Shown piece by piece: positions 1-40,611 of a stretch of 40,611 nucleotides of DNA. A program made the position numbers and the translations under genes. Source of the DNA: Bordetella parapertussis (GTDB taxonomy: Bacteria > Pseudomonadota > Gammaproteobacteria > Burkholderiales > SG8-39); NCBI GenBank assembly GCA_945897475.1, contig CAMDFL010000019.1, forward strand, positions 1 to 40,611, in the 5' to 3' direction. The notes below the pieces were generated by a model, which saw nothing but the letters and a program-made list of their open reading frames with translations, searched no databases and was not told the DNA's origin. How positions within the stretch are numbered: the first letter of the stretch is position 1; each line of letters begins with the position of its first letter.

Positions 1-101
1 GGGCGGACGAGCGCAGCCATCCCACCATGACCGCGATCGCGAAATCGCTGTCGGATAAAGATATAGAGGATCTGGCCGCGTACTATGGCAGAGGCAAGTA
101 A
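1..101 (+). CDS. C-terminal end of a cytochrome c-type protein (truncated by window start)
   Basis: Open frame from nt 3: ADERSHPTMTAIAKSLSDKDIEDLAAYYGRGK*. The ending resembles a class I cytochrome c C-terminus, and it lies 3 nt upstream of another cytochrome c ORF. Confidence 0.6.
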   Translation, partial: ADERSHPTMTAIAKSLSDKDIEDLAAYYGRGK

Positions 102-104
102 GCT

Positions 105-485
105 ATGAATAGGACCCAACTGGTGATGAAAAAACGGACAGCAGCAAGACCAATGATGCCAAGCTTTTTGGCAACGATATTTGTCGCAACCCTCGGAGTG
201 GCTTCAACTTGCGCACTTGCCGATATAGCCGCGGGGCAGGCCAAGGCGAAGCAGGTATGTGCCGTTTGTCATGGCGAGAACGGCGACAAGCCCTTGCAAC
301 CCGATTATGCGATTATTGCCGGCCAGCATCGTGATTATCTGGCCAAGGCCTTGAACGACTACAAAACCGGCGTTCGCAAAAATGCCATCATGGGCGCGCA
401 GGCGCAGAACCTGAGCCGGCAGGAAATTCTGGATGTGGCGCAGTGGTTCGCATCGCGTCCCGGACCCCTGGCGATCAAGCACTGA
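105..485 (+). CDS. c-type cytochrome, exported, single heme
   Basis: Hydrophobic signal region followed by one CAVCH heme motif and the C-terminal helix IMGAQAQNLSRQEILDVAQWFAS. Confidence 0.88.
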   Translation: MNRTQLVMKKRTAARPMMPSFLATIFVATLGVASTCALADIAAGQAKAKQVCAVCHGENGDKPLQPDYAIIAGQHRDYLAKALNDYKTGVRKNAIMGAQAQNLSRQEILDVAQWFASRPGPLAIKH

Positions 486-497
486 CCCGCTTGCGCG

Positions 498-529
498 AAA
501 AAAACGGTGGCTGAGGCCACCTTTTTTTT
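498..529. terminator. Bidirectional rho-independent terminator
   Basis: A7 tract, GGTGGC-TGAG-GCCACC hairpin (506-521), then T8 (522-529). It lies between convergent genes. Confidence 0.88.
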
Positions 530-552
530 GGGGTGCGCTCGGCAGGGCGGAC

Positions 553-999
553 TTACTTTGGCGTTGAAAGTCCTCTACTAACTTTTTTTACGCACTCCAG
601 ATACGCCTCGGCATCCGGGGGGCGATTCTCGCGCTGCGAACGCCATACGGTCTCGCCTAGGCATTCGAGAACGGCATGCGCAGCCTGATGCCTGTCGCTA
701 AATTTCGCCATGAGCCGGTCGAATTCACGCCGCAATCCAGCTGGTTGGTCGATAGACAACTGTTCCTCGATCGCCAGATGCAGGCTCATATGCAGGAAAG
801 GGTTGGTGCCACCTTGCTCGAGTGTGAATTCGTCCTGCGTCGTGCCTTTTGCCGAGGCCAGCATCGATTGATACTCAGGGTGCATAAAAATGATGTCCAG
901 CGCCATGCCCTCCAGCGGCGTGAGCGGCGCACGTTCGCCTTGCTTTCGCCAAGTCTGTATAAAAAAATCTCTAACTTCGTCGCGGCTGGGTGAAAACAT
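553..999 (-). CDS. DUF1841 family protein
   Basis: MFSPSRDEVRDFFIQTWRKQ...NPFLHMSLHLAIEEQ matches DUF1841. Start taken at the internal Met (999), because the upstream ORF extension overlaps nth. Confidence 0.85.
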   Translation of the reverse strand: MFSPSRDEVRDFFIQTWRKQGERAPLTPLEGMALDIIFMHPEYQSMLASAKGTTQDEFTLEQGGTNPFLHMSLHLAIEEQLSIDQPAGLRREFDRLMAKFSDRHQAAHAVLECLGETVWRSQRENRPPDAEAYLECVKKVSRGLSTPK

Positions 1000-1039
1000 G
1001 TCGAGAGTTTCAGTCGGTGGTGGTGTCGAACGGCGTTCG

Positions 1040-1708
1040 CTAAAGGGCCCGGGGTGTTTTGGGCTTTGGCGCGGACGCCTTGGTTTTGCCCCGATATTCA
1101 CACCATTCATCAATGGTGCATGCAGGACACTCTGGTTTTCGAGCCTTGCAAACGTAGCGCCCGTGCAGGATAAGCCAGTGATGCGCATCCAGCTTGAAAT
1201 CATCGGCCACGAATTTGAGTAGCCGTTGTTCAACCTGCAATACGTTTTTGCCAGGCGCTATGCCGGTGCGGTTGGCAACGCGAAAAATGTGAGTGTCGAC
1301 CGCGATGGTGGGTTCGCCAAATGCGGTATTGAGGATGACATTCGCGGTTTTTCGACCGACACCCGGCAGCGCTTCGAGAGATTCCCGGTCGCGCGGCACT
1401 TCGCCATGATGTAAATCGACCAGTATGCGACATGTCTCGATCAGATGCCGTGCCTTGGAGCGGTACAGGCCTATGGTTTTTATGTAGTCACACAGTCGTT
1501 CGACACCCAGAGAATGCATCAACTGCGGCGTACCGGCATCGCGAAATAGCGCAGGTGTCGCGCGATTGACGCCTCGGTCGGTGGCTTGCGCCGAGAGCAC
1601 TACGGCAACCAGCAGTTCGAACGGCGAGCGATGCAGGAGTTCGGTGCGTGGGGCCGGATTAGCCTGTCGAAGTCGTTCGAAAATCGCACGTCGCTTGTCG
1701 GCGTTCAT
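1040..1708 (-). CDS. nth: Endonuclease III
   Basis: Hh[22 protein letters not shown], catalytic [11 protein letters not shown], and a C-terminal CX6CX2CX5C Fe-S motif. Confidence 0.96.
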
Positions 1709-2448
1709 GGTTTTTCCACCTTGCCGGGTCCAGCGACCTTGTCTCGCCTTGCGTCGATTGCTCGCAGACGATGTTCGATTTCAGCGGAAAGGTTCTCGGT
1801 GTTTTTGGGTTTGATTGAGCTTTGCATTGCCTTGGCACGCTCCATTGCCGCGCGTACCAGCGCCTGCCTTGCCTTGGCCCCATCGTCATTGGCGCCGTCA
1901 TCTGACTTGCCTGGCTTGGCAAAGCCTTGTGCTTCATCCCTGGCAAGGCGGGTCGTTCTCGATTGGTAAGCTCGGCGAGCGTCATTCGCACGCGCGTCGG
2001 TCCATAGGGCGAGCGCATTGGATTCCGCAATCATCGCGATGCAGTCAACCGGACAAGGTGCAACGCACAGCTCACATCCGGTACATAGTTCAGCGATCAC
2101 GGTGTGCATTTGTTTAGCGGCGCCGATGATGGCATCGACCGGGCAGGCTTGAATACAAAGCGTGCAGCCGATGCACGCCGCCTCATCGATAAAGGCCAGT
2201 TTTAAGGGGCCTTCGACGCCATTTGCTGTATTCAGCGCAAGGGGCTTTCTGCCAAGTAATGTCGCCAGCTTGATGATTCCCAATTGCCCGCCTGGCGGAC
2301 ATTGATTGAAGTCCGCCTCGCCTTTGGCAATAGCCTCGGCATAGGGCCGGCATGCCGGATAGCCGCAGCGTGTGCATTGCGTCTGTGGAAGAACCTTGTC
2401 GATCGCCTCGACAAGTGCGTCGATAGATGGATTTGTTGCCGCGCTCAT
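1705..2448 (-). CDS. rnfB: RnfB/RsxB-like electron transport ferredoxin
   Basis: N-terminal [30 protein letters not shown] plus two 4Fe-4S motifs ([24 protein letters not shown]). 4-nt overlap with nth. Confidence 0.9.
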
Positions 2449-3470
2449 GCGCGTGATCGGGCGAGGCCGGTCAGGATACGACTGATCAATCGGGGGCCTT
2501 CATACACCAGCGAACTGTATAGCTGGACTAAATTTGCGCCTGCATGCAGTTTTTCTATTGCGTCGGCTGCGCTGGAGACCCCGCCCACGCCGATGATAGG
2601 CACACGTCCTTGCAGCACCTGAGCCAGGCGCGCGATAACTTCGGTGGAGCGCGCCCGCAACGGTTCACCGGACAATCCACCGGCCTCGCGGCTGGCCTGC
2701 AAGTGCTCGACGCCGGCGCGAGAAAGCGTCGTATTTGTGGCTATCACCGCGTCAAGTCCGTGCGCGATCACCTTTTCAGCGATGGCGTCGATGGCGCGCT
2801 CATCCAGGTCCGGCGCGATTTTTACCGCGATCGGAACATGGCGACCAGTGGATTGACTCAACTCGCCACGGGCTCGGGCAAGCTCACCCAGCAGATGGTT
2901 CATTAGCTCGTCATGTTGCAGCTCGCGTAGACCCGAGGTATTTGGCGAGGAGACATTGGCGGTTACAAACGACGCATAGGGATAGACCTTGCGAAGGCAT
3001 TGCACGTAATCTTCGGCGGCGCGTTCGATCGGTGTATCAAAATTCTTTCCAATGTTAACCCCGACGATTCCTTTATGCGTTTGACGACGAAGGTTTTCGA
3101 CCAGATGATCAACGCCCAGGTTGTTGAATCCCATGCGATTGATGATCGCGCGTGAGCTGGTGAGACGAAAAATCCGCGGCCTTGGATTGCCTGGTTGTGG
3201 GCGCGGGGTGACCGCACCTATTTCAATGAAGCCAAATCCTAATCCCAACAGCGCATCAATGTGGTCGCCGTTCTTGTCCAATCCCGCAGCAAGTCCGACT
3301 GGATTGGGGAAATCCAATCCCATTGTTCGAACCGGGATAGCTTGAGCGGGACCGGCAACCAGGCGCAACAGGCCTGCAGAATGCAGCGTATCCAATAGCC
3401 GTAGTCCCGCACCATGTGCGGATTCAGGATCCAGACAAAAAAGGATTGGCCTCGCCAGACGATAAAGCAT
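2445..3470 (-). CDS. pyrD: Dihydroorotate dehydrogenase (quinone), class 2
   Basis: [44 protein letters not shown] and [11 protein letters not shown] motifs. Confidence 0.96.
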
Positions 3471-3496
3471 GAAGGTAGTCTACCAGCGCATACGCG

Positions 3497-4231
3497 CTAA
3501 AAATCGCGCGCTTCGAGTCGGCGCCAGTTCCCGTCAATAAAGCCTTCTATGGGACGAAAGCGCGCTTTATAGGACATTTTCTGAGAATCGCGAATCCAGT
3601 AACCCAGATACAAATAGGGCAATTTCAAACTGCGGCATTGCTCGATCTGCCAAAGGATGTTGTAGGTCCCGTAGCTGGCGTGCGCGTCGTCGGGGTCGAA
3701 GAATGTGTAGACAGAGGACAGGCCATCGTTTAATTGATCCAAAATCGAGGCCATTACCAACTTGCCATCGCGTCGAAATTCGGCGAGCTTGGTGTTAGCC
3801 CTGCTTTGCAACAGAAAATGCGAATACTGATCGCGGCTGTCCTGATCCATGCCCCCGCCGGCATGGCGCCTTGCCTGATAGCGCAGGTACAGGGAGTAGT
3901 GCTCGACGCGAAAGTGCAATCCGGCGATGCTGGAATCAAGGTCTTGGTGCCCTGACCAGGCGCGGCGCTGGCTTCGGCTCATTGAAAAATCGGCGACAGG
4001 AACGCGCACCGGTACGCAGGCACGGCACGCATCGCAATAAGGGCGATAAGTGAAAATTCCGCTTCTTCTGAATCCCAATCTGACCAAATCCCCGTACAGG
4101 TCGTTGCCGATCAAATGACTGGGAGTGGCGACTTGCGAGCGCGCCATTTTTCCTTGCAGGTAGCTGCAGGGATACGGCGCCGTTACGTAGAACTGCAGGA
4201 CGGCATGCGGCAGGTCGTTGAGTTGAGACAT
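3497..4231 (-). CDS. bpt: Aspartate/glutamate leucyltransferase (N-end rule)
   Basis: [41 protein letters not shown] and [22 protein letters not shown] motifs. Start set at internal Met 4231. Confidence 0.94.
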
Positions 4232-4235
4232 GAAT

Positions 4236-4949
4236 TCAGAGGCCTGCGGGTTCGTTGCGAACGACGGCGTAATTCCAGTGACCGACTTGGCGCGGATTGT
4301 GAACCCATTCGCGCACCTGTCGCAAGAAATCTGCGCGAGCAATCGGGCGCGCTCCAAGGGATTCAAGATGTTCCGTATGAAACTGGCAATCGATTAGGCG
4401 AACGCGTTGATCGATAAACCAGTTGACCATGGTGGCCAAGGCTATTTTCGATGCGTCGCGTGTGCGGCTAAACATCGATTCGCCGAAGAAAATGTCTCCG
4501 ATTGCGACGCCGTAGAGGCCGCCCGCTAACTCGCCGTCGACCCAGGTTTCAACCGAATGGGCATGCCCCAAGCGATGTAATTCAAGGTAGGCCGCCCGCA
4601 TCTGCGGGGTAATCCAGGTGCCCGGCTGCTCATCTCGAGGCGCGGCGCATGCGTCCATCACCAGGCTGTAAGCCGTGTCAAAGCGAACCTCGTATTCGCT
4701 GTTGCGAAGGCGTTTTCCCAGCGACCGGGATACACGGAACTCGCTTGGGTACAAAACCATGCGCGGATCGGGTGACCACCAAAGGATAGGATCACTGTGT
4801 GAAAACCAGGGAAATATGCCTTGGCGATAGGCGCTAAGTAATCGTTCTGGCGAGAGATCGCCGCCCATCGCAAGTAGACCGTTAGGTTCCGCAAGGGCGT
4901 GCTCGGGAGGTGGAAATTGCGTTGCGGCGCTATCCAGTATGCGAATCAA
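4236..4949 (-). CDS. aat: Leucyl/phenylalanyl-tRNA--protein transferase
   Basis: [39 protein letters not shown]...[13 protein letters not shown] and [14 protein letters not shown] motifs. Confidence 0.97.
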
Positions 4950-5018
4950 CAGCGCCCCCTGAATTTGTACCGCCGTCGCGCGATATATGTCTATGCACTA
5001 TTTGGGTTCTCTTTATTC

Positions 5019-5046
5019 TTGCCCAGCTGGATAAATCCCCTACAAT
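5019..5046 (+). promoter_or_regulatory. Putative sigma70-type promoter for amt
   Basis: TTGCCC - 16 nt - TACAAT, about 210 nt upstream of the amt ATG. Confidence 0.4.
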
Positions 5047-5070
5047 TCAACATTATTTACCTTTCCCAAA

Positions 5071-5098
5071 AACGTGACAGGCTCGCAAGAGCCACGTT
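5071..5098 (+). promoter_or_regulatory. Leader hairpin with GCAA tetraloop upstream of amt
   Basis: AACGT-[GACA bulge]-GGCTC-GCAA-GAGCC-ACGTT; both stem segments pair perfectly. Confidence 0.5.
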
Positions 5099-5120
5099 GT
5101 TGTCATGAATTGAGAAATTG

Positions 5121-5143
5121 TTGACAATTGGCCGCATTGTCAA
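5121..5143. promoter_or_regulatory. Perfect inverted repeat upstream of amt (operator-like)
   Basis: TTGACAAT-TGGCCGC-ATTGTCAA, 8-bp perfect arms. Confidence 0.5.
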
Positions 5144-5260
5144 AAAAAGAATAATTGCTTGCACGCTTTGGATTCACCGTTACCCCTTCATGGGGAATGC
5201 TGGCGTTCAGCGGTTGAAGATTTAAAAAAATTGGCATCTTGCGTCGTTAAAGGGGAAGGC

Positions 5261-6448
5261 ATGGAAAATTTAAAAGCAAGCGCGGATGTGCTGTTCATTT
5301 TGCTTGGCGGCATCATGGTTCTGGCAATGCATTCTGGATTCGCATTCCTTGAACTGGGCACTGTTCGCCACAAGAACCAGGTTAATGCCTTGGTCAAGAT
5401 TCTTTGCGATTTCTCAATATCAACCATAGCGTATTTTTTCGTTGGCTACGCGGTGGCGTATGGCGTTAGTTTCTTTTCCGGCGCGGAGATCCTGGCTGAG
5501 AAAAGCGGCTATGACATGGTTAAATTCTTCTTCCTGCTCACGTTTGCCGCCGCGGTTCCAGCAATTGTTTCTGGAGGTATCGCTGAGCGGGCAAAGTTTT
5601 ACCCGCAGCTCGCGGCCTCAGCCCTGGTTGTCGCGTTGGTATATCCCTTTTTTGAAGGGATAGCCTGGAACCAGCAATTTGGCATTCAGGCGTGGATGAA
5701 AGCCAGCTTCGGCGAGGAGTTCCACGACTTCGCTGGTTCAGTGGTGGTCCATGCCGTCGGTGGCTGGATTGGTTTGACTGCGGTACTTTTTCTTGGCGCC
5801 CGCACCGGGCGCTATTCCAAGGACGGCAAAGTGCTTAGCGCCCATCCCCCGTCAAGCATTCCGTTTCTGGCGCTGGGCGCATGGATACTCGCGGTCGGTT
5901 GGTTCGGATTTAACGTCATGTCGGCGCAAACGCTGGATAAGGTCAGCGGCCTGGTCGCGATTAATTCGCTGATGGCAATGGTTGGCGGTACCTTGGCTGC
6001 TTTGCTGGCTGGCAAGAACGACCCAGGGTTCGTTCACAACGGACCATTGGCAGGTCTGGTCGCCGTGTGCGCGGGTTCGGATGTCATGCATCCGATCGGA
6101 TCGCTGGTGGTAGGTGCGATCGCCGGTTTCATCTTTGTTTATATGTTTACGATTACCCAAAACCGCTGGAAAATCGACGATGTATTGGGCGTGTGGCCCC
6201 TGCATGGTTTGTGCGGCGCGTGGGGTGGCATAGCTGCGGGCATATTCGGATCCAAGGCCATGGGCGGGATGGGTGGCGTGTCCTTTATGTCGCAATTGAC
6301 AGGCACTGTTCTTGGCATCACCGTTGCCTTGGTGGGAGGCGCGCTGATTTATGGCATTCTCAAAGCCACGGTGGGCTTACGCATGGATCAAGAAGAAGAG
6401 TTCATCGGGGCAGATCTGTCGATCCACAAAATTTCGTCAACGCCTTAG
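5261..6448 (+). CDS. amtB: Ammonium transporter
   Basis: Multi-TM Amt family: GFAFLELGTVRHKNQVNALVKI, GSVVVHAVGGWIGL, WPLHGLCGAWGGIAAGIFG. SD-like GGGGAAGG before ATG 5261. Confidence 0.95.
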   Translation: MENLKASADVLFILLGGIMVLAMHSGFAFLELGTVRHKNQVNALVKILCDFSISTIAYFFVGYAVAYGVSFFSGAEILAEKSGYDMVKFFFLLTFAAAVPAIVSGGIAERAKFYPQLAASALVVALVYPFFEGIAWNQQFGIQAWMKASFGEEFHDFAGSVVVHAVGGWIGLTAVLFLGARTGRYSKDGKVLSAHPPSSIPFLALGAWILAVGWFGFNVMSAQTLDKVSGLVAINSLMAMVGGTLAALLAGKNDPGFVHNGPLAGLVAVCAGSDVMHPIGSLVVGAIAGFIFVYMFTITQNRWKIDDVLGVWPLHGLCGAWGGIAAGIFGSKAMGGMGGVSFMSQLTGTVLGITVALVGGALIYGILKATVGLRMDQEEEFIGADLSIHKISSTP

Positions 6449-6484
6449 CTGATATCAAATCGCGATATCAAATCAGAGTGTTTT

Positions 6485-6515
6485 CGATAGGGCCTGGTTA
6501 TCGCAGGCCTTATCG
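6485..6515. terminator. Stem-loop between convergent amt and NUDIX genes
   Basis: CGATAGGGCCTG-gttatcg-CAGGCCTTATCG, 12-bp stem with one G-U. Only a short T run follows. Confidence 0.55.
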
Positions 6516-6558
6516 CTTTCCGGGGGTACGCTTCGGGTGAACCTCGAATGCCCTTTGG

Positions 6559-7095
6559 TCAACCCTGCGCGGATAACTTGCCTGAACGGAATCGATAGTC
6601 GCCAGTGCCGCGGTCGGCCAGAAAATGTTGAAGTGTCGTGGTAACAGTACGAAACGCAATCTCTTTCCAAGGGATATCGGATTCGTCGAATAGTTCGACC
6701 TCGAGGCTTTCCGATCCCGCGGAAAAATTCAAATCCAGAAGGCGGGCGCGGTAAAAAAGATGCACCTGATCGACATGGGGCACCGACAACATCGTCAAAA
6801 GCTCATGCAATTCGACGCGCGCATTGGCCTCCTCAAGCGTTTCCCGGATTGCCGCCTGCTCCGTGGTTTCGCCCAACTCCATAAAACCCGCCGGTAAGGT
6901 CCAGAAACCTCGGCGCGGTTCGATGGCGCGTCGGCAGAGCAATATTTGCTTGTTCCATTCGGGCAATGCGCCGATGACCAGTTTCGGATTGACGTAATGG
7001 ATGGTGCCGCACCCGTCGCACAGGTGGCGTGCCAGGTTATCGCCTTCAGGTATGCGGAAGGCGAGTTTGTCGCCACAGTGAGAGCAGAATTTCAA
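6559..7095 (-). CDS. NUDIX hydrolase with N-terminal zinc ribbon (NudC-like)
   Basis: CSHCGDK...CDGCG zinc-ribbon cysteines and a NUDIX box, GFMELGETTEQAAIRETLEEANA. Confidence 0.93.
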   Translation of the reverse strand: MKFCSHCGDKLAFRIPEGDNLARHLCDGCGTIHYVNPKLVIGALPEWNKQILLCRRAIEPRRGFWTLPAGFMELGETTEQAAIRETLEEANARVELHELLTMLSVPHVDQVHLFYRARLLDLNFSAGSESLEVELFDESDIPWKEIAFRTVTTTLQHFLADRGTGDYRFRSGKLSAQG

Positions 7096-7409
7096 TGGAT
7101 GGTTGCCTTGACCGGTAAGATCTTTGAATGGGATGGGATGCTATTTTATAAGTCTTTGAAAATTAAAACTATCTTACCTTATATCCTTGCGCCTTGCGCC
7201 GCAATCTGACGCGAGAACCAACACGCTTTCTAGACCAGCGCACACGCCAACTTCAGTGATTGGGCTGGAGGGTAGTGCTGCCTAGATTTAAAACGCTCCC
7301 AGTGCGGAATGTCCGGAAATCAGAGCCGCAGAAGATTTGAGCGCCCGAGACACGCTGACTATGCCAGCCTAATCTACAATCCTATAAATAGAAATAATTG
7401 GGAGAATTC

Positions 7410-7784
7410 ATGGGGCTGCAAAGCAACAAGCTGAATTATCGGGTCCTGCTGGTGTTCGCTCCCCTACTGATTCTGGTCGGGATAGCGGGATTCATCATGC
7501 CCACGCCACTGAGCAGCAATGCGCCTGCTTACAACATTTTTCACCTATTTTTCGGCGTGGTGGGATTGGCATTCGTGCTGATGAAGAACGACAAATTGAT
7601 ATCCACATTCAACATTGGATTCGGTGTGATCGATCTCTATCAGGCTGCCGCAAGTTTTCTGCATCTGTTCCCTGAGAGTTACTTTCGCTGGACCACAGGC
7701 GACGATATTCTGCATATCGTCATAGGAGTTGCACTGGTATGGGTCGGAATTAGTTCCAATAAGGTGCCTGCAACCGGCGCATAG
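7410..7784 (+). CDS. Small membrane protein, DUF4383-like
   Basis: About four hydrophobic helices; PAYNIFHLFFGVVGLAF and DDILHIVIGVALVWVG. Confidence 0.6.
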   Translation: MGLQSNKLNYRVLLVFAPLLILVGIAGFIMPTPLSSNAPAYNIFHLFFGVVGLAFVLMKNDKLISTFNIGFGVIDLYQAAASFLHLFPESYFRWTTGDDILHIVIGVALVWVGISSNKVPATGA

Positions 7785-7902
7785 GCGCTCTGCCCGAGGG
7801 CGGAATAGACACGGTCATGCAGATTGAGCCTATTTGATCGCCGGCTAGGAGCTAGAACGCGCGAGTGATGTTGAGATTGTGGACTATCACTGAGGAGCAG
7901 AA

Positions 7903-7968
7903 ATGACGATTGACAGAAAAGTCATCGCGGGCATGGATTTTTCGGACGTGAGCACGGCGCGGAAGTTG
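7903..7968 (+). pseudogene. Possible truncated N-terminus of a universal stress (UspA) family gene
   Basis: AGGAG-spaced ATG then MTIDRKVIAGMDFSDVSTA, resembling the UspA N-terminal strand (I-x-G-x-D-F-S-D-x-S). The resemblance ends at about 7966. Confidence 0.4.
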
Positions 7969-8082
7969 AAGCCATCGTGCTGCCTCGGCTTTACTATTGA
8001 AGGACTTTGCGACTGGACGCAATCCCCGATGCCGAAACTGCACCTGCCATTTGCCGCTTCAAAGTACCCTGATATTCGCCAT
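7966..8082 (-). pseudogene. Remnant of a tyrosine recombinase/phage integrase N-terminus
   Basis: Minus-strand reading MANIRVL*SGKWQVQFRHRGLRPVAKSFNSKAEAARWLQ resembles the integrase N-terminal pattern (M-A-x-I-R...SGKWQ-x-x-x-R-x-x-G...SKxFxxKAEAxRW). It has an in-frame stop, lies next to a tRNA gene and lacks a catalytic domain. Confidence 0.6.
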
Positions 8083-8159
8083 TTCCACGCTCCGTTGTGA
8101 TGGGCGTGTGATGGCAAGGAAGCCGGAGCAGATCAATGGCACCTAACCCATTGAATGTA

Positions 8160-8235
8160 TGGTGCCCCGAAGACGAATCGAACGTCCGACCTACCCCTTA
8201 GGAGGGGGTTGCTCTATCCACTGAGCTACCGGGGC
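8160..8235 (-). tRNA. tRNA-Arg (anticodon CCT), CCA encoded
   Basis: GCCCCGG-TA-GCTC...GAGC-A-ACCCC-CTCCTAA-GGGGT-...-GGACG-TTCGATT-CGTCT-TCGGGGC-ACCA folds as a complete cloverleaf. Confidence 0.96.
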
Positions 8236-8413
8236 TGCGGTGTGGCTGTTGGCGCCGGTTTGCACCGGTTCAGGTGGGGGGAATTATAGGCTGTGGTCAC
8301 TGAAGACTCCAGCTTTCATAGCCGTGCTTTCAATTCCTGACTTTTCATTCGTGGTGAGGTGGTGAATAATCTGCGGTGTAATATTGTTTCGAATTTTTTG
8401 ACGAGGCCTTGTC

Positions 8414-8986
8414 TTGGATTTTTCTGAGATTCTGGATTTCTGGTTTTGTGCGCCCTCCATGCGTCAGCGCGGACGTCATCGTATGGAATGGTTTCGCAAG
8501 AACGCGTCATTCGATGATGATATTCGCAGGCGATTTCTGGAGGAGCACGAAGCCGCGCTGATGGGTTTGCGCAGCGATTGGGAAGCAACGCCGCATGCCG
8601 CCTTGGCCCTGGTCGTCATGCTGGATCAGTTTCCAAGAAACATGTATCGCGACAGTCCAAGGGCGTTTGTGGCCGACTCTGCGGCACTGGGGGTGTCGCG
8701 GCGTATGGTGGAGAAGGGTTTTGATCGCTTGCTTTCGCCCATCGAGCGTTGTTTCGTCTACCTGCCGTTCGAGCATTGTGAGGATCTATCGGCGCAACGT
8801 CGTTCGCTCGCCCTGTTTGAGGGCCTGCGTTTTTCCAGCGATTGTGGCTCTAACATCGATTACGCCTACCGCCATTACGAGGTCATCGTGCGCTTTGGAC
8901 GTTTTCCACATAGAAATGCTGCGCTTGGACGAGCATCTACATCCGAGGAAATCGAGTACATCGACCGGCCGGGGTCCGGGTTTTGA
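8414..8986 (+). CDS. DUF924 family protein
   Basis: ILDFWF...WFRKNASFDDDIRRRF, ALALVVMLDQFPRNMYR and LPFEHCEDLSAQ are DUF924 hallmarks. Confidence 0.93.
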   Translation: MDFSEILDFWFCAPSMRQRGRHRMEWFRKNASFDDDIRRRFLEEHEAALMGLRSDWEATPHAALALVVMLDQFPRNMYRDSPRAFVADSAALGVSRRMVEKGFDRLLSPIERCFVYLPFEHCEDLSAQRRSLALFEGLRFSSDCGSNIDYAYRHYEVIVRFGRFPHRNAALGRASTSEEIEYIDRPGSGF

Positions 8987-9582
8987 GCACAGCAGTTCCC
9001 CAGAATGTGGGCCACGGCGGCGATTTGGCCCCGTCGGAATGGGTAGGGCGTTGCGCCAGGCTAATTGCCCCGGGAGGTCGCGTACTGGACCTGGCCTGTG
9101 GAAGCGGGCGACATGCGCGTTTATTGCGTGACTTGGGCCACTTTGTAATTGCGGTTGATCGCGATGAGTCGGCGCTCATGCATCTGAAAACAGAATCCCA
9201 TATTGAGACCTTATGTGCGGACCTTGAATCTGAGGCATGGCCTTTCCCGCCGGACTCCTTCGACGCGCTGATTGTTACCAACTATCTGTATAGGCCTTTG
9301 TTCGCAGGAATTCGAGAAGCGCTGCGTATCGGCGGCATATTGATCTATGAAACCTTTGCGGCAGGCAACCAGCGCTATGGGCGACCCAGCAATCCGGAGT
9401 TTTTACTTCGTCGCAACGAACTATTGAGTCTTGTTGCTCCGTTGCAAGTGCTTGCTTTTGAACAAGGAATTATTCAGTCACCCAAAACGGCCGTGATTCA
9501 GCGAATTTGCGCGGTAAATGCCGCCCAGTTTGATGATTTGAATTCCCCCATACCGGTCGCCGGGCTAGGTGCTTTGCGATAA
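8983..9582 (+). CDS. Class I SAM-dependent methyltransferase
   Basis: Motif I VLDLACGSGRHARLL, then VIAVDRDESAL and FDALIVTNYLYRPLF. 4-nt overlap with the upstream gene; TTG start. Confidence 0.9.
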   Translation: MSTAVPQNVGHGGDLAPSEWVGRCARLIAPGGRVLDLACGSGRHARLLRDLGHFVIAVDRDESALMHLKTESHIETLCADLESEAWPFPPDSFDALIVTNYLYRPLFAGIREALRIGGILIYETFAAGNQRYGRPSNPEFLLRRNELLSLVAPLQVLAFEQGIIQSPKTAVIQRICAVNAAQFDDLNSPIPVAGLGALR

Positions 9583-9648
9583 AATGACGAATTACAATGT
9601 GCATTACACCGCTCGGATGCGCCATTACAACGATAGGCTCCCAAGACC

Positions 9649-10563
9649 ATGATTTCCGGCAGCATTGTTGCGATCCTGACCCCCATGCATGAGGATGGGT
9701 CTCTCGATTTCAACCGGTTTCGCTCACTGATTGATTTTCACATTGCCGAGGGCACCAATGGCATTGTCGTGGTGGGTACCACGGGCGAGTCGCCCACCGT
9801 CAATTTCGACGAACATAAGGAATTGATTCGCGTCGCAGTCGAACATTCCGCGGGGCGCATTCCTATCATTGCCGGCACCGGCGCCAATTCAACAGTCGAG
9901 GCCATGGAGTTGTCCGAATCCGCCAGAAAAGCGGGCGCGACGGCTTCCCTTTCGGTGGCACCGTATTACAACAAGCCCACGCAAGAGGGCCTGTACCGGC
10001 ATTTTCGCGCTATTGCCGAGCATGTCGATATCCCGCAAATTCTCTATAACGTACCCAGCCGAACCGTCGCCGACATCAGTAACGATACGGTATTGCGCTT
10101 GGCACAGATCCCGAACATCGTCGGCATCAAGGATGCCACCGGTAATATGGAGCGCTGTTCGGATTTGATGTGGCGCGCAGCGAAGGAATTTCTCGTCTAT
10201 AGCGGCGATGACGCGTCCTGTCTTGCGCTGATGCTGCTCGGCGGGCAGGGGGTGATTTCGGTGACGGCCAACGTGGCGCCGCGCCTGATGCATGACATGT
10301 GTGCCGCAGCGTTGGCCGGAGATTTGAGTAAAGCGCGAACGCTTAATAATCAATTGATTGCCCTGCATCAGAAGCTTTTTGTTGAAGCCAATCCCATTCC
10401 GGTTAAATGGGCGGCCGCGCAAATGGGTCTGGTCGGCATGGGTATTCGCTTGCCGCTCACGCCGCTCGCGTCGCAGTATCATGAAATCGTAAGCGAAGCA
10501 CTGCGGGTAGCCGACATTAAAATTTCCAGCGGCTTGCGCGTCATTGAAGGGAAGACCGGATGA
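9649..10563 (+). CDS. dapA: 4-hydroxy-tetrahydrodipicolinate synthase
   Basis: [50 protein letters not shown]. Confidence 0.97.
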
Positions 10564-11705
10564 ACCTCAAGTCTCCATGTAAGGCGATGGGAGTTGGCTT
10601 GGCAGTGCTGCTGCTTGGCGCCTGCGGCAGCTTGGACATACTCGAGCCTCAGCGCATCGAATACAAATCGGCGGGCAAGCTGCCTCCACTCGAAATTCCC
10701 CCTGATTTGACCGCGCCCTCGCGCGACGACAGATTTTCTGTTCCCGACATTGCTTCTGGCAGTTCGGCGACGCTGTCGACCTATAACGCCGAGCGCTCCG
10801 GCGCTCCGAGAGCATCCTCGGGCATTGAGGTGCTGCCAAACGTAGGTAAGGTTCGTGTCGAGCGTTCGGGCAATCAGCGCTGGCTGGTGGTGCCGGAGGC
10901 GCCCGATAAGGTTTGGCCAACGGTCAAGGATTTTTGGCAAGAGGTCGGTTTCCTGGTGAAATTGGAATTGCCTGAAGCGGGTGTCATGGAAACAGACTGG
11001 GCGGAAAACCGCGCGAAGATCCCACAGGATTTTCTGCGTAATACGCTCGGACGATTTATTGATCAGATTTATTCCACTGCCGAACGCGATAAATTCCGAA
11101 CGCGGCTGGAACCTACCGCGGACGGTGGCACCGAGATATACATCAGTCATCGCGGCGTGGTTGAAACCTTCACCAGCACGAGCAAGGACCAGACAGTATG
11201 GCAGCCGAGGTCCTCTGACCCAGAGCTCGAAGCGGAGTTCCTGCGCCGTCTGATGGTTCGGTTTGGCGTTGAGGAAGTGCGCGCCAAGGCGCAAATAAAC
11301 AATGCCCCGGTGGCTGAGCGCGCCAAGCTGCAAAATCCGCGCGAGGGGGCGGGAATGCTCGATCTTGACGAACCCTTTGATCGTGCGTGGCGGCGTGTGG
11401 GTTTGGCCCTGGATCGGGTAGGTTTCACGGTCGAGGATCGCGACCGCTCCAAAGGCTACTACTTTGTGCGCTACGTCGATCCCAAGGATGACGCGCAAGA
11501 TACCGCCAAGAAGGATACCGGGGTACTGTCTCGTCTGATTTTCTGGAAGCCGGGCAAATCCGACGTCAAAGCGGAGCAATACCGCGTACTGGTGCGCGAC
11601 AACCGCGAGGCAAGCCAAGTGCAGGTGCAAGACAAGGACGGCAAGCTAGATACATCTGAGACCGGGCGCAAGATACTCACGCTACTGCACCAGCAATTAA
11701 AATGA
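10560..11705 (+). CDS. bamC: Outer membrane assembly lipoprotein BamC (NlpB)
   Basis: Lipobox [26 protein letters not shown] is typical of BamC; coupled to dapA as in other proteobacteria. Confidence 0.93.
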
Positions 11706-11743
11706 TGAGAGGCGACACCCCGTCTCTTCTGGGTCGCTAAGCC

Positions 11744-12517
11744 TTGCGCTTCTCGTCCTTGGGCAGCGGCAGTGAAGGCAACGGCCTCGTCGTCGAATCC
11801 GGGCAAACCAGACTGCTATTGGATTGCGGCTTCTCGGTTCGAGAAACGCAATCGCGGCTTGCGCGAATAGGACTTCTTCCGGACCAGTTGAGCGCCATTC
11901 TGGTGACCCATGAGCACGACGACCATATTGGAGGGGTGTTTGGCTTCGCGCGCAAACACGCTATTCCCGTCTATCTGAGTCACGGTACGCTTGAGGCTAG
12001 GCGCGAGTCAGTCCCTGGCGCGGACGCAGGTTTGAAGATCGAATTGCTGCACGCCGAAGATTCGACCGAGATCGGCGAACTCAATATTCTCCCGTTTACC
12101 GTACCGCACGACGCGCGCGAACCGCTGCATTTTGTATTCTCCGATGGCGCCCGGCGCCTGGGTGTTTTAACTGATACCGGTTGTTCTACCCCGCATATTG
12201 AAAAAACCCTATCGGGCCTGGATGCCTTGGTGTTGGAGACCAACCACGACCTGAATATGCTCTGGAATTGCGACTATCCGCAATCCTTGAAAGCGCGAAT
12301 CTCCGGCAGATTGGGGCATCTGGATAACGATTCCTCAGGCGCGATGTTGGCTGCGATCGACCAATCTCGCCTCAAGCACGTGATTGCCGCGCATTTATCG
12401 AAAAGAAATAACACGCCGTCTTTGGCGCGCGATGCCCTGGCCAATGCCTTGAAATGCGAACCGAATTGGGTCACCGTCGCCGATCAGGAGCAGGGCTTCG
12501 ACTGGCGGGAAATATGA
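11744..12517 (+). CDS. MBL-fold metallo-hydrolase (YycJ-like)
   Basis: FSSLGSGSEGNGLVV, THEHDDHIGG, LTDTGCSTPHI, ETNHDLNML, AAHLSKRNNTP. Confidence 0.92.
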   Translation: MRFSSLGSGSEGNGLVVESGQTRLLLDCGFSVRETQSRLARIGLLPDQLSAILVTHEHDDHIGGVFGFARKHAIPVYLSHGTLEARRESVPGADAGLKIELLHAEDSTEIGELNILPFTVPHDAREPLHFVFSDGARRLGVLTDTGCSTPHIEKTLSGLDALVLETNHDLNMLWNCDYPQSLKARISGRLGHLDNDSSGAMLAAIDQSRLKHVIAAHLSKRNNTPSLARDALANALKCEPNWVTVADQEQGFDWREI

Positions 12518-12521
12518 AAGT

Positions 12522-13025
12522 CTACAATCCGCTGGTGTTGGCCGATACACCCGGTTCCGAACTCTCCCAGATCTGATCGAAGCGATCGCGCGTTTTTGCG
12601 CCTTCGATCAAATCGTCGGTGAGAACCACGCCACGCGGTTGCGCGGCCACGGGCCGTCGCACCAGGTGTGTTTCGTCACACAAAATGAAACAGTCCTGCA
12701 CTCGCGCTGCGTCCCCCTGAGTGCGTTGAATAAAAATATTCGCCGCGAACAAGCCCAGGAGATTGAGGATGCGGGGCGCGCGCTGTTCGATAAATTCGGT
12801 TTTGTGAACAGCTATATACAAACGGTTGTTTCGCCCGCGCGAGAGAAATTCGCGCAAGCGCGTGATGCGCTCGGGCAGGTGCAGCCGCAGGTCCGACAGA
12901 TCTGGGTCGAACACCCGCAGTTCTCGCTGCGCCATGGGCAAAAGTAGGTCGATTGCCTCTTGATACTCGGCGCGGGTGGTAATCAGCCTGCGTTGCGGGC
13001 TGGGTTCATCGTCTGTCATGTCCAT
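12522..13025 (-). CDS. Conserved hypothetical protein (DUF7931-like)
   Basis: 167-aa ORF, YQEAIDLLLPMAQRELRVFDPDLSDLRL...FILCDETHLVRRP; adjacent to the cupin gene on the same strand. Confidence 0.6.
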   Translation of the reverse strand: MDMTDDEPSPQRRLITTRAEYQEAIDLLLPMAQRELRVFDPDLSDLRLHLPERITRLREFLSRGRNNRLYIAVHKTEFIEQRAPRILNLLGLFAANIFIQRTQGDAARVQDCFILCDETHLVRRPVAAQPRGVVLTDDLIEGAKTRDRFDQIWESSEPGVSANTSGL

Positions 13026-13070
13026 GTTCGGCGATCCTCGTTGGAGGGCTGAAGCGCGGCGCCTAGCTTG

Positions 13071-14231
13071 CTATTCCCGGTAATCGTTTTTACGGGCAGC
13101 GCTGTTTCCCGGATGCAACCAGCCGTCGGCATACCAACGATAGAGGATTTCGTGTGCCGCGCGTGAGATTGTCACTCCAGGCGGGATTTGGCGCTGGTCC
13201 GAGAGCTTGCGAAGAAGATTGGTATCCGGGCGATCGATGGATTGAATCTCTCCATTGATGTAGAAAGCTCCCCGAAGGTACAAAAACTGAGTACGACGAT
13301 CCAGGCGCAATCCAATAGCGTAGAGGCGCGCACCGAATGTGCGTTTGGACATGACGGGATCGGGCGCATCAAAGGAAACGATCGGTTTGGGTTCCGAGAG
13401 GCACTGGCCCAGTGCCGTTTCAATGTGCGTATCGGTGAGACTGAGCAGGCGTGCGACCCCTCTGGCGTAGTCGAACATGGCGAGCGGAATCCTGCCTGTG
13501 TTGGTGCTTGGCTTGAGGCCACGATCTTGATACCGCGCGGGAACCGACTTTGCGTGGAGTATTTGGTCGAGGCGATCCAGCAAAGCGATCCCGAGTTCTC
13601 GCATTCCCGGCGCGCGAAAACCGATCGACCAAGTGGAGCATGCATCCAGCGCCACTCCTTCATGGGCGACATTGGGGGGAAGGTAGAGCATGTCACCTGG
13701 ATTGAGGATCCATTCCTCCTCCGGCGCAAACTTCGCCAATACCGCCAGAGACGAGGTTTCCAGCAGGCTATGATCTTTCTGCCGGCTGATGCGCCAGCGC
13801 CGTCGCCCCTTTCCCTGCAACAGAAATACATCATAGGAGTCGACATGCGGGCCCACGCCGCCGCCTGGCGCCGCATAACTGACCATCAGGTCGTCCAGTC
13901 GCGCTGCGGGTAGAAACGCGAAGCGACGCAAAAGGGCGTCGGCTGCATCGGATTGCAGGTTGACACCCTGCACCAGCACCGTCCAGTTTTTTGCTGCCAT
14001 GCGGGCAATTCGCGCCGCAGGCACGGGGCCGTGTTCCAGGCGCCATTTTTCACGACTCCGCCAAACCAATCTCGATTCGACCTCGGCGCGGCCCGCTAGG
14101 CGCAAAATTTCCCATGTTGTCAACGGATCTTGGAATCCGGGAATAGCTCCTCGCACCAGCAATGGCTGCTTTTGCCAGTGGCTCTTAAGGAATTGCGCCG
14201 CCGTCAGGCCGCCGAGCAGTTGCAATTTCAT
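13071..14231 (-). CDS. roxA: Cupin/JmjC-like ribosomal oxygenase (RoxA/YcfD family)
   Basis: FLKSHWQKQPLLVRGAIPGF, GPHVDSYDVFLLQGKGRRRWRI (HxD), GDMLYLPPNVAHEGVAL (distal His). Confidence 0.85.
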   Translation of the reverse strand: MKLQLLGGLTAAQFLKSHWQKQPLLVRGAIPGFQDPLTTWEILRLAGRAEVESRLVWRSREKWRLEHGPVPAARIARMAAKNWTVLVQGVNLQSDAADALLRRFAFLPAARLDDLMVSYAAPGGGVGPHVDSYDVFLLQGKGRRRWRISRQKDHSLLETSSLAVLAKFAPEEEWILNPGDMLYLPPNVAHEGVALDACSTWSIGFRAPGMRELGIALLDRLDQILHAKSVPARYQDRGLKPSTNTGRIPLAMFDYARGVARLLSLTDTHIETALGQCLSEPKPIVSFDAPDPVMSKRTFGARLYAIGLRLDRRTQFLYLRGAFYINGEIQSIDRPDTNLLRKLSDQRQIPPGVTISRAAHEILYRWYADGWLHPGNSAARKNDYRE

Positions 14232-14350
14232 CGTTGGAATTATAGTCTGCGGCAGGTTTGATGTTTGATTCATGCCCGCCTGATTTATGTCGCTTAGATG
14301 CGAGCGTAGACGATTTTCCAAGAGGCGAGCAGAGAAAATGGAAAGATAAA

Positions 14351-17221
14351 ATGAGTGAGCAAGTGCAATCCTTGAATCCGCTGGTGCGGTTGCGTGAATT
14401 CGGCCAGAGTCCTTGGTACGACTACATCCGCAAAGGTCTGATCACCTCGGGTGAGTTGCAGGCCTTGATCGACAATGACGCCCTGATGGGCATCACCTCC
14501 AATCCCTCTATTTTCGAGAAGGCCATCGGCGGCAGTTCGGACTACAACCAGGCGCTCATGCCTTTGGCCGCCGCCGTTACTGGCATCAAGGAAATCTACG
14601 AAGCACTCGCCATTGGAGACATCCAGGATGCCACCGACCTGATGTATCCGGTGTACCTTCAGAGTAAGTCACGCGATGGCTACGTCAGCCTCGAAGTGTC
14701 TCCAGACCTGGCGTTCAACACGGAAGGCACCATCGAGGAGGCTGTGCGCCTGCATCAGGCGGTCGGGCGCGAAAACGTCATGATTAAAGTCCCCGCCACG
14801 CCCGAAGGCCTGCCGGCGATCGAGCACTTGTTGTCCTTGGGGATCAATGTGAATGTGACCCTGCTGTTTGGCGTCGATGTGTACGAGCAGGTGGCCTGGA
14901 CTTATGTGTCGGGGCTGGAGAAACTCAGCGCTAATGGCGGCGACGTGAGGAAAATCGCCTCAGTCGCCAGTTTCTTCATCAGCCGCATCGATACGCTGGT
15001 CGATAGCATGTTGGAGGCGAAGCTGAAGGAGGCGACTGCTCCCATGGACCGGGCCGCGCTGCAAAGCGTGATGGGAAAAGTGGCCATCGCCAACGCCAAG
15101 ATCGCCTACGTGAAATTCCAGGAGATTTTCGCAAGCGCCCGATTCCAGGCCCTTAAGTCAAAGGGCGCGAAGGTGCAGCGCCTGCTCTGGGCGAGTACGG
15201 GTACCAAAAATCCGAAATACCCCGACACCTATTACGTGGACGAGTTGATCGGCCCAGACACGGTGAATACCCTGCCGGCCGCCACCTACAACGCGTTCCG
15301 CGACCACGGCAAGCCGCGCGCGAGCCTGCTCGAAGGCCTCGCCGATGCCCGCGCCACAATGGACCGCCTGGCCGATTGCAAGATCGACATCAATGAAGTG
15401 TCAAAGAAGCTGCTCGCCGATGGCGCGAAGTTGTTCCTCGATTCCTTCGATCAGTTGATGGTTGTGATCAGCCAGAAGAGGAAGGCGTTGCTTGGCGCCA
15501 AGCTGAGCCAGCAGACATATACGCTGGGCGAGCACGATGCGTGCGTGCAGGCGAAGTTAAAGGAAATGCGGCAGTCGGGTTTCGTGCGCCGGCTCTGGGC
15601 GAGGGATTTCAGCCTTTGGCACAAGGACCCTGTGCATCAAAAAATCATTGCCAATGCGCTTGGCTGGATGCACGTCTCCGAGCGGCAGGTGCACCACCTT
15701 AGGCGCATCCGCGAGGTGGCCGAATCGGTGCGTGCGGCGGGCTTCAAGCATGCGCTGCTGCTTGGCATGGGCGGAAGTAGCCTGTGTCCTGAAGTGTTCC
15801 GCATGACTTTCGGCTTGGTGCAAGGCTTTCCGGAGTTACATGTACTGGACAGCACCGTGCCCGAACAGGTGCGAAATATCGAAAAGCGCGTGGATCTCGA
15901 AAAGACCTTGTGCATCGTATCGAGCAAATCCGGATCGACCACCGAGCCGCTGGTGTTCTACCAGTATTTCTTCGAGCAGATGCGAAAGTTAAAGGGCGAC
16001 AAGGCTGGCGAGAATTTCATCGCTATCACTGACCCAGGCTCATTGCTTGATGTATTGGCGAAGGAGAGCCGGTTCCGCGACATCCTGCCGGGCGTGCCGG
16101 ATATCGGCGGTCGTTATTCGGCGCTGTCCAACTTCGGCGTCGTTCCAGCAGCGATCATGGGCGTAGACGTCGAGCACCTGCTCTACCAGGCCGAGCGAAT
16201 GCGTCATAGCTGTGACTCCTGCGTTCCCCCGGAGGAGAATCCAGGCGTAATACTCGGCGTGGCGATGGCCGAGCTGGCAGTCCAGGGCCGCGATAAGATC
16301 ACCTTCATCACATCGCCTGCTATCGGCAATCTGGGAGCCTGGATGGAACAGCTTATCGCAGAGAGCACCGGCAAAGAAGGAAAAGGCATCGTTCCCATCG
16401 ACGACGAGCCGCTCGGTGAGCCAGGGGCATACGGCGCTGATCGCTTCTTTGTCTACATCCGCTATTCCGGTGGCGCCGATGCGGCACAGGATGCGAAGGT
16501 CGCGGCGTTTGAGAAAGCCGGGCATCCGGTGGTGCGCATCGAACTCTCAGCTCTGATTAACTTGGGCGAAGAGTTTTTCCTTTGGGAACTGGCGACCGCA
16601 GTGGCCGGCGCGCTCATGGGTATTAACCCCTTCGACCAGCCGAATGTTCAGGAGAGCAAGGACGTCACAAAAAATTTCCTCGACGAATACAAGAAAAACG
16701 GCTGCCTGCCCGAGGAAGCGCCGATCCTCAGTATGGGAGGCGTGAAGGTATTCGGCGACGCCGCCTGCCGTGCGGCGCTCACAGGAGCGACCACCTTGGA
16801 GGCAGCGCTCAAGGCGCACCTGGCGCGCGTCAAGTCGGGTGACTACGTGGCGTTCAACGCATATGTGGAGCGCACCGATGCCTCGCACCAGGCGTTGCAG
16901 GGCATGCGCGTAGGCGTGCGCGATAAGATGAAAGTGGCCACCACGCTGGGGTACGGGCCGCGCTTCCTGCACTCGACCGGACAGTTGCACAAGGGTGGGC
17001 CAAATTCGGGGGTGTTCCTGCAGATCACCTCGGACGATAGGGCCGACCTCGCTATCCCGGGCGAATCTTATACGTTCGGAGTGCTCAAGGCAGCGCAGGC
17101 GCGTGGGGATTTCGTGTGCCTGGGCAAACATGATCGCCGCGCACTGCGCGTGCATCTGGGAGCGGACGTGAATGCCGGGTTGGCGACACTGCGAGATGCT
17201 TGGGCGAATGCGCTGGGATAA
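14351..17221 (+). CDS. Bifunctional transaldolase/glucose-6-phosphate isomerase fusion
   Basis: N-terminal transaldolase motifs (GITSNPSIFEKAIGGS, MIKVPATPEGLPAIEHLLSLGINVNVTLLFG, LLWASTGTKNP) and C-terminal SIS/PGI motifs (LLGMGGSSLCPEVF, SSKSGSTTEPLVF, GGRYSALSNFG) in one frame. Confidence 0.95.
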   Translation: MSEQVQSLNPLVRLREFGQSPWYDYIRKGLITSGELQALIDNDALMGITSNPSIFEKAIGGSSDYNQALMPLAAAVTGIKEIYEALAIGDIQDATDLMYPVYLQSKSRDGYVSLEVSPDLAFNTEGTIEEAVRLHQAVGRENVMIKVPATPEGLPAIEHLLSLGINVNVTLLFGVDVYEQVAWTYVSGLEKLSANGGDVRKIASVASFFISRIDTLVDSMLEAKLKEATAPMDRAALQSVMGKVAIANAKIAYVKFQEIFASARFQALKSKGAKVQRLLWASTGTKNPKYPDTYYVDELIGPDTVNTLPAATYNAFRDHGKPRASLLEGLADARATMDRLADCKIDINEVSKKLLADGAKLFLDSFDQLMVVISQKRKALLGAKLSQQTYTLGEHDACVQAKLKEMRQSGFVRRLWARDFSLWHKDPVHQKIIANALGWMHVSERQVHHLRRIREVAESVRAAGFKHALLLGMGGSSLCPEVFRMTFGLVQGFPELHVLDSTVPEQVRNIEKRVDLEKTLCIVSSKSGSTTEPLVFYQYFFEQMRKLKGDKAGENFIAITDPGSLLDVLAKESRFRDILPGVPDIGGRYSALSNFGVVPAAIMGVDVEHLLYQAERMRHSCDSCVPPEENPGVILGVAMAELAVQGRDKITFITSPAIGNLGAWMEQLIAESTGKEGKGIVPIDDEPLGEPGAYGADRFFVYIRYSGGADAAQDAKVAAFEKAGHPVVRIELSALINLGEEFFLWELATAVAGALMGINPFDQPNVQESKDVTKNFLDEYKKNGCLPEEAPILSMGGVKVFGDAACRAALTGATTLEAALKAHLARVKSGDYVAFNAYVERTDASHQALQGMRVGVRDKMKVATTLGYGPRFLHSTGQLHKGGPNSGVFLQITSDDRADLAIPGESYTFGVLKAAQARGDFVCLGKHDRRALRVHLGADVNAGLATLRDAWANALG

Positions 17222-17419
17222 GAGGATCAGCAGGCTCGATGTTGGCGTCACTGTATTAGGAAATGCCCCCAAGCGGCTGGACTGCAGCGACGTTCTGGTC
17301 ATGGCGAGTGTTTTAGCGGCTCGTCCCGCTTGCCGCTGGATTGGATGGGTGCAAGCCGTTACACTGGGTAGGCATGCCTCGTACATGAATGCGAAAAATA
17401 TTTTTCCGGATTGTTCCCT

Positions 17420-17983
17420 ATGCATGTCCTCAAGAACCGCGTGATATCTCTTGATGTCGAGTTATTCGATATCTGGGGCAATTTAATCGAGCATCCACCC
17501 GAGCCGGTGCAGTACCTGCACGGGGAATACGGCGATATTTTTCCAGTGGTCGAGGCCGCTCTTGATGGCAAGTCCGCGAAGGACCGAGTCGACCTGCGCC
17601 TTGAGCCGGAGGACGCCTACGGCGATTACAACGCGGACCTGCTTCATGTGGAATCTCTTGCGACGTTTCCGCAGGGGCTCGAAGTGGGTATGCGTGTTGA
17701 AAGAGTGGTGGAGAGCCGGATCGATGTCGATGCGGAAGCAGATGCGATGACGGAAGCAGAGACGATGACGGAAGCGGAGCCCAAGACGGAGGCGAGGACT
17801 GCTTTATATACCATTACCGATATAGCTGATGGCAAGGTGGTGCTTGATGGCAACCATCCACTGGCTGGCATGGCGCTGCGCTTTCTGGCCACTATCGTGG
17901 ATGTGCGTCCGGCCACGCTGGATGAAATCGAAAACGGCGCAGCTGACGATCCATCCTCCGTGGTGATGCGTGCATTGCCATGA
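17420..17983 (+). CDS. FKBP-type peptidyl-prolyl cis-trans isomerase (SlyD-like)
   Basis: YLHGEYGDIFPVVEAALDGKSAKDRVDLRLEPEDAYGDYN, and DGNHPLAGMALRFLATIVDVRPAT. Confidence 0.9.
   Translation: MHVLKNRVISLDVELFDIWGNLIEHPPEPVQYLHGEYGDIFPVVEAALDGKSAKDRVDLRLEPEDAYGDYNADLLHVESLATFPQGLEVGMRVERVVESRIDVDAEADAMTEAETMTEAEPKTEARTALYTITDIADGKVVLDGNHPLAGMALRFLATIVDVRPATLDEIENGAADDPSSVVMRALP
17735..17797 (+). repeat. In-frame 18-nt tandem repeat in the FKBP gene
   Basis: Encodes EADAMT-EAETMT-EAEPKT-EAR; three degenerate 18-nt units. Confidence 0.75.
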
Positions 17984-18036
17984 GTATCCACTCAAGTCGC
18001 ATGCGAGAATAAAGACCAAGAGGAAAGGGATTGATC

Positions 18037-19539
18037 ATGTCGGAACTATTCGTCGTGCTCGAGGCCCATTTTGGAACCATCGTAGGGCTCGTCGTGGTGG
18101 TCACGCTGTCGGTTTGGTATGTGCAGGACGTGACGCAGACCAAGCACACGGTGCGGCGCAACTATCCGGTGATAGGGCGCCTGCGCTACTATTTCGAGGA
18201 GTTGGGCGAGTACTTACGGCAGTACTTGTTCATGAGCGACCGAGAAGAATTGCCCTTCAACCGCGCCACACGCGGCTGGGTGTACCGCCTGGCCAAGAAC
18301 GACGCCGGCGTCATCGGATTCGGTTCCACCAACGATCAGAACGAAGCAGGATCAATTATTTTCGTTAACGCGCCTTATCCGGTTCTGGAAGAGGACCGCC
18401 TGCCCACGCCGCCCTTGGTGATCGGTGATGGCTATTGCAAGCACCCCTTCGAGGCGCGCTCGGTGGTAAATATAAGCGGTATGAGTTTCGGCGCGATCTC
18501 CGAGCCGGCGGTGCGCGCCTTGTCGCGCGGCGCGGCCATGGCGGGGTGCTGGATGGACACCGGTGAAGGCGGATTGTCGCCATTTCATCTGGAGGGCGGC
18601 TGCGATGTGATGATGCAGATCGGCACTGCCAATTACGGAATTCGCGGGAGCGATGGTCAATTTTCGTCAGAACGTGCCCGTGAAATTGCCGCCTATCCCA
18701 ACGTAAAGGCTTTCGAGATCAAGCTCTCGCAGGGCGCCAAGCCCGGCAAGGGAGGGGTATTGCCAGCGGCCAAGGTGAATGAGCAAATCGCGAAAATTCG
18801 CGGCATTCCGGCAAATGCCGATTCGATCAGTCCGAATCGTCATCGCGACATCGCCAATGTCGATCAGTTGCTGGACAAGATTGCTCTGGTGCGCGAAATC
18901 ACCGGCAAGCCGGTGGGCATTAAAACCGCGATAGGCGGCTGGCAATTCGTCAACGAACTCGCGGAGGCGATCCATAGACGCGGCATGGAGTACGCGCCGG
19001 ATTTCATTGCCATTGATGGCGGTGAGGGCGGTTCGGGTGCGGCGCCTCAGGCGTTAATGGATCATATGGCGCTGTCCATTGTGGAGGCTTTGCCGCGCGT
19101 GGTTGACGCGTTGATTGAAACCGGCCTTCGCCCGCGAATACGCATCATCGCCGCCGGGCGTCTGGTGACTTCGGCCCGCGCTGCCTGGGCATTGTGCGCG
19201 GGTGCGGATTTTGTCAACTCCGCGCGCGGTTTCATGTTCGCCTTAGGCTGCATACAGTCCTTGCATTGCCACCGCAATACCTGCCCTACGGGCGTGACCA
19301 CGCACAATAAACGCCTGCAGCGCGGCCTGGTGGTGGAGGAGAAATACCTTCGCGTGGCGAACTATGCCGCCAATATGAACAAGGAGATCGACATGATCGC
19401 CCATTCTTGCGGCTGCCGGCACTCGCGCGAACTGCGCCGGGAACACGTTCGCATCATTCAAAGCCCGGGGCAGAGCGTGGCGTTGAATGTTCTGTATCCC
19501 TACCCGGTGCCGGGTTCAAAGATCCGCAAGGCGGCCTGA
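18037..19539 (+). CDS. FMN-binding glutamate synthase (GltB central domain) family protein, membrane-anchored
   Basis: N-terminal TM helix, then SGMSFGAISEPAVRALSRGAAMAG, EIKLSQGAKPGKGGVLPAAKV, IDGGEGGSGAAPQALMDHM, CPTGVTTH. Confidence 0.92.
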   Translation: MSELFVVLEAHFGTIVGLVVVVTLSVWYVQDVTQTKHTVRRNYPVIGRLRYYFEELGEYLRQYLFMSDREELPFNRATRGWVYRLAKNDAGVIGFGSTNDQNEAGSIIFVNAPYPVLEEDRLPTPPLVIGDGYCKHPFEARSVVNISGMSFGAISEPAVRALSRGAAMAGCWMDTGEGGLSPFHLEGGCDVMMQIGTANYGIRGSDGQFSSERAREIAAYPNVKAFEIKLSQGAKPGKGGVLPAAKVNEQIAKIRGIPANADSISPNRHRDIANVDQLLDKIALVREITGKPVGIKTAIGGWQFVNELAEAIHRRGMEYAPDFIAIDGGEGGSGAAPQALMDHMALSIVEALPRVVDALIETGLRPRIRIIAAGRLVTSARAAWALCAGADFVNSARGFMFALGCIQSLHCHRNTCPTGVTTHNKRLQRGLVVEEKYLRVANYAANMNKEIDMIAHSCGCRHSRELRREHVRIIQSPGQSVALNVLYPYPVPGSKIRKAA

Positions 19540-21231
19540 CGCGAGGCGTAATTGTCGTTCATGAAAGCGTCTCACCGCGGGGTTGTGCGCGATGCTGATG
19601 ATCGCCGTCTGGGGCAAGCGCTCGTGCAGCACGCTGTAGAGTAACGCCTCGGTTTCTTCGTCCAGCGACGCAGTGGCTTCGTCCAGAAACAGATAATCCG
19701 GCCGGTGCAAAAGCGCACGCGCAAAAGCAAGGCGTTGCTGCTCTCCGCCGCTCATCAGTTGCTGCCAATGCGCGTTTTCATCCAGACGCCCCGTAAACAA
19801 TTCCAGGCGGCAGTCGCACAGTGCGTCGCGAATGACCTGGTCGCTAAAGGTTCCGGGGGGCGCCGGGAAAGATACCGCTTCGCGTAGCGTGCCGATAGGG
19901 ATATAAGGCTTTTGCGGCAGAAAGAGAAGTTTTGCACCCCGGGGGATCGTGATGCGGCCTCTGCCATAAGGCCAAATGCCTGCTATGGCGCGAAACAGGG
20001 TGCTTTTTCCGCTGCCCGAAGAGCCGCTCAAGAGCGTGCGCTCTCCAGGAGCGAATTGGAAGTTGGCCCCTGAGACCAGGACCCGGTCGCCGGGCACTCC
20101 AAGCTCGATCTCGGCGCCAGCCAGCTCCTGTGTATCGCCTTGTACAGATTGAACGCCGTCGTTCCGCATCGATTCGACGCTAGCCTGATCAAGCGCGGAT
20201 TTAAAAGTGAGCAGGCGATCAACGCTTGCCTTCCAGTTGGCGAGCGTACCGTAGCTGTTGACGAACCATGAAAGTGACGATTGCACCTGTCCGAATGCGC
20301 TGGCAATTTGCATTAGCCCGCCCAAAGGCATGGAGCCCGTGAAGAAGCGTGGTGCCGCGACGATGTAGGGGAAGATTATCGCCGCCTGGGAATATCCCGC
20401 GGTAAATCCCGTCAGTCTCTTGGTGATGGTCATTAAGGACCACCAGTTCGCGCGGATGAGCTCAAAACGCGTGAGCAACACGTCGTTCTCAGAACGCTCG
20501 CCCCGATACAAGGCTATCCCTTCGGCGTTTTCGCGCAATCGCACCAGGTTGAAACGGAAGTCTGCTTCTAAGCGTTCCTGCTGAAAATTAAGCGGAATCA
20601 ATTGCCGGCCGACGTAGTGAGTCAGCACACTGCCTAGTATTGCGTAGATCAATGCCGCCCATACCATGTAGCCGGGAATGTTTACCCCGAATATTTCAAT
20701 CGCTCCTGATACCGACCAGAGTATCACCACGAACGAAGCCAGCGTCACCACGGCTTGCAGCAGTCCCAGGGATAATGAAAGTGAGCCATCGGTGAACAGG
20801 CGCAGGTCCTCGGCAATGCGCTGGTCGGGATTGTCGGTGCCGTGAGAATCCAATTGCAAACGGTAATAGACCTGGCGCTCTAGCCATTCGGCCAAATATT
20901 GCCTGGTGAGCCAGGCGCGCCAGCGCATGGTCAGCATCTGGGTGAGATAGAGCTTGTAGATCGAGGCGGCAATGAAAACGACGGCGAGAAAAGCGAAATA
21001 CAACAGGAGATCCGTAAAATCCGCCTGGTTCTTTTGTTCCAGCGAGTTATAAAACTCCCGATACCAGTCATTGAACAGCACCTCGACATACACCAGCCCC
21101 AGGGTCAGGGCGATGATGGCGATGAGCAAGCCCCAGGCGCGGGTGCGCTCCTCGGATTTCCAGTAGGGCCGCGCCAGCGCCCATACCTTGCCAAGAAAGA
21201 ACGAGGCATTGATAAAAAGACGTGAGGTCAT
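19516..21231 (-). CDS. ABC transporter, fused permease/ATPase (SbmA/BacA-like membrane domain, ABCD-type ATPase)
   Basis: Six-TM N-domain (YVEVLFNDWYREFYNSLEQKNQADF), Walker A GSSGSGKST, signature LMSGGEQQRLAFARALLHRPDYLFLDEATASLDEE. Confidence 0.93.
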   Translation of the reverse strand: MTSRLFINASFFLGKVWALARPYWKSEERTRAWGLLIAIIALTLGLVYVEVLFNDWYREFYNSLEQKNQADFTDLLLYFAFLAVVFIAASIYKLYLTQMLTMRWRAWLTRQYLAEWLERQVYYRLQLDSHGTDNPDQRIAEDLRLFTDGSLSLSLGLLQAVVTLASFVVILWSVSGAIEIFGVNIPGYMVWAALIYAILGSVLTHYVGRQLIPLNFQQERLEADFRFNLVRLRENAEGIALYRGERSENDVLLTRFELIRANWWSLMTITKRLTGFTAGYSQAAIIFPYIVAAPRFFTGSMPLGGLMQIASAFGQVQSSLSWFVNSYGTLANWKASVDRLLTFKSALDQASVESMRNDGVQSVQGDTQELAGAEIELGVPGDRVLVSGANFQFAPGERTLLSGSSGSGKSTLFRAIAGIWPYGRGRITIPRGAKLLFLPQKPYIPIGTLREAVSFPAPPGTFSDQVIRDALCDCRLELFTGRLDENAHWQQLMSGGEQQRLAFARALLHRPDYLFLDEATASLDEETEALLYSVLHERLPQTAIISIAHNPAVRRFHERQLRLASGRLADL

Positions 21232-21265
21232 AAAGTGCTCCTAGAAGCGTGCGTGTTGGCGATGA

Positions 21266-21284
21266 ATTAGATCGCTCTGACACT
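21266..21284 (-). promoter_or_regulatory. Copy of a repeated intergenic motif (AGTGTCAGAGCGATCTAAT on the minus strand)
   Basis: Shares the exact 15-mer GTGTCAGAGCGATCT with 26735-26749 upstream of purL. About 35 nt upstream of the ABC transporter ATG. Confidence 0.65.
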
Positions 21285-21305
21285 TAATATGAGTGGGCGC
21301 GCCTG

Positions 21306-22805
21306 CTAGCGCACGGCGTACAGATGGCGATTCAGAATCAGCCTTGCCTGGGCGCCCATGTCGTCCGCCAGGGTGCCCAGCGGTCCACCGTGGCGTACCG
21401 CGAGTGCATCACCGGCGGCGCCGTGCAGCCAGACCGCCGCGCACAGACCGGCGATAGGCTCCGCGCCCTGGGCGATGAGGCTTGCTGCCATGCCGGTAAG
21501 CACATCGCCCATGCCGGCGCTCGCCATGCCGGAATGGCCGCTTGAATTGATCCACCAACGACCGTCCGGCGCCGCGATCACGGTGCCGTTACCCTTCAGG
21601 GCTACGGTCGCTTTGTAGCGACGCGCAATTTGGAGCGCGGCCTCGACGCGGTTGGTCTGAACCTCGCGCGTGCTGGTGGCGAGTAAGCGTCCAGCCTCCG
21701 CGGGGTGTGGGGTGAGAAGCGTCGTGCTCGATCGCGCAGCGACCGCTTGTGAGAGCTTCCCATGTGCGGCAATCATGTTGAGAGCATCGGCATCGAGAAT
21801 CAACGCGGCTTCTACGCCGATAGCGGTGGTCAGTAATGCATGAGCGATCTCGTCGCTTCCCATGCCGGGGCCGGCCGCAACAACTGTTGCATCACGCGGA
21901 AGGTCCTGCGCGCTTCGCAGCATCAATTCCGGTCGCGAGGGATCGACACGAGGCGCCGATTCGTCGAGCAGCCCCACATGAACTCGACCCGCGCCGCATA
22001 GCAAAGCCGCGCGCCCCGCGAGCAGGGCCGCGCCAACCATGCCTCGAGCACCGCCAAGAATGGCGACATCGCCGGCATTGCCTTTGTGAAAATTCATGGG
22101 TCGCCGCGACAAGGCGTTGTCCAGAATGCTGTCATCGAGCAGATGGCCGCGCGATGCCCGCATCCCCTCGACATTCAGCGATAGCGACTCAATCGAAATA
22201 TCCCCGCAATAATCGGGCCCCTCGAAGGTGGCAAGACCGGGTTTCATCGCGATAAATGTCAGTGTGCGTTTGGCACGCACCGCGCATCCCATAACCGCGC
22301 CTGTGTCGCTATTGATGCCGGACGGAATATCCAGCGCCAATACCGGCCGTGTGGATTGGTTAATAGCGTCGATCCAGCTCGCATAGCGGCCCTCCAGCGC
22401 TCGGCTAAGGCCAATGCCGAATAAGCCATCGACCACCAGATCGTAATCGCGGGCGATGAGCGCCGCATCGGGGTGTTTTGATAATTCAAGGCCCCCGGCA
22501 TCGCGCCATTTATGAAGGCCAAGCGTGGCATCACTGGATAATTTTTCAGCGTTGCCAAGAAATGCAACATCGACCCGGTAGAACCCATTCTTTAAATGTG
22601 CCGCGACCTCGAATGCATCTCCACCGTTGTTTCCCGGCCCTGCCACCACCAACACCCTCCTGCCTCGATCGCCAAGCATGTCCCGAGCTGCCTTGGTCGC
22701 GGCTAGTCCCGCCCGCTCCATCAGCCGTAGGCCATTGGGTGAGATGCGCACGCTTTCCTCAATGGCTCGAATTTCGACGTTGAAATAAATTGGGCTCAGA
22801 TTCAT
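21306..22805 (-). CDS. nnr: Bifunctional NAD(P)H-hydrate epimerase / ADP-dependent NAD(P)H-hydrate dehydratase
   Basis: Epimerase VVAGPGNNGGDAFEVAAHL and DIPSGINSDTG; dehydratase GNAGDVAILGG, AGPGMGSDE, TPHPAEAGRLL, GSGHSGMASAGMGDVLTG-like region. Confidence 0.95.
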   Translation of the reverse strand: MNLSPIYFNVEIRAIEESVRISPNGLRLMERAGLAATKAARDMLGDRGRRVLVVAGPGNNGGDAFEVAAHLKNGFYRVDVAFLGNAEKLSSDATLGLHKWRDAGGLELSKHPDAALIARDYDLVVDGLFGIGLSRALEGRYASWIDAINQSTRPVLALDIPSGINSDTGAVMGCAVRAKRTLTFIAMKPGLATFEGPDYCGDISIESLSLNVEGMRASRGHLLDDSILDNALSRRPMNFHKGNAGDVAILGGARGMVGAALLAGRAALLCGAGRVHVGLLDESAPRVDPSRPELMLRSAQDLPRDATVVAAGPGMGSDEIAHALLTTAIGVEAALILDADALNMIAAHGKLSQAVAARSSTTLLTPHPAEAGRLLATSTREVQTNRVEAALQIARRYKATVALKGNGTVIAAPDGRWWINSSGHSGMASAGMGDVLTGMAASLIAQGAEPIAGLCAAVWLHGAAGDALAVRHGGPLGTLADDMGAQARLILNRHLYAVR

Positions 22806-22838
22806 GTGTCAATCATACCGATTGGAGGCAGATAGGCG

Positions 22839-24095
22839 TTATGCGGTCGCCGGCTCGAATGCCTTGTGGCGCGAGTAATATCGTTCTAGACCCAATTGCG
22901 CCAAACCGCAAAGACCGATGGATGCCGCAAGCGGCTGGGTAGTGCCGTTGAACGCAAGCGACAAGATAAGGGCGAGGGTGATGCCGCCGGTCAGATGGAT
23001 GATTGATTGCAGTGAAGAGCCCAGGCCAGCAAGCGTGGGAAACGGCGATAGGGCTGCCGCGGTGGTACTCGGTATAAGGATGCCGTTGCCGAACATGAAT
23101 ATCGCCATGGGAATGGCGATCGCGGCGCCAGTCTGGATATCGGCTAGGGCCAGGGCTGCCATTGAGAGACCTCCCGCGGCGGCGGCGAATGAACCGAGAG
23201 TCAGCATGCGGGGGATGCCGGCGCGCATGACTTTTCGCGCGCCAACACGCGCGCCGGATATGTATCCGATCATCACCAGCGAGAACATCAGCCCGTATTC
23301 CTGTGGCGTGAACCCCAATACGGGTATGGCAACCAGAGCGGAATTGGTGACAAAAGCGGTCACACCCATCTGCGAGCAAACAGCCAAAGCGGTCGGGGCT
23401 CGGTATTTTTTCTGTCCGAGCAGAAAAAAATAGTCGCGCAGGACTCGACCCAGAGCAATGCCGCGCCGATTGGCCGGCGCGGTTTCGGGCAGCCAAGCCA
23501 CGACTGCTGCGAGAAGCGCCAGGGCCATCAGGGTATGCATCCAGAAAATGGCCCGCCAACCTGCCCAGGTCACCAGCAACCCGGCCAGCGAGGGCATTAG
23601 AATCGGCAGGATCGCGAATGCCATGGTGACCCGGCCCATCAGGCGTGCCGCGGCTTCGTTGGCATGCAGATCGCGCACGATGGCTCTCACCAGTACCGGC
23701 CCGAATACCGCCGCGCAACCTTGAGCGAAGCGCGCAGTGCATAAAATCCAAAGCGTCTCCGACATCGCGCATGCAATCGACGCTGCTAAATACACGCTTA
23801 GTGAGGCGATTAGCATGGGCCGGCGTCCGAATCGATCGGCAAGCGGTCCGGCTGCGATCTGGCCGGTGATGAAGCCCAACATGATTCCGCCCAGAACCAT
23901 CTGAACTTCGCCGGCGCTGGCGGAAAAACTTTCCTGAATCGCGGGAAGCGCCGGCAGGGTGCTATCCATCGAAATCGCGATCATTCCCATCAACATGCCC
24001 AGAAGCAGCGTAGTCGCGAGGGATTCGGTATTGATTTTCAATGGTGGAATGGGGGCACACGAGAGGAAAGCGGCGGGCGCGGCGCAGTCTAACAT
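22839..24095 (-). CDS. MFS multidrug efflux transporter, Bcr/CflA family
   Basis: STLPALPAIQESFSASAGEVQMVLGGIMLGFITGQIAAGPLADRFGRRPML, typical Bcr/CflA; 12-TM pattern. Confidence 0.9.
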   Translation of the reverse strand: MLDCAAPAAFLSCAPIPPLKINTESLATTLLLGMLMGMIAISMDSTLPALPAIQESFSASAGEVQMVLGGIMLGFITGQIAAGPLADRFGRRPMLIASLSVYLAASIACAMSETLWILCTARFAQGCAAVFGPVLVRAIVRDLHANEAAARLMGRVTMAFAILPILMPSLAGLLVTWAGWRAIFWMHTLMALALLAAVVAWLPETAPANRRGIALGRVLRDYFFLLGQKKYRAPTALAVCSQMGVTAFVTNSALVAIPVLGFTPQEYGLMFSLVMIGYISGARVGARKVMRAGIPRMLTLGSFAAAAGGLSMAALALADIQTGAAIAIPMAIFMFGNGILIPSTTAAALSPFPTLAGLGSSLQSIIHLTGGITLALILSLAFNGTTQPLAASIGLCGLAQLGLERYYSRHKAFEPATA

Positions 24096-24175
24096 GCGAC
24101 TTTTGCGTCACTGCCAATGCCAGGGGGCGCGCTTCGCAAGGCCGCATTCGAGGAGACCGCTGCGTATTTATCTTG

Positions 24176-24194
24176 AGGCGGTTCCGCCTATAAT
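24176..24194 (+). promoter_or_regulatory. Putative -10 (TATAAT 24189-24194) abutting an AGGCGG-TT-CCGCCT inverted repeat
   Basis: Direct sequence match; lies in the divergent intergenic region before the 24269 gene. Confidence 0.45.
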
Positions 24195-24268
24195 AATATG
24201 GTCGCTTGGTTGGCTGGCGTGGCGCTCTGCATCGAAATTCAATCCTCGCAAATCTACAGAACAAGTCC

Positions 24269-26731
24269 ATGGACCGTCACAGCGTTTGCAGCAAGACCAC
24301 CAAAGGCCTGCAGGAGGCACTCGGAAAAACCAGTCTACTGTCGCGTGAATTGCGCACCATCCTTAAGGAAGTCGATGGCAAGCTGAGCGTCGACCAATTG
24401 AAAAAGACGCTGGAGAAATATCCCGACGCCAAATTGATCGAATTCATGAAGACGCTCGAGCGCGAAGGTTTTGTGCGTGTCTTGGCCAGTGAATCCGCGA
24501 CGGCGCCATCGCGGCCCGTTGCCGCGCCAACGCCTGCCTCCTCGAACGATGATGACGATGAACTCGATTTCACCTCGCTCGCGGCCAAACCCCTGCCCAA
24601 ATCGGACGATGGTGCGGAGCAGAAAATAGAAGCTGCGCTAAAAGCCAAGCTGGAGGTTGAGGCCAAGATCAAAGCAGAAGTTGCCGCGAAGTCGCTGGTC
24701 GCGGCCAGAGCTAAATTGGAGGTGGAGGCAAAAGCCCAAGCGGTGGAAAAGGCCGCCAAAGCGAAGGCTGAAGCTGAAGCCAATGCCAAAGTTGCTGCTC
24801 AGGCGGCGGCCAAAGCCAGGTTTGAAGCTGAGGTAGAGGCGAAAGTCATTGCTGAAGCGGCAGAGAAAGCCAAGGCGGAAGCGAAGGCAGTTGCTGAAGC
24901 AAAGGTTCAAGCCGAATTGGAAGCAAAAGAAAAAGCGAAAGCAGTCGCCGAAGCAATGGCCAAAGCCGAAGCGGACGCGCGCGCCAAGGCAGAGGAAGAA
25001 GCAAGAGCCAAGGCAGAGGAAGAAGCAAGAGCCAAGGCTGATGCAAAAGCGAAAGCCGAGGAAGATGCTCGAGTAAAGGAGAAAGCCCGCCTCGAAGCCG
25101 AAGTTCGCGCGAAGGAAGCCGAAGCGTTACGGCAAAAGCTCAAGGATGAACGCGATGCTGCTGAGCAACTTGCTCGGGAAAGCAAGGAAAGGGCGAGAAA
25201 AGCGGTAGAAGAGAAGGCGCGTCTTGAGGCCGAAGAAAAGGCCCGCAGGGAAACCGAAGAGAATGCGAGAAAAGAGGCCGAAGAAAAGACCCGCAGGGAA
25301 ACCGAAGAGCAGGCGCGTCTTGAGGCCGAAGAAAAGGTGCGCAAAGAAGTTGGCGAAAAAGCCAAGCGCGAGTCCGATGAGAAGGCCCGTAAAGACGTCG
25401 AGGATGCTGCGTCGCTGGCGCGCACCGAGGCCGAGGCGGCAGCGCTAGCGCGCAAGCAAGCTCGCGCCAAGGAGCGTGCTCAGGCGGATGCGCGCCTGGC
25501 AGAACAGAAGGCGGCCGCCATACAGGAAGCGCCGCGCCCTGCCTATATGTATAAGAGAAAACGCTCTCTCGGTCGCCCGGTCGCCATTGGGCTGTTTGTA
25601 CTGCTGCTTGGCGCCCTGGTGGTCCTCCATCTCATGCCATTGGATACAAAATCCTTCGAGAAGGCTGCAGAAAATAGCCTGGGGCAAGCGGTCAAGATCG
25701 GCTCCATCCACCTGTCTTTGATTCCTTCCCCTCAATTGAAAATGGAGAAAATCACTATTGGTGAGGGTGTTGCTGCCCAGATCGCGTCGGTAAAAGCATC
25801 ACCGCAATTGGGTTCCATCTGGGATGCCAAGAAGATTTTCAGCAAGATTGAGCTCGATGGCGTCGTTGTGCCGCAGCAATGGTTGGGCGCGGTGTTGTGG
25901 GGCAAACGCGACGATCAGTCCCTTCAAATTGAGCGGCTCATTGTGAAAGGATTCAAGCCTGCGATCGAGGGTTTGACGCTTCCGCCCATGGATATCGATG
26001 CCATGTTCGCCAAGGACGGTTCGCTGGAAAAAGCGGTCGCGATCAATTCGGAAAAAACCGTGACCCTCAAATTTGCGATCGCCGATGGAAAGACGCAAGT
26101 TGAATTGACTGGTAAGCCTTACAAACTGCCTTTCGGCGGAGAATTGGAATTCCAGAGTTTTTCGGGGGCCGGTAGCTTGAGCGCGACCGAACTGGTGTTC
26201 AGTGAATACGACGCGAGCGTCGCCGGGGGAAACATCGGCGGGAATGCAAGACTGCGCTGGGGCACGAATTGGAGCCTGGATGGCGAAATCAATGCGCGTG
26301 GCATTGATGCGGGTAAAGTGGCGAGTCTATTGGTATCGAGCGGGCGGCTTGACGGCAAGGGAGGGTTCGCCATGCGCGCGCCAAGCGCCGATAAGTTGGA
26401 GAGTTCCCTTCGGATAGAAGGCAATTTCTCGGTGCAAAAAGGAACTTTAGGTGGCGTGGATTTGACTCGCGTCCTGCAAGGTGATGCATCCTCGGGTGGG
26501 AGCACCTTGTTCTCTGAGATGAGCGGTAACCTGCTCTATGAATCGGGCCGGGCGCAGGTTAAGCAGGTGCGTGTTTCCGCAGGATTTCTCAATGCCGCGG
26601 GCAACATCAATATGGATTCGCAGAAGAATCTAAACGGCAGCTTGCAGTTGGAATTGAGGGCAACTGCCAATCAAATACGCGCCAATCTCACCTTGGGTGG
26701 CACGCTGGCGGCGCCGGTGTTTAAACGCTGA
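24269..26731 (+). CDS. Large single-TM protein: helical N-domain, long K/A/E/R coiled coil, TM helix, AsmA-like C-terminal domain
   Basis: N-terminus LSRELRTILKEVDGKLSVDQLKKTLEKYPDAKLIEFMKTLEREGFVRVL; KAEAEAKAK-type heptads; TM RPVAIGLFVLLLGALVVLHLM; C-terminus with AsmA-like features (DGEINARGIDAGKVASLLVSSGRLDGKGGFAMRA, GSLQLELRATANQIRANLTLGGTLAAPVFKR). Confidence 0.82.
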   Translation: MDRHSVCSKTTKGLQEALGKTSLLSRELRTILKEVDGKLSVDQLKKTLEKYPDAKLIEFMKTLEREGFVRVLASESATAPSRPVAAPTPASSNDDDDELDFTSLAAKPLPKSDDGAEQKIEAALKAKLEVEAKIKAEVAAKSLVAARAKLEVEAKAQAVEKAAKAKAEAEANAKVAAQAAAKARFEAEVEAKVIAEAAEKAKAEAKAVAEAKVQAELEAKEKAKAVAEAMAKAEADARAKAEEEARAKAEEEARAKADAKAKAEEDARVKEKARLEAEVRAKEAEALRQKLKDERDAAEQLARESKERARKAVEEKARLEAEEKARRETEENARKEAEEKTRRETEEQARLEAEEKVRKEVGEKAKRESDEKARKDVEDAASLARTEAEAAALARKQARAKERAQADARLAEQKAAAIQEAPRPAYMYKRKRSLGRPVAIGLFVLLLGALVVLHLMPLDTKSFEKAAENSLGQAVKIGSIHLSLIPSPQLKMEKITIGEGVAAQIASVKASPQLGSIWDAKKIFSKIELDGVVVPQQWLGAVLWGKRDDQSLQIERLIVKGFKPAIEGLTLPPMDIDAMFAKDGSLEKAVAINSEKTVTLKFAIADGKTQVELTGKPYKLPFGGELEFQSFSGAGSLSATELVFSEYDASVAGGNIGGNARLRWGTNWSLDGEINARGIDAGKVASLLVSSGRLDGKGGFAMRAPSADKLESSLRIEGNFSVQKGTLGGVDLTRVLQGDASSGGSTLFSEMSGNLLYESGRAQVKQVRVSAGFLNAAGNINMDSQKNLNGSLQLELRATANQIRANLTLGGTLAAPVFKR
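24983..25030 (+). repeat. Perfect 24-bp tandem duplication within the coiled coil
   Basis: GCCAAGGCAGAGGAAGAAGCAAGA twice in tandem (24983-25006, 25007-25030), encoding AKAEEEAR. Confidence 0.85.
25226..25337 (+). repeat. 48-bp period repeat within the coiled coil
   Basis: GAGGCCGAAGAAAAG begins at 25226, 25274 and 25322. The first two units share GAGGCCGAAGAAAAGRCCCGCAGGGAAACCGAAGAG. Confidence 0.8.
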
Positions 26732-26734
26732 TAC

Positions 26735-26810
26735 GTGTCAGAGCGATCTGGTATCAGAGCGATCTAATAGGCATCAGAGCGGTTTAATAGGCATCAGAGC
26801 GGTCTAATTA
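26735..26810 (+). repeat. Four direct copies of a GTRTCAGAGCGRTYTAAT-like motif upstream of purL
   Basis: GTGTCAGAGCGATCTG; GTATCAGAGCGATCTAATA; GGCATCAGAGCGGTTTAATA; GGCATCAGAGCGGTCTAATTA. Core (TCAGAGCG) starts at 26738, 26754, 26774 and 26794. Confidence 0.88.
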
Positions 26811-26832
26811 CGTTTGGGAGGGGCTTGGCCAG

Positions 26833-26859
26833 TTGATATCGGCGTGCGTCCGCTATAAT
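26833..26859 (+). promoter_or_regulatory. Putative purL promoter
   Basis: TTGATA (26833-26838) - 15 nt - TATAAT (26854-26859). The -10 is perfect but the spacing is short. Confidence 0.45.
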
Positions 26860-26864
26860 TCTAC

Positions 26865-26882
26865 TTTAGACCGCTCTGATAC
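26865..26882 (-). repeat. Inverted fifth copy of the purL-upstream motif
   Basis: TTTAGACCGCTCTGATAC, reverse complement GTATCAGAGCGGTCTAAA. It overlaps the predicted transcription start. Confidence 0.85.
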
Positions 26883-26903
26883 TTGTTTAACGATGTCGCG
26901 CCA

Positions 26904-29900
26904 ATGTCGCATTTTCTAACGCTGAGCGGGGGGCAAGCCCTCTCTGAGTTTCGGCTCGCAAAACTCAACTCACGGATAAGTGAGTTTGACCGCGCCACGC
27001 GCATCACAGGTGCGCAGTACTGGCATTTTGCTCAAGCTGATTCAGAGCCAGCCCAGGCTTCTATGCAAGTTTTGCATCGGCTGCTTCAGTATGGCGACGC
27101 GTCCACAACCGCAAAACAAAATGGCGATATGCTGCTGGTGGTGCCGCGCATCGGCACTATTTCTCCTTGGTCATCCAAGGCCACCGACATCCTGCACCAG
27201 TGTGGCTTGGGCGCGGTGAGGAGAGTTGAGCGGGGCATCGCGTATTACCTTGGCGGCACGGGCGGCTTGGGCAGCACGCAGCGCGCCGGCATCATGGCGC
27301 TGCTGCACGATCGCATGACTGAAACTATTTTAAATGCCCTTGATGACGCGCAGGCGCTGTTTCGCCACGTTGAACCGAGGAAGTTGGGCAGCATTGCCTT
27401 GAAAAAAGATGGCGTAGGGGCGCTGCAACAGGCCAACGCAGAGATGGGCTTGGCGCTGTCGCCCGACGAAATCGACTATCTGCGAGATCTTTTTCAGGGC
27501 GAGGGCCGCGATCCGACCGATGTCGAACTCACCATGTTTGCTCAGGCCAATTCCGAGCATTGCCGGCACAAGATATTCAATGCCTCGTGGATAGTCGATG
27601 GTATTGCGCAGGAAAATTCACTTTTCGGAATGATCCGCCACACGCACCAGCAGCATCCCAAGGGAACAGTGGTTGCGTATTCCGACAATGCCGCGGTGAT
27701 GGAAGGTTGTGGTGTCGAGCGTTTCGCCCCCGACACCGCCGGCAGATATCGGTACGAGCAGCAACTAACTCATACATTGATGAAGTGCGAGACGCACAAT
27801 CATCCGACTGCGATATCTCCTTATCCTGGTGCGGCCACCGGTTCGGGTGGCGAAATCCGTGATGAAGGCGCCACCGGACGAGGCGCCAAGCCCAAGGCGG
27901 GTTTGTGTGGGTTTTCGGTGTCGAACCTGCGTATTCCAGGCTTTGAGCAAGCCTGGGAAATCACCGAGGGCAGACCTGCTCGGATTTCATCTGCATTGCA
28001 GATCATGCTGGATGGTCCGGTCGGTGCAGCCTCTTTCAATAACGAATTCGGACGCCCCAATCTCAACGGATATTTTCGCTGCTTTGAGGCGCGTATCGAC
28101 GGCGCGGTGCGCGGCTATCACAAGCCTATTATGGTCGCGGGCGGCATAGGCAATATCGACGCGCGCCATTCGTTCAAGGCGGAGGTGCCTGTAGGCTCAT
28201 TGTTCATTCAACTGGGCGGGCCTGGCATGCTGATCGGAATGGGCGGCGGCGCGGCCTCCAGCATGGATACCGGCGCCAATACCGAAGATCTTGATTTCGA
28301 TTCGGTGCAACGCGGCAATGCCGAAATACAGCGTCGCGCCCAGGAGATTATCGATCGCTGCTGGCAAATGGGCGCGAGCAACCCGGTGCTTTCTATCCAT
28401 GATGTGGGAGCGGGCGGCATATCCAATGCGCTGCCGGAAATCGCGCACGGGGCCGGGCGCGGAGCGCGCATCAATCTACGTGCGCCGCCCAACGAGGAGT
28501 CGGGCATGAGTCCGCGCGAGATCTGGAGCAACGAGGCGCAGGAGCGCTACATGCTTGCGATCGCGCCGGAGTCGCTCGATGAGTTCGATGCCATGTGTCG
28601 GCGTGAGCGCTGCCCCTATGCGGTGGTGGGGCAGGCGACCGGAGATGACAGGTTGCGCGTTGAGGACCCGCATTTTGGCAATGTGCCGGTGGATATGAGT
28701 CTTGCGGCGCTTCTGGGCAAGGCGCCGCGCATGACTCGCGATGTCACTACTCGCGTTCGTCAACTTGTGCCTCTGTCGCTTGATCGAATGGATTTGCAGG
28801 AGGCCTGCCACCGCGTGCTTCGCTCGGCCACCGTGGCTAACAAGAACTTTCTCATCACAATAGGTGATCGCACCGTAGGCGGCTTGTGTTCGCGCGACCA
28901 GTGTGTCGGTCCCTGGCAGGCGCCGGTGGCTGATTGCGCCGCGACTTTGATGAGCTTTCAGGGCTATTCCGGCGAGGCCTATGCCATGGGCGAGCGCACG
29001 CCTCTGGCGCTGATCGATGCGCCTGCCTCCGGTCGCATGGCGGTGGGCGAGGCGCTCACCAATATCGCCGCCGCTCCGATTGGCGATCTTGGCCGCGTCA
29101 AGCTCTCCGCTAACTGGATGGCCGCTGCCGGTTACCCCGGCGAGGACGCGGCGCTCTATGAAACGGTGCGCGCTGTGGGTCTGGAGTTATGTCCGAAGCT
29201 GGGCGTATCGATTCCTGTGGGCAAGGATTCCTTGTCGATGCGCACCACCTGGAACGAGGGCGGCACGCCGCGAGAAGTAGTCTCGCCGGTGTCCCTGATT
29301 GTGTCGGCTTTCGCGCCCTGCGAGGACGTTCGGCGCGTGTTGACGCCGCAACTGGTGACCGACGCGGGGACCACCGATCTCATCCTCATCGACCTGGGGC
29401 GAGGCCGCAACCGGCTTGGCGGATCGATGCTGGCGCAGGTATTCAATCAGTTCGGCGATGTAGCGCCCGATCTCGATGATCCGGAAGAATTCAAAGCCTT
29501 TTTCGGCGCGATCCAGATCTTGGCAGGCGAGGACGTGATACTCGCCTATCACGACCGCTCCGATGGAGGTTTGTTCGCAAGCGTATGTGAAATGGCGTTC
29601 GCCGGACACCAGGGGGTCACACTTAACCTGGACCTGCTGGCCTACGATGCCGAGGCGCACGACGTCGATGGCAACGAGCGCAAACCCTCGCTGATGTATG
29701 GGCGCGACCAGGATCGCGTGCTTGCGGCATTGTTCGCCGAAGAACTGGGCGCGGTGATTCAGGTGCGCAGCGTGGATCGCAACAGGATTCTTGGGCGATT
29801 GCGTGAGGCGGGTTTGTTCGCCTTTTGGGTCGGATCGCCTAATAACGAGGACGAGATTCGCCTGGTTCGAAACGCGAAGCCGGTGTTTGCCGAATCGCGC

Positions 29901-30854
29901 ACGGCCCTGCAGGGCATTTGGTCGGAGGTCAGTTATCGGATGCAGGCTCTGCGCGACAACCCGGAGACCGCGCTTGAGGAATTCGAGTGCATCGCCGAGC
30001 GAACCGAAATCGGCTTGCATTCAAAGCTCAGCTTTGACCAGAACGAAGATATTGCGGCAGCGTTTATCGGCGTGCATTTAATTGGAAATGCGCGTCCAAA
30101 AATTGCGATTCTGCGCGAGCAAGGTGTCAATGGTCAGCTTGAGATGGCCGCGGCATTCGACCGCGCCGGGTTTGAAGCGCACGACGTGCATATGAGCGAT
30201 ATCATCGAAGGGCGTTTATCGCTGGCTGATTTCAAAGGTTTCGCCGCCTGCGGCGGGTTTTCGTTTGGCGATGTATTGGGTGGTGGCGCCGGCTGGGCGA
30301 AATCAATTTTGTTCAATGAACGGGCACGCGCCGAGTTTGAAACGTTTTTTGCGCGCGCCGACAGCTTCGCCTTGGGCGTCTGCAACGGCTGCCAGATGAT
30401 GAGTCAATTGCGCGAAATGATTCCTGGAGGTGCGCATTGGCCGCGCTTCGTGCGCAACCGCTCCGAGCAGTTCGAAGCGCGCCTGGTGATGGTGGAAGTC
30501 GCGGAAAATCCCTCGCTGTTTTTCTCCGGCATGGCCGGCAGCCGCATGCCCATCGCGACCGCACATGGCGAGGGACGCGCATTGTTCGATGTGAAAGGCG
30601 CGCGCGAAAAAGCAGTAGTTACCATGCGCTACGTCGATGGCGCGGGCAAGGCCGCCGACAAATACCCCGCCAATCCCAATGGATCACCGGATGGCATCAC
30701 TGGCCTCACTACCGCCGATGGGCGTTTCACCATAGTCATGCCGCATCCCGAGCGCGTATTCCGGACGGTTCAGCTTTCATGGCATCCGCGCGAGTGGCTT
30801 GAGGACAGCCCCTGGATGAGGATGTTCCGCAATGCACGTAAGTGGGTGGGGTAG
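26904..30854 (+). CDS. purL: Phosphoribosylformylglycinamidine synthase (large, single-chain form)
   Basis: [44 protein letters not shown]-terminal glutaminase [15 protein letters not shown] and MPHPERVFR. Confidence 0.97.
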
Positions 30855-30892
30855 CGGGACGCAGCCTCGGTTAATAAATTCTCCGGCACGCG

Positions 30893-30960
30893 CAATCAGT
30901 GATGGAACGCCTTGGCCACGCCAACTGTCCACCACGCGCTACGCTTCGACACGATCTTTA
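30893..30960 (+). pseudogene. Possible tyrosine recombinase C-terminal relic (frameshifted)
   Basis: QSVMERLGHAN in one frame continues as STTRYASTRSL in the next (about 1 nt lost after AAC). This resembles the integrase pattern VxxxLGHAxxxTTxxY. Confidence 0.4.
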
Positions 30961-31122
30961 GTTCTGTTGCAATCCCAGGCGCTTGACCAGTGCCTAATTG
31001 CGCACGCGTTCACTGCTCACCAATTTCTCGAATGCTTCGGGCATGACCGGCGCCGTTTCATTTTGCCATGTTAGTCTCTTGTCCAGAATGAGACCCGCGT
31101 CGGATAAATCTATCGCCGCTTG
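30958..31122 (-). pseudogene. Possible decayed ORF of unknown family with an internal stop
   Basis: Minus-strand reading QAAIDLSDAGLILDKRLTWQNETAPVMPEAFEKLVSSERVRN*ALVKRLGLQQN*. Protein-like composition, one in-frame TAG, family not recognised. Confidence 0.3.
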
Positions 31123-32511
31123 TTAAATGCAGCTCGGCGATTTTGTCGCCGGGCGGTCCAAATCAAGGAACCCCACGTGCAAGCCTGGCTATCCGCGCGA
31201 CTACCGCGACTGGTCAATGTGCGCCCCGATGAAGTTGGAGCGCTGGTCTGGGCATTTCTGTATTTCTTTTGCCTCTTGTCTTCGTACTATATCTTGCGGC
31301 CATTGCGAGATGAGATGGGCGTTGCCGCCGGTGTTTCTCAATTGCAGTGGCTATTTACCGCGACTTTCGTCGTGATGCTTGCCGCGGTGCCGGTGTTTGG
31401 CATGCTGGTGGCTCGTTTCCCTCGGCGGCGCTTCGTTCCCTGGGTGTACTGGTTTTTTATTGCCTGCATCCTGTCGTTTTTTGGTCTGTTGCAAATCGAG
31501 GAATGGCGGGTTCCCGTTGCTCGTGCTTTTTTCATATGGGTGAGCATTTTTAATTTGTTCGTGGTCACGGTGTTCTGGGGGTTTCTGGCCGATCTGTTCA
31601 GTTACGAGCAAGGTAAGAGACTATTTGGATTTGTCGCTGCGGGGGGGACGGCGGGTGCATTGCTCGGGCCTTCGATCACGGCAGCTTTGGCCTTGCCTTT
31701 GGGTCCAACGAACCTGTTGCTCATTTCGGCTTTGTTTCTTGTGGGTGCGACGCAATGCGTGCACGGGCTGCTGCGCACCAGTCAGGGCCGGGCGAGCGAT
31801 GCCGATGCGAAACTCTCAGGCGGATCAGGCGCGGGAGAGGTGATTGGCGGCGGACTGATGGCCGGTTTTACCGAAGTGATGCGTTCACCGTTTTTGCTTT
31901 TGATCTGCGCGCACGTGCTGTTGCTCGCGCTCACTAATACGTTTCTGTATTTTCAGCAGGCCTCGATTGTCGCCGGAGCATTCGACAGCCCGGCTGAACG
32001 CACACGCGTGTTTGCCTTGATCGATCTTTCGGTGGGCGTGGTCACGCTCGTGGTCCAGTTGACACTCACTGGGCGGATATTGTTGCGCTATGGCGCCGGG
32101 CCGGCTTTGGCTTTGTTGGCGCTGGTGACCATGGCCGGGTTTGCTGCGCTGGCATTGGCGCCGGTGCTTGTCGCGGTCATCGCGTTTCAAGCCGTAAAGC
32201 GCGCGACCGAATTCGCGGTCGCCAATCCGGCAAGGGAAACGCTTTTTACTGTGGTCAGCCGTGAGCAGAAATACAAAGCTAAAAGCTTCATCGATACCGT
32301 AGTGTTTCGCGGCGGCGATGCCTCAAGCGGCTGGCTCTATACCGGATTGCGGGGGCTGGGCATGGAACTGGCCAGCATTGCCTGGCTGACGGTGCCGATA
32401 GCGGCGCTCTGGGCGGTTTTACTATTGCATTTGGGAAAGATGCAGGTAAAACTTGCGGAACAAAGAATTGCAGGACAGGAAAATAAACAGGGGAAGGTAC
32501 ATGAAGCGTAG
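31120..32511 (+). CDS. MFS-fold transporter related to the NTP/NDP exchange (Tlc/NTT) group
   Basis: 12-TM pattern; FCLLSSYYILRPLRDEMGVAAG, FVVTVFWGFLADLFSYEQGKRLFGFVAAGGTAGALLGP, REQKYKAKSFIDTVVFRGGDASSGWL. Exact start uncertain. Confidence 0.75.
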   Translation: MLNAARRFCRRAVQIKEPHVQAWLSARLPRLVNVRPDEVGALVWAFLYFFCLLSSYYILRPLRDEMGVAAGVSQLQWLFTATFVVMLAAVPVFGMLVARFPRRRFVPWVYWFFIACILSFFGLLQIEEWRVPVARAFFIWVSIFNLFVVTVFWGFLADLFSYEQGKRLFGFVAAGGTAGALLGPSITAALALPLGPTNLLLISALFLVGATQCVHGLLRTSQGRASDADAKLSGGSGAGEVIGGGLMAGFTEVMRSPFLLLICAHVLLLALTNTFLYFQQASIVAGAFDSPAERTRVFALIDLSVGVVTLVVQLTLTGRILLRYGAGPALALLALVTMAGFAALALAPVLVAVIAFQAVKRATEFAVANPARETLFTVVSREQKYKAKSFIDTVVFRGGDASSGWLYTGLRGLGMELASIAWLTVPIAALWAVLLLHLGKMQVKLAEQRIAGQENKQGKVHEA

Positions 32512-33466
32512 CGATGAATTGAACACGGTCCGGACCATGACGCGCAAGGAATTCCTCCGGCTATCGGCTGGCGCCGCGGGCGCGCTTGTCGCGGGCAGCT
32601 TGCTCGGGCAGGCAGGCCTGGCTCTGGCGGCCGAGCGTCCGGTGTTGCGGCGGCCCATTCCTTCGACGGGCGAGATGCTGCCGGTGATCGGCGTCGGCAC
32701 GGCGGTGGTTTATGAAATTGAATCCTCGGATGCGAAGTTTCCGTTGCTGGTGGATTCGGTAAAAACCTTTTTAGAGAACGGTGGCACTCTGATCGACACC
32801 TCGCCCACCTATGGCCGGGCGGAGAAGAATCTGGGCGAAATTTTTCGCAGAACCGGACTTCGCAAGCAGGCGTTCCTTGCCACCAAGATCAGCACCACCG
32901 GCGAGCAAGCGGGCATCAATCAGGTGGACACGGCGATGCGCGACATGGGCACCGATCGCTTCGATCTTCTGCAGGTGCATAACATCCGCGACACCACTAC
33001 GCATTTGCGCACCATCCGGCGACTGAAGGACGAGGGCAAGACGCGCTACGTCGGCATAACCACCTCGTTCGACAAGGACTATGAGCAGTTCGAGCAGATT
33101 ATGCGCAGGGAACGCTTAGATTTCATTCAGATCGACTATGCCCTGGACAATCGCAATGCCGAGGATCGCATCCTGCCGCTGGCTCGTGATCGCGGCATGG
33201 CGGTGATGATCAATCTTCCCTTCGGACGTGGGCGGCTTTTCAAGGTCTCGCAAGGCAAGGCCCTGCCGTCTTTTGCCGCCGAGATCGATTGCACCAGCTG
33301 GGCGCAGTTTTTTATCAAATTTCTTCTGGCCAATCCCGCGGTGAATGGCGTCATTCCGGGCACTGACCGTCCTGAATTCGCCATCGACAATCTGAATGCG
33401 GCGCGGGGACGCATACCAGATGCGAAGATGCGCGAGCAGATGATCAAATTCTGGGAAACCATTTAG
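32501..33466 (+). CDS. Aldo/keto reductase with Tat-like signal peptide
   Basis: MTRKEFLRLSAGAAGALVAGSLLG signal; IDTSPTYGRAEKNLGEIF, DLLQVHNI and GVIPGTDRPEFAIDNLNAARG AKR motifs. Overlaps the upstream gene by 11 nt. Confidence 0.87.
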   Translation: MKRSDELNTVRTMTRKEFLRLSAGAAGALVAGSLLGQAGLALAAERPVLRRPIPSTGEMLPVIGVGTAVVYEIESSDAKFPLLVDSVKTFLENGGTLIDTSPTYGRAEKNLGEIFRRTGLRKQAFLATKISTTGEQAGINQVDTAMRDMGTDRFDLLQVHNIRDTTTHLRTIRRLKDEGKTRYVGITTSFDKDYEQFEQIMRRERLDFIQIDYALDNRNAEDRILPLARDRGMAVMINLPFGRGRLFKVSQGKALPSFAAEIDCTSWAQFFIKFLLANPAVNGVIPGTDRPEFAIDNLNAARGRIPDAKMREQMIKFWETI

Positions 33467-33509
33467 CCACTTACGGGCTAAGTGTTGACAGTTCTGGCGA
33501 AGAACCAGG

Positions 33510-33774
33510 GTGGACGTGGCCGAAAGCATGGCTCTGCGGCAGATTCCAATGACGATGCAGGATTGGCAGTCTCGCTTGAACCGGTTCGTCGAAGCGACAG
33601 ACCGGAAAGTTCTACAAGATGCCGGTAAGATGGGTGCCGAGATCGCCAAGAGCTTTTGCCGAAAGCGAGTTCGAGAAATATCGCATCATGCAAGACCGGT
33701 TGTTTGAGAGCGATTTCGGCAAGGTGATCAAACGCATCGAGGCTGAACACAAGCCTGGCTTCGATGGGAAGTAA
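33510..33774 (+). pseudogene. C-terminal remnant of a RhuM-family (virulence RhuM) protein, frameshifted
   Basis: VDVAESMALRQIPMTMQDWQSRLNRFVEATDRKVLQDAGKMGAEIAK then, after a frame change, AESEFEKYRIMQDRLFESDFGKVIKRIEAEHKPGFDGK*. Matches the RhuM C-terminal pattern (...PMTMQDW...NAGKVS.E.A...E.EFEKYR..QD..). Confidence 0.78.
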
Positions 33775-33901
33775 GGAATGGCCGATCTGAATACGCCATT
33801 CTCACCACTGAAATCTCTCGCGCCACCTTTTAGGTGGCCGACAGCGGTACGCCGCCACTACTCAAAGCTCGCAGGAAATATTAAAATCCTGTTACATCCA
33901 C

Positions 33902-35704
33902 ATGGAGAAAGTCATGTCCCAAACCACGCCTCCTGGCGTCGACAATTACTGGAATGAATACGCCGCCGACGAGTGGTCGGACGCGCTGGTGGCCTCGATG
34001 AAGCTGGGCGGCATCGACCAGCTCTTTTTTGTCTCTGGCTCCGAGTCCGCGTTCCTGCAGGAAGCCACGGCCAAGGCTGCCGTGAAGGGCACACCTGCGC
34101 CCAAGCTCATCACCATGATTCACGAATCGGTGGCATTGAACGCGGCGCTGGGCGCCTCAATGGTGACCGGTAAGCCCACGGCGACTTCCTCGCACGTTGA
34201 TGTCGGTACTTTGCACTACGGTGGCGCTATTCATACCGCGTGGCGCGGCGGTTATCCAGTGCTGATTACGGGTGGAACCGGCCCGCGTGCCTTTCCTGGC
34301 TCCATGCGCGGATCGCGCGGTTCGCCGGTGCAATGGCAGCAGGAGCCGCGCGATCAGGCGGAGATCGTGCGCCAGTTCACCAAGACCGACCATCGCTTGG
34401 AGCACATCGACAATCCGGGGCTGATTGTCAGCCGCTTGTTGCAGGTCGCGATGAGTGAGCCGCGTGGCCCGGTGTACCTGACTATGCCGCGTGAAACGGC
34501 GATGTTGCCGCTGCCGGGAAAGATTCGTTTTCCGACGGTGCAGCAGTTGGGTGTTGCGCGTCCCATCTCGCCTGACCAGGACGATGCAAAGGCAATTGCG
34601 CAGTGGCTAGTCAAGGCGCAGAACCCAATATTGTTTACGGAACGCGTCGCCCACGATCCTGAGGCGATGGCGGAGCTCATCAAACTTTGCGAGTTGCTCG
34701 CCATCCCTGTATCTGAGTCCTCCAACTCCGACCGAATGAATTTTCCGACCACTCATGCTCTGTACGGCACCGGGCCGAAATCCAGTGAAGCCGACGTGGT
34801 GTTGGTGTTCGAGAGCGCTGCGCCGTGGATACCCGGCGTGGGTTCACCGCCGGCGGATGCCAAGATCGCCTGGGTTTCGATCGATCCGGTTTATTCGCGT
34901 CTGAAGACTCAGGAGTTCCGCGCGGATCTTTGGATACCGGCGACCGCGTCACGCACCGCCCGCGCCCTATTCGAAGCCGCGACCTCGATACTGGACAAAT
35001 CAGACATGTCGCGCATCGCCGAGCGTCGCAAGCGTCTGGAGGACAAAAAGCGTCAGATGATCGCGAAAGCCGAGGAGCTGGCGATAGAAGCGGGTAAGTC
35101 AGGCAAACCCACAGGACGTTGGGCAGCCTACCAATTGGGCAAGCTGCTCGAACCCGATGCCATCGTATTGAACGACGGCATTTCCAACGGTGGATTCGTG
35201 CACACGTATTCTCGGCGCACCCAGCCCGGAACCTATTTCCGCAGCGGCAGCAGCACTGGAGGTTGGGGTTCCGGCGCGGCGTTCGGTATAAAACTCTCGC
35301 GTCCGGATCAGGACGTGGTGCTGGCAACCGGGGACGGCTACTACTCGTTTGGCACTCCGATGGCGGCATTGTGGGCCGCGCGCCATCACAAGTCGCCATT
35401 CCTCACCATGGTGTTCGTCAATGGCAGCTACAGCACCGGCACCACCGAACTGCGCCAAGCCTATCCCGATGGTTACGCGGTGAAGCATGGCGACTATGCT
35501 GGTGGCAGCTTTGATCCACCGCCGAATTTCGCCAAGTATGCCGAGGCGGTTGACGGTTACGGTGAATATGTGACCGACGTCGAGCGTGTAGGCCCTGCCT
35601 TGCAGCGGGGTTTGGAAGCGGTGCGTAGAGGTTCGCCGGCTGTGGTGGCTGTGCGCGTGCCTGGTCCCTTGCAGGAAGGCATGGCGAACCCATCCGCGAA
35701 GTAG
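33902..35704 (+). CDS. Thiamine diphosphate-dependent enzyme (acetolactate synthase-like superfamily)
   Basis: ITMIHESVALNAALGASMVTGKPTAT (catalytic Glu region), central domain, and ThDP motif ATGDGYYSFGTP...VFVNGSYSTG. Confidence 0.9.
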   Translation: MEKVMSQTTPPGVDNYWNEYAADEWSDALVASMKLGGIDQLFFVSGSESAFLQEATAKAAVKGTPAPKLITMIHESVALNAALGASMVTGKPTATSSHVDVGTLHYGGAIHTAWRGGYPVLITGGTGPRAFPGSMRGSRGSPVQWQQEPRDQAEIVRQFTKTDHRLEHIDNPGLIVSRLLQVAMSEPRGPVYLTMPRETAMLPLPGKIRFPTVQQLGVARPISPDQDDAKAIAQWLVKAQNPILFTERVAHDPEAMAELIKLCELLAIPVSESSNSDRMNFPTTHALYGTGPKSSEADVVLVFESAAPWIPGVGSPPADAKIAWVSIDPVYSRLKTQEFRADLWIPATASRTARALFEAATSILDKSDMSRIAERRKRLEDKKRQMIAKAEELAIEAGKSGKPTGRWAAYQLGKLLEPDAIVLNDGISNGGFVHTYSRRTQPGTYFRSGSSTGGWGSGAAFGIKLSRPDQDVVLATGDGYYSFGTPMAALWAARHHKSPFLTMVFVNGSYSTGTTELRQAYPDGYAVKHGDYAGGSFDPPPNFAKYAEAVDGYGEYVTDVERVGPALQRGLEAVRRGSPAVVAVRVPGPLQEGMANPSAK

Positions 35705-35739
35705 GCGGGAAACCTACAGAGATTGTCGTTGCCTGGTAT

Positions 35740-35787
35740 GGGTACAATTTACCAACGGGGCACGTCACCGACAGGGCACAATTTGCC
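35740..35787. promoter_or_regulatory. Pair of 14-bp imperfect palindromes upstream of the MetE-like gene
   Basis: GGGTACAATTTACC (35740-35753) and GGGCACAATTTGCC (35774-35787), 34 bp apart. Confidence 0.5.
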
Positions 35788-35881
35788 TTCGGCCCGGAGG
35801 CGGCTTTCCCTTAGAATCACGCCCTCATTCGAGCCAGATCTACGCGAGTTACGACTCATAGCCAACAATGGAGTTAAGCGC

Positions 35882-37111
35882 ATGCAAAGAAGCACCAAGC
35901 GAATTTTGACCTCTCACGTCGGCAGTCTTATTCGTCCGCCTGAAGTGCTGGCCCATCTTCGCGCCAAACAGACCGGCAAGGCGTTTGACCGGGCGGCGTT
36001 TTCCCGAACGTTGAAAACCACAGTTGGCAAGGTGGTCAAGCAGCAGGCCGAGGTCGGCATCGATATTCCCAGTGACGGTGAGTTCGGCAAGGGCATCAGT
36101 TGGTCGCAGTACGCGCTGGAGCGTCTGTCCGGATTCGAGCGCAGGAAAGTGAAACCGGGCACCCCCGATCCCTTCGCGCGTGGAGTGGATCGCGAGCGCT
36201 TCGCCGAGTTCTATGCGGAGTTGGATGCTCGCGACGGGCGTGCCACGGTGAGCGATTCGGTGTGTGTGGGCCCGATCACCTATACCGGCATGAATGAATT
36301 GCAGCGCGATATCAGGAATTTCAAGGCGGCGCTCGCAAAGCAAGGTGTGAAGGAAGGATTTCTGCCGGTGGCGGCGCCATCGAGCGTGATCCCCGATCGC
36401 AAGAACGAGTACTACTCAAGCGACGAGAAATGCCTGGAGGCGATCGCCGATGCGATGCGCGTCGAATACAAGGCCATCGTTGATGCCGGTTTGATCGTGC
36501 AATTGGATGATGCGCGCGCTGCGGTCACCTATGACCGGATGGTGCCCCCCGGTACCCTGAAGGATTTCCGTAGGTGGGTGGGCATGCATGTCGAGGTATT
36601 GAATCACGCCTTGAGAGGCATTCCCGCGGACCGGGTGCGTTACCACGTGTGCTGGGGAAGCTGGCCCGGCCCGCACGTGACCGACGTGCCCCTGAAGGAC
36701 ATCGTTGATCTGATCCTGAAGGTCAATGCCGGGGCCTATGTGATTGAAGGCGCAAACCCGCGCCACGAGCACGAGTGGCATGTGTGGGAGGGCGCGAAGA
36801 TGCCCGAGGACAAAATCCTCCTGCCTGGGGTCATCAGTCACGTCACCAATGTGGTTGAGCATCCGGAGCTTGTCGCCGAGCGCATTACGCGTTTGGCGAA
36901 GATTCTCGGTCGCGAACGAGTCATAGCCAGCACCGACTGCGGCTTCGCGCAAGGACCGTTCCATCGTCGCGTGCATCCCAGCGTGATGTGGGCCAAATTC
37001 GAGGCCTTGACCGCAGGCGCGAAGATAGCCAGCAAGGCCTTGTGGAGCGCGCCGCGCAGGACGAAGGCCACCACGGCTTCGAAGGTTCAATCGGTGAAAA
37101 AGCGGAATTAA
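35882..37111 (+). CDS. Cobalamin-independent methionine synthase II (MetE C-terminal-like) family protein
   Basis: TSHVGSLIRPPEVL, GIDIPSDGEFGKG, zinc-site regions YHVCWGSWPGPH and ASTDCGFAQG. Only the C-terminal catalytic barrel is present. Confidence 0.9.
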   Translation: MQRSTKRILTSHVGSLIRPPEVLAHLRAKQTGKAFDRAAFSRTLKTTVGKVVKQQAEVGIDIPSDGEFGKGISWSQYALERLSGFERRKVKPGTPDPFARGVDRERFAEFYAELDARDGRATVSDSVCVGPITYTGMNELQRDIRNFKAALAKQGVKEGFLPVAAPSSVIPDRKNEYYSSDEKCLEAIADAMRVEYKAIVDAGLIVQLDDARAAVTYDRMVPPGTLKDFRRWVGMHVEVLNHALRGIPADRVRYHVCWGSWPGPHVTDVPLKDIVDLILKVNAGAYVIEGANPRHEHEWHVWEGAKMPEDKILLPGVISHVTNVVEHPELVAERITRLAKILGRERVIASTDCGFAQGPFHRRVHPSVMWAKFEALTAGAKIASKALWSAPRRTKATTASKVQSVKKRN

Positions 37112-37162
37112 ACAACCGATTTAAGTGACAATTTAAGCTTGCAAAAAACAGGAAGTCAGTTC

Positions 37163-38167
37163 ATGAATTCTCATGTGGTTCGATGGCCCCGAATTAGTGG
37201 TCTGGCGGTACTTGCGGGCGTAGCACTGGTCGCTGGCGCGCTGTGGAGCTCCAGTTCCACGGCGCAGACCTATCCCATCAAGCTGATCCGCGTGATCATG
37301 CCGACGGCGCCGGGTAGCCCGCCGGATTACGCCTTGCGTGTACTGACCACCAAGATGAGCGAGGGCATCGGCCAGCCCATGATTGTTGAAAACCGGGGAG
37401 GCGCGGCCGGCACTCTGGGTGCGGCAGCGGCAGCCAAGGCCGCGCCCGACGGCTACACCCTCATGATGGGCAGCATCACCTCGCTATCTATCGGTCCGGC
37501 GCTGTATCCCAGCGCCGGGATCGATCCGGTGAAAATGTTCGCCCCTATCAGCCAGGTGGCCGTCGCTCCCAGCGTGATCGCGGTAAGCATCTCGCTGCAG
37601 GCAAACACAATGGGGCAATTCATCGATCTGATTAAAGCCAATCCCGGTAAATACAACTACGGTTCGCCCCCGCCCGGCAGCCCGCCGCATGTCTCAGGTG
37701 CCCTCTTTTTGCGGACTGCCGGCATCGACATGGTCCACGTGCCTTACGGCGATCCGGCCAAAGTTATTGCCGCGGTGATAAGCGGCGATGTGCACATGTT
37801 CATCGAGACCGTCGGTTCCATCGGCCCGCAGGTGAAGGCCGGCAAGATGCGCCTTTTGGCAGTAGCGGCGAACAAGCGCAGCCCGTTCGCACCCGATGTG
37901 CCCACCGTGGCCGAAACCGGTCTGCCGGCGTTCGAGTCGGGGAGTTGGTCGGGATTGCTTGCGCCCGCCGGGACGCCGGGTGCCATTATTGCCCGCCTCA
38001 ATGCGGAGACGCATCGCGGCGCCAATACTAAGGAAATGCGCGAGGTCATGGCGACACAAGGCGGCGAGGTGGTCTGGGGTACGCCTGAACAATTTGGCAA
38101 GCTGATCGCCGATGAGGCGGTGAAATGGGCCAAGGCGGTGGCGCTTTCCGGCGCGAAAACGCAATAG
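37163..38167 (+). CDS. Tripartite tricarboxylate transporter substrate-binding protein (Bug/TctC family)
   Basis: Signal peptide; YPIKLIRVIMPTAPGSPPDYALRVL, VENRGGAAGTLGAAAAAKAAPDGYTLMMG, FESGSWSGLLAPAGTP. Confidence 0.94.
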   Translation: MNSHVVRWPRISGLAVLAGVALVAGALWSSSSTAQTYPIKLIRVIMPTAPGSPPDYALRVLTTKMSEGIGQPMIVENRGGAAGTLGAAAAAKAAPDGYTLMMGSITSLSIGPALYPSAGIDPVKMFAPISQVAVAPSVIAVSISLQANTMGQFIDLIKANPGKYNYGSPPPGSPPHVSGALFLRTAGIDMVHVPYGDPAKVIAAVISGDVHMFIETVGSIGPQVKAGKMRLLAVAANKRSPFAPDVPTVAETGLPAFESGSWSGLLAPAGTPGAIIARLNAETHRGANTKEMREVMATQGGEVVWGTPEQFGKLIADEAVKWAKAVALSGAKTQ

Positions 38168-38198
38168 CAATCGCAAGAATATATATGAGGATATCGAC

Positions 38199-39149
38199 AT
38201 GAAGATCGCTGCAGCCATCGTTGCGGGAGTGTGCGCGGCGCTTTGTTTCGCTGTGCAAGCGCAAACGTTTCCGTCCAAACCCATACGCTGGATCATGCCT
38301 TTCCCTCCCGGCGGTCCCGCCGACGCAGCGGGCCGCGTGATTGCACCCAAATTCAGTGAGCGCATGGGCCAGCCAGTGATCATCGAAACGCGCGCCGGCG
38401 CTTCAGGCAACCTCGGCGCTGAAGTCGTGCTGAAATCCGCGCCCGACGGGTATACATTGTTTTATGCGATCTCCGGAATGGTGACCAACCCGGCCTTTGT
38501 CATAGGCAGCCCCGATCCCAGGGATTTCACCGCCATCGGCCTGTTCATGACCAGTCCGTGGGTGATTCTGACGAGCAATGCATTCACGTCCACAACGCTC
38601 GGTGATGTGCTCGCCGCAATCAAGGCCAAGCCCGGGTCGGTTAGTTGCGGCTCCTCGGGCGCCTTGCCCACAGTAGGCTGCGAACTGCTGCGTTATCACG
38701 CCAAAGCGGACATGATCATGGTGCTCTACAAGGGCAATGGCCCGGCCATGAACGCGCTGATGGGTGGAGAGGTGAATATTCTGTTCGACGCGGTCGCCAC
38801 AGCGGTCAACCAGGTGAAGGGGGGGAAGGTGAGAGCGGTGGCGACACTCAACCCGAAACGCGGCGGAATGGGCTTCCCGGAACTGCCCATTGCGGCAGAA
38901 ACGATACCGAATTTTATTTTCGAAGGCTGGCATGGCGTACTTGGACCGGGGGGCATGCCGCGCGACATCGTGTTGCGCATGAACCGCGAATTCAACGCGG
39001 TAATGGCCTCGCCCGAGGTGCAAAAGATTTTCATCCCGCAGGCTTTCCAGATCGTCAGCGGGCCGCCTGAGATGTTCTCGGATCGAATTCGTAATGAGAT
39101 GGCCATGTTTGGCAAGATCGCCAGCGACACCGGCATCAAACCGCAGTAG
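38199..39149 (+). CDS. Tripartite tricarboxylate transporter substrate-binding protein (Bug/TctC family)
   Basis: Signal peptide; FPSKPIRWIMPFPPGGPADAAGRVI, IETRAGASGNLGAEVVLKSAPDGYTLFYA, FEGWHGVLGPGGMPRDIV. Confidence 0.95.
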   Translation: MKIAAAIVAGVCAALCFAVQAQTFPSKPIRWIMPFPPGGPADAAGRVIAPKFSERMGQPVIIETRAGASGNLGAEVVLKSAPDGYTLFYAISGMVTNPAFVIGSPDPRDFTAIGLFMTSPWVILTSNAFTSTTLGDVLAAIKAKPGSVSCGSSGALPTVGCELLRYHAKADMIMVLYKGNGPAMNALMGGEVNILFDAVATAVNQVKGGKVRAVATLNPKRGGMGFPELPIAAETIPNFIFEGWHGVLGPGGMPRDIVLRMNREFNAVMASPEVQKIFIPQAFQIVSGPPEMFSDRIRNEMAMFGKIASDTGIKPQ

Positions 39150-39215
39150 CGAAATGCTGTTGCGTGACGCTTGCCTACACGGGCATCAAGCGGGAAAAAA
39201 TCAGTGGCAAGACAG

Positions 39216-39247
39216 TGGCGCAGGAATTTCGCCTGCGCCATTTTTTT
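39216..39247 (+). terminator. Rho-independent terminator
   Basis: TGGCGCAGG-aatttcg-CCTGCGCCA followed by T7. Confidence 0.88.
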
Positions 39248-39272
39248 CGTACAGTAATTATCAGGAGGCAGT

Positions 39273-40337
39273 GTGAGCACAGGCAGTTTTCCGGAGAGTC
39301 CGCTCGAGATCGGGATGTTCGATTGGGTCGAAGTCACGGGCGCGCCGCCCGCCGAGATTTTCGAACATAAGCTGCAACTGGCAGCGGCCGCGGACAAGGC
39401 GGGCTTCTATGCCTGGCAGCTTGCCGAGCACCAGGGAACGCCGCTGTCCATCGATGCATCTCCCTCGATATTGATCGCGGCAGCGATTCAGCGTACCAAA
39501 CAAATTCGCCTGGGCGCCTTAACCTGGTGCCTGCCCTGGTACAACCCCTACCGCTTTTATCACGAGATGTGCATGCTCGACCAGATGAGCGGCGGACGGA
39601 TCGATCTGGGTGTTGGGCGCGGCATATCACCTATCGAAGGGGCCTACCTTGGCATCGCCAATATTGAGGAGTCGCGTGAAAGATATCGTGAATTTCTGGA
39701 CATATTCATTGCCGCGAGCCAGACCGACAATCTCAATTTCAGTGGCAAGTACTACAACTACAAGGACGTGGAGCTGCACAACCACCTGGTGCAGAAACCT
39801 TATCCGCCATTGTGGTTTCCGAGCAGCGACAAGAACTCCATCGATTTCACGGCGAAACACGGCTATCACACCGTGCTCAATACCAGCCACCCCGAAACCA
39901 AAGCCCTGTACGCGCAGTACCGCGAAACCTGGGTGAAGCACCAGAGCGATGCTGGCAGGCACAACGCGCATGTCACGCATCCGCGCCTGGGTAAGAGCCA
40001 GCTGATTGTGGTGGCCGATACCGACGCCGAAGCCGAGAAAATTGGCTTGGACGCTTTTTCGGTGTGGCTCTCGCACATCAATCACCTGACCGGCAAGCAT
40101 GGCAGGCCGCCACTATTGCCGCGCCTAGATCCCAAGGACAAGGACTCGGTCACGCGCCTGGTGGTGGGGTCGCCCAAGACCGTGCTCGATATATTGGTCG
40201 AGTCGGTGCAGGAGACCACCATCAACTATCTCTTGCTGGTGTTCTCTTTCGGCAATCTGCGCCCCGAACATGCGATGAGATCCATGGAACTATTTTCCAC
40301 GGACGTCATGCCCAAGCTGAAAGCCGCCGTTAAATAA
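39273..40337 (+). CDS. LLM class flavin-dependent oxidoreductase (luciferase-like)
   Basis: GFYAWQLAEHQGTPLSIDASPSILIAAAIQRTKQIRLGALTWCLPWYNPYRFYHEMCMLDQMSGGRIDLGVGRGISPIE; GTG start with an AGGAGG SD. Confidence 0.93.
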   Translation: MSTGSFPESPLEIGMFDWVEVTGAPPAEIFEHKLQLAAAADKAGFYAWQLAEHQGTPLSIDASPSILIAAAIQRTKQIRLGALTWCLPWYNPYRFYHEMCMLDQMSGGRIDLGVGRGISPIEGAYLGIANIEESRERYREFLDIFIAASQTDNLNFSGKYYNYKDVELHNHLVQKPYPPLWFPSSDKNSIDFTAKHGYHTVLNTSHPETKALYAQYRETWVKHQSDAGRHNAHVTHPRLGKSQLIVVADTDAEAEKIGLDAFSVWLSHINHLTGKHGRPPLLPRLDPKDKDSVTRLVVGSPKTVLDILVESVQETTINYLLLVFSFGNLRPEHAMRSMELFSTDVMPKLKAAVK

Positions 40338-40486
40338 ACCTAAACTCGGAAAGCTTCAGAACAGGGAAAGAGCGGGGTTCCCTTTTTTCCCCTTGCCCCT
40401 ATCGCCCCGTTCCCTATTTCAAGAGAACGCACCAGTTTTCCGGTTCTATTTAAGGGAACGCTGCACGAATCGAACAGGCTCGGCGC

Positions 40487-40611
40487 TTAGGCCGGGAAGC
40501 CTGCCTTCACCCGACCAAAAAATGCGTCGCGTGAAGCGCTTGCCCAGCGGCGCAAGTCGACGAGATTCACGCCTACCAGTTGGCCGTTCCACTTCTTGAT
40601 CTGCCCGGCGA
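40487..40611 (-). CDS. C-terminal end of a probable metal-dependent amidohydrolase (truncated by window end)
   Basis: Minus-strand frame AGQIKKWNGQLVGVNLVDLRRWASASRDAFFGRVKAGFPA*. Pattern V.G..VK..G.LVGVDL..LR..A..SRD is typical of cytosine deaminase/AtzA-like C-termini. Confidence 0.55.
   Translation of the reverse strand, partial: AGQIKKWNGQLVGVNLVDLRRWASASRDAFFGRVKAGFPA

Follow-up and report, generated by a model that had tools for sequence, protein, structure and literature searches.

A stand-alone MetE-type zinc protein in a probable patch of variable catabolic genes 3' of purL

Introduction

Do neighboring genes that look catabolic necessarily serve one pathway? The question arises at the 3' end of a 40,611-nucleotide stretch of DNA (the window), where genes for a ThDP-dependent enzyme, a MetE-like protein, two TctC/Bug receptors, and an LLM-class flavin oxidoreductase follow one another, and where the initial annotation proposed joint uptake and degradation of an organic acid or amide. 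We found no literature on the MetE-like subfamily or on the gene set of this locus. The answer we reach is that the set is probably not a unit, and that the MetE-like subfamily is the part that matters.

Results

Layout of the locus

Open reading frames and HMM searches place the ThDP, MetE-like, Bug1, Bug2, and LLM genes in that order, all on the plus strand (Table 1), and the gaps between MetE-like, Bug1, and Bug2 are short. The genes are thus collinear as initially described, but a single transcription unit is improbable: the LLM gene, which starts at a GTG with AGGAGG upstream, is preceded by a terminator-like hairpin with a G+C-rich stem, and the genes are therefore probably not cotranscribed throughout. 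The ThDP gene may be transcribed alone or with MetE, MetE-Bug1-Bug2 would form another unit, and LLM would be transcribed alone behind the terminator.

Table 1. Features of the locus and its conserved flank (window coordinates)
Feature	Position	Strand	Evidence or remark
purL, conserved flank	26883-30854		purL domains found
MFS / NTP-exchange-like transporter, conserved flank 3' of purL	31180..32511	+	PF07690 E=3e-11, PF03219 E=3e-7
Aldo/keto reductase (AKR), conserved flank	32501..33466	+	PF00248 E=3e-29
2.4-kb block, RhuM remnant + ThDP gene	33457..35859		blastn vs L115, L116
Frameshifted RhuM-family remnant	33524..33775	+	PF13310 E=1.3e-8, first frame
ThDP-dependent enzyme, PRK08327 family	33902..35704	+	600 aa; ORF + HMM
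Stand-alone MetE-type zinc barrel, E-x2-N-x2-H-x-H-E subfamily	35882..37111	+	409 aa; PF01717
TctC/Bug receptor 1 (Bug1)	37163..38167	+	PF03401 E=9e-60
TctC/Bug receptor 2 (Bug2)	38199..39149	+	PF03401 E=6e-40
Intrinsic-terminator-like hairpin with T run	39214..39242	+	11 pairs, 7 G-C
LLM-class flavin-dependent oxidoreductase	39273..40337	+	PF00296 (Bac_luciferase) E=4e-40
Remnant amidohydrolase, 3' end of gene	40490..40611	-	reads on into contig C281

The window ends where its contig (C19) ends, and the proposed extension past position 40611 could be made into contig C281 through 149 bp that are identical and occur only at these two contig ends, a probable join that rests on assembly overlap. 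The gene facing the cluster at this edge is indeed of the Amidohydro_1/PRK08204 type, but of a relative 463 aa long only residues 370-463 (~94 of 463) are represented, with an in-frame stop upstream; by its sequence the gene is a remnant, C-terminal part only, and the argument for an amide substrate consequently falls. Beyond the remnant, C281 carries Rieske dioxygenase beta and alpha genes and then another Bug. Rieske genes recur in several of 40 sampled stretches of the same genome, and the C281 pair, at only ~26% identity, was rejected as orthologous to the Rieske genes that adjoin LLM orthologues.

Individual catabolic genes

The ThDP gene is real, but its likeness to acetolactate synthase does not extend to identity: the protein scores 119 bits against a cut-off of 587 for PRK05858 (acetolactate synthase) and 96 bits against 676 for TIGR03457 (Xsc, sulfoacetaldehyde acetyltransferase), and belongs instead to NF006203/PRK08327 (479 bits, cut-off 456; TPP_enzyme_C E=6e-19). 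It shares the three-domain ThDP fold and the activating Glu (Glu75 in the alignment) with benzoylformate decarboxylase, cyclohexane-1,2-dione hydrolase, and BbmA (8X3X), although its scores against solved relatives are low (85 bits with a single sequence, 120 bits with a profile), and His98 aligns with the active-site His of benzoylformate decarboxylase. The enzyme may therefore cleave a C-C bond of a 2-oxo acid or diketone, in the manner of benzoylformate decarboxylase or cyclohexanedione hydrolase.

Both Bug receptors are also real and differ in sequence, but they are co-directional rather than divergent in orientation; each would be a periplasmic carboxylate receptor. Expansions of orphan TctC/Bug receptors occur in betaproteobacteria, and the Bugs here, very many in number and without adjacent TctA/TctB in the stretch read, are an ordinary case. 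We sampled 40 stretches of 20 kb from this genome and across these 800 kb counted 49 Bugs, or ~0.61 per 10 kb, about one per 16 kb; contigs known to hold MetE paralogues were left out of this sample, which for that reason yields no MetE density. With Bug genes so common, two of them are a weak sign of a dedicated uptake system. Near MetE paralogues, Bugs reach ~2.0 per 10 kb, an approximately threefold enrichment over this background.

The Bac_luciferase match bears out the LLM assignment, and the protein would be an FMNH2-dependent monooxygenase. It shares the bacterial-luciferase barrel with the MsnO8 and LLM_2I7G groups but scores below both cut-offs (94 bits against 167 and 92 bits against 462, respectively), and by these scores is a separate group.

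The locus compared with its congeners and more distant relatives

Comparison with two congeners reveals an AKR-MetE core common to all three, and an MFS transporter flank that aligns in both. Specifically, i) the block of RhuM remnant and ThDP gene is absent from the other two, the matched flanks being separated by 124 bp and 142 bp in L115 and L116 and by ~2.4 kb in the window (blastn); ii) a class II aldolase gene occupies the position of Bug1 in both congeners; iii) Bug2 has a 69% orthologue in congener G002; iv) LLM has an 87% orthologue in congener G001, where the hairpin lies within the stretch conserved 5' of LLM (window positions 39206-40312 align to L116), and has no match in G002 at E<=1e-60; and v) the ThDP gene has an 83% orthologue in G002, at another location and with no MetE nearby. 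The RhuM remnant, whose continuation in another frame was read by eye, stands between AKR and ThDP and may be the left-hand scar of an inserted block; judging from the two congeners and this scar, the block was probably gained in the window rather than lost in both congeners. No direct or inverted repeats of at least 8-9 bp were found beside it within the stretches compared.

The AKR gene itself was considered as a functional partner and rejected, because its orthologues (69-80% in genera g3 and g9) occur in genomes that lack the MetE-like family, with MetE-like matches there absent or remote.

Around MetE orthologues of 65-89% identity, with neighboring genes predicted by codon-scored gene calling (in this GC-rich DNA, antisense ORFs mislead a choice by length), a Bug is found near 15 of 75 loci, an LLM gene near 5/75, and a ThDP gene near 2/75. 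These counts and the congener alignment reject one conserved operon. ThDP or LLM genes adjoin MetE-type genes in a few other loci (L134, L184, L198, and L199); together with the Bug enrichment near MetE paralogues, these neighbors make some functional association possible. Relatives of the locus genes adjoin Rieske dioxygenases, PhtC-like class II aldolases, ABC importers, and O-demethylation genes.

The MetE-like protein

The MetE-like gene is best started at ATG 35882, preceded by GGAG; residue numbers below count from 35885. The protein consists of the catalytic domain only (PF01717, 35 bits, cut-off 21). Its AlphaFold2 model (mean pLDDT 91.7, pTM 0.90) has a MetE-type TIM-barrel fold: the best folds in Foldseek are those of MetE 1xpg and 1xdj (TM 0.70-0.71 on query, E down to 3e-17), MesD 3rpd (TM 0.76-0.78 on target), and 1ypx (0.79), at sequence identities of 14-21% to solved structures. 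The zinc ligands H254, C256, E288, and C352 are conserved in 50/50 subfamily members and align with those of 1ypx and 3rpd; in the family alignment, the homocysteine contact S14 is present in 48/51 rows, and E66 and D208 in 51/51. Both sets match the residues listed for E. coli MetE, in which H641, C643, E665, and C726 bind zinc and S433, E484, and D599 contact homocysteine (PMC7857596). Fold, ligands, and contacts all agree with the initial description of a stand-alone MetE C-terminal barrel with the zinc thiol-transferase fold.

The protein resembles the C-terminal barrel of MetE and MesA-D (MesD, 3RPD) in fold (TM 0.65-0.79), in its H-x-C...E...C zinc ligands, and in its S/E/D contacts, but differs from them in an E-x2-N-x2-H-x-H-E signature, present in 50/50 members and absent from MesD and 1ypx, and in occurring as multiple paralogues within a genome, among catabolic genes. 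The H-x-H-E part of the signature is H294, H296, and E297 in this protein. Unlike canonical MetE, it aligns to the C-terminal half only and lacks the N-terminal half-barrel that binds folyl-polyglutamate.

The subfamily extends through Alpha- and Betaproteobacteria, actinobacteria, and haloarchaea, and is widespread and apparently uncharacterised; Pseudolabrys sp. Root1462 has an orthologue of the window protein. Homologues on two sphingomonad plasmids adjoin a LigM/DesA-type aminomethyltransferase, metF, folD, purU, and ligAB, and Novosphingobium pentaromativorans US6-1 carries a copy next to the aminomethyltransferase. In Rhizobiales-type genomes the neighbors are an M24 hydrolase and LIV-type ABC importers. 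No methionine-synthase-like gene is mentioned in the papers on O-demethylation in N. aromaticivorans.

Discussion

The initial annotation held that a failure of these genes to co-occur in other genomes would count against a shared pathway, and that is largely what neighborhood analysis finds, since even congeners do not share the set, both of them differing in gene content. We conclude, with a probability of roughly 60% for this reading and the gene functions it assumes taken as a whole, that a conserved purL-MFS-AKR flank is followed here by a variable patch of catabolic genes and not by a dedicated pathway. To judge from gene content, the catabolic genes look recently reshuffled, with Bug2 and LLM coming and going independently. 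Several of them may serve the breakdown of aromatic acids, not necessarily of one compound, and the catabolic neighbors leave that part of the original proposal standing.

A single pathway, with the Bugs importing an organic acid for oxygenation by LLM, the MetE-like protein then stripping off a methyl or alkyl group, and the product undergoing cleavage or decarboxylation by the ThDP enzyme, would explain the co-directional genes and short MetE-Bug1-Bug2 gaps, a ThDP gene beside a MetE-like gene in G047 (C174) and, at a contig edge, in the window's own genome, and the LLM orthologues that have a MetE-type neighbor in G079 and in G074. It is nonetheless quite improbable, given that both congeners lack ThDP at this locus and one genome lacks LLM, that a terminator-like hairpin stands 5' of LLM, that ThDP and LLM genes are so rare near orthologous MetE loci, and that in G079 the MetE-type neighbor of LLM belongs to a different subfamily.

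Within the variable patch, we infer that the MetE-like protein uses a zinc thiolate to transfer methyl (or alkyl) groups, demethylating catabolic substrates with homocysteine as the acceptor. Zn2+ would be held by the four conserved ligands; homocysteine or a similar amino-thiol would be bound and activated through S14, E66, and D208; and a methyl or small alkyl group would pass to the thiol from a catabolic substrate or carrier, the donor not being folyl-polyglutamate because the N-terminal MetE half is missing. Acceptor and donor are both tentative, and the kept homocysteine contacts are compatible with another thiol or reaction. A bolder proposal, which we consider rather unlikely, is that the family is an expanded set of folate- and B12-independent zinc demethylases (or dealkylases), each paralogue passing methyl groups from a different methylated natural compound to homocysteine, so that catabolism would feed the methionine cycle directly, with the His-x-His-Glu motif as donor or second metal site. 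Candidate donors under this proposal are methoxyaromatic, betaine, sulfonium, or similar compounds.

Epoxyalkane:coenzyme M transferase, a zinc thiol-alkyltransferase of the MetE superfamily, is likewise a stand-alone barrel, and the MetE-like protein, likened to it by description, might similarly alkylate a thiol other than homocysteine or act as a C-S lyase on an organosulfur compound. Fold superfamily and zinc site are held in common, and genus g25 LLM orthologues adjoin an NMT1/SsuA-like binding protein; but the residues by which MetE contacts homocysteine at its amino and carboxyl groups are kept, which a thiol like coenzyme M would not need, the SsuA match reaches only 46.7 bits against a cut-off of 163.5, and no coenzyme M genes were seen among the neighbors read by eye, so that we regard this alternative as doubtful. 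Methionine supply by one more core synthase like MesA-D would account for the conserved zinc and homocysteine residues, for the public records that label these proteins cobalamin-independent methionine synthase II family, and for the one Rhodococcus plasmid copy that adjoins metE. The protein, however, scores far under all NCBIfam methionine synthase cut-offs and is 20% identical to 3rpd, its neighbors are catabolic, and one genome holds seven near-full-length copies at >=41% identity together with a full MetH, so that the paralogues are not needed for methionine; this role is very doubtful.

As a pathway the cluster offers nothing new, and its genes probably do not form a unit; this should spare effort on joint substrate screens. 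What matters is a subfamily annotated as methionine synthase, present in several copies beside catabolic genes in a genome that has MetH. If its members are indeed substrate demethylases, many public annotations would be wrong, and the passage of plant-derived or osmolyte methyl groups into methionine would have been overlooked.

Gene content and comparison with two congeners

The genes listed by the initial annotation, namely the ThDP enzyme, the MetE-type protein, two TctC/Bug receptors, and the LLM flavin oxidoreductase, are all present and confirmed as real. The window spans contig C19 from end to end (40611 bases), which belongs to a 4.6-Mb draft genome (G000); among named records, those closest to it come from uncultivated betaproteobacteria.

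Features of the region, with coordinates in the window
Feature	Position	Strand	Basis
RhuM-family gene remnant, frameshifted, between AKR and ThDP	33524-33775		
ThDP enzyme	33902-35704	+	ORFs + HMMs
MetE catalytic-domain-only protein	35882-37111	+	ORFs + HMMs
TctC/Bug receptor Bug1	37163-38167	+	ORFs + HMMs
TctC/Bug receptor Bug2	38199-39149	+	ORFs + HMMs
LLM oxidoreductase	39273-40337	+	ORFs + HMMs

The proposal that these genes form one organic-acid or amide pathway is largely refuted by the counterpart loci of two congeners, G001 and G002. Specifically, i) the locus alignment shows the order MFS-AKR-MetE to be common to the window and both congeners, and 33457-35859, carrying the ThDP gene and RhuM remnant, to be absent from both, which have 124 and 142 bp in its place; ii) in both, the position 3′ of MetE that Bug1 holds in the window is occupied by a class II aldolase gene (assigned in G001 by sequence similarity) related to 3,4-dihydroxyphthalate decarboxylase with a score below that model's cut-off; iii) 3′ of the aldolase lies Bug2 in G002 and LLM in G001, and LLM finds no match in G002 at E<=1e-60; and iv) the G002 ThDP orthologue (83%) is located elsewhere in the genome, with no MetE neighbor. 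A terminator-like hairpin (11 pairs and a T run) between Bug2 and LLM falls within the stretch upstream of LLM that is kept in G001. The most economical history would begin with AKR-MetE-aldolase-Bug2-LLM, the window's lineage having probably gained ThDP and Bug1 and lost the aldolase.

Co-occurrence is also low among 75 loci surrounding 65-89% MetE orthologues in other genomes: 15 have a Bug nearby, 5 an LLM gene, and 2 a ThDP gene. The genes found most often beside these orthologues are those of a LIV-type ABC importer (38/75 for one ATPase cluster) and of an M24 metallohydrolase (28/75). In L105 and about 27 further Rhizobiales-type loci a creatinase/prolidase-like M24 gene, whose matches, among them the ectoine hydrolase and DddP models, all score below cut-off, adjoins the MetE-like orthologue, often with the importer on the opposite flank. 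The genes immediately downstream of the orthologue in L095 and L106 were recognized by eye as encoding a dodecin-like small protein and a D-amino-acid-dehydrogenase-like flavoprotein. A 59-62% LLM orthologue adjoins a MetE-type gene in L198 and L199; that of L198 belongs to another subfamily lacking the H-x-H-E motif, and has a Rieske pair downstream.

The TctC/Bug family is greatly expanded in G000 (491 candidates; all 150 scored pass E<1e-60), with 49 per 800 kb sampled (about 0.61 per 10 kb), or roughly 280 per genome by extrapolation from that sample. Bug genes being so common, two nearby Bugs carry little meaning on their own. The 74.7 kb surrounding the genome's other MetE paralogues nevertheless hold 15 Bugs versus about 4.6 expected, which places MetE-like genes in catabolic surroundings; we claim no significance for the excess, since tandem Bugs are not independent.

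Continuation past 40611 and the ThDP enzyme

Extending the locus, as the initial annotation had advised, led into contig C281, bases 1-149 of which are identical to window 40463-40611; an assembly search found no third site for this 149-bp overlap. The facing gene at the window edge runs on into C281, and is a remnant of an Amidohydro_1/PRK08204 gene, because it keeps only residues 370-463 of a 463-residue relative and has an in-frame stop upstream; the argument for an amide substrate thus fails. Beyond it lie the beta and alpha subunits of a Rieske ring-hydroxylating dioxygenase (nearest models benzoate, anthranilate, and phenylpropionate dioxygenase, every score below cut-off) and another Bug.

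The ThDP enzyme is a PRK08327 member (479 bits; cut-off 456), and model scores rule it out as an acetolactate synthase or Xsc equivalog. Among solved structures, benzoylformate decarboxylases, cyclohexane-1,2-dione hydrolase, and BbmA come closest to it, and its invariant His98 aligns with benzoylformate decarboxylase's active-site His. Judging from these resemblances, a 2-oxo acid or diketone substrate seems more likely than acetolactate synthesis.

The MetE-like subfamily

The MetE-like protein aligns to the C-terminal half of MetE only, and its AlphaFold2 model (mean pLDDT 91.7, pTM 0.90) best matches MetE, the core methionine synthase MesD, and 1ypx. Of the zinc- and homocysteine-binding positions named for MetE-type enzymes in PMC7857596, the alignment shows H254, C256, E288, C352, E66, and D208 kept in every subfamily member and S14 in nearly all; together with the fold matches, this upholds the zinc thiol-transferase fold originally assigned. 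E288-x2-N291-x2-H294-x-H296-E297 is shared by the whole set of 50 members inspected, which come from Alpha- and Betaproteobacteria, Rhodococcus, and Pantoea; R293 is found in 48 of them. Unlike the subfamily, neither 1ypx nor 3rpd (MesD) has this E-x2-N-x2-H-x-H-E signature in the alignments inspected, and it is absent from the aligned L198 MetE-type protein.

G000 encodes 17 MetE-like matches at E<=0.001, of which 7, the window copy included, are near full length with at least 41% identity, and also a complete MetH. Homologues of about 40% identity reside on plasmids of Croceicoccus marinus (L246) and Novosphingobium pentaromativorans US6-1 (L248) with metF, folD, purU, and protocatechuate 4,5-dioxygenase genes and, by annotation and context, a LigM/DesA-type aminomethyltransferase-family protein; in both, NTF2-like and IclR genes follow the MetE-like gene, beside the C1-folate and O-demethylation genes. 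In two roseobacters the homologues accompany a hisD-like gene, an alpha/beta hydrolase, and RraA. We found no description of the subfamily in openly licensed papers, and the MetE-like component deserves separate study.
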